Source of the DNA: Arthrobacter burdickii
GTDB taxonomy: Bacteria > Actinomycetota > Actinomycetes > Actinomycetales > Micrococcaceae
Direction: 5' to 3'
Assembly (NCBI RefSeq): GCF_030433645.1
Contig: NZ_JAROCG010000002.1
Span: forward strand, 744,001 to 808,000
DNA: 64,000 nt
Both the position numbers and the translations under genes were made by a program. Of the stretch, positions 1-64,000 are shown in pieces; position 1 is the stretch's first letter; each line of letters opens with the position of its first letter. The notes beneath the pieces are model-generated. The model searched no databases, was not told where the DNA came from, and saw nothing but the letters and a program-made list of their open reading frames with translations.

Positions 1-2119
1 GCTCTCGGCCACCACGGCGGGCAAGTCCCCCCGCGAAGGCTTCGACTTCTTCCCGCTGACGGTCGACGTCGAAGAGCGCATGTACGCCGCGGGCCGCATC
101 CCGGGCTCGTTCTTCCGCCGCGAGGGCCGTCCCTCCACGGAGGCCATCCTGGCCTGCCGCCTGATGGACCGTCCCCTCCGCCCCGCGTTCGTCAAGGGCC
201 TGCGCAACGAGGTCCAGGTCGTCGTGACCGTCCTCGCGATCAACCCTGACGTCCGCTACGACGTCGTGGCCATCAACGCCGCGTCCATGTCGACGCAGCT
301 GTCCGGCCTGCCCTTCTCCGGACCGATCGGCGGCGTCCGCGTGGCCCTCGTCTCGGACGGCAGTGGCAACGACCAGTGGATCGCCTTCCCGAAGCACTCG
401 GAGCTCGAGAACTCCGTCTTCGACATGGTGGTCGCCGGGCGCATCGCCGGGGACGACGTCGCGATCATGATGGTCGAGGCCGAGGCCACCGACAACTCGT
501 GGAACCTGATCAAGGAGAACGGCGCGACCGCTCCCACGGAGGAGGTCGTGGCCGACGGCCTCGAGGCCGCCAAGCCGTTCATCCGTGCCCTGTGCGAGGC
601 GCAGGCCGACCTCGCCGGGCGCGCCGCCAAGCCGACCGTCGAGTTCCCCGTCTTCCTCGACTACCAGGACGACGTCTACGCCGCCATCGAGTCGGCCGGC
701 GCGGAGAAGCTGTCCCAGGTCTTCCAGATCGCGGACAAGCAGGAGCGCGGAAGCGCCACCGACGCCCTCAAGTCCGAGCTCATGGACGCCCTCGGCAGCC
801 AGTTCGAGGGACGCGAGAACGAGCTGTCCGCAGCGTTCCGCTCGCTCACCAAGGCCGTCGTGCGCCAGCGCATCCTCAAGGACCAGGTCCGCATCGACGG
901 CCGTGGCCTGAGCGATATCCGCAAGCTCACCGCCGAGGTCGAGGTCCTGCCGCGCGTGCACGGTTCAGCGATCTTCGAGCGCGGCGAGACCCAGATCATG
1001 GGTGTCACCACGCTGAACATGCTCAAGATGGAGCAGCAGATCGACTCGCTGTCGCCCGTCACGCGCAAGCGCTACATGCACAACTACAACTTCCCGCCGT
1101 ACTCCACCGGTGAGACCGGCCGCGTCGGTTCGCCGAAGCGCCGCGAGATCGGCCACGGAGCACTGGCAGAGCGCGCCCTCGTGCCCGTCCTGCCGAGCCG
1201 CGAGGAGTTCCCCTACGCGATCCGCCAGGTGTCCGAGGCCCTCGGCTCGAACGGTTCGACGTCGATGGGCTCGGTCTGCGCCTCGACGCTGTCCCTGCTC
1301 AACGCCGGTGTGCCACTCCGCGCGCCCGTCGCCGGTATCGCCATGGGCCTCGTGTCCGACGTCGTCGACGGCCAGACGCGCTACGCGGCACTGACCGACA
1401 TCCTCGGCGCCGAAGACGCGTTCGGTGACATGGACTTCAAGGTCGCCGGTACGTCGGAGTTCGTCACGGCGATCCAGCTCGACACCAAGCTCGACGGCAT
1501 CCCCGCCTCGGTGCTCGCTGCCGCGCTGAAGCAGGCCCGCGAAGCACGCCTGCACATCCTCGGCGTCCTGCAGGCCGCGATCGACACCCCGGACGAGCTC
1601 TCCGAGTTCGCACCGCGGATCATCTCGGTCAAGATCCCCGTGGACAAGATCGGCGAGGTCATCGGCCCCAAGGGCAAGATGATCAACCAGATCCAGGAGG
1701 ACACCGGAGCCGACATCTCGATCGAGGACGACGGCACCGTGCTGATCGGCGCCACGAACGGCGAGTCGGCCGAGGCTGCGCGCGCGGCGGTCAACGCCAT
1801 CGCCAACCCGCAGGTCCCCGAGATCGGTGAGCGCTACCTGGGCACGGTCGTCAAGACCACGACCTTCGGCGCCTTCGTCTCGCTGACCCCGGGCAAGGAC
1901 GGCCTGCTGCACATCTCCGAGCTGCGCAAGCTCGCCGGTGGCAAGCGTGTCGACAACGTCGACGAGATCGTCTCCGTGGGCCAGAAGGTCCAGGTCGAGA
2001 TCACGAAGATCGATGACCGCGGAAAGCTCTCGCTCTCGCCCGTCGTCGCCGAGGACGCCTCCGAGCCGTCCGAGGACGCCGGCATCGAGCTGCCCGAGGT
2101 CGCAGAGAGCGACGCCTAG
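1..2119 (+). CDS. pnp: Polyribonucleotide nucleotidyltransferase (PNPase), 5' end missing
   Basis: Phosphorolytic 3'-5' exoribonuclease of RNA decay. The gene is cut by the window edge: its frame is already open from base 2 (reading [17 protein letters not shown]), so the ATG at base 80 is internal. Visible are most of the first RNase PH domain, the all-alpha linker, the second RNase PH domain (region of [12 protein letters not shown] and [12 protein letters not shown]), a KH domain around 1630-1800 with the IGPKGK loop, and an S1 domain around 1830-2045 ending in an acidic tail. The domain order is complete apart from the missing N-terminus. It is followed by a strong hairpin and by an M16 peptidase gene, a frequent actinobacterial neighbour. 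Confidence 0.97.
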
Positions 2120-2146
2120 TCCGTCCCGCTCGTCCTGAGCGACCGC

Positions 2147-2188
2147 GGCCCCGGCGCCGACCGAATCGATTCGGTCGGTGCCGGGGCC
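2147..2188 (+). terminator. Long hairpin after pnp
   Basis: A 21-base arm pairs with its inverse around 2147-2188 with a single G.U pair, so it is almost a perfect 42-base palindrome (GGCCCCGGCGCCGACC...). It starts 28 bases after the pnp stop. No T-run follows, as is common in high-GC actinobacteria, so it may terminate transcription or protect the 3' end. The next gene starts 36 bases later. Confidence 0.65.
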
Positions 2189-2223
2189 GTCTGCACTTCC
2201 CCCGACCGACCAGAAAGACCAGG

Positions 2224-3594
2224 ATGCCCCTGTCCTCCATAGTGTCCCTGCCCCTGCTGCCGACGCCCCGTCCCGGCAGCAACGGCTCCGATCCCACCTT
2301 CGTGGCCGGGGATCCGGGCGGCAATGTGGTCCGGCGCAGTGTCCTCCCCGGCGGTGTGCGCGTGCTGACCGAGGCGATGCCCGGGCAGCGTTCGGCGACG
2401 ATCGGGTTCTGGGTCGGCGTCGGCTCACGGGACGAGGCGGAGGGCCAGCACGGCTCCACCCATTTCCTCGAGCACCTGCTGTTCAAGGGCACCGAGCGCC
2501 GCAGCGCCATGGACATCGCGTCCGCCTTCGACGAGGTCGGCGGCGAGTCCAACGCCGCGACGGCGAAGGAGAACACCTGCTACTACGCGAGGGTGCTCGA
2601 CTCCGACCTGCCGATGGCCATCGACGTCATCGCGGACATGGTCACCTCCGCGGTCCTCGACCCCGACGAACTCGAGCAGGAGCGGGACGTGATCCTCGAG
2701 GAGATCGCGATGGACAGCGACGACCCCGCCGATGTCGCCCACGAGAAGTTCGTCGAGCTGGTGCTGGGGGACCACCCGCTCGGACGCCCGATCGGCGGTA
2801 CCCCCGAGGCCATCCGGGCCGTACCCCGGGACTCCGTCCTCGCCCACTACCGGCGGTACTACACGCCCGCGGAACTGGTCGTGACCGCGGCCGGCGGGCT
2901 GGACCACGACGTGGTCTGCCGGCTCGTGCAGGAAGCCCTCGTGTCCGCCGGGTGGGCGCTGGAGGAGGGGGCCCTGCCCGTTCCCCGCCGTGCTGCCACC
3001 GAGGTCCCGGTCCAGGGGGCGACGGGCGTGCACGTGATCCGCAGGGCCGTGGAGCAGTCGAACATCCTCATCGGCTGCCCGTCCCTCACCGCGACCGACG
3101 AGCGCCGCTTCGCCATGAGCGTCCTGAACGCTGTCCTGGGCGGCGGCATGTCCTCCCGCCTGTTCCAGGAGGTCCGCGAGAAGCGCGGCCTCGTGTACTC
3201 CACCTACTCCTTCTCCGCCGCCTACGCCGACGCAGGCTACTTCGGGATGTACGCGGGGTGCTCGCCGGCCAAGACGGGGCAGGTCATCGACCTCCTCGGC
3301 GCGGAACTCGACCGGCTGGCAGCGGGCGGCATCGACGCCGAGGAACTGCGCAAGGCGATCGGGCAGCTCTCCGGCGGGCTCGTCATGGCACTGGAGGACA
3401 GCAGCTCCCGCATGTCGCGGCTGGGCCGGTCGGAGCTGGTGTCCGGCGAGTTCGTCGACATGGACGCCTCCCTCGACCGCATCCGCTCCGTGACGGCCGA
3501 GGAGGTCCAGGCGCTGGCGCAGGAGCTCGCGGCCGCTCCGCGGACCACTGTCGTCGTCGGACCGTTCGACTCCGACGCCGACTTCACTCGCTAG
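2224..3594 (+). CDS. M16 family zinc metallopeptidase (processing-peptidase-like)
   Basis: 456-residue member of the pitrilysin/insulinase M16B group, the length of a two-domain bacterial processing-peptidase-like enzyme. The inverted zinc motif HFLEH is at about residues 80-84 and the third metal ligand lies in the EEIAMDSDDP stretch near residue 160. The second half carries the conserved GGGMSSRLFQEVREKRGL segment. Family members cleave peptides or leader sequences, but the natural substrate is unknown. There is no signal peptide, so it is probably cytoplasmic. The ATG at 2224 follows a weak purine-rich stretch. Its 3' end faces the leftward moaD with only 27 bases between stops. Confidence 0.93.
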   Translation: MPLSSIVSLPLLPTPRPGSNGSDPTFVAGDPGGNVVRRSVLPGGVRVLTEAMPGQRSATIGFWVGVGSRDEAEGQHGSTHFLEHLLFKGTERRSAMDIASAFDEVGGESNAATAKENTCYYARVLDSDLPMAIDVIADMVTSAVLDPDELEQERDVILEEIAMDSDDPADVAHEKFVELVLGDHPLGRPIGGTPEAIRAVPRDSVLAHYRRYYTPAELVVTAAGGLDHDVVCRLVQEALVSAGWALEEGALPVPRRAATEVPVQGATGVHVIRRAVEQSNILIGCPSLTATDERRFAMSVLNAVLGGGMSSRLFQEVREKRGLVYSTYSFSAAYADAGYFGMYAGCSPAKTGQVIDLLGAELDRLAAGGIDAEELRKAIGQLSGGLVMALEDSSSRMSRLGRSELVSGEFVDMDASLDRIRSVTAEEVQALAQELAAAPRTTVVVGPFDSDADFTR

Positions 3595-3604
3595 GGCGGA
3601 CCGA

Positions 3605-3619
3605 CCGGTCGTGGACCGG
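3605..3619. terminator. Small hairpin between convergent M16 peptidase and moaD
   Basis: CCGGTC, loop GTG, GACCGG form a 6-bp stem filling the short gap between two convergent stop codons. It may act as a weak bidirectional terminator. Support is only the symmetry and its position. Confidence 0.3.
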
Positions 3620-3621
3620 CT

Positions 3622-3891
3622 CTAACCCCCGGCGAAGGGCGGGAGGATGTCCAGCACGTCGCCGTCGCGCAGGACGGTCGAGGGGTCGCGGAGCGCGATC
3701 TCGTTCAGCAGGAAGCTGCTGCGGTCCAGGACCTTCGCGAGCGACGGCCCGCCCGGCACGGCCGGACGTTCCCGCAGGTCGGCGAGCACGACGGCGAGGG
3801 TGCGCCCGCCCGGCAGGCGTTCCTCATCGACGCCCGAGGCGGCCTTGGCCGCTCCGAAGTACCTCACGAGCACATCAGCCACCGATGGCAC
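3622..3891 (-). CDS. moaD: Molybdopterin synthase sulfur carrier subunit MoaD
   Basis: Small ubiquitin-fold sulfur carrier (89 residues from the longest GTG) that, as a C-terminal thiocarboxylate, gives sulfur to precursor Z in the MPT synthase complex with MoaE. The diagnostic end is DILPPFAGG, whose terminal Gly-Gly is adenylated and thiolated. VRYFGAAKAASG near the N-terminus is typical of the family. Three in-frame GTG codons (3891, 3882, 3873) could be the start; the last would give the usual family length. The longest form overlaps the moaA 3' end by 17 bases, so translation is probably coupled to moaA. The matching MoaE gene is at 9111. Confidence 0.93.
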   Translation of the reverse strand: MPSVADVLVRYFGAAKAASGVDEERLPGGRTLAVVLADLRERPAVPGGPSLAKVLDRSSFLLNEIALRDPSTVLRDGDVLDILPPFAGG

Positions 3892-4945
3892 TCATCGATC
3901 GGTCCGGCTGGACGAAGTCCACGGCGCCGAGGCCCGTGTGGTCCATGCCATGGGCCCGGGGCTTGAGCCACATGGCGTCGCGCCAGCGCTGGGCTACGGC
4001 CGCGTCTCCCGCATCGGACCGCAGCAGGTCCCTCAGGTCCGTCTCCTCGCGCGAGAACAGGCAGCTCATGACCTTGCCCTCCGCCGTGACGCGCGTGCGG
4101 CGGCAGTCCGCGCAGAACGGCTCGGTCACCGATGCGATGATGCCCACCGTGCCGAGGACGACGTCGGGGGCGGACCTGGCCCGTACCTCCCACCGTTCCG
4201 CGGGGGCGCCGTCGCGGTTGCGGGGATCAGGGGTCAGGACGAAGCGGGTCTCGACGAGTGCGCGCATCTCGGCGGCCGTCACCATGCCCTCCCTGGTCCA
4301 GCCGTGATCGGCGTCCAGGGGCATCTGCTCGATGAACCGCAGTTCGAAGCCCCGCGCCACCGCCCACTCCACGAGGTCGGGCGCTTCGTGGTCGTTGATG
4401 CCGCGCATCAGCACCGCGTTGATCTTGACGAGCCCGAGGCCGGCGTCGGCGGCCGCCTCGATGCCGCGCAGCACGCGGTCGAGGAACGGCCGGCGGGTCA
4501 GCTGGGCGAAGGTCCCGGGGTGCAGCGAATCCATGGAGACATTGATGCGCGTGAGCCCAGCCTCCTTCAGCTGGACAGCGCGGCGGTCGAGGCCCAGCGC
4601 GTTGGTCGTCATCGAGATGGGCAGCTCGGGGTGGGCGGCGCGGATGTCCCGGATGATCTCGAGCAGGTCGGCCCGGACCAGCGGTTCCCCGCCCGTGAGC
4701 CGCAGCTCCCGGATCCCGAGCTCGTCGACGCCGATGCGGACCAGGCGCACGATCTCGGCACGGGACAGGACCTGGTCCTTCTGGAGCCAGTTGAGGCCCT
4801 CTGCGGGCATGCAGTAGGTGCAGCGCAGGTTGCACTTGTCTGTGAGCGACAGGCGCATGTCCGTCGCCTGCCTGCCGTGGGCGTCCAGGAGGCCGGAGGC
4901 CTGAGCCCCGCGGGCGGGTCCCGGCATTCCCAGTTGGATTCCCAT
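3875..4945 (-). CDS. moaA: GTP 3',8-cyclase MoaA (radical SAM)
   Basis: Catalyses the first step of molybdenum cofactor synthesis, converting GTP to 3',8-cyclo-dihydro-GTP. The N-terminal radical SAM cluster is CNLRCTYC (C38, C42, C45 from the ATG at 4945). The second, C-terminal 4Fe-4S cluster is formed by CADC plus a third Cys about 14 residues on. The protein ends in the conserved Gly-Gly tail (SAIGG) needed for activity in the family. At 356 residues it is of normal length. It is the first gene of a leftward moaA-moaD pair, divergent from the rest of the cofactor genes across a 236-base gap. Confidence 0.97.
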   Translation of the reverse strand: MGIQLGMPGPARGAQASGLLDAHGRQATDMRLSLTDKCNLRCTYCMPAEGLNWLQKDQVLSRAEIVRLVRIGVDELGIRELRLTGGEPLVRADLLEIIRDIRAAHPELPISMTTNALGLDRRAVQLKEAGLTRINVSMDSLHPGTFAQLTRRPFLDRVLRGIEAAADAGLGLVKINAVLMRGINDHEAPDLVEWAVARGFELRFIEQMPLDADHGWTREGMVTAAEMRALVETRFVLTPDPRNRDGAPAERWEVRARSAPDVVLGTVGIIASVTEPFCADCRRTRVTAEGKVMSCLFSREETDLRDLLRSDAGDAAVAQRWRDAMWLKPRAHGMDHTGLGAVDFVQPDRSMSAIGG

Positions 4946-5181
4946 GCAACGAGCGTACGCCCTCCGCGGCCGGCGGCCCTAGCTGTGGCCCTGGACGGCA
5001 CCGTCTTCCGCAGCCCGCCCGGACACGGTAGGGACGGATAGGGCAGGGACGGACATGGTAGGGGCCCGGTGCTGCGCCGAGCCCGGCCGGGGAACCGGGG
5101 TGCTTCGGCGCTCGTGTAACGGGTGAACTGTCCCTGCCCGGTAGCGTGCCGTCGACGGGGCCCGGACGGAAGGCAGGAAGA
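4946..5181. other. Divergent intergenic region, moaA / oxidoreductase
   Basis: 236 bases with G-rich direct repeats around 5026-5080 (variants of GGTAGGG and GGGACGGA). A TAGCGT hexamer at 5142-5147 could be a -10 element for the rightward gene. I looked for a Moco-riboswitch-like fold and cannot support one by eye. Confidence 0.3.
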
Positions 5182-6741
5182 ATGCGGCGGCGGACATGGG
5201 CTGCGGCCTCAGGAGCCCTCGCGGTGGGCCTGGGCGTGATCGCCGGAGAACTGGCGGCAGCCGCCCTGAGCCCCTCCGTCACCCCGGTCAGCGCGGTCGG
5301 CTCGTCCGTGATCGATCTCCTGCCCCCGGGGGTGAAGGACTGGGCCATCGCCTGGTTCGGAACCGCGGACAAGGCCGTCCTGCTGGCCACGATCGCCGTC
5401 CTCATCGCCGGGATCGCCGTCGCCGCTGGCGTGCTCGAGTACCGCCGCGCCTTCGCGGGACGGGCGATCGTCATCGGGTTCGGAGTCGTCGGCGTGGTCG
5501 CGGTGGCATCGCGGCCGCAGTCCTCCCTCGTGTCCTTCGCAGGGCCGGTCGTCGCCGCGGTGGTGGCGGTGCTCGTCCTGGGCGCCCTGGTGCGGGCGCT
5601 CCGCGCGTGGGCCCGGAGCGACACCGGCGCGGGAACCGACCACGGAAACTCCTCCCCGGCCCGCCGCCGGTTCCTGCAGGGAGCCGGCGGCGCCGCCGTC
5701 GTCGCAGCCGCCACGGGGGCCGCCGCGACAGCCGTGCGCTCGTCGCAGTCCACCGTCACGGTGCAGCGCTCCTCGATCGCCCTTCCTGCGCCCACGGAGG
5801 CCGCCGTCCCACCACCGGAGGGGTCATTCGTACCGGAGGGAGCGGACCTCGGCATCGACGGGCTGAGCGACCTCGTGACGGCCTCCGACGACTTCTACCG
5901 CATCGACACGGCCCTCGTGGTGCCCGTCGTGGACCCGGCACGCTGGTCCCTGAAGGTCACGGGGCTCGTGGAGCGCGAGGTCGTGATCACGTTCGACGAG
6001 CTGCTCGCACTGCCCCTGATCGAGCGCCATGTCACGCTCGCCTGCGTGTCCAACCCCGTGGGCGGGGACCTCACGGGCACCGCGCGCTGGCTCGGCTTTC
6101 CGGTCCGGGAGCTCCTCGCACGGGCAGGAGTACGCCCCGAAGCGGACATGGTCCTCTCGCGGAGCGTGGACGGCTTCACCGCGGGCACACCGCTCGAAGC
6201 CCTGACGGACGGGCGGGACGCCCTCCTCGCGGTCGGCATGAACGGAGAGCCCCTGCCGATCGAGCACGGCTTCCCGGTCCGGCTCGTGGTCCCGGGCCTC
6301 TACGGCTTCGTGTCCGCGACCAAATGGGTGGAGGAGCTCAAGGTGACCCGCTTCGCCGACGACACTGCGTACTGGTCCACGCGCGGCTGGTCCGAGCGGG
6401 GCCCCGTGAAGACCTCGTCCCGCATCGACGTCCCGCGGGCGAGCGCGAGCGTTCCCGCCGGCGACGTGGTCGTCGGGGGAGTCGCCTGGGCGCAACAGCG
6501 GGGCATCGGGGCCGTCGAGGTGCGGGTCGACGGCGGCCCGTGGCAGCGAGCCACCCTCGCCAGGCCCATCTCCGCCGACACCTGGTGCCAGTACAGCGCG
6601 ACCCTGCAGTTGGGCGCCGGCCGGCACACCGTGCAGGCCCGCGCCACGGACCGGAAGGGCGGGGTGCAGTCCGACGCCGTCGTGGACCCTGCCCCGGACG
6701 GCGCCGAGGGACTGCACACGGTAACGTTCACGGTGACCTAG
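5182..6741 (+). CDS. Membrane-anchored molybdopterin-dependent oxidoreductase (sulfite oxidase fold)
   Basis: 519 residues from ATG 5182, which has GGAAG just upstream; the in-frame ATG at 5146 lacks such a site. Residues 1-150 hold about four hydrophobic membrane segments. Then comes RRRFLQGAGG near residue 158, a twin-arginine-type motif followed by an Ala-rich hydrophobic stretch. The sulfite-oxidase Moco domain spans about 215-400, with the molybdenum-ligating Cys in TLACVSNP (about C288), and a Mo-co dimerisation domain completes the C-terminus. The catalytic part should therefore be outside the membrane. The substrate is unknown. It sits immediately upstream of moeA, moaC, mogA and moaE, which make its cofactor. 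Confidence 0.9.
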   Translation: MRRRTWAAASGALAVGLGVIAGELAAAALSPSVTPVSAVGSSVIDLLPPGVKDWAIAWFGTADKAVLLATIAVLIAGIAVAAGVLEYRRAFAGRAIVIGFGVVGVVAVASRPQSSLVSFAGPVVAAVVAVLVLGALVRALRAWARSDTGAGTDHGNSSPARRRFLQGAGGAAVVAAATGAAATAVRSSQSTVTVQRSSIALPAPTEAAVPPPEGSFVPEGADLGIDGLSDLVTASDDFYRIDTALVVPVVDPARWSLKVTGLVEREVVITFDELLALPLIERHVTLACVSNPVGGDLTGTARWLGFPVRELLARAGVRPEADMVLSRSVDGFTAGTPLEALTDGRDALLAVGMNGEPLPIEHGFPVRLVVPGLYGFVSATKWVEELKVTRFADDTAYWSTRGWSERGPVKTSSRIDVPRASASVPAGDVVVGGVAWAQQRGIGAVEVRVDGGPWQRATLARPISADTWCQYSATLQLGAGRHTVQARATDRKGGVQSDAVVDPAPDGAEGLHTVTFTVT

Positions 6742-6852
6742 GCCACCCCGGACCTTCCTGGGCCCGGCGCACCCGGACGACGATGTGCGCGACGACGTGC
6801 AGGACCGCCCGGCAGCGCGTGACGAGCCCCGGCCGATGCCCGAAAGGCAGGA

Positions 6853-8133
6853 ATGAGAAGAACCGTCGCCGAACACCAGGCCGCCGTCGCCGGGCTCCTG
6901 CGCAGCGGGTACGACGCCGGCCGCCCGGAGGTGCTCCCTCTCGCCGACGCGCTCGGCCGCACCCTGGCCGAGGACGTGCGTGCGCCGGTGAGCCTGCCGC
7001 CGTTCGACAACTCGCAGATGGACGGGTACGCGGTCCACGCCGCCGACCTCGCCGACCCGTGCGCGCTGGTGGTGGCGGAGGCCATCCCCGCGGGGTCCGT
7101 ACCGCCCGCCCTGGAGCGCGGCACGGCAGCGCCGATCATGACGGGCGCGATGCTGCCTCCCGGTGCTGCCGCCGTCGTTCCCATCGAACGCGCGGATCCT
7201 CCCCGGTTCTACTCCGCCGCAGAGCGCGCGGGCGGCGCGACCGTGACACTTCCCCGCGGCGTCGAGGCGGGACTGTTCGTGCGCCGGGCCGGCAGCGACA
7301 TCCCCGAGGGCGAGACCGCACTCCCGGCGGGGACGTTCCTCGGGCCGGCGCAGCTGGGGCTGCTCGCGGGCTGCGGTGTGGGCAGAGTCCCGGTCCGCCC
7401 GCGCTTCCGCGTGCTGCTCCTCTCCACGGGTGACGAGGTCGCCGAGCCCGGCGCCCCGCTCGCTCCGGGCACCATCTACGACGCCAACACCACGCTGCTC
7501 GAGGCAGCCCTGCGTGATGCGGGGGCCGACGTCACCCGCCACCGCCTCCTCGGCGACGACCCCGCCGTCCTCCGGGACGCGTTCGCCGCCATCCCGTCCG
7601 GCAGCACCGACCTCGTGCTCAGCACGGGCGGGATCAGCCAGGGAGCGTACGAGGTGGTGAAGCAGGCCCTGACAGGCAGCAGCGTGGAGTTCTCCTCGGT
7701 CGCCCTGCAGCCCGGCGGGCCGCAGGCCTGCGGCACCATCTCCGGCGTGCCGTTCCTCGGGTTCCCCGGCAACCCGGTGAGCGCCCTGGTCTCCTTCGAG
7801 ATGTTCCTCCGCCCGGCTCTCTCCCGGGTGGCCGGGTCCCCGGCCCCCCGCCTCGTCCTCGACGCCGTCCTGGTCGAGGACGTCCGGAGCCCGGAGGCCA
7901 AGCACCAGGTCCGGCGCGGCCTCTACCGGAACGGCGAGGTCGCGCTGGTGGGCGGCCCGGGCTCCCACCTGCTGCACGCCCTCGCGGCGTCCAACTGCCT
8001 GGTCCACCTGCCGGAGGGTGTCGGGTCGCTGGCGGAGGGGGACTCCGTCGAGGTCACGCTCATCGGGCCGGTACCGCAAGATCCCTTCGCCGCCCAGGAC
8101 GTGCCCGTCACCGGGCTGCCAGTTCCTGATTGA
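6853..8133 (+). CDS. moeA: Molybdopterin molybdenumtransferase MoeA
   Basis: Inserts molybdate into adenylylated molybdopterin to complete Moco. The 426-residue protein has the usual four-domain arrangement: an N-terminal region with [13 protein letters not shown], a central substrate-binding domain ([12 protein letters not shown]), the MoCF domain with [18 protein letters not shown], and a C-terminal beta domain. ATG 6853 is preceded by GAAAGGCAGGA, a good ribosome site. It is followed within 30 bases by moaC, so moeA, moaC, mogA and moaE very likely form one transcript. Confidence 0.96.
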
Positions 8134-8159
8134 ATGGACCCCGCAGAAAGGATCCCATC

Positions 8160-8642
8160 GTGAACCCATCCTCCGCCGAGGGCCTGTCCCACGTCCGCGC
8201 GGACGGCACGGCCCACATGGTCGACGTCTCCGGCAAGCAGGCCACCACCCGCCAGGCCGTGGCGGAATCGACCCTCGAGACCACGCCCGACGTCGTCGCC
8301 CTCATCACCGAGGGCAGCCTGCCCAAGGGCGACGCCCTCGCCGTCGCGCGGATCGCGGGCATTCTGGCCGCGAAGCAGACCTCCACGCTCATCCCGCTGT
8401 GCCACCCCCTCCCGCTCGCCAAGGTGACGGTGGACTTCGAACCCGACGGCGGCACCGTCCGGATCGTCGCCCTCGTCAAGACCACCGCGCTGACCGGCGT
8501 CGAGATGGAGGCCCTGACAGCGGCGTCCGTCGCGGCGCTGACCCTCTACGACATGATCAAGGCCGTGGACAAGCGCGCCGTCATCAACGGCACGCGCGTG
8601 GTATCGAAGTCCGGCGGCAAGAGTGGAGACTGGAGCGTATGA
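8160..8642 (+). CDS. moaC: Cyclic pyranopterin monophosphate synthase MoaC
   Basis: Works after MoaA to form cyclic pyranopterin monophosphate. It has 160 residues from GTG 8160, chosen because AGAAAGGA lies 7 bases upstream; an in-frame ATG at 8130 would overlap the moeA stop and add a non-family leader. Family signatures are [16 protein letters not shown] near the start, the active-site region LCHPLPLAK, and [11 protein letters not shown]. The stop overlaps the ATG of mogA in the sequence ATGA, indicating coupled translation. Confidence 0.96.
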
Positions 8643-9124
8643 CAACCCTCCGCCCCGCCGCCGTGGTCATCGCCTCCACCCGCGCCGCCGCCGGCACCTA
8701 CGAGGACGAGTGCGGGCCCGCCATCGCGGACTGGCTCTACCAGCACGGCTTCGCCGTCGCCGACGCCGTCGTGGTTCCCGACGGCGATGCCGTGGGAACG
8801 GCGATCGGCGCCGCCCTGGAGTCCCGGCCGGCGGTGCTCATCACGAGCGGGGGGACGGGGCTGAGTCCCGACGACACCACGCCGGAACAGACCGTGCCCT
8901 ATCTCTCACGCAGCCTCCCGGGCATCATGGAGTCGATCCGCCGCGCGGGCTCCGAGAAGGTCCCGACCGCCGTCCTCAGCCGCGGCCTCGCCGGCACGGC
9001 CGGCTCGACCTTCGTGGTCAACCTCCCGGGTTCGCCCGGAGGCGTCCGCGACGGACTCGCCGTGCTCTCACCCCTCATCGACCACATCTGCTCCCAGCTG
9101 GAGGGCTCCCATGACCACCGGTGA
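8639..9124 (+). CDS. mog: Molybdopterin adenylyltransferase (MogA/MoaB type)
   Basis: Adenylates molybdopterin before molybdate insertion by MoeA. The 161-residue single MoCF-domain protein carries the signature [17 protein letters not shown] around residues 65-82 and [12 protein letters not shown] near the end. Its start ATG lies in the ATGA overlap with moaC. Its last 14 bases overlap the start of moaE. MogA and MoaB proteins cannot be separated reliably by eye, so the symbol names the function rather than the exact subfamily. Confidence 0.92.
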
Positions 9125-9548
9125 AGTCGTCCACGCAGCCGTCGCGGACACCCCCATCACGCCCGACCAGGCGCACGCAGGCGTCGACTCCCCGCGCTGC
9201 GGAGCCATCGTCGGCTTCAGCGGCGTCGTCCGGAACCACGACGGCGGACGCGACGTGGTGTCCCTGGCCTACTCCGCGCATCCGAGCGCCGAGCGCATCA
9301 TCCGGGAAGTGGCCGAGGAGATCGCTTCCCGCCATGACGGCATCCGGATCTGGGTCGCCCACCGCGTCGGACCCCTCGCGATCGGCGATCAGGCGCTCGT
9401 CGCCGCCGTCGGCGCGGCGCACCGCGGCGAGGCGTTCCGGGCGTGCTCGGACCTCGTGGACCTCGTCAAGGAACGCGTCCCCATCTGGAAGGAGCAGTTC
9501 TTCACCGACGGCACCGTGGAATGGGTCGGCGCGGGGGTCGAACAGTAG
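9111..9548 (+). CDS. moaE: Molybdopterin synthase catalytic subunit MoaE
   Basis: Large subunit of MPT synthase; it binds the MoaD tail and transfers sulfur to the pterin. It has 145 residues. Diagnostic features are GFSGVVRNHDGG with the conserved Arg, LAYSAHPSAERII, HRVGPLAIGDQALV and the catalytic-lysine region KERVPIWKEQFF. It starts inside the 3' end of mogA and ends the rightward Moco gene run. Its partner MoaD is encoded 5 kb away on the other strand. Confidence 0.95.
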   Translation: MTTGEVVHAAVADTPITPDQAHAGVDSPRCGAIVGFSGVVRNHDGGRDVVSLAYSAHPSAERIIREVAEEIASRHDGIRIWVAHRVGPLAIGDQALVAAVGAAHRGEAFRACSDLVDLVKERVPIWKEQFFTDGTVEWVGAGVEQ

Positions 9549-9551
9549 GCT
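9546..9551 (+). promoter_or_regulatory. -10-like hexamer for a leaderless dapB transcript
   Basis: TAGGCT lies 7 bases before the dapB ATG and overlaps the moaE stop. No ribosome site separates it from the ATG. See the finding on leaderless starts. Confidence 0.45.
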
Positions 9552-9558
9552 GGACGGC

Positions 9559-10326
9559 ATGACTGAACTACTGCCCGTGGCCGTACTGGGCGCCAGGGGG
9601 CGCATGGGATCCGAGGCCGTCCGGGCCGTCGACGCAGCCGCCGACCTCGACCTCGTGGCGGCGCTCGGCAGCAGCGACCCGCTCGAGACCCTCGTGTCCG
9701 CCGGGGCCCGCGTGGTCGTGGACCTGACCGTCCCGGACGCCACCTTCGACAACGTGGCCTTCGCTGTCGAGCACGGCATGCATGCCGTCGTCGGCACCAC
9801 CGGCTGGACTCCGCAGCGCCTCGACCGGCTGGGGGAACTCCTGGCCGCCAGCCCCGGTACCGGAGTGTTGATCGCCCCCAACTTCGCGCTCGGCTCGGTC
9901 CTCGCCACCGCCTTCGCCGCCAGCGCGGCACGCTACTTCGAATCGGTCGAGATCATCGAACTGCACCACCCGGACAAGGTGGACGCGCCGTCCGGCACCG
10001 CCGTCCGGACCGCCCAGCTCGTCTCCGCCGCCCGCGCCGCGGCCGGCGTCGCCGAGGCGCCCGACGCGACCCGGGACCAGCTCGACGGCGCCAGGGGTGC
10101 GAGCGTCGACGGCGTCCCCGTCCACTCGGTGCGCCTCCGCGGGCTCACGGCCCACCAGGAGGTCCTGCTCGGGAGCCCGGGGGAGCAGCTCACCATCCGG
10201 CACGACTCCTTCGACCGGGCCTCCTTCATGCCCGGCGTACTCCTCGGGATCCGTTCGGTGGCCCGGTATCCCGGCCTGACGGTGGGACTGGACGGCTACC
10301 TGGACCTGCCGGGAACCGGCCGATGA
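9559..10326 (+). CDS. dapB: 4-hydroxy-tetrahydrodipicolinate reductase DapB
   Basis: NAD(P)H-dependent reductase of the lysine/diaminopimelate pathway, 255 residues. The Rossmann motif VLGARGRMGSEAV is at the N-terminus. The central GTTGWT loop and the substrate-binding ELHHPDKVDAPSGTA segment with the catalytic His-His and Lys are intact. ATG 9559 is the first start after the moaE stop. The stop overlaps the next gene's ATG (ATGA). dapA, the preceding enzyme, is 1.8 kb downstream and dapF is at 25.3 kb. Confidence 0.97.
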   Translation: MTELLPVAVLGARGRMGSEAVRAVDAAADLDLVAALGSSDPLETLVSAGARVVVDLTVPDATFDNVAFAVEHGMHAVVGTTGWTPQRLDRLGELLAASPGTGVLIAPNFALGSVLATAFAASAARYFESVEIIELHHPDKVDAPSGTAVRTAQLVSAARAAAGVAEAPDATRDQLDGARGASVDGVPVHSVRLRGLTAHQEVLLGSPGEQLTIRHDSFDRASFMPGVLLGIRSVARYPGLTVGLDGYLDLPGTGR

Positions 10327-10811
10327 GGACGGCGGCCGGGTTCTACCGGCAGCACAAGGTCAAGCTCGGCGTCCTGCTCGTCACGGCGCTCCTGGTCTTC
10401 TGGCTCGTCGTGTCCTTCCAGCGCAGTTTTCTGCTCCTCGGTGCGCCAGAACCGGTGGCCAAGGCGATCGGGGTCGGATACCTGCTCCTGCCGTGCATCG
10501 GGGCCTGGGCGCTCATCCGCGAACTCCTCTTCGGAGCGCAGACGCAGCGGATGGCCCGGCAGCTGGAGAGCGAGGGCGGGCTGCCCGTCGACGACCTGCC
10601 GAGGACACCCTCGGGCCGAATCGTGCGGTCCGCGGCGGATGAAGCCTTCCCCGCGTACCAGGCCGAGACGGAGGCCGACCCCGACAACTGGCGCAGCTGG
10701 TTCCGGCTCTCGTACGCCTACGACGCCGCCGGCGACCGCAAGCGTGCCCGGCGGGCGATGCGCGATGCCGGGAAGCTGTACCGGCAGGGTCCCGCGGGCA
10801 CGTCCCGCTGA
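10323..10811 (+). CDS. Two-span membrane protein with TPR-like tail
   Basis: 162 residues, function not recognised. Two hydrophobic helices lie at about residues 15-35 and 47-68, followed by a cytoplasmic-looking charged region. The C-terminal 45 residues (EADPDNWRSWFRLSYAYDAA and onward, with alternating Trp, Ala, Tyr) resemble a single tetratricopeptide repeat. The start is translationally coupled to dapB by ATGA. Actinobacterial dapB genes are often followed by small membrane proteins like this, but I know of no function. It ends 25 bases before the convergent acyltransferase-like gene. Confidence 0.75.
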   Translation: MRTAAGFYRQHKVKLGVLLVTALLVFWLVVSFQRSFLLLGAPEPVAKAIGVGYLLLPCIGAWALIRELLFGAQTQRMARQLESEGGLPVDDLPRTPSGRIVRSAADEAFPAYQAETEADPDNWRSWFRLSYAYDAAGDRKRARRAMRDAGKLYRQGPAGTSR

Positions 10812-10836
10812 GCGTCCCCCGGGCACGCGACCCGGG

Positions 10837-12015
10837 TCAGCGCCGCACGTCGGTGTGGCCGTCGCGGGCCGCCGTGGCGGCGCCGGAGGCGATCAGCTCG
10901 AGCGGACCGCGCGACCCCACGCGCTGGAACAGGATGCCGATCGCCACCGCTCCCACCACCTGCAGCCAGAAGAGCTGTAGCGGCTCGGGCAGGGGGTCCA
11001 GTTGGTCCGCCCAGCTCATGACGCAGACGTGCAGGCTGTAGAGCGTCAGGGTCATGGCCCCGGGGGCCGACAGGGGCAGCAGGGCCGCGGGGAACCGCCG
11101 TGTCAGCAGCAGGCACAGGCCGACGACGGCTGCCGCGGAACCGGCCACGTGCACCAGATCGAGGGTGGTTCCGGAGTGGGGGGCACTGACGGCCAGCCAC
11201 CACCAGGACCCCGACTGGTCGACGCCCGCCAGTCCGACGTCGAGCATGGCCTCCAGCGGATAGCGGCTCCCGTCGGGTGTCTGCAGGAGCGCGGCGAGGC
11301 CTCCGCCGGGCCCGAGGAGCTGAGCGCTGAGGAGCTTGGCCCCGATCGCCGCGGCGGCCCCCGCCCCCAGGAGTGCCAGCTGCGTGCCGAGGCGCGAGAG
11401 GTCGAGCCGGCCGATTACCATCCCCACCAGGAGGAAGCCGAGCCACTGCAGCACCGGGTAGTAGCCGGTCAGGAAGACGTCCGCGGCGAGCGTCCCCGGC
11501 TCGAGGAAGTGCTCGAAGATCGGATTCGCTCCGAGCGACGGCGGGTCCACGGTCGCAGCCACGACCGGGCGCAGCAGGTAGGCCGCGACGGGAGCCAGCA
11601 GCAGCCAGCCCGCCGCCCAGGCCGCGAGCGCCCGGACCCTGAGCCCGGTGAACGGCAGCGCCACCAGGAACAGCACGCCGTAGTGGAAGAGGATGATGGC
11701 GATGTTCGTCTCGACGCCGCCGAGGACGAGCCCGATCAGTGCGATGACCAGCGCACGGACCGCGATGCCGCGGCGGTCCGCGGACAGCGTCCGGTCCCGG
11801 TGCTGGGCATGTCCGCCCGTCAGCAGCGCGAGGCCGATGCCGGCGACCACGGCGAACAGGCCCGACGCGCGGCCGGAGAAGAGCAGGGCCGTCCAGGTGG
11901 CCTCGGTGGTGCCCGGGGTGTAGAGCGGGAGGACGTGCGTGCTCATCATCCCGAAGAGCGCCACGCCACGGGCCGCGTCGATCCCGGTCAACCGTCGGGA
12001 GGGCTTGGTGTGCAT
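10837..12015 (-). CDS. Multi-span membrane protein, DUF1624/DUF418 (YeiB-like) acyltransferase-related
   Basis: 392 residues from ATG 12015, chosen because RLTGIDAARGVALFGMMSTH, the family opening, follows within ten residues; an upstream frame extension has no family similarity. About ten hydrophobic helices fill the protein. The C-terminal part has GAMTLTLYSLHVCVMSW, typical of DUF418. Relatives include heparan-alpha-glucosaminide acetyltransferase-like and YeiB-like proteins; the acyl donor and acceptor are unknown. It is a lone leftward gene between dapB's partner and dapA. Confidence 0.85.
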   Translation of the reverse strand: MHTKPSRRLTGIDAARGVALFGMMSTHVLPLYTPGTTEATWTALLFSGRASGLFAVVAGIGLALLTGGHAQHRDRTLSADRRGIAVRALVIALIGLVLGGVETNIAIILFHYGVLFLVALPFTGLRVRALAAWAAGWLLLAPVAAYLLRPVVAATVDPPSLGANPIFEHFLEPGTLAADVFLTGYYPVLQWLGFLLVGMVIGRLDLSRLGTQLALLGAGAAAAIGAKLLSAQLLGPGGGLAALLQTPDGSRYPLEAMLDVGLAGVDQSGSWWWLAVSAPHSGTTLDLVHVAGSAAAVVGLCLLLTRRFPAALLPLSAPGAMTLTLYSLHVCVMSWADQLDPLPEPLQLFWLQVVGAVAIGILFQRVGSRGPLELIASGAATAARDGHTDVRR

Positions 12016-12091
12016 CCGGTCATCGTCCCACAGGCACCTTTGCCGCTCCTGTGGAACCGCACGCGCCGGTCCCACCGGGCACTGCCCGACC

Positions 12092-12107
12092 GGGTAACGT
12101 TTTACCC
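12092..12107 (+). promoter_or_regulatory. Palindrome covering the dapA -10-like hexamer
   Basis: GGGTAA-CGTT-TTACCC ends directly at the dapA ATG. It contains TAACGT (12095-12100), a -10-like hexamer 7 bases before the ATG. The symmetry could be an operator or the stem of a start-site hairpin. Confidence 0.4.
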
Positions 12108-13046
12108 ATGGTTGAAACCCCCTCGCGCACTCTCCCGTTCGGCTCGCTCGTGACCGCCATGGTCACCCCGTTCACCGCCGACGGTTCCGTGGACTTCGAT
12201 GCCACCGCCGCCCTCGCCGCACGGCTCGTCGACGACGGCTGCGACGGCCTGGTCGTCTCGGGCACCACGGGGGAGACCTCCACGCTGGAGGATTCCGAGA
12301 AGGAGGACCTCTACCGCGTGGTCGCGGAGACCGTGGGGGACAGGGCCCGCGTCATCGCCGGCACGGGGACGAACCACACCTCGCACTCCGTGGAGATGGC
12401 ACGGCGCGCCGAGCGGGCCGGCGCCCACGCGCAGCTCGTTGTGACGCCGTATTACAACAAGCCGACCCAGGCGGGTGTGCTCGCCCACTTCTCCGCGGTC
12501 GCCGAGGCCAGCGACCTGCCGATCATGGTCTACGACATCCCCGGCCGGTCCGCGATCCCCATCACCACCGAGACCATGTTCCGCCTCGCCGAACACCCCC
12601 GCATCCTGGCCCTCAAGGATGCGAAGGCCGACTTCGCAGCCGTCACCCGGGTCCTCGCGGGCACCGACCTCGACGTCTACTCGGGCGACGACGGGCTCAC
12701 GCTGCCCTGGATGGCAGCTGGGGCCGTCGGCGTCGTCAGCGTGAGCGCCCACGTCGCGACCGCCGCGTTCCGCCGTCTGGTGGACGCCGCCGCGGCGGGG
12801 GACTTCGACGAGGCACGGCGCATCCACTTCGACCTCGACCCGGTGATCCGGGCCGTCATGACGCACCTCCCCGGCGCCGTGTCCGCCAAGCACATCCTGC
12901 ACCTCCAGGGCGCCATCCCGAACGCCGTCGTGCGCCTGCCCCTCGTGGAGCCCGACGAGGGCGAACTGGCCCCCGTCCTCGCCGACCTGGCCGAGGCCGG
13001 CTGGGACCTCGACGCGCTCGGCGGCCGCGAGGGCGTCCGGGCATGA
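12108..13046 (+). CDS. dapA: 4-hydroxy-tetrahydrodipicolinate synthase DapA
   Basis: Condenses pyruvate with aspartate semialdehyde at the branch point to diaminopimelate and lysine. It has 312 residues. Motifs are the GTTGET substrate loop, the Tyr-containing VYDIPGRSAIP segment and the Schiff-base lysine in LALKDAKADF. ATG 12108 gives the family N-terminus (LPFGSLVTAMVTPF); an upstream in-frame ATG at 12051 is not conserved. Its stop overlaps the RNase J start (ATGA), a pairing seen in many actinobacteria. Confidence 0.97.
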   Translation: MVETPSRTLPFGSLVTAMVTPFTADGSVDFDATAALAARLVDDGCDGLVVSGTTGETSTLEDSEKEDLYRVVAETVGDRARVIAGTGTNHTSHSVEMARRAERAGAHAQLVVTPYYNKPTQAGVLAHFSAVAEASDLPIMVYDIPGRSAIPITTETMFRLAEHPRILALKDAKADFAAVTRVLAGTDLDVYSGDDGLTLPWMAAGAVGVVSVSAHVATAAFRRLVDAAAAGDFDEARRIHFDLDPVIRAVMTHLPGAVSAKHILHLQGAIPNAVVRLPLVEPDEGELAPVLADLAEAGWDLDALGGREGVRA

Positions 13047-14743
13047 GCGACGCGGCCGGCGTCGGACCGGCACTCCGGGCCCTGCCGCCGGCCCTCGAGC
13101 CGGGAACCCTGCGCATCGTGCCGCTCGGCGGACTCGGGGAGATCGGCCGCAACATGGCGGTCTTCGAGATCTCCGGCAAGCTGCTCATCGTCGACTGCGG
13201 CGTCCTGTTCCCCGAGGAGACCCAGCCCGGCGTGGACCTGATCCTGCCCGACTTCTCCTACATCGAGGACAGGCTCGACGACGTCGTCGGGCTGGTCCTC
13301 ACGCACGGCCACGAGGACCACATCGGGGCGGTGCCGTACCTGCTGCGCCTCAAGGGCGACATCCCCATCATCGGATCCCAGCTGACGCTCGCGCTCATCG
13401 AGGCGAAGCTGCAGGAGCACCGCATCCGCCCGTACACCCTCACGGTGTCCGAGGGGCAGATCGAGCAGTTCGGGCCCTTCGAGTGCGAATTCGTCGCGGT
13501 CAACCACTCCATCCCCGATGCCCTCGCGGTGTTCATCCGCACCGAGGCGGGCAACGTCCTGCACACGGGCGACTTCAAAATGGACCAGGTCCCGCTCGAC
13601 GGGCGCATCACCGACCTGCGCGCCTTCGCCCGCCTCGGCGAGGAGGGCGTCGACCTGTTTATGGTGGACTCGACCAACGCCGACGTCCCGGGATTCACCA
13701 CGTCGGAGCGCGAGATCGGCCCGGTCCTCGAGAACCTGTTCGGGCAGGTCCGCAAGCGCATCATCGTGGCGTCCTTCTCCTCCCACGTGCACCGCGTGCA
13801 GCAGGTGCTCGACGCCGCGCACGCCCACGGGCGCTTCGTCTGCTTCGCCGGGCGGTCCATGGTGCGCAACATGGCGATCGCGGCCCGGCTCGGCTACCTG
13901 AAGGTGCCCGACGGCATCCTCGTGGACATCAAGAACGTGGACGACCTGCCCGACGAGCGCGTGGTCCTCATGTCGACCGGCTCGCAGGGCGAGCCCATGG
14001 CGGCACTGTCCCGCATGGCCAACGGCGACCACCGCATCACCGTGGGCAAGGGCGACACCGTGATCCTCGCGTCGTCGCTCATCCCCGGCAACGAGAACGC
14101 CGTCTTCCGGGTCATCAACGGGCTCCTGAAGCTCGGCGCCGACGTGATCCACAAGGGCAACGCGAAGGTGCACGTGTCCGGCCACGCCGCGGCCGGCGAG
14201 CTCCTCTACTGCTACAACATCCTGAAGCCGAAGAACGTCATGCCGGTGCACGGCGAGACGCGGCACCTCATTGCCAACGGCAGGCTGGCGCAGCAGACGG
14301 GCGTCCCGGCGTCGAACGTGCTGCTCACCGACGACGGCTCGGTCATCGACCTCGTGGACGGCAGGGCCCGCGTGGTGGGCGCCGTCGAGTGCGGGTACGT
14401 GTACGTGGACGGATCGAGCGTCGGCGAGATCACGGACGCGGACCTCAAGGACCGCCGGATCCTCGGGGAGGAGGGTTTCATCTCGATCATCACCGTCGTC
14501 AACCGCACCACCGGGAAGATCGTGTCCGGGCCGGACATCCACGCGCGCGGTTTCGCGGAGGACGACTCCGTGTTCGACGAGATCAAGCCGAAGATCAACG
14601 AGGCCCTCGAAGAAGCCGTCATGAACAACCAGGACCACACCACCTACCAGCTGCAGCAGGTGGTGCGCCGCGTCGTCGGCACCTGGGTCAACCGGCGCCA
14701 CCGCCGGCGCCCGATGATCATCCCCGTCGTCCTCGAGGCCTGA
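13043..14743 (+). CDS. rnj: Ribonuclease J
   Basis: Metallo-beta-lactamase/beta-CASP RNase with endo- and 5'-3' exonuclease activity in mRNA and rRNA processing. The 566-residue protein has HGHEDHIGAVPY (the HxHxDH metal site), HTGDFKMD, the beta-CASP segment with STGSQGEPMAAL, the late histidine motif (VHVSGHAAAGELL, MPVHGETRHL) and a C-terminal RNase J domain. Its length is normal. It is translationally coupled to dapA. The same window also encodes PNPase, another RNA decay enzyme. Confidence 0.96.
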   Translation: MSDAAGVGPALRALPPALEPGTLRIVPLGGLGEIGRNMAVFEISGKLLIVDCGVLFPEETQPGVDLILPDFSYIEDRLDDVVGLVLTHGHEDHIGAVPYLLRLKGDIPIIGSQLTLALIEAKLQEHRIRPYTLTVSEGQIEQFGPFECEFVAVNHSIPDALAVFIRTEAGNVLHTGDFKMDQVPLDGRITDLRAFARLGEEGVDLFMVDSTNADVPGFTTSEREIGPVLENLFGQVRKRIIVASFSSHVHRVQQVLDAAHAHGRFVCFAGRSMVRNMAIAARLGYLKVPDGILVDIKNVDDLPDERVVLMSTGSQGEPMAALSRMANGDHRITVGKGDTVILASSLIPGNENAVFRVINGLLKLGADVIHKGNAKVHVSGHAAAGELLYCYNILKPKNVMPVHGETRHLIANGRLAQQTGVPASNVLLTDDGSVIDLVDGRARVVGAVECGYVYVDGSSVGEITDADLKDRRILGEEGFISIITVVNRTTGKIVSGPDIHARGFAEDDSVFDEIKPKINEALEEAVMNNQDHTTYQLQQVVRRVVGTWVNRRHRRRPMIIPVVLEA

Positions 14744-14841
14744 CCTGCCCTTCCGCGCCGTCGTCGGGCCCGGCGGGCCACGCCTGCCCCTGACGGGCCC
14801 TGCAGCGCGCGGGAATTCGAGGTTTGGGGGGCTTCGTCGGG

Positions 14842-14847
14842 TACCGT
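14842..14847 (+). promoter_or_regulatory. -10-like hexamer for ftsK
   Basis: TACCGT lies 7 bases before the ftsK ATG at 14855, in the same arrangement as at dapA, dapB and pgsA. Confidence 0.35.
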
Positions 14848-14854
14848 GAGGACC

Positions 14855-17734
14855 ATGGCCACTCGAACGTCCCCTGCCCCGCGGGGCCAGCACCAGACCC
14901 GCAGCAAGGGATCGACCGCCGCTGCAGGACCCTCCCGGAGCAAGGCCCCGGCGAAGGGGACGGCGCGGACCGCGGCGAAGACCCGCCCGGTCCCCACCCC
15001 GCCGGAACCGGAGCAGGAGGACCGCCCGGCCCTTCCGCTGAGGGCCATCCGGGCCGTCTGGATGGGCATGGCGCACGTCGTCGGTTCCGGCGTCCGCACC
15101 TTCGGGCACGACGTCAACCCGGAGCGCGAGCTCCGCCGGGACGGTTCCGGCTTCTTCCTCCTCCTGGTCGCCCTGGCCGTCGCGGCCGTCGAGTGGTGGG
15201 CGCTGACCGGCATCGCCGCCGACATCGTCCACGCCGCCGCCGGCGGGACCTTCGGCTGGATGGCGCTGCTCGTCCCCTTCCTGCTCGGTATCGGCGCCGT
15301 CCGGCTGTTCCGCTACCCGGAGCGCCACCGGGCCAACAACCGGATCGCCATCGGGCAGCTCGTGATCCTCTTCGCCGGCTCCGGCATCGCACACCTCGTG
15401 GGCGGCCGGCCGGGCCTCGCGGACGGGCTGGACGCGCTGTGGCGCGCCGGCGGCGTCGCGGGCTTCCTCGTGGCCGGTCCGCTCAGCAGCGTCCTCACGG
15501 CCTGGCCGGTCGGGGTCCTGCTGGCGACGGCGATCTTCCTCGGACTCCTGATCGTCACGGCCACGCCCTTCCGCCACATCCCGGGCCGTCTCCGCACCCT
15601 CTACGAGCACCTCATGGGCCAGGACCCCGACGGTGCCGGGCACCGTCGTGACGACGGCCACGACCAGAGCTACCTCTACGAGACGCACGGCGCCACCGCC
15701 AAGCCCGAACCGAAGAAGCGCAAGCGCCTCTTCGGCAAGGACAAGCAGGACGCCCCCTTCGACGCCGAGCAGGACGCCGGTCACGACGCCGATTGGGACG
15801 GCTATGTCGGCGACGAGGCGTTCGAGCGCGCCGTCATCGAGGACGAGGAACGCCGCGCCCGCGAGGCGGAGGCGGCGGTCCCCCCGGGCGTCCGTCGACC
15901 CACCAAGCAGGAGCTCGCCGCCGAGGAGCTCAAGCGGTCACAGGCTGCCCGCCCGCCCGTGCCCGAGGCGCCGGAGCGTGCTCCGGAGGGCGCCACCGAG
16001 GCCATCGACGTCGTTCCCGCCGCGAAGGCGCTGATCGTCCCCTCCACGCCCGTGCAGCCGCAGGTGCCGCCCACGCCGATCCCGCAGCGCACGGAGCAGC
16101 TGCAGCTCGCCGGCGACGTCGCCTACACGCTGCCGCCGTCGGACTACCTGCCCGCCGGCACGCCGCCGAAGGAGCGGTCGGAGGCCAACGACGCCGTCGT
16201 GGCCGCGCTGACGCACACGCTCGACCAGTTCAACGTCGACGCCAAGGTCACCGGGTTCTCCCGCGGCCCCACGGTGACGCGCTACGAGATCGAGCTGGCT
16301 CCCGGCACGAAGGTGGAGCGGGTCACCGCCCTGTCGAAGAACATCTCCTACGCCGTGGCGAGCTCGGACGTGCGCATCCTGTCGCCCATCCCGGGCAAGT
16401 CGGCCATCGGCATCGAGATCCCCAACACGGACCGCGAGACCGTCTCCCTCGGGGACGTGCTGCGCTCCGGCAACGCCCGCAAGACGGACCACCCGATGGT
16501 GATGGGCGTGGGCAAGGACGTCGAGGGCGGGTTCGTCGTCGCCAACCTCGCCAAGATGCCGCACCTGCTCGTCGCGGGTGCCACGGGCGCCGGCAAGTCC
16601 TCCTTCGTGAACTCGATGATCACGTCCATCCTCATGCGCTCCACACCCGACGAGGTGCGCATGGTCATGGTGGACCCCAAGCGCGTGGAACTCACCGCGT
16701 ACGAGGGCGTCCCGCACCTCATCACGCCGATCATCACGAACCCCAAGAAGGCCGCGGAGGCGCTGCAGTGGGTCGTCCGCGAGATGGACACGCGCTACGA
16801 CGACCTCGCGAACTACGGGTACAAGCACATCGACGACTTCAACAAGGCCGTCCGCAACGGCAAGGTCGTCCCGCCCGAGGGGTCCAAGCGGGTCGTGCGG
16901 CCCTACCCCTACCTGCTGGTCATCGTGGACGAGCTCGCCGACCTGATGATGGTCGCGCCGCGCGACGTCGAGGATTCCATCGTGAGGATCACGCAGCTCG
17001 CACGTGCCGCCGGCATCCACCTGGTGCTCGCGACGCAGCGGCCGTCGGTCGACGTCGTCACCGGCCTGATCAAGGCGAACGTCCCGTCGCGCATGGCGTT
17101 CGCGACGTCGTCCGTCACGGACTCCCGGGTGGTCCTCGACCAGCCGGGGGCGGAGAAGCTGATCGGCCAGGGCGACGCCCTCTTCCTGCCGATGGGTGCC
17201 TCGAAGCCCATGCGCGTCCAGGGTGCCTGGGTCACGGAGTCCGAGATCCACCGCGTCGTCGAACACGTGAAGGGCCAGCTGCAGGCCGTGTACCGCGAGG
17301 ACGTCGCGGTCGATGCGCCGAAGAAGCAGATCGACGACGACATCGGAGACGACCTCGACGTCCTGCTGCAGGCGACGGAACTCGTGGTCACCACCCAGTT
17401 CGGGTCCACCTCGATGCTCCAGCGCAAGCTCAGGGTCGGCTTCGCCAAGGCCGGACGGCTCATGGACCTCCTCGAGTCACGCGGCGTCGTCGGTCCCTCG
17501 GAGGGATCGAAGGCCCGCGACGTGCTCGTCAAGCCCGACGACCTCGCACCGGTCCTCGCGGCCATGCGCGGCGACGAGGCTCCGGCCGCGCCCCGTGCAG
17601 CCTCCGAACCGATCGACCTCGTCGCCGACGACCTCGCCTCCCGGGCGCAGGCCGTGGACTACTACGACGGCGCAGACAGATCGGACGGCGGCGATGACGG
17701 TGACAACGACGCGTGGAACCTCACAGGCAGGTAG
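14855..17734 (+). CDS. ftsK: DNA translocase FtsK/SpoIIIE
   Basis: Pumps chromosome DNA through the division septum and coordinates dimer resolution. It has 959 residues from ATG 14855, which is preferred to the in-frame GTG at 14846. Four membrane spans lie at about residues 95-240. A long acidic, Pro/Ala-rich linker follows, then the alpha/beta motor with Walker A GATGAGKSS near residue 575 and Walker B LLVIVDELADL near 690. A gamma winged-helix domain (LQRKLRVGFAKAGRLMDLLE) is close to the C-terminus. pgsA begins 10 bases later. Confidence 0.96.
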   Translation: MATRTSPAPRGQHQTRSKGSTAAAGPSRSKAPAKGTARTAAKTRPVPTPPEPEQEDRPALPLRAIRAVWMGMAHVVGSGVRTFGHDVNPERELRRDGSGFFLLLVALAVAAVEWWALTGIAADIVHAAAGGTFGWMALLVPFLLGIGAVRLFRYPERHRANNRIAIGQLVILFAGSGIAHLVGGRPGLADGLDALWRAGGVAGFLVAGPLSSVLTAWPVGVLLATAIFLGLLIVTATPFRHIPGRLRTLYEHLMGQDPDGAGHRRDDGHDQSYLYETHGATAKPEPKKRKRLFGKDKQDAPFDAEQDAGHDADWDGYVGDEAFERAVIEDEERRAREAEAAVPPGVRRPTKQELAAEELKRSQAARPPVPEAPERAPEGATEAIDVVPAAKALIVPSTPVQPQVPPTPIPQRTEQLQLAGDVAYTLPPSDYLPAGTPPKERSEANDAVVAALTHTLDQFNVDAKVTGFSRGPTVTRYEIELAPGTKVERVTALSKNISYAVASSDVRILSPIPGKSAIGIEIPNTDRETVSLGDVLRSGNARKTDHPMVMGVGKDVEGGFVVANLAKMPHLLVAGATGAGKSSFVNSMITSILMRSTPDEVRMVMVDPKRVELTAYEGVPHLITPIITNPKKAAEALQWVVREMDTRYDDLANYGYKHIDDFNKAVRNGKVVPPEGSKRVVRPYPYLLVIVDELADLMMVAPRDVEDSIVRITQLARAAGIHLVLATQRPSVDVVTGLIKANVPSRMAFATSSVTDSRVVLDQPGAEKLIGQGDALFLPMGASKPMRVQGAWVTESEIHRVVEHVKGQLQAVYREDVAVDAPKKQIDDDIGDDLDVLLQATELVVTTQFGSTSMLQRKLRVGFAKAGRLMDLLESRGVVGPSEGSKARDVLVKPDDLAPVLAAMRGDEAPAAPRAASEPIDLVADDLASRAQAVDYYDGADRSDGGDDGDNDAWNLTGR

Positions 17735-17737
17735 CCT
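17732..17737 (+). promoter_or_regulatory. -10-like hexamer for a leaderless pgsA transcript
   Basis: TAGCCT overlaps the ftsK stop and lies 6 bases before the pgsA GTG, with no ribosome site between. Confidence 0.4.
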
Positions 17738-17743
17738 GACATC

Positions 17744-18331
17744 GTGAGTACCTCCCCGAGCCCGGCGGTGCCGGTCCTGAACATCGCGAACGTCCTCACC
17801 GTCGTGCGCATCCTGCTGGTCCCGTTCTTCATCTGGTTCCTCCTGCTCGACGACGGGCGGGCCGGGCTGTTCCGCTGGCTCGCTGTCGGCACCTTCGTCG
17901 TGGCCATCTACACCGACAAGCTCGACGGCGACCTGGCGCGCAGCAGGGGCCTCATCACGGACTTCGGCAAGATCGCCGACCCGATCGCCGACAAGCTGCT
18001 CATCGGATCCGCCCTGGTGCTCCTGTCGATCCTGGGTGAGCTGTGGTGGTGGGTCACCGTCGTCATCCTCGTCCGTGAGCTCGGCATCACGGTGCTGCGC
18101 TTCGCGGTCATCCGGTACGGCGTCATGCCGGCCTCCCGTGGCGGCAAGCTCAAGACCGTCGTTCAGACAGCTGCCATCCTGCTGTTCCTCATCCCGCTGC
18201 AGGCCATCGCGGGCGCCTGGGCCTGGTGGCTCGCCGCAGCGGTCATGGCCCTGGCGGTCGTCATCACGGTGGTGACGGGCGTCGACTACGTGCTCCAGGC
18301 GATCCGCCTCCGGGCGGCAGGCCGCCGGTGA
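17744..18331 (+). CDS. pgsA: CDP-diacylglycerol--glycerol-3-phosphate 3-phosphatidyltransferase
   Basis: Membrane enzyme that commits CDP-diacylglycerol to phosphatidylglycerol and hence cardiolipin. It has 195 residues with five to six hydrophobic spans. The CDP-alcohol phosphatidyltransferase signature is clear in DKLDGDLARSRGLITDFGKI followed by ADPIADK. The GTG start at 17744 lies 10 bases after ftsK. The stop overlaps the next gene in GTGA. The order ftsK-pgsA-cinA-clgR is a conserved actinobacterial arrangement, and pgsA here may be the homologue often called pgsA3. Confidence 0.94.
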   Translation: MSTSPSPAVPVLNIANVLTVVRILLVPFFIWFLLLDDGRAGLFRWLAVGTFVVAIYTDKLDGDLARSRGLITDFGKIADPIADKLLIGSALVLLSILGELWWWVTVVILVRELGITVLRFAVIRYGVMPASRGGKLKTVVQTAAILLFLIPLQAIAGAWAWWLAAAVMALAVVITVVTGVDYVLQAIRLRAAGRR

Positions 18332-18825
18332 ATGGCGCCGGTGCCGCGTCCGAGGTCGTCGCACTGGCCACGCACCTGGGCGTCACCGTGGCGACCGCCG
18401 AGTCCCTGACGGCCGGCCTCGTGGCTTCCTCGATCGCCGGGGTGCCCGGCGCCTCGGCCGTCCTCCAGGGAGGTCTGGTCGCCTATCAGCTGGAGGTCAA
18501 GCAGAAACTCCTGGGCGTCGACGCCGACCTCCTCGCGGCGGCGGGCGCCGTGGATCCGCGGGTCGCTGCCGCGATGGCCGACGGCGCGCGGGCCGCGTTC
18601 TCCGCCGATATCGGCCTCGCGACGACCGGCGTCGCGGGTCCCGCGGCCCATGGGGGCAAGCCCGTGGGCACCGTTTTCACGGCGATTTCGTCCTCCGCGG
18701 GCACGGAGACCTTCGAACACCACTTCCCCGGCGACCGCGACAGCATCCGGGCGGCCTCCTGCGACGCGGTGCTGACCGAGCTTCTCGGGACTTTGTCCAA
18801 GGGAACAAACAGTGGCCGGGGGTAG
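18328..18825 (+). CDS. CinA C-terminal domain protein (nicotinamide-nucleotide amidohydrolase type)
   Basis: 165 residues from GTG 18328, coupled to pgsA by GTGA. It contains only the CinA C-terminal (PncC-like) domain, with TVATAESLTAGLVASSIAG at the N-terminus and TTGVAGPAAHGGKPVGTVF near residue 100. In other bacteria this domain deamidates nicotinamide mononucleotide. The N-terminal MoCF half of full-length CinA is absent, as is usual for actinobacterial stand-alone copies. It is followed by a 217-base gap before clgR. Confidence 0.9.
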   Translation: MNGAGAASEVVALATHLGVTVATAESLTAGLVASSIAGVPGASAVLQGGLVAYQLEVKQKLLGVDADLLAAAGAVDPRVAAAMADGARAAFSADIGLATTGVAGPAAHGGKPVGTVFTAISSSAGTETFEHHFPGDRDSIRAASCDAVLTELLGTLSKGTNSGRG

Positions 18826-18826
18826 T

Positions 18827-18832
18827 TATAAA
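18827..18832 (+). promoter_or_regulatory. Possible -10 element upstream of clgR
   Basis: TATAAA lies just after the cinA stop, in an otherwise GC-rich gap. No good -35 is seen at 17 bases. If used, the clgR leader would be about 200 bases and include the alternative upstream start at 18950. Confidence 0.35.
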
Positions 18833-19042
18833 CTCTGTCGGCCGTTGATAGGGTTGGCGACTTAGGCTCAAGCAGATCGGGCAGGTCATCATCACGGGGC
18901 ACTCGTCGATCCGGCGGTGCCGCATTCATGAGGGAGCAAGGCGATACAGATGGTAAAGCAGCCCGTATCCGTAAACGGCGTTGTCCGTTGGCGTGATGTG
19001 GGGTTGGCGGATGATGCACAACGCAAGCCTAAGGAGCGCAAG

Positions 19043-19390
19043 ATGGTAGTTCTTCGCCATGAAATCGGCGACGTCCTCCGTGACGTCCGCCAGCGCCAGG
19101 GCCGTACCCTGCGCGAGGTGTCGCACAGTGCGAGGGTCTCCCTCGGATACCTCAGCGAGGTTGAGCGTGGACAGAAGGAAGCATCCTCTGAACTCCTCTC
19201 ATCAATCTGCAGTGCACTCGAGGTGCCGCTTTCCTCGATGCTGCGGGAAGTCAGCGACCGCCTCGCAGAAGCAGAAGGCGTGTCGATCCCGGACACCATC
19301 CCCCAGGAGTTCTCCCGTGAGTTCGGGGAGGATCTCACCGACGATCTGAACGACGATTTCCGTCGGGGACTCGCGGCAACCAACCGCTAG
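19043..19390 (+). CDS. clgR: XRE-family regulator ClgR
   Basis: Helix-turn-helix activator of clp protease and other proteostasis genes in actinobacteria. It has 115 residues from ATG 19043, chosen because a perfect AAGGAG sits 6 bases upstream at 19031-19036. An in-frame ATG at 18950 would add 31 residues with a weaker site. The HTH ([20 protein letters not shown]) spans about residues 20-43, followed by [16 protein letters not shown] typical of ClgR. The C-terminal tail is acidic. In mycobacteria pspA follows clgR; here a convergent MarR gene follows instead. Confidence 0.93.
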
Positions 19391-19402
19391 TCGTCCGCGA
19401 CA

Positions 19403-19437
19403 AGGAAGGCCCGTCCCCCTCAGGGACGGGCCTTCCT
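19403..19437. terminator. Bidirectional terminator between clgR and marR-type gene
   Basis: A perfect 15-bp stem (AGGAAGGCCCGTCCC with its complement) and 5-base loop lie between two convergent stops. Confidence 0.8.
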
Positions 19438-19445
19438 GCCGTCTC

Positions 19446-19955
19446 CTACCAGTTGTCCTTGGTGTAGGTGTTGTTCAGCTGGGCGATCAGCGTGCCGAGG
19501 CGGGTCAGGTCCTCCACGTCCCAGTCCTCCATGAGCTGGTGGAACGCCTGCTTGCGGGCGGTCTGGGCGGCCACGAGCTGACGCGTGCCGGCGTCCGTCA
19601 GGGAGATGGACTGGGCCCGGCCGTCCAGCGGATCGGCCTCCTTCTGCACGAGCCCGAGCTGTTCCAGCATCGCGATCTGGCGGCTGACCGATGGCTTGCC
19701 GACGCCCACGCTCGCCGCGATGTCCGTGAGGCGCATGGAGCCCTCGCGCTGCAGGATCACGAGGAGCCCGTACGCGGCAGGCTCCATGTCCGGGTGCACG
19801 CGGCGGGCCACCTTGTAGGAGTTCGACCTGGCGCGACGCCACAGCATGCTCAGCTGCTGTTCGAGGGCCTCGATGGCCGCGTCGGTGTCGGCATCTTCCC
19901 CGGGGTAGGCTGCAAGGCCCGGGCCGGGGTGGGTGGTGCTCGGCTTCGCGTTCAT
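19446..19955 (-). CDS. MarR family transcriptional regulator
   Basis: 169 residues from ATG 19955. A winged-helix DNA-binding core runs from about residue 50 to 125: AAYGLLVILQREGSMRLTDI, then recognition helix VGKPSVSRQIAMLEQLGLV and wing KEADPLDGRAQSISLTDAG. N- and C-terminal helices would form the dimer interface. The ligand and regulon are unknown. No transporter or enzyme gene is adjacent to suggest a target. The ATG has no ribosome site, but TACAAT lies 6 bases upstream, so the transcript is probably leaderless; the longer frame upstream to 20081 is therefore not needed. Confidence 0.88.
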   Translation of the reverse strand: MNAKPSTTHPGPGLAAYPGEDADTDAAIEALEQQLSMLWRRARSNSYKVARRVHPDMEPAAYGLLVILQREGSMRLTDIAASVGVGKPSVSRQIAMLEQLGLVQKEADPLDGRAQSISLTDAGTRQLVAAQTARKQAFHQLMEDWDVEDLTRLGTLIAQLNNTYTKDNW

Positions 19956-19961
19956 GGGCCA

Positions 19962-19967
19962 ATTGTA
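19962..19967 (-). promoter_or_regulatory. -10 element of the MarR-type gene
   Basis: TACAAT on the minus strand lies 6 bases before the ATG, placing transcription start at or next to the start codon. Confidence 0.5.
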
Positions 19968-20151
19968 GGGTTCCGGGGTGGGAGTGGCACCATGTGAGGC
20001 GGTCCGATCCGGCGGAAGGACCCGCGGTGGTTCCCCGAGAGTGCCGGACAGGGCCTGCCGTGCGTGCCGCCGGACGAGCACGCATCAGAGGGGACAGGCG
20101 GCCGTGCGGGCTGCGGCCGTACGATCCATACACGAGAGCAGGGAACGGTAG

Positions 20152-20370
20152 ATGCGGCTGAGCGATTTCTGGCGATTGATGGACGACGAGTTCGGCGAGC
20201 GGTACTCGCGGACCCTCGCCCGGGACCTGGTGGTCGATCGACTGGGCGACAGGACGGCCTCCGAGGCGCTGAGTGCCGGGGTCGATCCGAAGGTGGTCTG
20301 GGAGGCTGTGTGCCGGGCGCAGGACGTGCCGCGCGAGCGCTGGCTGGGACGCGACGTGAAGCCCCGCTGA
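20152..20370 (+). CDS. DUF3046 protein upstream of recA
   Basis: 72-residue protein of the actinobacterial DUF3046 family, which is almost always encoded just before recA. Typical features are the opening MRLSDFWRLMDDEFGERYS, the central DLVVDRLGDRTASEAL and the closing VWEAVCRAQDVPRERW. It is probably a small cytosolic helical protein, and its function is unknown. The recA promoter with its LexA box lies in the 200 bases that follow, so DUF3046 seems to be transcribed separately. Confidence 0.9.
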   Translation: MRLSDFWRLMDDEFGERYSRTLARDLVVDRLGDRTASEALSAGVDPKVVWEAVCRAQDVPRERWLGRDVKPR

Positions 20371-20416
20371 GGCGGGTGGCAGCCCTCGAGGGGAACACGC
20401 TGATCCCCTCGAATAA

Positions 20417-20432
20417 TCGAATACCTGTTCGG
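20417..20432 (+). promoter_or_regulatory. LexA box of recA
   Basis: TCGAATACCTGTTCGG matches the actinobacterial SOS box TCGAAC-N4-GTTCGA at 10 of 12 half-site positions. It covers the -35 region of a promoter whose -10, TATGAT, is at 20440-20445 (17-base spacer from TCGAAT). Confidence 0.85.
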
Positions 20433-20439
20433 ACCGCGA

Positions 20440-20445
20440 TATGAT
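20440..20445 (+). promoter_or_regulatory. -10 element of the recA promoter
   Basis: TATGAT, 17 bases after the TCGAAT half of the LexA box. It gives a recA leader of about 120 bases. Confidence 0.6.
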
Positions 20446-20570
20446 GGAGGTGGAGGCGGCGCCCTCTTGTGCACACAGCGGCGGCCCCACCTCAAACTGT
20501 CGGCGCAGGCTACTACAGTCGAATCGAACACTTAAACAGGCCGGTTGGCCATGAATAACCGAGGTGAAGA

Positions 20571-21617
20571 ATGGCCGCTCCAGACCGCGAGAAAGCCCTA
20601 GAAGCTGCTCTCGCCCAGATCGACAAGCAGTACGGCAAGGGTTCCGTGATGCGTCTCGGTGATCAGACCAGGGCGCCCATCGAAACCATCTCCACGAGTT
20701 CCATCGCCCTGGATGCCGCACTCGGCATCGGCGGTCTTCCTCGTGGCAGGATCGTCGAGATCTACGGTCCGGAATCCTCCGGTAAGACCACCGTGGCCCT
20801 GCACGCCGTCGCGAGCGCACAGCGCAACGGAGGCATCGCAGCCTTCATCGACGCCGAGCACGCCCTGGATCCCGAGTACGCGAAGAAGCTCGGCGTGGAC
20901 ACGGACGCGCTCCTCGTGTCGCAGCCGGATACGGGTGAGCAGGCGCTCGAGATCATGGACATGCTGATCGGCTCCGGCTCGATCGACATCGTCGTCATCG
21001 ACTCCGTCGCCGCGCTCGTGCCCCGTGCCGAGATCGAGGGCGAGATGGGTGACAGCCACGTCGGCCTCCAGGCCCGTCTGATGAGCCAGGCCCTCCGGAA
21101 GATCACCGGCCGCCTGAGCCAGACCAAGACCACGGCGATCTTCATCAACCAGCTGCGCGAGAAGATCGGTGTCTTCTTCGGAAGCCCCGAGACCACCACG
21201 GGTGGCAAGGCGCTGAAGTTCTACGCATCGGTCCGTATCGATGTGCGCCGCATCGAGACCCTGAAGGAAGGCGTGAACCCGGTGGGTAACCGGACCCGCG
21301 CCAAGATCGTCAAGAACAAGATGGCTCCGCCGTTCAAGCAGGCCGAGTTCGACATCCTGTACGGCCACGGCATCTCCCGCGAGGGCGGCCTGATCGACGT
21401 CGGAGTGGAGAACGGACTGGTGAAGAAGTCCGGTGCCTGGTTCACCTACGACGGCGACCAGCTCGGGCAGGGCAAGGAGAACGCCCGGAAGTTCCTCATC
21501 GACAATCCCGATCTGGCCGATGAGCTCGAGCAGAAGATCCGGGTCAAGCTGGGCATCGGAGTGCAGGTCGAAGAAGAGCCTGACGCTCCCAAGCTCAAGG
21601 CTGTCAGCGGCGAGTAG
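20571..21617 (+). CDS. recA: Recombinase RecA
   Basis: Strand-exchange recombinase and LexA co-protease. It has 348 residues. Walker A GPESSGKT is at residues 66-73, Walker B lies in [14 protein letters not shown], and the L1/L2 loops ([36 protein letters not shown]) are intact. The C-terminal tail is acidic. There is no intein, unlike some mycobacterial recA genes. ATG 20571 follows GAGGTGAAGA. Expression is predicted to be SOS-induced through the LexA box at 20417. recX follows 5 bases after the stop. Confidence 0.98.
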
Positions 21618-21622
21618 GTCGC

Positions 21623-22738
21623 ATGCCAACGGATGCCGGATCCGGGCCGGTCGACTGGGGGACCTCGTTCGGCCGGTTCGGCTCCGACAGCTCGGCTGAT
21701 CCCGACGGGGCTTCCCGACCGGTTGCGGCGAAGCGCCAGGGGCTGACCCGGTCTGCCTCGTTCGGTGCCGCGCGTTCCGGTGCGCGCAGCGCAGGGGGAG
21801 CAGGGCGGAGCGCTCCGGGCTCTCGCCGGCGATCGTCGGGGCGGCCTCCTGCCGATGATCCGTTCGGTCCCGTCGTCGGCGCGTCCGCCGACGGCCCCGT
21901 CGATGACGGTTCGGCAGACGACGGTTCTGCCGACGCGGACGCTGTCCGCGGCGGCCGCCGTGCCCGTGGTGCCTCGGGCGGCAGGTCGGCACGCCGAGGA
22001 TCGGCGGGTGGCCGGCCGGCGCGTGGATCCGCGAACAGCGGGACAGATGACAGCTCGGGGGAGGGCTCGGCGGGCGAACCCCGCGGACGGTGGTCCGGCG
22101 GAACCCGTGGCTCTGACGGGAGCAACGGGTCCCTGCCGGACGGCTCCCTGCCCGATGGCTTCCTGACTGACGACTCCCTGCCCGGGTTCGACAGCCCGCC
22201 GGACGGGGATCGCTCGGGTGGGACGGGGCCGAGCAGGAGTGACGAGGACTGGGCGTCCGAGGCGCGCTCCATCCTGCTCCGCCAGCTGGCTCTCGGTGCA
22301 CGGAGCCGGCACCAGCTCGCCCGGAAGCTCGCCGACCGGGAGATCCCGGCAGCCGTGGCCGCAGCACTCCTGGACCGGTTCGAGGAAGTCCAGTTGATCG
22401 ACGACGCCGAGTTCGCCCGGATGTGGGTACGGACCCGCACCGCAGCCAAGGCACTCTCCCGGTCCTCCCTCCGGCGGGAGCTCGCGGACAAGGGTATCGA
22501 TCCTGACCTGGCGGAGGACGCGCTGCTCCAGGTCTCCGATGAGGACGAGCATGCCCAGGCGCGCGACGTCGTCCGCCGCAAGCTGCGCGGGAGCGCCGAC
22601 CTCGCGGACCGTGCCGTGCGGGACAAGGAGGTGCGGCGGCTCGTCGGGGTCCTCGCACGCAAGGGGTACAGTCCGGGAACCGCCTTCTCCATCGTGAAGG
22701 GTGTTCTTGCCGAGGCCGAGGCCGAGGCCCGGGACTGA
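21623..22738 (+). CDS. recX: RecX regulator with long disordered N-terminal extension
   Basis: Modulator of RecA filaments. The conserved RecX three-helix-repeat part occupies only about residues 205-371 ([37 protein letters not shown]). It is preceded by about 200 residues rich in Gly, Ser, Asp, Arg and Pro, with short repeats such as [18 protein letters not shown]. Typical RecX proteins have about 150-200 residues. The ATG at 21623 lies 5 bases after the recA stop, so the extension is probably translated with recA. No later start has a clear ribosome site, but a shorter product cannot be excluded. Confidence 0.88.
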
Positions 22739-22777
22739 GCAGCCCCCGGCGATTGTGGGCCCCCACCGTGCCCGCCG

Positions 22778-22783
22778 TACGCT
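22778..22783 (+). promoter_or_regulatory. -10-like hexamer before miaB
   Basis: TACGCT lies 7 bases before GTG 22791 and 13 before ATG 22797. It supports a leaderless start at the GTG. Confidence 0.4.
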
Positions 22784-22790
22784 TAAGGGC

Positions 22791-24353
22791 GTGAGCATGA
22801 CACTTCCCGTTCCCCTCGATGAGACCCCCAGCAGCGCCCCGGAGGCGCAGGACGAAGCGCAGGGCGCCGTCGACCGGCGCACCTACGAGGTGCGGACCTT
22901 CGGCTGCCAGATGAACGTGCACGACTCCGAACGCATCTCCGGGCTGCTCGAGGGCGCCGGCCTCAGCAGGGTCGAGGACGGTCAGGCGGACGTCGTCGTC
23001 TTCAATACCTGCGCCGTGCGCGAGAACGCCGACAACAAGCTCTACGGCAACCTCGGCATCCTGAAGGCCGTGAAGGAAGCGCGGCCCGGCATGCAGATCG
23101 CCGTCGGCGGCTGCCTGGCGCAGAAGGACCGGGAGACCATCCTGAAGAAGGCCCCCTGGGTCGATGCCGTCTTCGGCACGCACAACATCGGCGCGCTTCC
23201 CGCCCTGCTGCAGCGCGCCCGGCACAACCAGGACGCACAGCTCGAGATCCTCGAGTCGCTCGACGTCTTCCCGTCGACGCTGCCCACGAAGCGGGAGTCC
23301 GTGTACGCGGGCTGGGTGTCCATCTCCGTCGGCTGCAACAACACCTGCACCTTCTGCATCGTGCCGTCGCTGCGGGGCAAGGAGCGCGACCGCAGGCCCG
23401 GGGAGATCCTCGCCGAGATCGAGGCGCTGGTGGCCGACGGCGCCGTCGAGGTCACGCTGCTGGGACAGAACGTCAATTCCTACGGCGTCGAGTTCGGCGA
23501 CCGCGGCGCGTTCGCGAAGCTGCTGCGCGCGTGCGGGGCGATCGAGGGGCTCGAGCGCGTCCGCTTCACGAGCCCCCACCCCGCCGCCTTCACCGACGAC
23601 GTCATCGACGCCATGGCCGAGACACCCAACGTCATGCCGCAGCTGCACATGCCCCTGCAGTCGGGCTCCGATTCCATCCTGAAGGCCATGCGCCGCTCCT
23701 ACCGGTCGAGCCGCTTCCTCGGCATCCTCGACCGCGTCCGGGAGCGGATGCCGCACGCCGCCATCTCCACCGACATCATCGTCGGCTTCCCCGGGGAGAC
23801 GGAGGAGGACTTCCAGGCCACCCTGGACGTCGTCGAGCGGTCCCGCTTCGCCACCGCCTTCACCTTCCAGTACTCGAAGAGGCCCGGTACGCCCGCAGCC
23901 GAACTCCCCGACCAGCTGTCCAAAGCCGTCGTGCAGGAACGCTTCGAACGCCTCACCGCCCTCCAGGACCGCATCGCGCGGGAGGAGAACGCGCGCCAGG
24001 TCGGCACGCTCGTCGAGGTCCTCGTCACCGACCAGCAGGGTCGCAAGGGAGGCGAGACGCACCGCCTGACGGGCCGTGCCCGCGACCAGCGGCTGGTCCA
24101 CTTCTCCGTACCCTCCGGCGCCGACGTGCCACGCCCGGGTGACTTCGTCACCCTGCCGATCACGGAGGCGGCGTCGTTCCACCTGCTGTCAGACCCGACG
24201 ACCGACCAGTACGCCCTGCGCCGCTCACGCGCCGGCGACGCGTGGGACAGGAGCCAGGCCGACTCCTGCGCCGCCCCGGCGCCGGCCAGCGGGGCCCCCC
24301 GCGCCGTGTCCCTGGGCATGCCGTCGCTGCCGGTGCGGGGGAGCGCCCGTTGA
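22791..24353 (+). CDS. miaB: tRNA-2-methylthio-N6-dimethylallyladenosine synthase MiaB
   Basis: Radical SAM methylthiotransferase acting on i6A37 of tRNAs, one step after MiaA. The N-terminal UPF0004 domain has [30 protein letters not shown] and GGCLAQKD (three Cys for the auxiliary cluster). The radical SAM triad is in [16 protein letters not shown], and a C-terminal TRAM-like domain runs to about residue 480. The start is either GTG 22791 (leaderless arrangement) or ATG 22797 (with AAGGG 7 bases upstream); the difference is two residues. The stop overlaps the miaA TTG start. Confidence 0.95.
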
Positions 24354-25261
24354 CCCTTCCGGTGGTCGCGGTCGTCGGTCCCACCGGATCGGGCAAGTCC
24401 GACCTCGGCGTCGCCCTGGCGCAGCGGCTCGGGGGCGAGGTGATCAACGCCGATGCCCTGCAGTTCTACCGCGGCATGGACATCGGCACGGCGAAGCTCC
24501 CCGAGCACGAACGCGGGGGCATCGAGCACCACCTGCTGGACGTGCTCGATGTCACCGAGGAGGCCAGCGTGGCCGCCTACCAGGAGGACGCCCGCAGGAC
24601 CATCGACGACATCCGCAGCCGCGGGCGCGTCCCCGTGCTCGTCGGCGGATCCGGGCTGTACGTTCGGGCAGCCCTGGACCGGCTGGAGTTCCCGCCCACC
24701 GACCCGGAGGTCCGGGCGCGGCTCGAAGCCGACATCGCCCTGGACGGAACCATCGCCTTCCGCGAGCGGCTGCGCGCCGTGGACAGCGTGTCCGCGGAAC
24801 GGATCGACGACGACCGCCGGCTCATCCGGGCCCTCGAGGTGTTCGAGATCAGCGGACGGCCCTTCAGCGCCTTCATGCCGAAGCGCGAGTATCACCAGCC
24901 GACGGTGCAGATCGGTCTCGGCGTCGACCGCGAGGTCCTGCGGGAGAGACTCGCCGAGCGCGTGCACGCCATGGTCCGGGCCGGCCTCGGGCAGGAGGTG
25001 GAGCGCCTCGCCGCAGCCGGGCTCCGGGACGGACGGACGGCGTCGCGCGCCCTCGGCTACGCGCAGTTCCTCCGGGTGCTCGACGGTTCCCTCACGGAAG
25101 CGGAGGCCATCGACGACACCATCGCCGCCACCCGCCGTTTCGCACGGCGCCAGCTGACCTGGTTCCGCGGCGACCCCCGTGTCGCCTGGACCGACTGGCA
25201 GGAACCCGGCCTCGTCGAGCGGGCGCTCGGGATCGTCGAAGGGCGCGGGGACCTATCCTAG
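24350..25261 (+). CDS. miaA: tRNA dimethylallyltransferase MiaA
   Basis: Transfers the dimethylallyl group to A37 of tRNA, making the MiaB substrate. It has 303 residues from a TTG start at 24350, which overlaps the miaB stop (TTGA) and has GGGGGAG 7 bases upstream. An in-frame ATG at 24242 would precede the P-loop by more than 40 unrelated residues. Features are the P-loop [12 protein letters not shown], the [18 protein letters not shown] segment and the insertion domain, with RALGYAQF and [12 protein letters not shown] near the C-terminus. Confidence 0.94.
25254..25259 (+). promoter_or_regulatory. -10-like hexamer for dapF
   Basis: TATCCT lies 6 bases before the dapF GTG. It overlaps the end of miaA. 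Confidence 0.35.
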
Positions 25262-25265
25262 GACG

Positions 25266-26231
25266 GTGACCGATTTCCTCGCCGAAGCACCTTCCTCCGC
25301 AGCTCCGCGCCCTTCCGATTCCGCGGGCCTGTCCTTCACCAAGGGCCACGGCACCGGCAACGACTTCATCCTGACCCTCGACCCCGAGGGCGCCGCGCCC
25401 ACCGACGCCTCGTTCGTCGCAGCCCTGTGCGACCGGAACCGGGGCCTCGGTGCCGACGGGTACATCCGCGCCGTCCGGTCCGCTGCGCTTCCCGAAGGCC
25501 GGGCCCTGCTGCAGACCGACCCCGAGGCGGAATGGTTCATGGACTACCGCAACGGGGACGGCTCCGTCTCGGAGATGTGCGGCAACGGCGTGAGGGTCTT
25601 CGCCCACTTCCTCCTCGCCAAGCGCGTCGCCGCACTGCCCGACGGCGGCGCACTCGCGATCGGGACCCGCGCAGGGGTCAAGCGCGTCACCCGGTCCGGG
25701 AACGGGTACGCCGTGGACATGGGGCCCTGGGAATTCATCTTCCCGGACGCCGCCGTGGCACGCGGCATGGATGCACTCGTGGGCATCGGAGGACTCGACG
25801 TCGACCGGCCCGCGCTGTCCATCAGCATGGGCAACCCGCACACCGTCGTGGCGCTGGCCGAGCACGCCGAACTGGACCGGACCGAGCTCTACCGGGCACC
25901 CGCGGTCCGGCCCGTTCCGCCGGCCGGGACGAACGTCGAACTGGTGGTTCCGTCCGATCCGCTGGTGGGGGACGACGGCGTCGGACGCCTCCGGATGCGC
26001 GTGCACGAACGCGGCGTCGGCGAGACCCAGTCCTGCGGAACCGGAGCGTGTGCCGCTGCCGCGGCGACGAGGTACTGGGCAGGAGAGGGTGCCCCTGCGC
26101 AGTGGCTGGTGAGCGTGCCCGGGGGAGTCGTGGGTGTGACGTTCTTCGACGGGCCCGAGGGTCGCGAACACGTCCAGCTCAGCGGGCCGGCCGTCCTCGT
26201 GGCCGACGGCGTGCTGCTGCCGACCGGCTGA
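25266..26231 (+). CDS. dapF: Diaminopimelate epimerase DapF
   Basis: Interconverts LL- and meso-diaminopimelate, giving the meso form used for peptidoglycan or lysine. It has 321 residues from GTG 25266, four bases after the miaA stop. The two catalytic cysteines are in [12 protein letters not shown] and [23 protein letters not shown] near the N-terminus and MGNPHTVV in the middle are family hallmarks. miaA-dapF-hflX proximity is conserved in actinobacteria. dapA and dapB are at 9.6-13.0 kb. Confidence 0.96.
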
Positions 26232-26273
26232 CGGCCCGGCCGTCCCCGGCCCCAGTCGCAGGACGCGCCCGCG

Positions 26274-26882
26274 TCAGGCGGGGCGGTGCACCTCGAGGAT
26301 GCGGAACGACTTGGAGGTCTCCGCGCGACGCACGCTGAACCCCGCGGGCAGTTCCTCCCCGAGCCATCGCTGCAGGGAGTCCGCGCCGAGGTTCTTCTGC
26401 ACCACGAGCCACGCCCGTCCGCCGGGAGCGAGGCGCGGCAGCCAGCGGAGCAGCAGGCCATGCAGTTCCTGCTTGCCGATCCGGATGGGCGGGTTGGACC
26501 AGATCGTGTCGAACTCGAGCGCGGGGTCGACGTCGTCGGGCGCGCCGGCGATCACGTTGCGGAGCCCGAGCCGCTCGGCGTTCTCGGCGGTGAGGGCGAT
26601 GCACCGCTCGTTCACGTCGACCGCATGGACCTCCGCCTCCGGGGCCTTCAGCGCCATCGTGAGGGCGATCGGTCCCCAGCCGCAGCCGATGTCAAGCATC
26701 CGGTGTCCCTCGGGGTCCGGGACGGAGCCGAGGAGAATAGCAGTCCCCTTGTCGACGCCGTCGGGACTGAAGAGCCCCGACGACGTCACGAGGTCCCGGC
26801 GCGTGCCGGCAAGGACCACGGACAGGGGCCTGCGGGTACCCGGTCCGGCCGGCTGGGCGCTGAAATAGTGCTGTGACTCCAT
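26274..26882 (-). CDS. Class I SAM-dependent methyltransferase, RsmC/RlmG-like
   Basis: 202 residues. The SAM-binding loop is MLDIGCGWGPIALTMA at about residue 62. VHAVDVNERCIALTAENA follows, and the catalytic SNPPIRIG motif marks base N-methyltransferases acting on guanine N2, as in RsmC, RlmG and their single-domain actinobacterial relatives. The likely substrate is rRNA guanine, but the exact position cannot be told from sequence. It is transcribed away from hflX and converges on dapF with a 42-base gap. Confidence 0.85.
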   Translation of the reverse strand: MESQHYFSAQPAGPGTRRPLSVVLAGTRRDLVTSSGLFSPDGVDKGTAILLGSVPDPEGHRMLDIGCGWGPIALTMALKAPEAEVHAVDVNERCIALTAENAERLGLRNVIAGAPDDVDPALEFDTIWSNPPIRIGKQELHGLLLRWLPRLAPGGRAWLVVQKNLGADSLQRWLGEELPAGFSVRRAETSKSFRILEVHRPA

Positions 26883-26972
26883 GATGAAAAGCCTAGTGCC
26901 ACGCCGGAAGCAGTCGCGGTGGGGAGGTTTCGCGCTAGGAGAAGTGGCTGGAACGCCTCAGGCGGGCGGCCG

Positions 26973-26978
26973 TAGAAT
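26973..26978 (+). promoter_or_regulatory. -10 element of hflX
   Basis: TAGAAT, with TGGAAC 18 bases upstream as a plausible -35, between the divergent methyltransferase gene and hflX. It gives a leader of about 20 bases with GAGGGAG. Confidence 0.5.
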
Positions 26979-27003
26979 CGGACTACATCCATTGAGGGAG
27001 ACT

Positions 27004-28593
27004 ATGACCACGAATCACGGAAACTCCACCGGGTCCGACATGGGCCGGGAGGAGATCCAAGCCGTCATCGACCGGATCCTCGCCAGCGACGAAGCTGCAG
27101 CGGCGAAGACCAGGGCGAAGGACGGAACAGCGAAACCGGAGGAGACGACGGCGCCCGCCGAGAAGACGTGGCGACCGCATGCCCTCGCACTGTCGGGCGA
27201 CGAGGACGGGTCCGACGCCGACGGCGACCAGCAGGACCTGGCCGAGCGGAACGCACGCCGCCGCGTGGCGGGACTGTCCACCGAACTCGAGGACGTCACG
27301 GAGGTCGAGTACCGGCAGCTGCGGCTGGAGCGGGTCGTCCTCGCCGGACTGTGGAGCGAAGGCACCGCGCAGGACGCGGAGAACTCGCTGCAGGAGCTGG
27401 CAGCACTTGCCGAGACCGCAGGATCCGAGGTGCTCGACGGCATCGTGCAGCGACGCCTGAAGCCGGACCCCGCCACGTTCCTCGGCTCGGGCAAGGCCCA
27501 GGAGCTGAAGGAGATCGTGCACGCGACCGGAGCGGACACGGTGATCGTGGACAGCGAGCTGTCGCCCTCGCAGCGCCGCGGCCTGGAGGACATCGTCAAG
27601 GTCAAGGTCATCGACCGCACGGCACTGATCCTGGACATCTTCGCCCAGCACGCCAAGAGCCGGGAAGGCAAGGCGCAGGTGGAGCTCGCGCAGCTCGAGT
27701 ACCTGCTGCCGCGTCTTCGTGGCTGGGGCGAGTCGATGTCCCGCCAGGCGGGTGGCCAGGTCGGTAGCGCAAGCGCCGGCATGGGCTCCCGTGGCCCCGG
27801 TGAGACGAAGATCGAACTCGATCGACGGAAGATCCGGACCCGCATGGCGAAGCTGCGCCGGGAGATCGCCGGGATGAAGCCCGCACGCGAGACCAAGCGC
27901 TCCAACCGCCGTCGGAACCAGGTGCCCTCCGTGGCGATCGCCGGCTACACCAACGCTGGCAAGTCGTCGCTGCTGAACCGGCTGACGGACGCCGGCGTCC
28001 TGGTCGAGAACGCGCTGTTCGCGACACTGGATCCGACCATCCGCAGGGCAGAGACCCCGGACGGCATCGGCTACACGCTGGCCGACACCGTCGGGTTCGT
28101 CCGGTCGCTTCCGACGCAGCTGGTCGAGGCCTTCCGCTCGACTCTCGAGGAAGTGGCGGACGCCGACCTGATCCTCCACGTCGTGGATGCCTCGCACCCG
28201 GACCCGGAGGGGCAGATCGCCGCGGTCCGCGCCGTCCTGACCGAGGTGGATGCGCGCAAGGTGCCCGAGATCATCGTGCTGAACAAGGCCGATGCGGCCG
28301 ATCCGTTCGTCATCGAGCGGCTCCGGCAGCGGGAGCCCCGGTCCGTGGTCGTGTCCGCCCGCACGGGTGCAGGACTGACGGAGCTCCAGCAGCTCATCAG
28401 CACGAACATCCCGCGCCCGGCCGTGAAGCTGGACCTGCTGGTGCCCTACGAGCGGGGCGAGGTCGTGAGCCGCCTCCACGAGGAGGACGTCGAGATCCTC
28501 AGTACGGAACACGTCGACGAGGGCACCCGCCTCGAAGTGATGGTCCGGGAAGGCCTGGCCGCCGAGCTGGAGCAGTTCGTCCGGCATGAGTGA
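27004..28593 (+). CDS. hflX: Ribosome-associated GTPase HflX
   Basis: GTPase that splits stalled ribosomes under stress. It has 529 residues from ATG 27004, which has GAGGGAG immediately upstream. The N-terminal 95 residues are a charged, poorly conserved extension. The HflX N-domain (LKPDPATFLGSGKAQELKE; DSELSPSQRRGLED) is followed by the GTPase core, with G1 GYTNAGKSSLLN near residue 314, G3 DTVGFVRSLP and G4 NKAD. The stop overlaps the start of the dinG-like gene by 8 bases, so the two are probably co-translated. Confidence 0.95.
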   Translation: MTTNHGNSTGSDMGREEIQAVIDRILASDEAAAAKTRAKDGTAKPEETTAPAEKTWRPHALALSGDEDGSDADGDQQDLAERNARRRVAGLSTELEDVTEVEYRQLRLERVVLAGLWSEGTAQDAENSLQELAALAETAGSEVLDGIVQRRLKPDPATFLGSGKAQELKEIVHATGADTVIVDSELSPSQRRGLEDIVKVKVIDRTALILDIFAQHAKSREGKAQVELAQLEYLLPRLRGWGESMSRQAGGQVGSASAGMGSRGPGETKIELDRRKIRTRMAKLRREIAGMKPARETKRSNRRRNQVPSVAIAGYTNAGKSSLLNRLTDAGVLVENALFATLDPTIRRAETPDGIGYTLADTVGFVRSLPTQLVEAFRSTLEEVADADLILHVVDASHPDPEGQIAAVRAVLTEVDARKVPEIIVLNKADAADPFVIERLRQREPRSVVVSARTGAGLTELQQLISTNIPRPAVKLDLLVPYERGEVVSRLHEEDVEILSTEHVDEGTRLEVMVREGLAAELEQFVRHE

Positions 28594-30667
28594 CAGCGCG
28601 CCGTCCGGTGCTGCCGTCGCAGCGCCGGATGCGCCGCGACTCTCCGCCGAAGCTCGGCAGGCCCTCGACCTGCTCGATGCCGCCGTCGGGTCCATGGGCG
28701 GAGAGATGCGCGCCGGCCAGCACGAGATGGTGCGGCAGGTGAGCGAGGCCATCCGGACGGGAGACCATCTGCTCGTCCAGGCCGGCACCGGTACCGGCAA
28801 GTCGCTGGCGTACCTCGTGCCGCTGATCGCCCATGCGATGGACAGCGAGCGCCCGTCGGTCGTCTCGACCGCGACGCTCGCCCTGCAGGCGCAGATCGTC
28901 GGCCGGGACCTGCCGAGGCTCCTGGACGCCGTGCGGCCTGCCCTCGACCGTCCGGTCGACGTCGCGCTGCTCAAGGGCCGCTCCAACTATGTGTGCCTGC
29001 ACAAGACGGGCGGAGGCTTCCCCGAGGAGGACGCCCCCGGTACGCTCTTCAGCCTCGGCGAGGACGCGGCACCGCATCCCTCGCCCGCGGGCGGGGGCGG
29101 CGCCCCGGCGTCGGCGCTCGGCAGGGAAGTGGTCCGGCTCCGCGAATGGGCGGAGGAGACGACCACGGGGGACCGCGACGACCTGGTGCCCGGTGTCAGC
29201 GACCGCGCATGGCGGCAGGTCTCCGTCTCCAGCATGGAGTGCCTCGGTGCCGCCCGCTGCCCGGTGGCGCAGGAGTGCTTCAGCGAGAAGGCACGCGCGG
29301 CCGCAGCCGACGCCGACATCATCATCACGAACCATGCCATGCTCGCGATCAGCGCCTTCGAGGGGCTCGCGGTCCTGCCGGAATACGACGTCGTGGTCAT
29401 CGACGAGGCGCACGAGCTCCACGACCGGGTGACCGGGGCCGTCTCCGGACAGCTCTCGGCCTCCATGGTCACGGCGGCCGCCACCGCGCTCCGCCGCCAT
29501 GCATCCGTCGGCACCGCCTCCCTCGATACCGCTGCCGACGCCTTCGAGGCCGCGTCAGAGCTCGTCCCGTCCGGGCTGCTGCCCGGCGGCCTGCCGGACG
29601 ACCTCGAGCAGGCCCTGGCGCAGGTGCGGGACGCGGCACGCGCCGCACTCTCCGACACGAAGACGGACGGCAAATCCGAGGCCGACGCCGACGGCGGCCG
29701 GCAGGTCGCCCGCTCCCGGACGACGCTGGTCTTCGAGCTCGCGGAGCGGATCCTCGCCGCCGCCGATCTCAACGAGGTCGTGTGGGCCTCGCGCCCGAGC
29801 ACGTTCACACCGGGCTCCGGGTACGCCCAGCCGGACGAGAGCGCGCCCGCGACGCTGAACGTCGCGCCGCTCTCCGTCGCGGGCAGGCTGCGCGAGGGCT
29901 TGTTCGAGGACCACACCGTGATCCTCACGTCGGCGACCCTCGCGATCGGCTCCGAGTTCGGGCCCGTCGCGGGATCGCTGGGGCTGAGCGGGCCCGGCGC
30001 CCCCGCCTGGACCGGCGTCGACGTCGGCAGTCCGTTCGACTATCCGCGCCAGGGTGTCCTCTACGTGGCGAAGGATCTCCCCAAACCCGAACGAGGCACC
30101 TCGGACGCGCAACTGGAGGAACTCCTGACGCTCCTCACGGCGTCGCGCGGGGGAGCGCTCGGTCTCTTCTCCTCCAAACGGGCTGCCGAGGAAGCGGCGG
30201 AGGCCCTGCGGCCCAGGGTCGACTTCGAGATCCTGTGCCAGGGTGAGTCCTCGCTCAACGCCCTCGTGACGCAGTTCACCGACGAACCGGACACCTGCCT
30301 GTTCGGGACGATGTCCCTGTGGCAGGGCGTCGACGTGCCGGGCTCGTCATGCCGTCTGGTCGTCATCGACCGCATCCCGTTCCCGCGCCCGGACGATCCG
30401 CTCATGACGGCCCGGACGAGGGCCGTCGCGCGCAATGGAGGCAACGGCTTCATGAGCGTGTCCGCTACGCATGCGGCGGTGCGGCTCGCGCAGGGCGCGG
30501 GACGCCTGATCCGCGCGACGGGCGACCGCGGCGTCGTCGCCGTCCTCGACAGCCGCCTCGCCACCGCCCGCTACGGCGGCTTCCTCAGGGCGGCACTGCC
30601 GCCCTTCTGGGCGACGACGGACAGGACGACGGTCACCGGCATCCTCGAGCGGCTCTCGGGCCGCTGA
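28586..30667 (+). CDS. ATP-dependent DNA helicase, DinG/XPD superfamily 2
   Basis: 693 residues. Walker A QAGTGTGKSLAYLVPL is near residue 66 and the DEAH box is in VVIDEAHELHDRV. Four cysteines (NYVCLHK, MECLGAARC, QECF) between these motifs fit the Fe-S cluster of XPD/DinG helicases. Late motifs include LWQGVDVPG and GRLIRATGDRGVVAVLDSRL. It has no exonuclease domain, unlike firmicute DinG. Bacterial homologues unwind 5'-3' and resolve R-loops. It sits between hflX and lexA, but I see no LexA box directly before it. Confidence 0.92.
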   Translation: MSDSAPSGAAVAAPDAPRLSAEARQALDLLDAAVGSMGGEMRAGQHEMVRQVSEAIRTGDHLLVQAGTGTGKSLAYLVPLIAHAMDSERPSVVSTATLALQAQIVGRDLPRLLDAVRPALDRPVDVALLKGRSNYVCLHKTGGGFPEEDAPGTLFSLGEDAAPHPSPAGGGGAPASALGREVVRLREWAEETTTGDRDDLVPGVSDRAWRQVSVSSMECLGAARCPVAQECFSEKARAAAADADIIITNHAMLAISAFEGLAVLPEYDVVVIDEAHELHDRVTGAVSGQLSASMVTAAATALRRHASVGTASLDTAADAFEAASELVPSGLLPGGLPDDLEQALAQVRDAARAALSDTKTDGKSEADADGGRQVARSRTTLVFELAERILAAADLNEVVWASRPSTFTPGSGYAQPDESAPATLNVAPLSVAGRLREGLFEDHTVILTSATLAIGSEFGPVAGSLGLSGPGAPAWTGVDVGSPFDYPRQGVLYVAKDLPKPERGTSDAQLEELLTLLTASRGGALGLFSSKRAAEEAAEALRPRVDFEILCQGESSLNALVTQFTDEPDTCLFGTMSLWQGVDVPGSSCRLVVIDRIPFPRPDDPLMTARTRAVARNGGNGFMSVSATHAAVRLAQGAGRLIRATGDRGVVAVLDSRLATARYGGFLRAALPPFWATTDRTTVTGILERLSGR

Positions 30668-30760
30668 GGTCCGGCAGGGCCGCACGTCTTCGAGCCGGGC
30701 GGCCCTGCGTACGTTCCCGGCGGGTGTTCCCGCAGGCGCGCCCGTCAGGGTTCTCTGCGG

Positions 30761-30840
30761 GCGGGCCCCGGCGGACCTCGGTGGGCCCCGGCGGACCTCG
30801 GTGGGCCCCGGCGGACCTCGGTGGACCCCGGCGGACCTCG
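30761..30840. repeat. Four tandem 20-bp repeats
   Basis: Four consecutive copies of GTGGGCCCCGGCGGACCTCG (first with GCGG, last with GTGGACC) lie in the gap between the convergent dinG-like gene and lexA. There are no spacers, so this is not CRISPR. Two shorter CTAGAGGG-containing units follow at 30857-30874. Confidence 0.95.
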
Positions 30841-30866
30841 GCGGGCACTGAGGGCGCTAGAGGGAG

Positions 30867-31640
30867 CTAGAGGGCGCGCATCACCGAGACGACCTTGCCC
30901 ATGATGCTGGCGTGGTCGCCGAGGATCGGCTCGTAGCGGGTGTTCTGCGGCAGGAGCCAGGTGTGGCCGTCGCGCTGTCGGAAGGTCTTCACGGTCGCCT
31001 CGTCGTCGAGCAGTGCCGCCACGATGTCACCGTTCTGGGCGCTCTGCTGGCGCCGGACGACCACCCAGTCGCCGTCGCAGATGGCGGCATCCACCATGGA
31101 GTCCCCGGAGACTCGAAGCATGAAGAGGTCGCCGTGCCCGACGAGCTGTCGCGGCAGGGGCATGACGTCCTCGACGACCTGGTCCGCGAGGATCGGCCCA
31201 CCTGCGGCGATGCGGCCGACCAGCGGCACGAGGGCGGTGTCCACGGCGATCTGGTGTCCGGCCTTGCGGTCCGAGGACGAGCCGTCCTCGCTCGGAGCCG
31301 CTTCGGAGGCGAGCGTCAGCGGCAGCAGTACCTCCATGGCCCGCGGGCGCTTCGGGTCGCGCCGCAGGTACCCGAGGCGCTCGAGCTGCGACAGCTGATG
31401 GGTCACGCTGGAGAGGCTCGCCAGGCCGACCGTGTCGCCGATCTCCCGCATCGACGGCGGGTAGCCCTTGTCGGCGATCGACCGCTGGATGGTCTCGAGG
31501 ATCGTCAGCTGGCGCGCGGTGAGTCCCTTCGACGCCGAGCGGCCGCGCGGGCGTCCACGGCCCGCCGAGATGGGCACGGCGTCGGTCGGAACGTCGGCGG
31601 TGTTCGATTCCTGCCGGGCTGCCGGTGTTGATTCCGCCAC
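30867..31640 (-). CDS. lexA: SOS repressor LexA
   Basis: 257 residues from GTG 31640, which has GAAAGG upstream; the frame is open further but the added residues are not LexA-like. The winged HTH ([20 protein letters not shown]) is at about residues 61-80. The autocleavage site Ala-Gly is at about 146-147 in [12 protein letters not shown]. The catalytic Ser (about S181, SGDSMVD) and Lys (about K218, ATVKTFRQ) are intact, so it should be RecA-cleavable. A promoter with -35 TTGATA overlaps its LexA box, giving autoregulation and a leader of roughly 150 bases. Confidence 0.97.
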
Positions 31641-31825
31641 TGTTGTGCCTTTCGCCTGGGACTGCAGATCCCATGTTGTCCGCCTGCCGGCTCCCGATCG
31701 CCCCGGGGGCTTTCTGTCAGAGGCGGATGGTTGTCTGAGATACACCACCGGCTTGACTGCCCTGAGCGGGAGCTTCCGCCGGTGATGTCCTGTCCTGTTC
31801 ACGCTAGGACAGACAGGCGCACTTA

Positions 31826-31841
31826 TCAAACATATGTTCGA
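31826..31841 (-). promoter_or_regulatory. LexA box 1, lexA promoter
   Basis: On the minus strand TCGAACATATGTTTGA, 11 of 12 matches to TCGAAC-N4-GTTCGA. It overlaps the -35 TTGATA (31824-31829) of a promoter with -10 TAGCGT 17 bases on. Confidence 0.9.
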
Positions 31842-31893
31842 GCGAGTCTCGACAACGGTCGTCCCTGAGTGCTAGAAATAGGGGTCGTTGAAT

Positions 31894-31909
31894 TAGAACG
31901 CGTGTTCGA
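31894..31909 (+). promoter_or_regulatory. LexA box 2, LysM promoter side
   Basis: TAGAACGCGTGTTCGA, 11 of 12 matches to the SOS box. Confidence 0.88.
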
Positions 31910-31910
31910 A

Positions 31911-31927
31911 TCGAACGGATTGTTCGA
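31911..31927 (+). promoter_or_regulatory. LexA box 3 with 5-base spacer
   Basis: TCGAAC-GGATT-GTTCGA has two perfect half sites but a spacer of 5 instead of 4. It is one base downstream of box 2. Confidence 0.6.
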
Positions 31928-31958
31928 GCAGGACATTCGAAGGGAAAGAGGTAAGGCA

Positions 31959-32465
31959 ATGGCTGAAGCACCGGCACTGCATGGCAGCACCGCGCTGTGG
32001 GCACTGGCGCCCGTTCGTTCGGAGGCCCGCCTCCGGCTCGTCCCTACCACCCCTCGCTCCACCTCCGCACCGTCCCTCCGATCGGCGTCCAGTTTCATGC
32101 GGTCGGCGTCCGTGCAGCCGGATGCGTCCCGCACCTCCACGCAGCGGAGTGCGGCGCACGCCCTGACCCTGACGCGACGCGGACGCCTGCTGCTGGTCGG
32201 CCTGCCGATCGCGCTGGGCGTCGCCGCCCTGATCCTCCTGGGTGCCTTCCTGACCTCCCAGGCGAAGGCCGGGGAGTCGGCTCCCGCGACCTCGTCGACG
32301 GTCGAGGTGAGTGTGGCCGCGGGGGAGACGCTGTGGGACCTCGCCGTCCAGTACGCCCCGGAGCGCGACCCGCGTGACGTCGTGGCGGAGATCGTGGAAC
32401 TCAACGACCTGCACACCTCCCTCGTCCGGGCAGGGCAGAGTATCGCGGTGCCCGCCGGGCGATAG
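31959..32465 (+). CDS. LexA-divergent LysM membrane protein, probable SOS cell-division inhibitor
   Basis: 168 residues from ATG 31959 (AGAGGTAAGG upstream). A basic Ser/Thr/Arg-rich N-terminus precedes one membrane span at about residues 77-98 (LLLVGLPIALGVAALILLGA). A LysM domain follows at about 116-165 (VAAGETLWDLAVQYA; VRAGQSIAVPAG), placed outside the membrane where it could bind peptidoglycan. Position and architecture match Rv2719c/ChiZ of mycobacteria and, functionally, DivS and YneA: SOS-induced proteins divergent from lexA that delay division. Two adjacent LexA boxes support SOS control. The inhibitory role is inferred, not shown by sequence. Confidence 0.88.
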   Translation: MAEAPALHGSTALWALAPVRSEARLRLVPTTPRSTSAPSLRSASSFMRSASVQPDASRTSTQRSAAHALTLTRRGRLLLVGLPIALGVAALILLGAFLTSQAKAGESAPATSSTVEVSVAAGETLWDLAVQYAPERDPRDVVAEIVELNDLHTSLVRAGQSIAVPAGR

Positions 32466-32524
32466 CCGGGCGGAATGACTCACGTGGCACCGGTGACGCA
32501 TTAGCTGAGACAGTGAGCATCCCT

Positions 32525-32530
32525 TAAACT
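32525..32530 (+). promoter_or_regulatory. -10-like hexamer for a leaderless hisC transcript
   Basis: TAAACT lies 6 bases before the hisC GTG. Confidence 0.45.
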
Positions 32531-32536
32531 CGAAGG

Positions 32537-33631
32537 GTGCCATCCTCCGTCGACGCCCTAGCGAACCTTCCCCTGCGTGATGACCTCGTCGGGTTGCACC
32601 CGTACGGCGCCCCGCAGCTGGACGTACCCATCCTGCTGAACGTCAACGAGAACACCCACGGCGTCCCTGCCGACGTCCACGCCGCCATCGTCGCCGCGGT
32701 GGCGGAGGCGACGCAGGGCCTCAACCGCTACCCGGACCGCGAGTTCAGCGAGCTGCGGAAGAACCTCGCCGACTACCTGGGTCACGGACTGACACCTGAC
32801 CAGGTCTGGGCTGCAAACGGTTCCAATGAAGTGCTCCAGCAGGTACTCCAGGCTTTCGGTGGACCCGGGCGTACCGCGCTCGGGTTCCCTCCCACCTACT
32901 CCATGTACCCGCTGCTGGCCAGCGGCACGGGCACGCGGTACGTGACGGCCGAGCGCGGGTCCGCGTACTCCCTGACGGCCGAGGCGACCGCGCGCGCCGT
33001 CCGGGACTCGGCCGCGAACATCGTCTTCCTGTGTTCACCGAACAATCCGACGGGCACCGCCCTCGGCCTCGACGTGATCGAGGCGGCCTACGAGGCCGGC
33101 GAGGTTGCGCGGGCCATCATCATCGTCGACGAGGCCTATGGCGAGTTCGCGCACCAGGGGACGCCGAGCGCCCTCACGCTGCTCCCCGGGCGCCCGCGGC
33201 TCCTCGTGTCGCGCACGATGAGCAAGGCTTTCGCCCTGGCGGGGGCGAGGATCGGTTACCTCGCCGCCGCGCCGGAGGTCACCGATGCCCTGCGGCTGGT
33301 CCGCCTCCCGTACCACCTCTCCGCCATCACGCAGGCGGCGGCCAACGCGGCCCTCACCCACGCGGACACGTTGCTGTCCAACGTCGAGGCGATCAAGGTG
33401 CAGCGGGACCGCATCGTGCGGGAGCTCGGCGAGCTCGGGCTCACCCCGGCCCCTTCGGACGCCAACTTCGTCTTCTTCTCCGGCCTCGACGACCCCCACC
33501 GGGTGTGGGAGGGACTGCTGGAGGCGGGCGTGCTCATCCGTGACGTCGGCATCCCGGGGTCCCTGCGGGTCACCGCAGGAACAGAGCAGGAGACCACGGT
33601 GTTCCTCACTGCGTTGAGGAAACTGCTGTAG
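32537..33631 (+). CDS. hisC: Histidinol-phosphate aminotransferase HisC
   Basis: PLP-dependent fold-type I aminotransferase converting imidazole acetol phosphate to histidinol phosphate. It has 364 residues. NVNENTHGVP, AANGSNEVLQQVLQAFGGPG, LCSPNNPTGT and IIVDEAYGEF are present. The PLP-binding lysine is in SRTMSKAFALAGARIGY (about K230). The start is GTG 32537. The usual partner hisD does not precede it; the LysM gene does. A separate promoter (TAGACT, 33684-33689) lies before hisB. Confidence 0.95.
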   Translation: MPSSVDALANLPLRDDLVGLHPYGAPQLDVPILLNVNENTHGVPADVHAAIVAAVAEATQGLNRYPDREFSELRKNLADYLGHGLTPDQVWAANGSNEVLQQVLQAFGGPGRTALGFPPTYSMYPLLASGTGTRYVTAERGSAYSLTAEATARAVRDSAANIVFLCSPNNPTGTALGLDVIEAAYEAGEVARAIIIVDEAYGEFAHQGTPSALTLLPGRPRLLVSRTMSKAFALAGARIGYLAAAPEVTDALRLVRLPYHLSAITQAAANAALTHADTLLSNVEAIKVQRDRIVRELGELGLTPAPSDANFVFFSGLDDPHRVWEGLLEAGVLIRDVGIPGSLRVTAGTEQETTVFLTALRKLL

Positions 33632-33775
33632 CACGTCCCTTTCCCTGCAGGGCTCCCCGCACCGGCGCCGGGTGCTGTTCTCCTAGACTTGGAGTGCAGG
33701 GACCACCCGCGACCCCGCGTCGCCCCGCCCGTCGATCAGCGTCCGGCAAGCCCGGAAGCGCACAGAAGGAATGCA

Positions 33776-34393
33776 ATGACAGTTGATGCCGCCCGCGGCC
33801 GCACGGCCCGCATCGAGCGCGTCACGAGCGAGTCCAGTGTCCTCGTGGAACTCGACCTCGACGGCACCGGTGCCTCGTCGATCGACACCACGGTGCCCTT
33901 CTACGACCACATGCTCACGGCGCTGTCGAAGCACTCGCTGATCGACCTGACGATCAAGTCCTCCGGCGACACGCACATCGACGTCCACCACACCGTCGAG
34001 GACACGGCCATAGCGATCGGCGAGGCCCTCCGGCTCGCGTTGGGCACCAAGGCCGGCATCCGGCGCTTCGGCGAGGCGACCGTCCCGCTGGACGAGGCCC
34101 TGGCCAACGCCGTCGTCGACATCTCCGGCCGTCCGTTCCTCGTACACGGCGGCGAGCCCGCTGGGCAGGAATACCACCTCATCGGCGGGCACTTCACTGG
34201 GTCCCTGACCCGCCACGTGCTGGAGGCCATCGCCCTGCACGCACAGATCTGCCTCCACGTCACCGTGATCGCGGGACGGGACCCGCACCACATCGTCGAA
34301 GCCCAGTTCAAGGCCCTGGCCCGCGCGCTGCGTGCGGCCGTGGAGCCCGACCCCCGGGTCGAGGGCATCCCGTCCACGAAGGGAGCGCTATGA
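33776..34393 (+). CDS. hisB: Imidazoleglycerol-phosphate dehydratase HisB
   Basis: Manganese-dependent dehydratase of histidine synthesis. It has 205 residues from ATG 33776, preceded by AGAAGGA at 5 bases. It is the monofunctional IGPD type, with [19 protein letters not shown], the metal-binding [15 protein letters not shown] and the second [15 protein letters not shown] motif. Its stop overlaps the hisH start (ATGA). The mature complex in the family is a 24-mer. Confidence 0.96.
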
Positions 34394-35028
34394 CCGCGCG
34401 TACCGTCACCGTGCTCGACTACGGATCGGGCAACGTCCGCTCCGTCGTCCGCGCGCTCGAGCACGTCGGCGCGGAGGTCGTTCTCAGCGCCAAGCCCGAC
34501 GACGTCCTCACCGCGGACGGACTGCTCGTACCCGGCGTCGGTGCGTTCGCCGCCGTGATGAAGGGGCTGAAGGACGTCGACGCGCTGCGCATGATCGGGC
34601 GGCGCGTGGCGGGCGGCCGCCCTGTCCTCGGGATCTGCGTCGGACTGCAGGTGCTGTTCGACGAGGGCGTGGAGCACGGTGTGCGCACGCCGGGCATGGG
34701 CGAGTGGCCCGGGACCGTCGAGCGGCTGAAGGCCGACGTCGTGCCGCACATGGGCTGGAACACGGTGGAGCCACCGGAGGACTCCGTCCTCTTCGACGGC
34801 ATCGGGGACCAGCGTTTCTACTTCGTGCACTCCTATGGAGTCCAGGACTGGTCCTTCGACGTGACCCAGCCGGCCATGAAGCCGCCGCAGGTCACCTGGT
34901 CCGACCACGGAGGCCCCTTCATCGCCGCTGTCGAGAACGGCCCGCTCAGCGCCACCCAGTTCCACCCGGAGAAGTCCGGCGACGCGGGAGCGCAGCTGCT
35001 GAGGAACTGGATCGAAGGACTCCGGTGA
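34390..35028 (+). CDS. hisH: Imidazole glycerol phosphate synthase subunit HisH
   Basis: Glutamine amidotransferase that feeds ammonia to HisF. It has 212 residues. [15 protein letters not shown] is at the N-terminus, the nucleophile Cys is at about residue 83 ([11 protein letters not shown]), and the His-Glu pair is in [12 protein letters not shown]. The start is in the ATGA overlap with hisB. hisF, its obligatory partner, is not in this window. Confidence 0.96.
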
Positions 35029-35032
35029 GCGG

Positions 35033-35191
35033 ATGCTGAGCCTCGTGCTCATGGGAGCCGCAGGCCTCCTCATCGGTGGGGCGTTCTCCCTGCGCAGCCA
35101 GGACTTCCCCCGCTGGGTGTGGATCGCGTTCCTGGTGCTGGCCGCTCTCTCGCTGCTCGCCGCCTACCTGTTCACCCTTCCCGGCGACTAG
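35033..35191 (+). CDS. 52-residue two-span membrane protein in the his cluster
   Basis: Small gene lying 4 bases after the hisH stop. The start ATG 35033 is preceded by GGTGAGCGG, and TAG ends it at 35191. The product begins [18 protein letters not shown], has a short polar turn with RSQDFPRWV, and then a second hydrophobic helix ([17 protein letters not shown]). It would be a helical hairpin in the membrane. Clean codon use, tight spacing and position between hisH and priA argue that it is real. I do not recognise a function; it might be only positionally linked to histidine synthesis. Confidence 0.7.
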
Positions 35192-35261
35192 CCGGATCCC
35201 GCACCAGACCGCCCCGAACCAGCGGCCCGCGCCGCACCTACGAAAGCAGACACAGCAGACG

Positions 35262-36020
35262 ATGAGCCCCTTCACCGAAACACCCACGCTCGAGCTCCTT
35301 CCCGCCGTCGACGTCGCCGACGGCCAGGCCGTCCGCCTGGTACAGGGCGAAGCGGGCAGCGAGACCAGCTACGGCGACCCGCTGGACGCCGCGCTCGCCT
35401 GGCAGGAGGCCGGCGCGGAGTGGGTGCACCTCGTGGACCTCGACGCTGCCTTCGGCCGGGGCTCGAACCGGGACCTCCTCGAGCGCGTGGTGAAGCACCT
35501 GGACATCAAGGTCGAGCTCTCCGGCGGCATCCGTGACGACGCGTCACTGGACGCCGCGCTGGAACTCGGTGCGACCCGCGTCAACCTCGGGACCGCCGCG
35601 CTCGAGAACCCGGAGTGGACCGAGCTGGCCATCGCCCGCTACGGCGATGCCGTCGCCGTCGGGCTCGACGTCCGCGGCACCACGCTGGCGGCGCGCGGCT
35701 GGACCGAAGAGGGTGGTGACCTCTGGGAGGTCCTGCAGCGCCTCGAGGATGCCGGCTGCGCACGCTACGTCGTGACGGACGTGACCAAGGACGGCACGCT
35801 GAAGGGCCCGAACATCGAGCTCCTGAAGGAGGTCCTCGCGAAGACGACGCGTCCTGTCGTCGCGTCGGGCGGCATCTCGAGCCTCGACGACATCGCGGCT
35901 CTGCGCGACCTGGTGCCGCTCGGGCTCGAGGGAGCGATCGTCGGCAAGGCCCTCTACGCGGGTGCCTTCACCCTGCCCCAGGCGCTGGACGTGGCAGGAC
36001 TGCCCGCCGCGGACGCGTGA
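35262..36020 (+). CDS. priA: Bifunctional HisA/TrpF isomerase PriA
   Basis: TIM-barrel isomerase that in actinobacteria usually serves both histidine (ProFAR) and tryptophan (PRA) synthesis. It has 252 residues from ATG 35262. [19 protein letters not shown] with the first catalytic Asp, the phosphate loop [13 protein letters not shown], and [14 protein letters not shown] with the second Asp are intact. Dual specificity is inferred from lineage; I cannot confirm it from residues alone, and a trpF gene elsewhere would argue otherwise. The stop overlaps the next start (GTGA). Confidence 0.93.
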
Positions 36021-36871
36021 CCGGCCGGCAGCTGCCCGCTCACATCGCGGCGGCGCTGGCAGGCAACACGGCCGATTCCGCGGGCCGGCCCTGGGCGGGG
36101 CGGGACCTGTCCGGTCCGGAGAACCCGCTGCACTCCTTCGACGACGACGACGGGGCCGCGGACCCGCGGCTCGCCGAGGCGGTGGCCGGGCTCCTGGGGC
36201 CGGCGGACCAGCCGGGGCCGCACGAACGGGCCGTCCTCACGGCCCTCCGGACCGCACGGGTCTTCATCCCTATCGTGGCCCAGCTCGGGGAGGGCGGGGA
36301 CGCCGCCTCCGGTCTGCAGGCCGACAAGGAGGCGGACATGGCCCTCGTAACGCTGACGGCGCCCGACGGCCGGAAGGCCCTGCCGGTGTTCTCCTCGACG
36401 CAGGCGCTCGGGCGCTGGCACCCGGAGGCTCGGCCCGTGGCGGCCTACGCGCCGCGTGCGGCCCTCGCCGCCGCGGCAGAGCAGGCGGAGCTCCTGGTAC
36501 TCGACCCGGGCGCCGACGTGACGTTCGTCGTCCGTCGTCCTGCCGTGTGGGCGCTGGCCCAGCAGGCCGAGTGGACTCCGTCCTACGAGGACCCGGCGCT
36601 GGCGTCGCTCGTCGAGGTCGCGGCAGGGAAGGGGGAGGACATCCTCTCCGTGGCCCTGAGGCCCGGGGCCGGCGTCCTCACGCGGTCGGCCGACGGTAGC
36701 ATTGCCTCCGGTGGGGGACCAGGCCCCGAGCTGCGCATGGACCTGCAGCTCCGCGCGGGGCTCTCGCCGCAGGAGGTGCGGGACGCCGTGTCGGCCTTCC
36801 GTGCGAGGCTCCTGGGCCTCACCGAATTCGTGGAACGCGTCGACTCGCTCGACATCAAACTCACCCGCTGA
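36017..36871 (+). CDS. SseB family protein
   Basis: 284 residues, coupled to priA by GTGA. The SseB N-terminal-type fold is suggested by [41 protein letters not shown] split over the middle, [17 protein letters not shown] and [22 protein letters not shown] similar gene follows priA in many actinobacteria. SseB was first described in enterobacteria as a secretion-related or regulatory factor, but its role here is unknown. No signal peptide or membrane span is seen. Confidence 0.85.
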
Positions 36872-36899
36872 CGGAGCCGTCGGCGGAGAAGGACTGGTC

Positions 36900-38219
36900 G
36901 TGAACTTCGCCGTATACCGGGATCTGCTGCGCATCCGCTCCGTGCGGACGCTGCTGATCGTCGGGATGATCGCCCGCTTCCCGCACTCGGCGGCCGGAGT
37001 GCTGCTGACGCTGCACGTGGTGCAGACCCTGGACCGGGGGTACGCCGAAGCGGGAGCCGTCGCCGCCATCGTCACCATCGGGATCGCCGCCGGTGCGCCC
37101 TGGCGGGGCCGGCGCATCGACAGTGCGGGCCTGCGCCGCGCACTTCTTCCCTCCGTCATCGCGGAAGCCGTCATCTGGTCCATCGCTCCCCACCTGCCCT
37201 ACCACTGGCTGCTCGTCGCCGCGCTGGTCGGCGGCCTCTTCACCCTGCCCGCGTTCTCCGTCATCCGCCAGGCGCTCGGGGTCCTGGTCGACGGCGACCG
37301 GCGTCGGACGGCGTTCACGCTCGATGCGATCGCCACCGAGGTGATCTTCATGGCAGGGCCGGCGGTGGGCGTCGTCCTGGCCACCCAGGTCTCCACCGTG
37401 CTCGGCCTGACACTGGTGGGACTCGCCACGGCCTGCGCCGGGCTCTTCCTCATGTGGTTCAACCCACCCACGCGGTCGGAGCAACTGCCCGACGACGGGA
37501 CCGTCCCGGCCGTGGCGCCGGCGGGGATCGGCGAGACCGCCGCGGACCTCATCGGATCCCGCACCAGCACTTCCCACTCCGCTGCCTCCGGGCCCCGCCG
37601 CGGTCCCTCGCTACTCCGTCGCGGCATCAGCCGGGCCTTCCCCTGGCTGACCGTGCCGCTCGTGGTGGTCATGGTCATCGCCGCAGGGGCGGGACTGGTC
37701 CTGTCGGGCTCCGAGGTGGGCATCGTCGCCACGCTCGAGCTCTCCGGCAACGAGGGCCAGCTCGGCCTCGTCTTCGTGGCGTGGTGTGCCGCATCCGTGG
37801 TGGGCGGGCTCCTCTACGGAGCACTGCACCGACCGGTACCGCCGTCGCTCCTGCTGATCGGCATGGGGCTGCTGACGCTGCCGATGGCCTTCGCGGAGAG
37901 CACCCTGTCGCTGGCCCTGCTGTCGATCCCCGCGGGCCTGCTGTGCGCGCCGGTGCTCTCGGCCGCCTCGGAGAAGGTCGCCGACCTGGTCGCCGAGGAC
38001 AGGAGGGGTGAGGCGATGGGCTGGTACGGTTCGGCGCTGACCTCGGGTGTGGCGCTCGGCGCTCCCCTGGCGGGCGTCCTCATCGATACCACGGGCCCGT
38101 GGGGCGGCTTCATCACGGTGGCGGTCGTCTCGGCGCTGATCGGTGCAGCCGGGTTCGCGGCGCGCGGCCTGGGCCGGCAGCCGGTGGCCGATCCTGAGCG
38201 GGCGGCCCGCGAGGTGTAG
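36900..38219 (+). CDS. MFS transporter
   Basis: 439 residues from GTG 36900, with GGAGAAGGA upstream. About twelve hydrophobic spans are present, interrupted by a long polar central loop near residues 190-245. Lacking clear substrate motifs, it is best called a major facilitator of unknown cargo. The opening VNFAVYRDLLRIRSVRTLL and the charged IDSAGLRRALL loop 2-3 fit the family. It is placed 28 bases after the SseB-like gene and ends at a strong bidirectional terminator. Confidence 0.88.
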   Translation: MNFAVYRDLLRIRSVRTLLIVGMIARFPHSAAGVLLTLHVVQTLDRGYAEAGAVAAIVTIGIAAGAPWRGRRIDSAGLRRALLPSVIAEAVIWSIAPHLPYHWLLVAALVGGLFTLPAFSVIRQALGVLVDGDRRRTAFTLDAIATEVIFMAGPAVGVVLATQVSTVLGLTLVGLATACAGLFLMWFNPPTRSEQLPDDGTVPAVAPAGIGETAADLIGSRTSTSHSAASGPRRGPSLLRRGISRAFPWLTVPLVVVMVIAAGAGLVLSGSEVGIVATLELSGNEGQLGLVFVAWCAASVVGGLLYGALHRPVPPSLLLIGMGLLTLPMAFAESTLSLALLSIPAGLLCAPVLSAASEKVADLVAEDRRGEAMGWYGSALTSGVALGAPLAGVLIDTTGPWGGFITVAVVSALIGAAGFAARGLGRQPVADPERAAREV

Positions 38220-38239
38220 GTGCACGGGTCCGGGACCAC

Positions 38240-38273
38240 GAAGGCGCCGCACCGGAACCGGTGCGGCGCCTTC
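38240..38273. terminator. Strong bidirectional terminator
   Basis: GAAGGCGCCGCACC pairs perfectly with GGTGCGGCGCCTTC around a 6-base loop, between the convergent MFS and DUF1844 genes. Confidence 0.85.
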
Positions 38274-38304
38274 GGCCCCCAGGGCGCGGGGAGGGACTAT
38301 CGGG

Positions 38305-38754
38305 TCAGTTGACCGGCCCCGTGTACTTCTCGCCGGGGCCCTGCCCCGGAGGATCGGGAATGATCGAGGCCTCCCGGAACGCCAGCTGCAGCGAGCGGAG
38401 TCCGTCGCGCAGGGGACCGGCGTGCTGGGACCCGATCTCCGGCGCGGCCGCGGTGACGAAACCCGCGAGCGCGGTGATCAGCTTGCGCGCTTCGTCGAGG
38501 TCCTTGAGCTGCTCGGCGTTCTCCTCGTGCCCGAGCCCGCACTTCACGGCGGCAGCACTCATCAGGTGGACCGCCGAGGTCACGATGACCTCCACGGCGG
38601 CCACTTCGGAGATATCGCGCATCTGCTGGCGGACCTCCTGCTCGGCCGCCGAGGGGCCCGCGCTGTGGTCCTGCTCCTCCGCGAAGCTGCGTCGGGAGGG
38701 CGTGGCCGGCCCGTCGTCGGAGGCGTGCTGCGGATTGTCGTGTGGGGTGTTCAT
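38305..38754 (-). CDS. DUF1844 domain protein
   Basis: 149 residues from ATG 38754. The conserved core is MRDISEVAAVEVIVTSAVHL followed by MSAAAVKCGLG and LDEARKLITALAGF, a helical DUF1844 signature. N- and C-terminal regions are polar and Pro-rich. The family is typical of actinobacteria, where it lies divergently upstream of infC as here; its function is unknown. The longer frame to 38838 has no family similarity. Confidence 0.88.
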   Translation of the reverse strand: MNTPHDNPQHASDDGPATPSRRSFAEEQDHSAGPSAAEQEVRQQMRDISEVAAVEVIVTSAVHLMSAAAVKCGLGHEENAEQLKDLDEARKLITALAGFVTAAAPEIGSQHAGPLRDGLRSLQLAFREASIIPDPPGQGPGEKYTGPVN

Positions 38755-39053
38755 ACTGGTAAGCTTGGCATAGACCAACCGGTCGCTGTTACTTGCTGTG
38801 CTCCTTCGAGGAGCCGGAGGCAACGGGCCGGGATGCAAGCGGAGTCCTCTCCCACCCGCGTTTGCCTGGTGCAGCCCTCGGCCGCATTGCAGGTAGCCGG
38901 GTCACCTGGTCGGTCCTGCGGACGATCGCGCGGGAAGCCTACGCTTCCGCCGACCGCCCTGAACCGGCTGCCGAGGCCTTCGATTGCGCATGCAATGGGA
39001 GGCCTTCTTTCGTTTGCAGGCGGTTCCGGTTTGAGAATCCACAGGAGTCACAC
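38755..39053 (+). other. infC leader region
   Basis: 299 bases between divergent DUF1844 and the infC ATT. It likely includes the operon promoter and a long leader, ending in AGGAG at 39043-39047. I cannot define a known L20-type leader fold by eye. Confidence 0.4.
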
Positions 39054-40196
39054 ATTAGCGAGCCAAGAATCAACGATCGTATCCGCGTTCCCGAGGTGCG
39101 GTTGGTCGGACCTGCCGGCGAACAGGTAGGAATCGTCCGTATCGAGGACGCGCTCCGACTTGCCGCCGAGTCCGACCTGGATCTTGTCGAGGTAGCACCG
39201 CAGGCAAAGCCTCCGGTGGCCAAGCTCATGGATTTTGGTAAGTACAAGTACGAAGCGGCCGTCAAGGCCCGCGAGGCGCGGAAGAACCAGACCAACACGG
39301 TCCTGAAGGAAATCCGGTTCCGCCTCAAGATCGACACCCATGACTACGAGACCAAGCGCGGGCACGCGATGCGCTTCCTCGGTGCTGGTGACAAGGTCAA
39401 GGCCATGATCCAGTTCCGCGGTCGCGAGCAGCAGCGTCCGGAGATGGGCATCCGCCTGCTCCAGAAGTTCGCGGAGGATGTCGCAGAGGTCGGTGTGGTC
39501 GAGTCGTCGCCGCGTATCGACGGCCGCAACATGGTCATGGTCATCGGTCCGACCAAGAACAAGGCCGAAGCGAAGGCGGAGGCGCGCCGGGAAACGCAGC
39601 GGGCCGAGGCAAAGGCTGCCAACGAGGCCGTGAAGGCCGGTGGAGAGGTCAAGCGCATCGACACCTCCCGGGCGAGCACTGCCCCGCTGACCCAGTCCCT
39701 CGCGGACCTGCTGCCGGAGGGCTACTCGATCACGAGCGAGCCCGAGACTGCCGCGCCGGAGGCTCCCGTCCAGGAAGCACCCGCCGCCGCGGACGTTCCG
39801 GAGGCACCCGTCGCGGAGCCCACGGTTGTTCCGCAGGCCACGGAAGCCCCGGCCGCCGCTCCGGCACCGAAGGCTGCTCCTGCGCGGACCTCGTCGGCTC
39901 CGGCCCGGACCTCGTCGGCTCCGCGGTCGACGGCCTCACGGCCTGCGGCCGAGCGTCCCGCTGCGTCGCGACCGGCACAGCAGGCGCCGCGGCCGGCGAC
40001 GGCTGCACCGGCACCACGTCCCGCAGCGGCGCCGGTCCCGAGGCCGGCAGCAGCGGCACCGAAGCCGTCCGCAGCCCCCATGCCTTCGGCCATGCCCAAG
40101 CCTGGAGCGCCGAAACCGTCGGCGACGCCCAAGCCTGCCGGCAGGACGGCGCCCAAGAGCCCGACCAGCCGTCCGAAGCCCGGAACCGAGGACTAG
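39054..40196 (+). CDS. infC: Translation initiation factor IF-3 (ATT start, Ala/Pro-rich tail)
   Basis: IF-3 controls start-codon choice and subunit dissociation. The start is assigned to ATT 39054: AGGAG lies 6 bases upstream, and the codon opens the universally conserved [17 protein letters not shown]. No ATG, GTG or TTG fits that position, and AUU is the classical infC start used for autocontrol. The N-domain, linker and C-domain ([34 protein letters not shown]) occupy about the first 190 residues. A tail of about 180 residues made mostly of Ala, Pro, Ser and Lys follows, as in other high-GC actinobacteria. rpmI and rplT follow. Confidence 0.9.
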
Positions 40197-40237
40197 GGCC
40201 TCGGCCCTGTCTTCACGGGCACGTTCGAACACCAGCA

Positions 40238-40253
40238 GGCACCTTCGGGTGCC
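40238..40253 (+). other. UUCG-capped hairpin between infC and rpmI
   Basis: GGCACC-TTCG-GGTGCC, a stable small hairpin 48 bases before the rpmI ATG. It may be a processing or attenuation element in the infC-rpmI-rplT mRNA. Confidence 0.4.
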
Positions 40254-40300
40254 GAACTCCGGGTGCATCCGCCCCGGCTATCAAAAGGAGATCGGTCCCC

Positions 40301-40495
40301 ATGCCGAAGATGAAGACCCACAGCGGCGCCAAGAAGCGCTTCAAGCTGACCGGTAGCGGCAAGCTCAAGCGCCAGCAGGCCAACCGCCGCCACTACCTCG
40401 AGCACAAGTCCTCGACCGTGACGCGCCGCCTCGCGAGCGACCAGATCGTCTCGAAGGCCGACACCAAGGTCATCAAGAAGATGCTGGGCGTCTAA
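40301..40495 (+). CDS. rpmI: 50S ribosomal protein L35
   Basis: 64 residues, highly basic. [20 protein letters not shown] and the following [18 protein letters not shown] are diagnostic. AAAAGGAGATCG lies upstream of ATG 40301. It is the second gene of the classical infC-rpmI-rplT operon; expression in other bacteria is tied to L20 feedback on this mRNA. Confidence 0.98.
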
Positions 40496-40587
40496 CCACC
40501 AATCCACCCCCTCGGGAAAGCGCACGCACCTCCGGTGCGACGCTGCGGCTGCGGCCGTGACCGAAGAAGAACAAAAGGAGTACGCAC

Positions 40588-40977
40588 GTGGCACGTGTGA
40601 AGCGGGCAGTCAATGCCCACAAGAAGCGCCGGGTCATCCTCGAGCGCGCCAAGGGTTACCGCGGTCAGCGTTCGCGCCTGTACCGCAAGGCGAAGGAGCA
40701 GCTGCTCCACTCGTTCGTCTACAGCTACGGCGACCGCCGCAAGCGCAAGGGTGACTTCCGTCGCCTCTGGATCCAGCGCATCAACGCTGCATCCCGCGCC
40801 AACGGCCTGACCTACAACCGCCTGATCCAGGGCCTCAAGGCCGCCGAGATCCAGGTCGACCGCCGTATGCTCGCGGACCTTGCCGTCACCGATGGTGCTG
40901 CCTTCGCGGCCCTCGTCCAGATCGCCAAGGATTCCCTGCCGGCCGACACGTCGGCTCCCCTCAAGGCCTCGGCCTAG
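40588..40977 (+). CDS. rplT: 50S ribosomal protein L20
   Basis: 129 residues starting at GTG 40588 with AAAAGGAG 9 bases upstream. [19 protein letters not shown], the [15 protein letters not shown] segment and [20 protein letters not shown] are family hallmarks. It is an early assembly protein and a known translational repressor of its own operon in other bacteria. A hairpin 15 bases after the stop likely ends the operon. Confidence 0.98.
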
Positions 40978-40991
40978 GACCATCGGACGCT

Positions 40992-41009
40992 GCGGGCCCT
41001 CCGGCCCGC
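40992..41009 (+). terminator. Hairpin after rplT
   Basis: GCGGGCC-CTCC-GGCCCGC, 7-bp GC stem with a 4-base loop, ten bases before the next start. It is a probable partial terminator of the ribosomal operon. Confidence 0.55.
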
Positions 41010-41019
41010 GCACCGGTAC

Positions 41020-41976
41020 ATGATGAGCGCACACGGACGCCCCCAGGCGCCACTGATGTCCAACACCCAGGCTGACCGGGTGAAGGAGGTGGCACGCCTG
41101 GCCGGGCGTCCGTCGCGTTTAAGGCGCCGGGAGTTCCTGGCCGAGGGGCCGCAGGCGGTGCGGGAGGCCGTGCGACTGCACCTCGACCGGCAGGACGCGG
41201 GCAGGGACGGCGTCGTCGTCGACGTGTATGCGACGGCGGAGGCCCTCGAACGGCACACCGATATCGCGGCTCTCCTCGACCGCGAGGACGCCCCCTCCCT
41301 CCGGCGGGTGACCCCCGACGTGCTGGCGGCGATGTCGTCGACGGTCACTCCCCAGGGCTTCGTGGCGGTCTGCAGGTTCGTGGACGTCCCGGTCGAGGAC
41401 GTGCTCGCCGCAGGGCCGCGTCTCGTCGCCGTGCTGGTCGAGGTCCGTGACCCGGGCAATGCCGGCACCATCATCCGCGCCGCCGATTCGGCCGGAGCGG
41501 GCGCGGTCATCCTGACGGGTGCCAGCGTCGACCCCTACAACCCGAAGACCGTGCGGTCCACCGTCGGTTCGCTGTTCCACCTCCCCCTCGTGATCGCGGT
41601 CGAGCTGGACGGGCTGATCGACCGGCTGCGGGAGGCAGGGCTGACGGTCCTGGCGGCCGACGGTTACGGCGCGACGAACCTCGACGACCTGCAGGACGCC
41701 AGCGCGGCCCGCAGGTTCGGTTCGGGGGACGACGACGGCCCGGATGAGTCCGGGAGCGGATCGGACGAGGGCGCTGCCGGACCGTCGGTGAGCGCAGTAC
41801 GGCTCGAGGACGCCGGCGCCTGGCTCTTCGGCAACGAGGCGCAGGGGCTCCCCGCCGAGGTGACCGCCGGCGCCGACGCGCGCGTGGCCGTCCCCATCTA
41901 CGGAAGCGCCGAATCCCTGAACGTCGGGACGGCCGCCACGGTGTGCCTCTACGCCTCAGCCCGCGCGCAGCGCTGA
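41020..41976 (+). CDS. TrmH/SpoU family RNA 2'-O-methyltransferase
   Basis: 318 residues if started at ATG 41020; ATG 41056 (MSNTQADRVKEVARL) is an equally credible start and closer to homologues. The substrate-binding N-domain (REFLAEGPQAVREAV) is followed by the SPOUT knot with motif 1 RDPGNAGTIIRAADSAGAGA, motif 2 LFGNEAQGLP and motif 3 VPIYGSAESLNVGTAATV. The target could be rRNA or tRNA. An unusual acidic insert (about residues 230-265) interrupts the knot. The gene usually lies between rplT and pheS in actinobacteria. Its last 21 bases overlap the convergent MFS gene. Confidence 0.92.
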   Translation: MMSAHGRPQAPLMSNTQADRVKEVARLAGRPSRLRRREFLAEGPQAVREAVRLHLDRQDAGRDGVVVDVYATAEALERHTDIAALLDREDAPSLRRVTPDVLAAMSSTVTPQGFVAVCRFVDVPVEDVLAAGPRLVAVLVEVRDPGNAGTIIRAADSAGAGAVILTGASVDPYNPKTVRSTVGSLFHLPLVIAVELDGLIDRLREAGLTVLAADGYGATNLDDLQDASAARRFGSGDDDGPDESGSGSDEGAAGPSVSAVRLEDAGAWLFGNEAQGLPAEVTAGADARVAVPIYGSAESLNVGTAATVCLYASARAQR

Positions 41977-43203
41977 GGCCACGTCGCCGGCGACAGCCCG
42001 GCCCTGGCCCCGGCGGTCCAGCCACCCGCTGAGGACGGCGACGCCGAGTCCGAGCACGGCGAGCACTGCTCCTACCAGCGCCGGCGCGGTGAAACCCCAG
42101 CCAGCGGCGATGACGGCACCTCCGAGGGCCGCGCCCAGGGCGTTCGCGATGTTCAGCGCGGAGTGGTTCAGCGAGGACGCGAGCGACGGTGCGCCGGGTG
42201 ACACGTCGAGCAGGCGCGCCTGCAGGGGCGGGATGAGCGTCGATCCGGTCGCGCCGACCAGGAACACGAAGAGGCATGCGCTCCACGGCCTGGTGGCGGC
42301 GAGGGGGAACAACAGCAGCACGGCCGCGATCATCGCCATCACGGCGTAGATGCTTCCCATAATGGATTTGTCCGCCAGCCGTCCCCCCAGGACGTTGCCG
42401 ACCACCATGCCCACCCCGCACAGCGCGACGACGAGCGGCAGGACCGCCGCGTCCGCGCCCGCCACCTCCGTCATGACGGGCGCGATGTACGAGTAGACGG
42501 CGAAGAACCCGCCGAAGCCCACGATGCCGATGAGCAGGGTCATCCAGAGCTGCGGGCGCCGCAGGGCTCCGAGCTCGCCCCGGATGCTCGCACCGGGCCG
42601 CACGGGAACAACCGGCACCAGGGTCCTGATGAGGACGAGGGTGCCGGCCCCGATCAGCCCCACGAGCAGGAACATCCAACGCCAGCCGAACTGCTGGCCC
42701 AGCCAGGTGGCGAACGGGACGCCGACCACATTGGCGATACTGAGTCCGAGCATGACCATCGAGATCGCCCGGCCGCGCTTCGCGGGGTCGGCGAGGGACG
42801 CCGCGATCACCGCGGCGACGCCGAAGTAGGCGCCGTGCGGCAGACCGGACAGGAACCGCGATGCGAGCATCCAGCCGAAGCCCGAGGCGAAGAAGGACGA
42901 CAGGTTAGCGAGCGTGATGACCAGCATGAGGGCCAGGGCCACCGTGCGCTGGGGCTTCTTCGCACCCAGCGTCGCGAGGACCGGTGCTCCCACGACGACT
43001 CCCAGCGCGTAGGCGGAGATGACGTGGCCGCCCTGCGCGTAGTCCACGCCCAGGTCCGCGCGCATCTCCTCGAGCAGGCCCATGATGGTGAATTCCGTGG
43101 TCCCGATCGCAAAGCCGCCCACGGCGAGGGCGCCGATGGCCAGGGCCAGCCGCCGGCCTGCAAGGCGCTGGAGCGGAACGGACGGGCGAGCGGTGGAAGT
43201 CAT
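41956..43203 (-). CDS. MFS transporter, DHA1-like (AraJ/YdhP type)
   Basis: 415 residues with twelve predicted spans. GGFAIGTTEFTIMGLLEEM at the first span and the following YAQGGHVISAYALGVVVGAP are typical of the sugar-efflux/chloramphenicol-resistance branch of MFS. Substrate is unknown. ATG 43203 has no strong ribosome site. It is a lone leftward gene whose 3' end overlaps trmH antisense by 21 bases, so both must end transcription within each other or downstream. Confidence 0.9.
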   Translation of the reverse strand: MTSTARPSVPLQRLAGRRLALAIGALAVGGFAIGTTEFTIMGLLEEMRADLGVDYAQGGHVISAYALGVVVGAPVLATLGAKKPQRTVALALMLVITLANLSSFFASGFGWMLASRFLSGLPHGAYFGVAAVIAASLADPAKRGRAISMVMLGLSIANVVGVPFATWLGQQFGWRWMFLLVGLIGAGTLVLIRTLVPVVPVRPGASIRGELGALRRPQLWMTLLIGIVGFGGFFAVYSYIAPVMTEVAGADAAVLPLVVALCGVGMVVGNVLGGRLADKSIMGSIYAVMAMIAAVLLLFPLAATRPWSACLFVFLVGATGSTLIPPLQARLLDVSPGAPSLASSLNHSALNIANALGAALGGAVIAAGWGFTAPALVGAVLAVLGLGVAVLSGWLDRRGQGRAVAGDVASALRAG

Positions 43204-43455
43204 GAGTGTCCTAGCGGCGGGATCGGTCGGGGACGGGGATCGGTCGCCGGAGCACCCTGCAGCGGGCGGAACGGGACGGCGACGCGGACGACGTCGTCGC
43301 CTTCCAGCCTAGGCGATGACCCGATCGCGCCCCGAAATGCAACCAGCAAGAATGACCGGCGGAGTTTGCGCCTATGATGATCAGCCCACTTACGGTTGAT
43401 GGACGACGTTGGTTGAGCAGCGGCCAGTCGATTCTTCTGCTCAGGAGTTCCCCCC
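43204..43455. other. Upstream region of the GCS2-type ligase
   Basis: 323 bases separate the two flanking main genes. I see a -10 TATGAT at 43373-43378 with ATGACC at 43352-43357, and a small leader frame from 43456. The first 110 bases hold only a GC-rich leader of the leftward MFS gene. Confidence 0.5.
43373..43378 (+). promoter_or_regulatory. -10 element of the GCS2-type ligase transcript
   Basis: TATGAT; ATGACC 15 bases upstream is a weak -35. The transcript would include the leader frame at 43456. Confidence 0.5.
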
Positions 43456-43530
43456 ATGGAATCAACCGTCCGGCCCGCAACGTCGCGCGCAGCGGCAGCA
43501 CGCCCATCGACCAGCGCGGTGGCGTCATGA
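43456..43530 (+). CDS. 24-residue leader frame overlapping the ligase start
   Basis: ATG 43456 has AGGAG 8 bases upstream. The frame encodes a Ser/Ala/Arg/Thr-rich 24-mer (MESTVRPATSRAAAARPSTS plus four) and its TGA overlaps the next gene's ATG as ATGA. The downstream gene has no good ribosome site of its own, so coupled translation is plausible. Whether the peptide itself matters is unknown. Confidence 0.4.
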   Translation: MESTVRPATSRAAAARPSTSAVAS

Positions 43531-44696
43531 GGACCTTCGGCGTGGAGGAGGAGTTCCTCCTCGTGGACGCCGAGACCGGGTATCCCGTGCCGCTGGGCCA
43601 GGAGGCCTTCGGCCAGTGCACGGATGATCGCCTCACCTGCGAGATCAAGCAGGAGCAGATCGAGACGGGCACGCGGCCACATACCGACGTCAACGACCTC
43701 GCGCTGGACATCGCGCGGTGCCGAGCCCTCGCCGACTCAGCCGCCCTGCGGGTCGGAGCCCGGGCGGCCGCCCTGGCGACGTCGCCCCAGCCCGCAGCTC
43801 CGCAGGCCTCGCCCGGCAGCAGGTACGAGGAGATGCAGGACAGGTTCGCCCTGACCGCCAGCGAGCAGCTGACGTGCGGCTGCCACGTCCACGTCGGCGT
43901 CGAGGACGACGACGAGGGGGTGGCGGTACTCGATCGCATCCGCGCCTGGCTGCCGGTCCTGCTCGCGCTCTCGAGCAATTCGCCCTATTGGAACGGTACG
44001 GACACCGGATATGCCAGCTACCGGTCGCAGGCCTGGAGCCGCTGGCCCATGGCCGGCCCGTGCGACGTGTTCGGAACGGCCGAGCGCTACCACGCCACGG
44101 TCAGCGGCCTCCTGGATACCGCAGTTCCGGTGGATCTCGGCCAGATCTACTTCGATGCGCGCCTGAGCCACCACCACCCGACCGTGGAGGTGCGCGTCAG
44201 CGATGTGTGCCTGTACTCGGACGACGCCGTCCTGATAGCACTCCTGACCCGCGGGCTCGTCGAGACCGCGGCTCGCGAGTGGCGTGCGGGCGTGGCGCCG
44301 CTCGCCGTGCCGACCGCCACCGTGCGCATGGCGTCGTGGCGGGCGGGCAGGTTCGGCATGGACGGCAAGCTGCTGCATCCGCTGGACGCCAGGCCGCAGG
44401 ATGCGGCATCGGTTGCCCTCGCCCTCCTGCGGTACATCCGGCCGGCCCTGCAGGACCACGGCGACGCGGAGATCGCCGAGTCCCTGCTGCGCCAGCTCCT
44501 GGCCCGTGGCACGGGATCGAGGCGCCAGCGCGCCGCCCTGCTCCGCAGGGGGGACCTGGGCGACGTCGTCTCGGAAGCGGTCCGGGTGACCAACCTGGCA
44601 CGCGGGGGGATCGCCGAACACCACGAGGTAGCACGCCGCCCCGCACGCCGGAGCCTCGTGAAGACGGGTGGCTGGGGCCGCGCGTCGTCCTCCTGA
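43527..44696 (+). CDS. Carboxylate-amine ligase, GCS2/YbdK type glutamate-cysteine ligase
   Basis: 389 residues from ATG 43527, where the family opening FGVEEEFLLVDAETG begins. EIKQEQIETGTRP, CGCHVHVGVED, LLALSSNSPYWNGTDTGYAS and HPTVEVRVSDVC are the metal- and substrate-binding segments of the GCS2 family. E. coli YbdK has weak gamma-glutamylcysteine synthetase activity. Actinobacteria use mycothiol, so the true substrate here is uncertain. It is preceded by a coupled leader frame and followed by a small acidic gene. Confidence 0.88.
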   Translation: MRTFGVEEEFLLVDAETGYPVPLGQEAFGQCTDDRLTCEIKQEQIETGTRPHTDVNDLALDIARCRALADSAALRVGARAAALATSPQPAAPQASPGSRYEEMQDRFALTASEQLTCGCHVHVGVEDDDEGVAVLDRIRAWLPVLLALSSNSPYWNGTDTGYASYRSQAWSRWPMAGPCDVFGTAERYHATVSGLLDTAVPVDLGQIYFDARLSHHHPTVEVRVSDVCLYSDDAVLIALLTRGLVETAAREWRAGVAPLAVPTATVRMASWRAGRFGMDGKLLHPLDARPQDAASVALALLRYIRPALQDHGDAEIAESLLRQLLARGTGSRRQRAALLRRGDLGDVVSEAVRVTNLARGGIAEHHEVARRPARRSLVKTGGWGRASSS

Positions 44697-44775
44697 GCAG
44701 ATGTGCGACCGTCAAGGGCGCACGCAGGCGGGCCGAAGGCTGGAACAACGCACCACCGGATGATTGGATCGAACC

Positions 44776-45021
44776 ATGGGCTGGACACCGCATTCATTTC
44801 AATTGCCGCAGAGCGAGCACCTGCGGGAGGACATCAACCTGCCGCAGGAGCCCGAGGCCGAGAGCGCTGCGGAATTCTCGGAGGAGACCTACACCTCGAC
44901 GGAACTCAACGCAGGGCAGCAGGTCCCCGGACTGAGTCCCCACGGCGAGTACCGGCGCGGGGACAACCCGGAACACCAGACGGCCGCGGGCGGCAAACTC
45001 GCCTCGCCCGAAGAGAGCTGA
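44776..45021 (+). CDS. Small acidic hypothetical protein
   Basis: 81 residues from ATG 44776, rich in Glu, Ser, Gln and Pro (EDINLPQEPEAESAAEFSEE in the first half), with no hydrophobic core. It is probably disordered and cytosolic. No family was recognised. There is no obvious ribosome site before the ATG, which lowers confidence, but the third-base GC pattern and position between two rightward genes suggest it is expressed. Confidence 0.5.
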   Translation: MGWTPHSFQLPQSEHLREDINLPQEPEAESAAEFSEETYTSTELNAGQQVPGLSPHGEYRRGDNPEHQTAAGGKLASPEES

Positions 45022-45049
45022 CGGCACCGAGGGAGGGCGACGGCGTCGA

Positions 45050-45055
45050 TAGACT
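45050..45055 (+). promoter_or_regulatory. -10-like hexamer for a leaderless Nudix transcript
   Basis: TAGACT lies 6 bases before GTG 45062. Confidence 0.45.
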
Positions 45056-45061
45056 CGGCGG

Positions 45062-45535
45062 GTGACGAAACCAGCACCGGACCAGCTCCGCCAGATCGTC
45101 GGCGGAGCCGTCGTCGACTCCCTCGACCATCCGACCCGCCTGCTCGTGGCGCGGCGGACGGCACCGCCGCAGTTCGCCGGGATGTGGGAGTTCCCCGGCG
45201 GGAAGGTCGAGGCGGGGGAGACCTGCGAGACCGCCCTGCGGCGTGAACTCGAGGAGGAGCTCGGGATCCAGGCACGCCTCGGCGAGGAGATCCCCGGTCC
45301 GGGTGCACAGGGCTGGCCGCTCAATGAAGCGGCCGCGATGCGTGTCTGGTTCGTGGAGGCATCCGCCGGCGACGCAGCGCCGCTGCAGGACCACGACGAA
45401 CTGCGATGGGTCCCGTTACACCCCGCCCAGGAGCTGGATGCCCTGCCCTGGATTCCCGCCGACCGACCCATCCTCGTCGCGCTGAGAGCCAGGACGGGAC
45501 TGCAGGTCCAAACCGGCGAAGGAAGCCTGCGCTAG
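45062..45535 (+). CDS. Nudix hydrolase, MutT-like (8-oxo-dGTP diphosphatase type)
   Basis: 157 residues from GTG 45062. The Nudix box is complete: GGKVEAGETCETALRRELEE followed by ELGI. The preceding QFAGMWEFPGG is typical of MutT-like enzymes that cleanse oxidised nucleotides. The C-terminal part has LRWVPLHPAQELDALPWIPAD. Its TAG stop forms part of GCTAGA, the 6-base target duplicated by the IS element that begins two bases later. The coding sequence is intact. Confidence 0.9.
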   Translation: MTKPAPDQLRQIVGGAVVDSLDHPTRLLVARRTAPPQFAGMWEFPGGKVEAGETCETALRRELEEELGIQARLGEEIPGPGAQGWPLNEAAAMRVWFVEASAGDAAPLQDHDELRWVPLHPAQELDALPWIPADRPILVALRARTGLQVQTGEGSLR

Positions 45536-45536
45536 A
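45531..45536. repeat. Left target-site duplication GCTAGA
   Basis: GCTAGA abuts the left IS end and matches GCTAGA at 46653-46658 exactly. It contains the Nudix stop codon and, on the minus strand, the transposase stop codon. Confidence 0.93.
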
Positions 45537-46535
45537 TGTACTGCCCAGGGAGGTTGGTTAGCCGGGTGATGGGTGGTTTGCCTCCGATGGCGGTGTGGGG
45601 CCTGTGGTGATTGTATTCGTGGAGCCATGCCGGTAGTGCTGCCCTGCGGGCTGATTCGCTGGGGTAGTGGCGGCTGAACGCCCACCCGTCGGCGAGGGTG
45701 CGGTGGAAGCGCTCGATTTTCCCGTTGGTCTGCGGCCGGTACGGCTGGGTCTTCTTGACTTTGATGCCGAGGCTGGCGCAGGTCTCGCGCCAGAGACGCG
45801 ATTTGTAGGCTGAGCCGTTGTCGGAGAGGACCCGGTGGACGGTGATCCCGCGGTCGGCGAACCAGGACACGGCCCGGCGCAGGACACCGATAGCGGTGGT
45901 GGCTGTCTCATCGTCGTGGATCTCGGCGTACGCGACGCGGGAGTGATCATCGATGACGGTGTGCACGAATGCGGTGCCCATGATTGTGCCGCGGTATTTG
46001 TTACGGGGCTTGCCCGGGGTGCCGGCCCTGTTCCGGCCGCCCTGGTGCCGACCGACGTACCGCCAGCCGCCGCCGTCGGGGATGTTGCCGAGTTTCTTCA
46101 CATCGACGTGGATCAGGTCCCCGGGCCGCTCGTGCTCGTAGCGGCGGATGACATCACCGGTGCGGACTGTTAGCGAGCACGGACGTGGTGCAGCCGGTTG
46201 AGCCGGCAGCGGGTGAGGACGGCGTGGACCGTGGACGCCGGCACCCCCAGACGAGCGCCGATCCCGACCGGTCCGAGGCGTTTCTTCCAGCGCAGATGCG
46301 CGATCTTCCGCACCAGGACCGGCGGTGTTCTCGTGGGGCTGTGGTGCGGGCGCGAGGTGCGGTCCTGCATGCCCTCCCGGCCCATCGCCGCGTACCGGTC
46401 GGCCCACCGTTTGGCGGTCGGCCAGGACACGTGGAAGAACACGGCAGCGTGAGCGACGGGCCACCCGTCGTCGACGATGAGCTTTGCGATCCGCAGCCGT
46501 TGAATCGGAGTCAGAGCAGCATTAGCGTGAGACAC
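45532..46535 (-). pseudogene. IS481 family transposase, frameshifted
   Basis: The N-terminal half (GTG 46535 to TAA 46170) encodes the helix-turn-helix part: VAHAAVFFHVSWPTAKRWAD to LGVPASTVHAVLTRCRLNRL. The catalytic half continues in the -1 frame: YEHERPGDLIHVDVKKLGN (first Asp), VLSDNGSAYKS (second Asp), NGKIERFHRTLADGW (Glu), ending LTNLPGQYI. All three DDE residues are present. Single-ORF organisation is normal for IS481, so the break near 46170-46185 probably inactivates it. No slippery heptamer is visible there. The stop codon lies outside the element, in the duplicated target. Confidence 0.9.
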
Positions 46536-46652
46536 GAGGACCTCCTGATCGATACCGGACCCTAGACAGCTCCACTCTCGATCGGAGGTCCTCCTCGCGT
46601 CCAGAACCTACAACGCGTCCTCACACATCAACCAACGTCCCTGGGTAGTACA
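45537..46652 (-). mobile_element. IS481-type insertion sequence, 1116 bp
   Basis: Ends are 23-bp imperfect inverted repeats (45537-45559 and 46630-46652). They share TGTACT, CCCAGGGA and GTTGGTT, with two mismatches, and have the 5'-TGT...ACA-3' termini of the family. The flanks carry an exact 6-bp duplication GCTAGA, which fits the NCTAGN target known for Bordetella IS481. It holds one frameshifted transposase gene and no passenger gene. Exact duplication and near-identical ends suggest fairly recent insertion. Confidence 0.96.
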
Positions 46653-46658
46653 GCTAGA
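46653..46658. repeat. Right target-site duplication GCTAGA
   Basis: Exact copy of 45531-45536. Its CTA is the stop codon (minus strand) of the radical SAM gene. Confidence 0.93.
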
Positions 46659-47700
46659 ACAGCGACGTCTGGACGGCTCGGGACGCAGCGGCCGGCGCCA
46701 GTGGAACCGGCTCGTGCCCGCCGCCCGGGGACAGATTGCGGAAGAAGCCGGCGCCCGCCGCGAGTCCGTGCTTCCGGCGGAAGATCCGGATCCTGCCCGA
46801 GAGCCAGTCCCGGTATTCCTTGGACGCGTAGCTCCCGCCGCGGTAGAGCGCCTCGTACTTCGGGACGAGGTGGGGATGGTGGGCGGCGAGCCACTGCAGG
46901 AACCACTCGCGCGAGCCCGGCCTCAGGTGCAGGGGGCCGGCTGTCACGCCGGTGGCTCCAGCGGCGGCCAGCTCGCCGAACAGCCGGTCGAGCGATTCGT
47001 CGCCGTCCGTGAGCCAGGGCAGGATCGGCATGGCCATCACGCCGCACGGGAGTCCTGCCTCGCGCAGCCGTGAGATCAGGGCGAGCCGGGCCCGCGGGGT
47101 GGGGGTGCCCGGTTCGATCGCTTCGGCGAGGACCGGATCCACGAGTGCGAGCGAGATGCCCATCCCGATCCCCACCGACTTCGCAGCGGCCTTCAGCAGC
47201 GGGATGTCGCGGGCGAGGAGGGTGCCCTTCGTCAGGATGGAGAAGGGCGTGCCGGAGTCGGCCAGGGCCGAGATGATGCCCGGCATCAGCGTGTACCGGC
47301 CCTCTGCGCGCTGATAGGGATCGGTATTGGTCCCGAGGGCCACATGCTCGCGCGACCAGGACGGGCGGGCCAGTTCCCGGCGGAGCACCTCCGCCGCGTT
47401 GATCTTCACGACGAGCTGCGCATCGAAATCCAGCCCGGTGTCGAGGTTGAGGTAGCTGTGCGTCTTCCGGGCGAAGCAGTACACACAGGCATGGGAGCAG
47501 CCCCGGAAGGGGTTGATCGTCCAGGAGAACGGCATCGACGACGTGGGCGGCACCCTGTTGAGGACTGACTTCGCGGTCACCTCGTGGAAGGTGATCCCGG
47601 CGAACTCCGGGGTCCGGACCGTCCGCACCAACCCCGCAAGGGGCAGCAGGGCGGACTCGGCTCCGCCGTCGTCCCTGATCTTCTGGCCTTCCCACCGCAT
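46654..47700 (-). CDS. Rv2578c family radical SAM protein (SplB-like)
   Basis: 348 residues. The radical SAM cysteines are C68, C72 and C75 in RGCSHACVYCFARKTHSYL. TNTDPYQRAEGRYTLMPGI and ISLALVDPVLAEAIEPGTP fit the Rv2578c/SPL-like group, related to spore photoproduct lyase. DNA repair is a possible role but the reaction is not established. A LexA-like palindrome lies 9-24 bases upstream of the ATG, overlapping a -10-like TCTAAT. The gene ends exactly in the IS target duplication and is intact. Confidence 0.9.
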   Translation of the reverse strand: MRWEGQKIRDDGGAESALLPLAGLVRTVRTPEFAGITFHEVTAKSVLNRVPPTSSMPFSWTINPFRGCSHACVYCFARKTHSYLNLDTGLDFDAQLVVKINAAEVLRRELARPSWSREHVALGTNTDPYQRAEGRYTLMPGIISALADSGTPFSILTKGTLLARDIPLLKAAAKSVGIGMGISLALVDPVLAEAIEPGTPTPRARLALISRLREAGLPCGVMAMPILPWLTDGDESLDRLFGELAAAGATGVTAGPLHLRPGSREWFLQWLAAHHPHLVPKYEALYRGGSYASKEYRDWLSGRIRIFRRKHGLAAGAGFFRNLSPGGGHEPVPLAPAAASRAVQTSLF

Positions 47701-47706
47701 ACCGCA

Positions 47707-47712
47707 ATTAGA
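47707..47712 (-). promoter_or_regulatory. -10-like hexamer of the radical SAM gene
   Basis: TCTAAT on the minus strand, 6 bases before the ATG, inside the LexA-like palindrome region. Confidence 0.35.
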
Positions 47713-47724
47713 ACACGCGTACTA
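47709..47724 (-). promoter_or_regulatory. LexA-like operator of the radical SAM gene
   Basis: TAGAAC-ACGC-GTACTA read on the plus strand matches the SOS box TCGAAC-N4-GTTCGA at 9 of 12 positions. It sits in an 18-base near-palindrome, TTAG...CTAA. Its position over the putative promoter fits repression. Confidence 0.5.
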
Positions 47725-47755
47725 ATACCGAGTCACGGAGCATCGACGGCACGCC

Positions 47756-47761
47756 TAGGCT
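47756..47761 (+). promoter_or_regulatory. -10-like hexamer for a leaderless pcp transcript
   Basis: TAGGCT lies 6 bases before the ATG. CGGAG between them could alternatively act as a short ribosome site. Confidence 0.4.
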
Positions 47762-47767
47762 CGGAGC

Positions 47768-48406
47768 ATGATCCTGCTGACAGGCTTCGAACCCTTCGGG
47801 GGAGAACCCACCAATCCGTCCTGGTCCGCAGCCCGGCGGGCCGCCGAGCTCCTGACCGAGCAAGGGTACGAGGCAGTGGCTGTCGAGCTGCCCTGTGTCT
47901 TCGGCTCGAGTATCGAGGTGCTCGAAGGCGCCCTCGAGCGGGTCCGGCCGGGGATCGTGCTGTGCGTGGGGCAGGCCGGCGGGCGCGAACGGATCTCCCT
48001 CGAACGCGTCGCCATCAATGTGGACGACGCACGGATCCCCGATAACGCCGGCCGGCAGCCCATCGACGAGCCCGTCGTCCAGGGCGGGCCGGCCGCCTAC
48101 TTCTCCACCCTTCCCATCAAGGCGTGCCGTGAGGCCGTCGTGCGCCTCGGCGTACCCGTCGAGGTGTCGCAGACGGCAGGCACCTATGTCTGCAACCACG
48201 TCTTCTACGGCCTCATGGACCTCCTCGCGACCCAACCGGGTACCCGTGGCGGCTTCATCCACGTGCCGTACTCGACGGAACAGGGTGAGGCTAACCGGCA
48301 GCCGGGGCTCGCCATCGAGGACATGGCGATCGCCCTCGCGGCCATAGCGACCACCACCGCGGGCAGGACGTCCGACCTGCGGGTTCCTGCCGGCGCGGAG
48401 CACTGA
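47768..48406 (+). CDS. pcp: Pyrrolidone-carboxylate peptidase (pyroglutamyl peptidase I)
   Basis: C15 cysteine peptidase that removes N-terminal pyroglutamate. It has 212 residues. The opening ILLTGFEPFGGEPTNPSW is diagnostic. The catalytic triad can be placed at E79 (ISLERVAIN), C142 (QTAGTYVCNHVFYGLM) and H165 (GGFIHVPY). It is cytosolic, with no signal peptide. It is divergent from the radical SAM gene across 67 bases and convergent with the HExxH protein, whose stop is 5 bases from its own. Confidence 0.95.
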   Translation: MILLTGFEPFGGEPTNPSWSAARRAAELLTEQGYEAVAVELPCVFGSSIEVLEGALERVRPGIVLCVGQAGGRERISLERVAINVDDARIPDNAGRQPIDEPVVQGGPAAYFSTLPIKACREAVVRLGVPVEVSQTAGTYVCNHVFYGLMDLLATQPGTRGGFIHVPYSTEQGEANRQPGLAIEDMAIALAAIATTTAGRTSDLRVPAGAEH

Positions 48407-48410
48407 CGCG

Positions 48411-48875
48411 TTAGGAGCGCCGCCCCTTCCGGGTGGAGAGGACGGCGCCGAGTGCTGCCACGACCGGCCGGAGCGGCTGCTCACGGTACCCGCCGTCGGA
48501 CAGCCCCGCCCTCCGCTCGAAGGGGTTGCGCGACGCCGGGTCCCCGGTCCGCAGGAGGGAGTATGCCGCGGCCAGCAGGTACGCGGGAAGGAACGGCAGA
48601 CCGAGGAACGCCGCGTACTGGCGTGCATGGCGCGCCTCGTGCTCCAGCAGGCGGGTGAACCCCGCGGGGGCGCCCTGCGGCACGTGTCCCCGCAGCAGCA
48701 CCACGCTGCCCACCGTGAAGGCGCGGGCTTTCGGCAGCCGGCCCCGGTACCCCTCGGCGAGCAGGACCCCGGAGGGGCCGGCCGACACGCGGCAGCCGGT
48801 CAGGGCGGCCAGGGCGAGTCCGCACGGCGTCGACAGGTTGATCCAGTTCAGGAACGGCACGAGCCTGCGATTCAT
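48411..48875 (-). CDS. Membrane protein with HExxH motif
   Basis: 154 residues, family not recognised with certainty. The sequence LLEHEARHARQYA holds a HEARH motif (residues 79-83) of the zinc-metallopeptidase type. It is followed by a hydrophobic helix at about 89-108 (FLGLPFLPAYLLAAAYSLL). Similar short DUF4157-like sequences occur as toxin or protease fragments, but here only one candidate zinc site is present, without an identified third ligand. ATG 48875 begins MNRRLVPFLNWINLS. Function is unknown. Confidence 0.7.
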   Translation of the reverse strand: MNRRLVPFLNWINLSTPCGLALAALTGCRVSAGPSGVLLAEGYRGRLPKARAFTVGSVVLLRGHVPQGAPAGFTRLLEHEARHARQYAAFLGLPFLPAYLLAAAYSLLRTGDPASRNPFERRAGLSDGGYREQPLRPVVAALGAVLSTRKGRRS

Positions 48876-48960
48876 GCCGTCATCGTACGGCGACGCCGCC
48901 CGGCCCGTCCCGCGGACCGACAGGCCCCGGTCGTGGTGGAGCGCCGCCGAACCCGTCGCC

Positions 48961-48966
48961 TAGACT
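48961..48966 (+). promoter_or_regulatory. -10 element of pheST
   Basis: TAGACT, about 108 bases before the pheS ATG. The leader contains a 12-bp palindrome GGCGTGCACGCC. I see no Phe-rich leader peptide or T-box. Confidence 0.45.
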
Positions 48967-49059
48967 TGATCCGCCGGTGCGCCACGCTGCGACCCGGCGT
49001 TTTCCTGTCCACGGTGCGGCGTGCACGCCGCCCGCCGCACATCCGAGAGTGCAAGGTAA

Positions 49060-50151
<1,092 letters not shown>

Positions 50152-52695
50152 GTGAGAATCCCACTGTCCTGGCTGCGCGAGTACGCAGCCGTGCCTGCGG
50201 ATGCGACCGCGGAAGACGTGATGGCCGAGCTCGTGAAAGTGGGCCTGGAGGAGGAGGACGTCCATCGTCCCACCGATGAGCTGAAGGGCCCTGTCGTCGT
50301 CGGCCAGGTCCTCAGCCTCGTCAAGGAGCCGCAGTCCAACGGCAAGACCATCAACTGGTGCGAGGTCCGGGTGGTGCCCGAGGGCGAAGTGCAGACCCTC
50401 ACCGGCGACGGCATCGACCCCTCGGGCGTGCAGGGCATCGTGTGCGGCGCCCACAACTTCGTCGAGGGCGACAAGGTCGTCGTGACCCTGCCCGGCGCCG
50501 TGCTGCCCGGCGACTTCCGGATCAGCCCGCGCAAGACCTACGGCCACGTCTCCGCCGGCATGATCGCGTCGGTGCGCGAACTCGGCATCGGCGACGACCA
50601 CGACGGCATCCTCGTGCTCTCGACCCTCGGGCTGGACCCCGAGGTCGGCACCGACGCCATGGAGCTCCTCGGCCTGTACGACGAGGCCGCGGAGATCAAC
50701 GTGACGCCCGACCGCGGGTACTGCTTCTCCATCCGCGGTGTGGCACGCGAATACGCCCACGCCACCGGCACGGACTTCACCGACCCCGCAGGCGCCGTCG
50801 TCGTGCCGCAGGCGAAGGACGCCGGCTACCCGGTGCGCCTCGAGGACTCCGCACCGATCTACGGCCGGCCCGGCTGCGACAGGTTCGTCGCCCGCACCGT
50901 CCGCGGCGTCGACCCGTCGCGGCCGACCCCGCCGTGGATGTCGGCGCGCCTCCGTCTCGCCGGGATCCGCTCCATCTCCCTCGTGGTGGACATCTCGAAC
51001 TACGTGATGCTCGAACTCGGCCAGCCGCTGCACTTCTACGACCTCGACCGGCTGTCGGGCGACATCGTGGTGCGCCGCGCCGCCGCCGGGGAGAAGCTGC
51101 GGACACTCGACGACCGCGAGCGCACGCTCGACGCCGAGGACCTGCTCATCACGGACGCGTCGGGGCCCATCGGCATCGCCGGCGTCATGGGTGGGGCCGC
51201 CACGGAGGTCTCGGACGGGACGCGGAACGTCCTGATCGAGTCCGCCCACTTCGAGGAAGTGGGCATCGGCCGCTCCCGCCGCCGCCATCGGCTGCCCTCG
51301 GAGGCCTCCAAGCGCTTCGAGCGCGGCGTGGACTGGAACGTCGCGGACGTCGCCGCGCAGCGCGCCGTCGAACTCCTCCTCGACCTCGCCGGCGGCACCG
51401 CCGACGACGCCGTCACCGACGTCGGACAGGCACCGGCACCGCGCGTCATCGACCTCGCGTCCGATTTCCCGGCCCGCCTGATCGGACGCGATTTCACGGA
51501 CGAGCAGATCCGCGGAACCCTTACCGACCTCGGTGCGACCGTGGACACCGTCGACGGCGGCTACCGCGTCACGGCACCGAGCTGGCGCACCGACCTCGAG
51601 ACGCGCGAGGACCTCTCCGAGGAGATCATCCGGCTCGTCGGGTACGACACGATCCCCTCGACCCTGCCCGTCGCCCCTCCCGGACGCGGCCTGACGCGCC
51701 TCCAGCAGCAGCGGCGGCGCCTGCTGAACGCGCTCGCCGGGGCAGGACTGACGGAGGTCCTCTCCTACCCGTTCGTCAGCGCACACGCGAACGCCGTCTT
51801 CGGCACGCCGGACGAGGGCGCCCCCGCGGCCTCGGTCAAGCTCGCGAATCCGCTCAGCGCGGAGCTCGGCTACCTGCGCCGGTCGATCCTCCCCGGCCTC
51901 GTGGAGCTCGCGAAGCGCAACTCCTCGCGCGGCTTCCGCGACCTGGCCCTGTTCGAGGCGGGTGCGGTGTTCCTGCCTGGCGCAGCCATGGGGACGGAGT
52001 CCATCCCGCCGCTGGGCATCCGGCCCGACGACGAGGTCCTCGACGCGCTGTACGCGGGCATCCCCGACCAGCCGCTGACCATCGCGGCGCTGTTCACCGG
52101 CCACGAGACGACGCCGTCGGCCGGCGTCGTTCCCCGCTCCTGGGACTGGGCCGACGCCATCGACGTCGTCCAGCTCATGGGGCGGATCACCGGCGTCGAC
52201 GTCGTCGTACGGCAGGGGAGCCACCAGGCGTTCCACCCGGGACGCACCGCGGAGTTCTCGCTGCGCAGCGGCGAGGTGCTCGGCTACGCGGGTGAGCTCC
52301 ACCCGAAGCTGATCGCCGCGCAGGACCTGCCGGCCCGCACGGTGGCCCTCGAGATCAACGCGGACCTCCTGTTCGATGCCGCTGCCGACGTGATCGTCGC
52401 CCGGCCGCTGTCCACCTATCCGCCGGCCACCCAGGACGTGGCGCTGGTCGTGGAGTCCGGCGTGGTGGCGGGGGATGTGCTCGAGACGCTCCGCGAGGGC
52501 GCAGGGGAGCTCCTCGAGGACGTCAGCCTGTTCGACGTGTACACGGGACAAGGCATCGGCGAAGGGCGGAAGTCGCTGGCCTTCGCCCTGCGCTTCCGCG
52601 CCCCGGACCGCACCCTCACCGCGGACGAGGCGAGCGCGGCACGCGATGCCGCGGTCGCCCTGGCGGCCGAACGGTTCGGCGCCGTCCAGCGCTGA
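50152..52695 (+). CDS. pheT: Phenylalanine--tRNA ligase beta subunit
   Basis: 847 residues from GTG 50152, directly after the pheS stop. Domains in order are: the N-terminal strip MRIPLSWLREYAAVPAD; a tRNA-binding OB domain at about 45-155 (WCEVRVVPEG); the B3/B4 editing domain at about 215-400; B5; a catalytic-like core; and the C-terminal anticodon-binding FDX-ACB domain (YPPATQDVALVVE). The length is normal for the bacterial subunit. The gene ends before a tandem repeat array and a strong terminator. Confidence 0.97.
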   Translation: MRIPLSWLREYAAVPADATAEDVMAELVKVGLEEEDVHRPTDELKGPVVVGQVLSLVKEPQSNGKTINWCEVRVVPEGEVQTLTGDGIDPSGVQGIVCGAHNFVEGDKVVVTLPGAVLPGDFRISPRKTYGHVSAGMIASVRELGIGDDHDGILVLSTLGLDPEVGTDAMELLGLYDEAAEINVTPDRGYCFSIRGVAREYAHATGTDFTDPAGAVVVPQAKDAGYPVRLEDSAPIYGRPGCDRFVARTVRGVDPSRPTPPWMSARLRLAGIRSISLVVDISNYVMLELGQPLHFYDLDRLSGDIVVRRAAAGEKLRTLDDRERTLDAEDLLITDASGPIGIAGVMGGAATEVSDGTRNVLIESAHFEEVGIGRSRRRHRLPSEASKRFERGVDWNVADVAAQRAVELLLDLAGGTADDAVTDVGQAPAPRVIDLASDFPARLIGRDFTDEQIRGTLTDLGATVDTVDGGYRVTAPSWRTDLETREDLSEEIIRLVGYDTIPSTLPVAPPGRGLTRLQQQRRRLLNALAGAGLTEVLSYPFVSAHANAVFGTPDEGAPAASVKLANPLSAELGYLRRSILPGLVELAKRNSSRGFRDLALFEAGAVFLPGAAMGTESIPPLGIRPDDEVLDALYAGIPDQPLTIAALFTGHETTPSAGVVPRSWDWADAIDVVQLMGRITGVDVVVRQGSHQAFHPGRTAEFSLRSGEVLGYAGELHPKLIAAQDLPARTVALEINADLLFDAAADVIVARPLSTYPPATQDVALVVESGVVAGDVLETLREGAGELLEDVSLFDVYTGQGIGEGRKSLAFALRFRAPDRTLTADEASAARDAAVALAAERFGAVQR

Positions 52696-52707
52696 CCGCA
52701 GCGGTGA

Positions 52708-52771
52708 AGACCCGGCCGGAAAAAGACCCGGCCGGAGAAAGACCCGGCCGGAGAAAGACCCGGCCGGTAAA
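52708..52771. repeat. Four tandem 16-bp repeats after pheT
   Basis: Four copies of AGACCCGGCCGGAGAA (first ends AAAA, last TAAA) at exact 16-base spacing, then a truncated fifth, AGACCG. It is not CRISPR because there are no spacers. It is next to the pheT terminator. Confidence 0.93.
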
Positions 52772-52775
52772 GACC

Positions 52776-52803
52776 GAAGGCCCGTCCAATTGGACGGGCC
52801 TTC
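52776..52803. terminator. Bidirectional terminator pheT / quinone oxidoreductase
   Basis: GAAGGCCCGTCCAA-TTGGACGGGCCTTC, a perfect 28-base palindrome between convergent genes. Confidence 0.85.
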
Positions 52804-52836
52804 GCTCGTTGGGGCAGCTCGGGGGAGCCGGGCAGG

Positions 52837-53802
52837 TCAGGGGATCAGCAGCACCTTGCCGGTGGTCCGCCGCGCCTGGAGGTCCTCATGGGCCTGCGCG
52901 GCATCGGCGAGGGCGTAGCGGGCGCCGATCCGGACGTCGAGCTGGCCGGCGACGACCGCCCCGAAGAGCTCCTCGGACCGCCAGCGCCGCTCCTCGGGTG
53001 AGAGCAGGTAGTGCGCGAGCGTCGGCCGCGTGAGGAACAGCGAGCCTCCGCTGTTGAGCCGCTGCGGGTCGACGGGCGGAACGGGCCCCGACGCGGCCCC
53101 ATAGAGCACGAGGGTGCCGCGGGTCCGGAGGGAGCGCAGCGACTCGTCGAACGTCGACTTGCCGACGCCGTCGTACACGACGTCCACGCCCGTCCCGTCC
53201 GTCCCGATCCTGACCGCGTCGGCGAATCCCTCGTACGGCAGCACCTCGTCCGCGCCCGCACCACGGGCCAGCTCCTCCTTCTCCGGCGTGGACACGGTGG
53301 TGAACACGCGGGCACCCCTGGCCTTGATCAGCTGGATGAGCAGCAGGCCGACCCCACCCGCCCCCGCATGGACGAGCACGGTGGAGTCCGGCTGCACGGG
53401 GAAGGTGGAATTGATGAGGTAGTGGGCGGTCATGCCCTGCAGGGGGAGGGCGGCCGCGGTCTCGAGGTCGACACCCTCCGGGACCGGGAGCGCCTTGTCC
53501 GCGTCGACCACGGCGAACTCGGCGTAGGTGCCCCGGCCTTCGGCGAACGCGACCCGGTCGCCCGGAGCGAAACCGCGGGCACCCTCGCCCACCGCCTCCA
53601 CCGTCCCTGCCGCCTCGGCTCCCGGCGTGAACGGGTGCTCCATGGCGTAGGCGCCGCTGCGCTGATAGGTCTCGATGAAATTGACGCCGGCCGCCGCCAC
53701 CTTCACCAGGAGCTGGCCCGGCCCCGGCTCGGGACGCTCGACGGTCGCGACGGCGAGGACGTCCGGACCGCCCGGTTCGGAGACGACGATGGCTGAGGGC
53801 AT
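52837..53802 (-). CDS. NADPH:quinone oxidoreductase, zeta-crystallin-like
   Basis: 321 residues. It is a medium-chain dehydrogenase of the QOR branch without structural zinc: GVNFIETYQRSGAY, PLQGMTAHYLINSTFPV and the nucleotide-binding VHAGAGGVGLLLIQLIKARG are diagnostic. These enzymes reduce quinones by one electron with NADPH. GAAAGGA lies upstream of ATG 53802. It is divergent from argC across 106 bases and convergent with pheT. Confidence 0.93.
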   Translation of the reverse strand: MPSAIVVSEPGGPDVLAVATVERPEPGPGQLLVKVAAAGVNFIETYQRSGAYAMEHPFTPGAEAAGTVEAVGEGARGFAPGDRVAFAEGRGTYAEFAVVDADKALPVPEGVDLETAAALPLQGMTAHYLINSTFPVQPDSTVLVHAGAGGVGLLLIQLIKARGARVFTTVSTPEKEELARGAGADEVLPYEGFADAVRIGTDGTGVDVVYDGVGKSTFDESLRSLRTRGTLVLYGAASGPVPPVDPQRLNSGGSLFLTRPTLAHYLLSPEERRWRSEELFGAVVAGQLDVRIGARYALADAAQAHEDLQARRTTGKVLLIP

Positions 53803-53860
53803 GGTGCTGGTCCTTTCGATGGTGTTCCCTCATGCTATTCCCGGGGCCCCGACCGCGGGG

Positions 53861-53876
53861 ATGCATAACTATGTGT
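53861..53876 (+). promoter_or_regulatory. ArgR operator-like site (ARG box) before argC
   Basis: ATGCATAACTATGTGT contains GCATA-AC-TATGT, a near-perfect inverted repeat. It is AT-rich in a GC-rich background and followed by a second GCATAT half-site at 53883-53888. It lies 33-48 bases upstream of the argC ATG. argR is in the same operon. Confidence 0.6.
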
Positions 53877-53896
53877 AGCTCCGCATATCTTTGTTG

Positions 53897-53902
53897 TACG
53901 CT
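53897..53902 (+). promoter_or_regulatory. -10-like hexamer of the arg operon
   Basis: TACGCT, 6 bases before the argC ATG; GGGGGA lies between. Confidence 0.4.
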
Positions 53903-53908
53903 GGGGGA

Positions 53909-54940
53909 ATGACGTTCACCGCAGCAGTATCCGGCGCCAGCGGCTATGCCGGAGGCGAGCTCCTGCGCCTCCTGGCGAACCACCCCGACATCGAGGTCGG
54001 GGCGATCACGGCCCACAGCAACGCGGGCGCGCTGCTGGGGGACCTGCAGCCCCACCTCCACTCCCTGGCCGACCGCGTGCTGCAGGAGACCACGCCCGAG
54101 GCGCTCGCCGGACACGACGTCGTCTTCCTCGCCCTCCCGCACGGCGCGAGCGCGGAGATCGCCGCGCAGCTGTCGTCGGACACCCTCGTGATCGACGCCG
54201 GGGCCGACCACCGCCTGCAGGACCCCGCGGCCTGGGAGAAGTTCTACGGCTCGGCGCACGCCGGGACCTGGCCCTACGGTCTTCCGGAGCTCCCGGGTCA
54301 CCGCGCGGACCTCGCGGGGGCGCGGCGCATCGCGGTCCCCGGCTGCTACCCCACCAGCGCGCTCCTCGCGCTCACCCCCGGTTTCGCCGCGGGACTCCTC
54401 GAGCCCGACGACGTCGTCATCGTGTCCGCGTCCGGCACCTCCGGAGCGGGCAAGGCAGCCAAGCCCAACCTCATCGGGTCCGAAGTCATGGGAGGCATGA
54501 GCCCCTACGGCGTCGGCGGCGGACACCGCCACACGCCCGAGATGGAGCAGGGCCTCAGCCTCGCGGCCGGCGAGCGCGTCTCTCTGTCCTTCACGCCGAC
54601 CCTCGCCCCCATGGCGCGCGGCATCCTCACCACCGCCACCGCGAAGGTGCGGCCCGGCGTCGGCTACGCCCGGCTGCGGGAGGCCTGGGAGTCCGCGTAC
54701 GCGCAGGAGCCCTTCGTGCGCGTCCTCCCCGAGGGCCAGTGGCCCTCGACGAAGTCCGTGCTGGGCTCGAACTACGTAAACCTCCAGCTCGCCTTCGACG
54801 AGCACGCGGGCCGCGTGATCGTCAGCAGCGTCATCGACAACCTCACCAAGGGGACCGCCGGCGGAGCCGTGCAGTCCATGAACATCGCCCTCGGCCTCGA
54901 CGAGACCGCGGGCCTGACCATCCAGGGGATCGCACCGTGA
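53909..54940 (+). CDS. argC: N-acetyl-gamma-glutamyl-phosphate reductase
   Basis: Third step of arginine synthesis. It has 343 residues from ATG 53909. The Rossmann motif [16 protein letters not shown] is near the N-terminus and the catalytic Cys is in [30 protein letters not shown] and the late substrate-binding HTPEM are intact. It is the first gene of argCJBDFR; the stop overlaps argJ in GTGA. Regulation by ArgR is suggested by the upstream ARG-box-like site. Confidence 0.97.
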
Positions 54941-56106
54941 GTATCACCTACCCGGGCGGGTTCCGCGCCGCGGGCGTCGCCGCCGGCCTCAAGAGCACCG
55001 GAAAGCCCGACGTCGCGCTCGTCGCCAACGACGGACCGCTGCACTCCGCGGCCGCCGTCTTCACCTCCAACCGCGTGGCCGCCGCTCCCGTGCTCTGGTC
55101 CCGCCAGGTCGTCTCGGACGGGCGCGTCGACGCCGTCGTCCTCAACTCCGGCGGCGCCAACGCCTGCACCGGCCCGGAGGGCTTCCAGAACACCCACCGG
55201 ACGGCCGAGGTCACGGCGGAGCTCCTCGGCGTCTCGGCCACCGACGTCTTCGTGTGCTCCACGGGCCTCATCGGCGAACAGCTCCCTATGGACCGGCTCC
55301 TCGCCGGGGTGACGGACGCCGCCGGCTCCCTGGGCAGGGGAGGCGGTCCCACCGCTGCCGAGGCCATCATGACCACGGACACCGTGGCCAAGGAGGCCCG
55401 CTATCCCGCGAGCGCCGACACCGCGAGCGAGGGCTACGCGATCGGCGGCATGGCCAAGGGAGCCGGCATGCTGGCGCCCGGCCTCGCCACGATGCTCGTG
55501 GTCCTGACCACGGACGCCGTCCTCGATCCCGCAGCCCTCGACGCCGCGCTCCGCGAGGCCACGCGCGTCAGCTTCGACCGCACCGACGCGGACGGCTGCA
55601 TGTCCACCAACGACACCGTCGTGCTCCTCGCCTCCGGTGCCGCCGGCGTGAGCCCCGACCCGGCGCAGTTCACCGCAGCCCTGACGGATGTCTGCCTCGA
55701 CCTCGCCGCGCAGCTCATTCACGACGCCGAGGGCGCCAGCCACACGATCGCCGTCCGGACCGTCAACGCCGCCTCCGAACGGGACGCCGAGACGGTCAGC
55801 CGCGCCGTCGCCCGGTCCAACCTGTTCAAGACCGCGATCTTCGGCAACGACCCCAACTGGGGACGCGTGCTCGCCGCCGTCGGGACCACGGACGCCGCGT
55901 TCGAGCCGGACCAGCTGAACGTGTCCATGAACGGCGTGCAGATCTGCCGCAACGGCGGCATCGGTGAGTCGCGCGACCTCGTGGACCTCACCGGGCGCGA
56001 CGTCACGGTCGAGATCGACCTCGCGGCCGGACCTGCGAGCGCGACCATCTGGACCAACGACCTCACGCACGAGTACGTGCACGAGAACTCCGCCTACTCG
56101 AGCTGA
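54937..56106 (+). CDS. argJ: Bifunctional ornithine acetyltransferase / N-acetylglutamate synthase
   Basis: Recycles the acetyl group from acetylornithine to glutamate. It has 389 residues from GTG 54937. Self-cleavage into two chains should occur before the Thr at about residue 185 in [10 protein letters not shown]. The flanking [11 protein letters not shown] and the late [13 protein letters not shown] are conserved. With argJ, no argE-type deacetylase is needed. It is coupled to argC by GTGA and ends 11 bases before argB. Confidence 0.96.
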
Positions 56107-56117
56107 CGGGATACACC

Positions 56118-57112
56118 ATGAGTGAGGTATCGACCGGCAAGGCTCCTGCCTCGTCGTCGTCATCGCCGTCGGCGTCGACGCTGAAGGCGCAGGACAAGGC
56201 CGCCACCCTGATGGAGGCCCTGCCCTGGATTCAGCGGTTCGCGGGCACGACGATGGTCATCAAGTACGGCGGCAACGCCATGGTGAACGACGAGATGCGG
56301 CGCGCGTTCGCGGAGGACATCGTGTTCCTCCACCACGTGGGCATCCGTCCGGTCGTGGTGCACGGCGGCGGACCGCAGATTAACGCGATGCTCGAGCGCC
56401 TGGGCATCGAGTCGGAGTTCAAGGGCGGCCTGCGCGTGACGACCCCCGAGGCCATGGACGTCGTCCGGATGGTCCTCACCGGGCAGGTGGGCCGGGAACT
56501 CGTCGGCCTCATCAACTCCCACGGGCCCTACGCCGTCGGACTGTCCGGCGAGGACGGCGGGCTGCTGCGTGCCATCCGCACCGGTACCGTCGTCGGCGGC
56601 GAGCAGGTGGACCTCGGACTTGTCGGCGAGGTGACGGCGGTCCATCCCGGTGCCATCCTCGACATCCTGCAGGCCGGGCGCATCCCGGTGATCTCCACGG
56701 TCGCTCCGGAGTACGACGCCGACGGCGAGGCGACGCAGCAGGTCCTCAACGTCAATGCCGATTCCGCCGCGGCTGCGCTGGCCGCCGCGCTCGGCGCGTC
56801 GAAGCTCGTCATCCTCACCGACGTCGAAGGCCTGTACGCCGCATGGCCGGACCGCGGGTCGCTCATCTCCTCCCTCTCGGCGACGCAGCTCCGCGAACTC
56901 CTGCCGAGTCTCGAGTCCGGCATGATCCCCAAGATGACGGCCTGCCTGCAGGCCGTCGAGTCCGGCGTCGAGCGCGCGCACATCGTGGACGGCCGCCTGG
57001 CCCACTCCATGCTGCTCGAGACCTTCACCACCGCAGGGATCGGCACCCAGGTGGTGCCCGACGACGCCGGCACCGCGAACGACACCGCGAACGACACCGC
57101 AGGAGCGCACTC

Positions 57113-57116
<4 letters not shown>
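56118..57116 (+). CDS. argB: Acetylglutamate kinase
   Basis: 332 residues, longer than the usual 290-300. Both ends are extended: a Ser/Ala-rich N-terminus of about 25 residues, and a C-terminal tail containing repeated TAND units from a 12-bp DNA repeat (57071-57100). The amino-acid kinase core has [24 protein letters not shown] and [17 protein letters not shown]. It is probably feedback-inhibited by arginine, as in relatives. The stop overlaps argD in ATGA. Confidence 0.96.
57071..57100 (+). repeat. 12-bp in-frame repeat at the 3' end of argB
   Basis: CACCGCGAACGA is present twice, followed by half a unit, encoding [10 protein letters not shown]. Copy-number change would alter only the ArgB tail. 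Confidence 0.85.
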
Positions 57117-59927
<2,811 letters not shown>

Positions 59928-60049
59928 GGCCGCTACGCCGCTACGCTGGCAGCAGGGCCGGCCGACGAACAACCACCGAGCACCACCCACACGACACACC
60001 CACAGACGACATACGGGCACACGCCCGGACAATCGAAGGAGCATATTCC
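59928..60049 (+). other. argR-argG spacer with possible promoter
   Basis: 122 bases. TACGCT (59947-59952) could be a -10 for argGH, and AAGGAG precedes the argG GTG. CGCTACGC-type direct repeats occur at 59930-59950. Confidence 0.35.
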
Positions 60050-62733
<2,684 letters not shown>

Positions 62734-62744
62734 CGCGGAAGGGT

Positions 62745-62780
62745 GCGGTGCGGTCCCCCGAAGGATTCGCGCCGCACCGC
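62745..62780 (+). terminator. Hairpin after argH
   Basis: GCGGTGCGG and CCGCACCGC form a perfect 9-bp stem around an 18-base loop, 12 bases after the argH stop. Confidence 0.6.
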
Positions 62781-62830
62781 GGTCCCAGAACACCGTCCCG
62801 CCGTTCCCGCTACGCCCGCCGCGAAGTGCT

Positions 62831-62836
62831 TTGACA
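62831..62836 (+). promoter_or_regulatory. Perfect -35 hexamer before the ABC exporter
   Basis: TTGACA, 30 bases before the ATG at 62866. A matching -10 is poor (CACTGT region), so the promoter assignment is tentative. Confidence 0.35.
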
Positions 62837-62865
62837 CCCGGTGGTGCCCGGCGCACTGTGTGAGC

Positions 62866-64000
62866 ATGCAGCCTGCCCTCCAGCGTGCCACCCTGCGGGA
62901 GTTCTTCCCCTACCTGAGGGGGCACGTCCGCGTGCTCGCCCTGGTCGCCGTCGTCTCGCTCGTCTCGACCGGCCTGTCGATCGCCCAGCCGCTGATGGTC
63001 CAGCAGCTCGTCAACGCCGTCTCGGCGAGCCGGCCGGCCACGGTGTTCGTCTGGTTCCTCATCGCGATCACGCTCGGCGGGGCCGTCTTCGGGGCGGCAC
63101 AGTCCTATCTCCTCCAGCGGACGGCGGAGTCGGTGGTCCTCGGCGTGCGCCGCTCGCTCGTCGGGCAGCTGCTGGCGCTGCCCGTCAGGGAGTTCGACCG
63201 GAGGCGCGTGGGCGATCTCATGTCACGGGTGGGCTCCGACACCACGCTCATGCGCAGCGTCATCACGTCGGGCCTCTTCGAGATCGTGTCCTCCATCCTG
63301 ATGTTCTGCGCGGCCGTCGTCCTCATGGTGCTGATCGACCCGCTGCTGTTCGGGATCACGCTGTGCGCCGTCCTCCTCGGAGCAGCCGGCGTCCTGTTCC
63401 TCGGCCGCCTCATCCGCCGGCGCAGCCGCGACGTCCAGGACGCGGTCGGGTCCATGACGGCAGCCGTGGAGCGCGGGCTCTCGGGCATCCGCACCATCAA
63501 GGCCTCCGTCGCGGAAGAGCGCGAGGCCGCTGTCATCGATGGCGAAGCGACGCGGGCCTTCCGCGCAGGCATCGCGATGGCCCGCCTCCAGGCGGCGGTC
63601 CAGCCGATCATGTCCATCTGCATCCAGGGCGCCTTCATCGTGGTGCTGGCGGTCGGGGGGATCCGCGTCGCCGCCGGCGAGTTGCTGCTCGGGGACCTCA
63701 TCGCCTTCATCCTCTACCTGTTCCTCCTCGTGATGCCCATCGGGTCGGCCATGAGCGCCTTCGTGCAGATCCAGTCGGGACTCGCGGCGCTCGACCGCAT
63801 CCAGGAGATCGCCCGGCTCGAGCCGGAACGCGCCGACGAGGACCGGCCCGTCCGGATCCAGCCGGTACCCGCACAGCCGGATGCCGCGTTCGGCTCGGCG
63901 CAGGGCGCCGGCAGACTTGCCGGCAGGTCCGCCGGCAGATCCGCCGGCGCTATCGAGCTCCGGGACGTCAGCTTCCGGTACGACGACGGAGGCCCCGACG
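62866..64000 (+). CDS. ABC transporter, fused permease-ATPase (3' end missing)
   Basis: The frame from ATG 62866 stays open to the window end (378 codons visible). The type 1 exporter transmembrane domain has six spans at about residues 20-310, with coupling-helix segments [20 protein letters not shown] and [21 protein letters not shown] linker follows with AGRS repeats from a 12-bp DNA repeat. The ATPase domain begins with [14 protein letters not shown]; its Walker motifs lie beyond the window. Drug or lipid export is possible, but the substrate is unknown. Confidence 0.93.
63907..63954 (+). repeat. 12-bp repeat x4 in the ABC transporter linker
   Basis: GCCGGC recurs at 63907, 63919, 63931 and 63943 in units such as GCCGGCAGATCC, encoding [16 protein letters not shown] between the membrane and ATPase domains. 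Confidence 0.85.

Follow-up and report, generated by a model that had tools for sequence, protein, structure and literature searches.

Insertion sequences of the IS481 family are ~1 kb long, carry one transposase frame and are marked by TGT ends. TnRErm46 (ISRe46) of Rhodococcus equi, a member of this family, targets CTAG and leaves an NCTAGN duplication, as does the element described here; the TAG of the duplication ends its transposase and, at some sites, also ends the target gene, the function of which is kept (PMC6794481). ISLxc2 of Leifsonia xyli is 1105 bp long, with an NCTAGN duplication and TGT ends resembling those of our element, and the transposase stops of ISLxc2 and ISLxx4 lie inside the host insertion site (PMC2516522). 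CTAG targeting with stop-sharing (TnRErm46, ISLxc2), and specifically the supply of a stop by CTAG to the transposase and, at some sites, to the target gene, is already published (PMC6794481, PMC2516522). IS481 of Bordetella pertussis makes the same 6-bp duplication, with the consensus NCTAGN, and has been reported at CCTAAC (PMC3053399); 11 of the 159 elements surveyed here are likewise off consensus. CTAG repeats are also described for an IS5-family element (PMC9241763).

TnRErm46 differs from our element in being a 6.9-kb transposon with cargo, and convergent shared stops, or enrichment at them, are absent from the parts of that paper covered here (PMC6794481). For ISLxc2 and ISLxx4, the passages covered give insertion sites only as within genes or intergenic and contain no test of stop codons (PMC2516522). 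Among the titles, abstracts and passages of the openly licensed literature, we recognised no earlier report of enrichment at shared stops.

An IS481-type element at a convergent gene junction

The window (the whole 64,000-nucleotide stretch of Arthrobacter burdickii DNA that we analysed) contains an IS481-type element between a Nudix hydrolase gene and a radical SAM gene (Table 1). The first bases of the element body are TGTACTGCCCAGGGAGGTTG and the last are the reverse complement of TGTACTACCCAGGGACGTTG; the terminal inverted repeats match at 18 of 20 bases and have TGT/ACA ends. The transposase matches PF13011 (LZ_Tnp_IS481) with 36.7 bits (cut-off 22.2) in its N-terminal part, and PF00665 and PF13683 (rve/DDE) in its C-terminal frame. 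Together with the NCTAGN duplication, these domains and ends are those of the IS481 family, and the length also fits. The transposase is split into two frames, with 11 extra bases relative to copy L080 (1105 bp), the transposase of which has 96% protein identity to the window copy over the matched part. The N-terminal frame stops inside the 11 extra bases, and homology in the C-terminal ORF begins near residue 97 of the ORF as listed; several near relatives of the element have a single-frame transposase. Judged by its sequence, this appears to be an unremarkable element of the IS481 family whose transposase is broken.

Table 1. Features of the insertion and its flanking genes (window coordinates)
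Feature	Position	Strand	Evidence and remarks
Nudix hydrolase gene	45062..45535	+	ORF; PF00293 E 2.8e-20; TAG in left target copy
Left copy of target duplication GCTAGA	45531..45536	.	TAG of Nudix gene (+) and transposase (-)
IS481-type insertion sequence, 1116 bp	45537..46652	-	Ends, duplication, Pfam
Terminal inverted repeat, transposase 3' side	45537..45556	+	18/20 bases match other end
Transposase C-terminal catalytic part (rve domain), different frame	45532..46176	-	PF13683, PF00665; stop TAG within target duplication
11 extra bases splitting transposase frame	46168..46178	-	Alignment with L080 (1105 bp); position as aligned
Transposase N-terminal part (HTH, IS481 leucine-zipper domains)	46170..46535	-	PF13011, PF13384; alignment
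Hairpin downstream arm GGAGGTCCTC with Shine-Dalgarno-like GGAGG	46536..46545	-	Directly before GTG start 46535-46533
Hairpin upstream arm GAGGACCTCC	46584..46593	-	Covariation in 48 elements
Terminal inverted repeat, transposase 5' side	46633..46652	-	Match to opposite end
Right copy of target duplication GCTAGA	46653..46658	.	TAG of radical SAM gene (-)
Radical SAM gene, intact	46654..47700	-	ORF; PF04055 E 1.6e-13; TAG in right target copy

The element itself supplies no stop codon for the transposase frame, which instead uses the TAG in the left target copy (45532-45534, minus strand); the first base of the target completes the last codon. This places the element with stop-borrowing IS481-type elements such as TnRErm46 and ISLxc2. 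The target TAG terminates the transposase frame exactly in 63 of the 106 set A elements with assigned ends (see below). In stop-borrowing relatives the first target base dictates the last residue, which is usually I, T, S or N. Annotators should note that the transposase frame of such elements often ends outside the element. At one locus (L099, 8993-10594) the target is ATAG, and the transposase frame continues into host DNA, giving 533 aa, because this target offers no stop. Seven further elements from the same genome as the window (L071-L077) have the same TGTACTG ends, CTAG target and exact 6-bp duplications. They differ in belonging to other subgroups, with ~50% protein identity to the window element, and in having transposase frames whose stop codon lies 9 or 12 bases in from the element end, such that the target TAG is not needed.

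The earlier note on this DNA described a 1116-bp element flanked on both sides by GCTAGA, with both host genes preserved; sequence, ORFs and Pfam matches bear this out. Joining the flanks with a single target copy yields one CTAG common to the Nudix and radical SAM stops, a 4-base overlap, confirming that the two stops share one CTAG after excision. The proposal that the 6-bp duplication left a complete TAG to each gene also holds, since each stop lies within one GCTAGA copy. The anatomy of the junction is read from sequence; from the ends and the duplication we infer a transposition event in which a DDE transposase inserted the element in the CTAG formed by a 4-base tail-to-tail overlap of the Nudix and radical SAM genes. 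Six bases are duplicated, each host gene has its own TAG, and the TAG adjoining the 3' side of the element serves as the stop for the stopless transposase frame.

A radical SAM match at E <=1e-60 is present in 34 of 38 genomes of the genus, and we compared empty sites at 30 radical SAM loci in the genus, one from the window's own genome and 29 from relatives. The earlier note had predicted relatives with a CTAG overlap of the Nudix and radical SAM genes at an empty site. Exactly this overlap was found in three of the 29 relatives (L021, L024 and L036). In one other relative (L039) the two genes overlap at TTAA, and in the remaining 25, including the nearest relative (L018), the junction is different. 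From these junctions we conclude that the predicted junction exists in relatives but is labile. In the nearest relative, the two genes are separated by 59 bases built of CTAGAACAG-like repeats, with the Nudix stop in the first repeat. Repeats of the radical SAM 3' end (CTAGAACAG-like) lie between both genes near 1438-1498 of this locus, and also at L037 and L038; the Nudix-radical SAM junction seems prone to short duplications.

Shared stops among IS481-type insertion sites

A single insertion at a shared stop was rejected as proof of a preference. We surveyed IS481-type insertions in three sets of loci. Set A consisted of 120 regions around IS481-type transposase matches in the window's genome, genus and family; nine places were from the window's genome and the rest were hand-picked from the top of ranked lists, avoiding contig edges and overlaps, such that not every listed place was taken. 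These regions held 128 transposase matches, 106 with TGT/ACA ends assigned and 22 without ends. Exact duplications flanked 68 of the 106; for many of the other 38, the assigned ends are wrong. Set B comprised the best 80 of 580 relatives, whose titles are nearly all actinobacterial (that of L243 is Salinicola), with 81 matches, 63 with ends and 48 exact. Set C was 69 further loci of the class (29 loci and 40 regions; L271 was omitted as the same place as L152), with 69 matches, 67 with ends and 50 exact, or 43 after dropping seven duplicates. The window is in neither set B nor set C.

Altogether, 159 non-duplicate elements with exact duplications were obtained, that of the window included. Their target core is CTAG in 148, TTAG in seven, CTAA in three and ATAG in one; 142 of the CTAG targets lie at least 300 bases from the locus end, and 138 are left once sites beside another IS481-type end are removed. 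After in silico excision of the elements, we predicted genes by codon usage, with a caller that gave plausible genes on the window; the other CTAGs of the same loci, classed like the target CTAGs, served as controls. All p values given here are uncorrected, and many comparisons were run. CTAG is rare in the window, with 26 occurrences versus 64.8 expected from shuffles. It is not limited to stops or intergenic DNA: called genes contain 399 of the 1130 control CTAGs.

Convergent shared-stop CTAGs made up 12 of 142 targets versus 5 of 1130 controls (OR 21, p 9e-9; sets A, B and C together). The earlier note had called for such a comparison, and the enrichment that it expected was observed, more strongly outside the window's own family. 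In set A, which covers that family, the difference was borderline (2/60 versus 3/714, p 0.051), and shared stops did not differ significantly from single stops (p 0.29). By contrast, shared stops were 6 of 43 targets versus 2 of 371 controls in set B (p 2.2e-5; best 80 of 580 relatives) and 4 of 39 versus 0 of 45 in set C (p 0.043), or 10 of 82 versus 2 of 416 for sets B and C together, from which the window is absent. Permutation within loci gave an expectation of 5.0 shared stops, with a maximum of 10 in 5000 permutations, versus the 12 observed; by set, p was 0.058 (A), 0.0004 (B) and 0.25 (C). For set C, with its short loci and few controls, the matched permutation gave p 0.10 for any stop. 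In a larger background, to which 82 further loci added 648 CTAGs and the window 23, shared stops were 7 of 1796 CTAGs (~0.4%); none of the 23 other classed window CTAGs is one.

Sites beside other IS481-type elements, considered as the source of the enrichment, were rejected: with these sites removed, shared stops were 12 of 138 targets versus 4 of 1125 controls. Removing the window insertion as well left 11 of 137 versus 4 of 1125, and additionally counting L261 as a single stop left 10 of 137 versus 4 of 1125 (p 1e-7, OR 22). These counts bear on the possibility that the excess arises artificially from the gene caller, from locus edges or from the way in which loci were selected. There are grounds for the suspicion: the caller was home-made, set A was chosen by hand, set B was the best 80 of 580, and the partner gene at L261 is doubtful, being 34 aa long and without a family match. 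However, targets and controls share both their sequences and the gene caller, and the odds ratio was similarly high with stricter gene calling (10/138 versus 4/1125, OR 21.9), with wider edge trimming (9/119 versus 3/952, OR 25.9), and, as above, without the window and with L261 downgraded. The 12 shared-stop pairs are spread over 11 genomes or records, with L274 and L324 both in G396. A scan of all 24 partner proteins gave a Pfam match on at least one side for 10 of the 12 pairs (the exceptions are L261 and L193, where neither gene matches a family), and on both sides for five (the window, L235, L255, L294 and L324). We therefore regard an artefact as very improbable.

The excess at shared stops is the extreme of a wider pattern. 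Any gene stop accounted for 74 of 142 targets versus 204 of 1130 controls (p 2e-17), and tail-to-tail junctions with a gap of <=100 bases accounted for 39 of 138 targets versus 45 of 1125 controls. By contrast, only 14 of 142 targets were inside genes, versus 399 of 1130 controls, and among sites outside genes only 10 of 127 targets were in divergent regions, versus 176 of 727 controls. Away from shared stops lie 130 of the 142 insertions. All nine insertions analysed from the window's own genome (L071-L079, exact duplications) are at gene stops, versus 28 of 82 other CTAGs there. The suggestion that shared stops are preferred harmless sites is partly supported: the enrichment is present, and preference may mean either that such sites are chosen or that insertions survive there.

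Four insertions (L092, L123, L137 and L143) are in a CTAG beside another IS481-type end. CTAGs abutting such an end made up 4 of 60 targets versus 5 of 714 controls in set A (p 0.003); the duplication beside an IS481-type end renews the target.

Survival and targeting at gene ends

We fitted a conditional model by locus (123 targets and 968 controls) in which the reference class was the remaining, mainly tandem intergenic, CTAGs. With adjustment for flank GC and palindromy, odds ratios (with approximate intervals) were 0.30 inside genes, 0.34 in divergent regions, 2.0 for tail-to-tail intergenic sites and 1.8 for tandem single stops (both of the latter intervals include 1), 3.2 for tail-to-tail single stops, and 19.8 (4.7-83) for shared stops. 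Targets lie in more GC-rich and more palindromic surroundings than controls, most clearly <=3 bases from the CTAG; for intergenic sites alone, flank GC was 0.724 at targets versus 0.613 at controls, and target arms were more palindromic. GC-rich or palindromic flanks were rejected as the sole cause of the excess, the odds ratio for shared stops being 17.5 without these terms in the model and 19.8 with them. An orientation choice placing the transposase downstream of the host gene was also rejected: relative to the stop gene, transposases showed no orientation bias (30 codirectional versus 29 head-on).

The depletion inside genes and in divergent regions, and the lack of an orientation bias, fit an explanation by survivorship and target availability, which we consider the probable cause of the pattern. 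CTAG is under-represented in this DNA, and stops are among the places that do contain it; in addition, transposition seems to favour GC-rich, palindromic surroundings. Purifying selection would then remove insertions that break genes or promoters, and an insertion in a shared-stop CTAG would persist because neither gene loses coding sequence.

Survivorship explains the remaining excess at shared stops less well. Compared with tail-to-tail intergenic CTAGs, shared stops were enriched at all distances (OR 11.8, p 3e-5) and at gaps of <=200 (OR 6.9, p 0.01), with a difference that was not significant at gaps of <=100 (OR 4.5, p 0.07). At gaps of <=100, single stops and intergenic sites were used alike (OR 0.98), whereas shared stops (12 targets and 4 controls) exceeded single stops (21 and 32; p 0.02). 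Survival alone would favour CTAGs lying free between convergent genes almost as much as shared stops, so that part of the excess is left unexplained. This excess over other tail-to-tail CTAGs, and the non-random choice among intergenic CTAGs by flank GC and palindromy, are what would be expected if the transposition complex favoured gene ends or sites where transcription converges, for instance because of supercoiling, open DNA or colliding polymerases, such that shared stops were hit, and not just kept, more often. We nevertheless consider such active targeting unlikely: orientation is unbiased, the depletion inside genes and in divergent regions is what selection predicts, and single stops do no better than intergenic sites in tight junctions.

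Shared stops being the most enriched class counted, carriers might instead gain from an insertion that separates the interfering transcripts of overlapping convergent genes. Positive selection of this kind is improbable, given that relatives retain the overlap with no element at the junction (the three of 29 with the CTAG overlap), and that the 12 shared-stop insertions lie between apparently different gene pairs, which argues against one favoured function. A 4-base target that coincides with the overlap of convergent TAG stops provides sites where insertion costs no coding sequence, and the old insertion-sequence question of choice versus survival at harmless sites becomes directly testable.

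A hairpin at the transposase start

The Shine-Dalgarno region of the transposase in the window can pair with an upstream arm (Table 1), in a conserved, covarying inverted repeat that would hide the ribosome-binding site in transcripts arriving from outside; the folding of the window copy has a z of -3.66. A start was recognised at 69 distinct 5' ends, and at 60 of these the upstream DNA contains an exact complement of at least nine bases to the Shine-Dalgarno region, and the mean longest complement is 10.9, versus 4.3 in base-shuffled upstream DNA. In 48 elements that are <=85% alike, 92.4% of cells pair, and both-side changes occur in 41 cells, versus 11.9 in shuffles and <=11 when the arms are slid; the structure played no part in making the alignment, although it had been derived from these very sequences. 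Incoming host transcripts are subject to a comparable block on transposase expression in IS10. By analogy, the hairpin likely prevents transposase expression from host transcripts that enter the element; alternatively, the inverted repeat may act as DNA.

The hairpin can be combined with the features of the junction in a more far-reaching proposal, which we regard as doubtful: that the element has a built-in safe harbour, its target word being the overlap of two convergent TAG stops and its machinery adding a preference for shared-stop CTAGs, with renewal of the site class and hairpin shielding of the transposase start as parts of the same arrangement. If this were true, one duplicated CTAG would supply complete stops to both host genes and, in an intact copy, to the transposase; the new junction between transposase and host would itself be a shared-stop CTAG, regenerating the site class; and the covarying hairpin would shield the transposase start from incoming host transcripts, as expected at gene ends.

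An internal CTAG lies between the hairpin arms of the window copy (46562-46565), within a GTGGAGCTGTCTAG motif. Of the 159 exact elements, 52 carry a CTAG within 160 bases of their end on the transposase 5' side.
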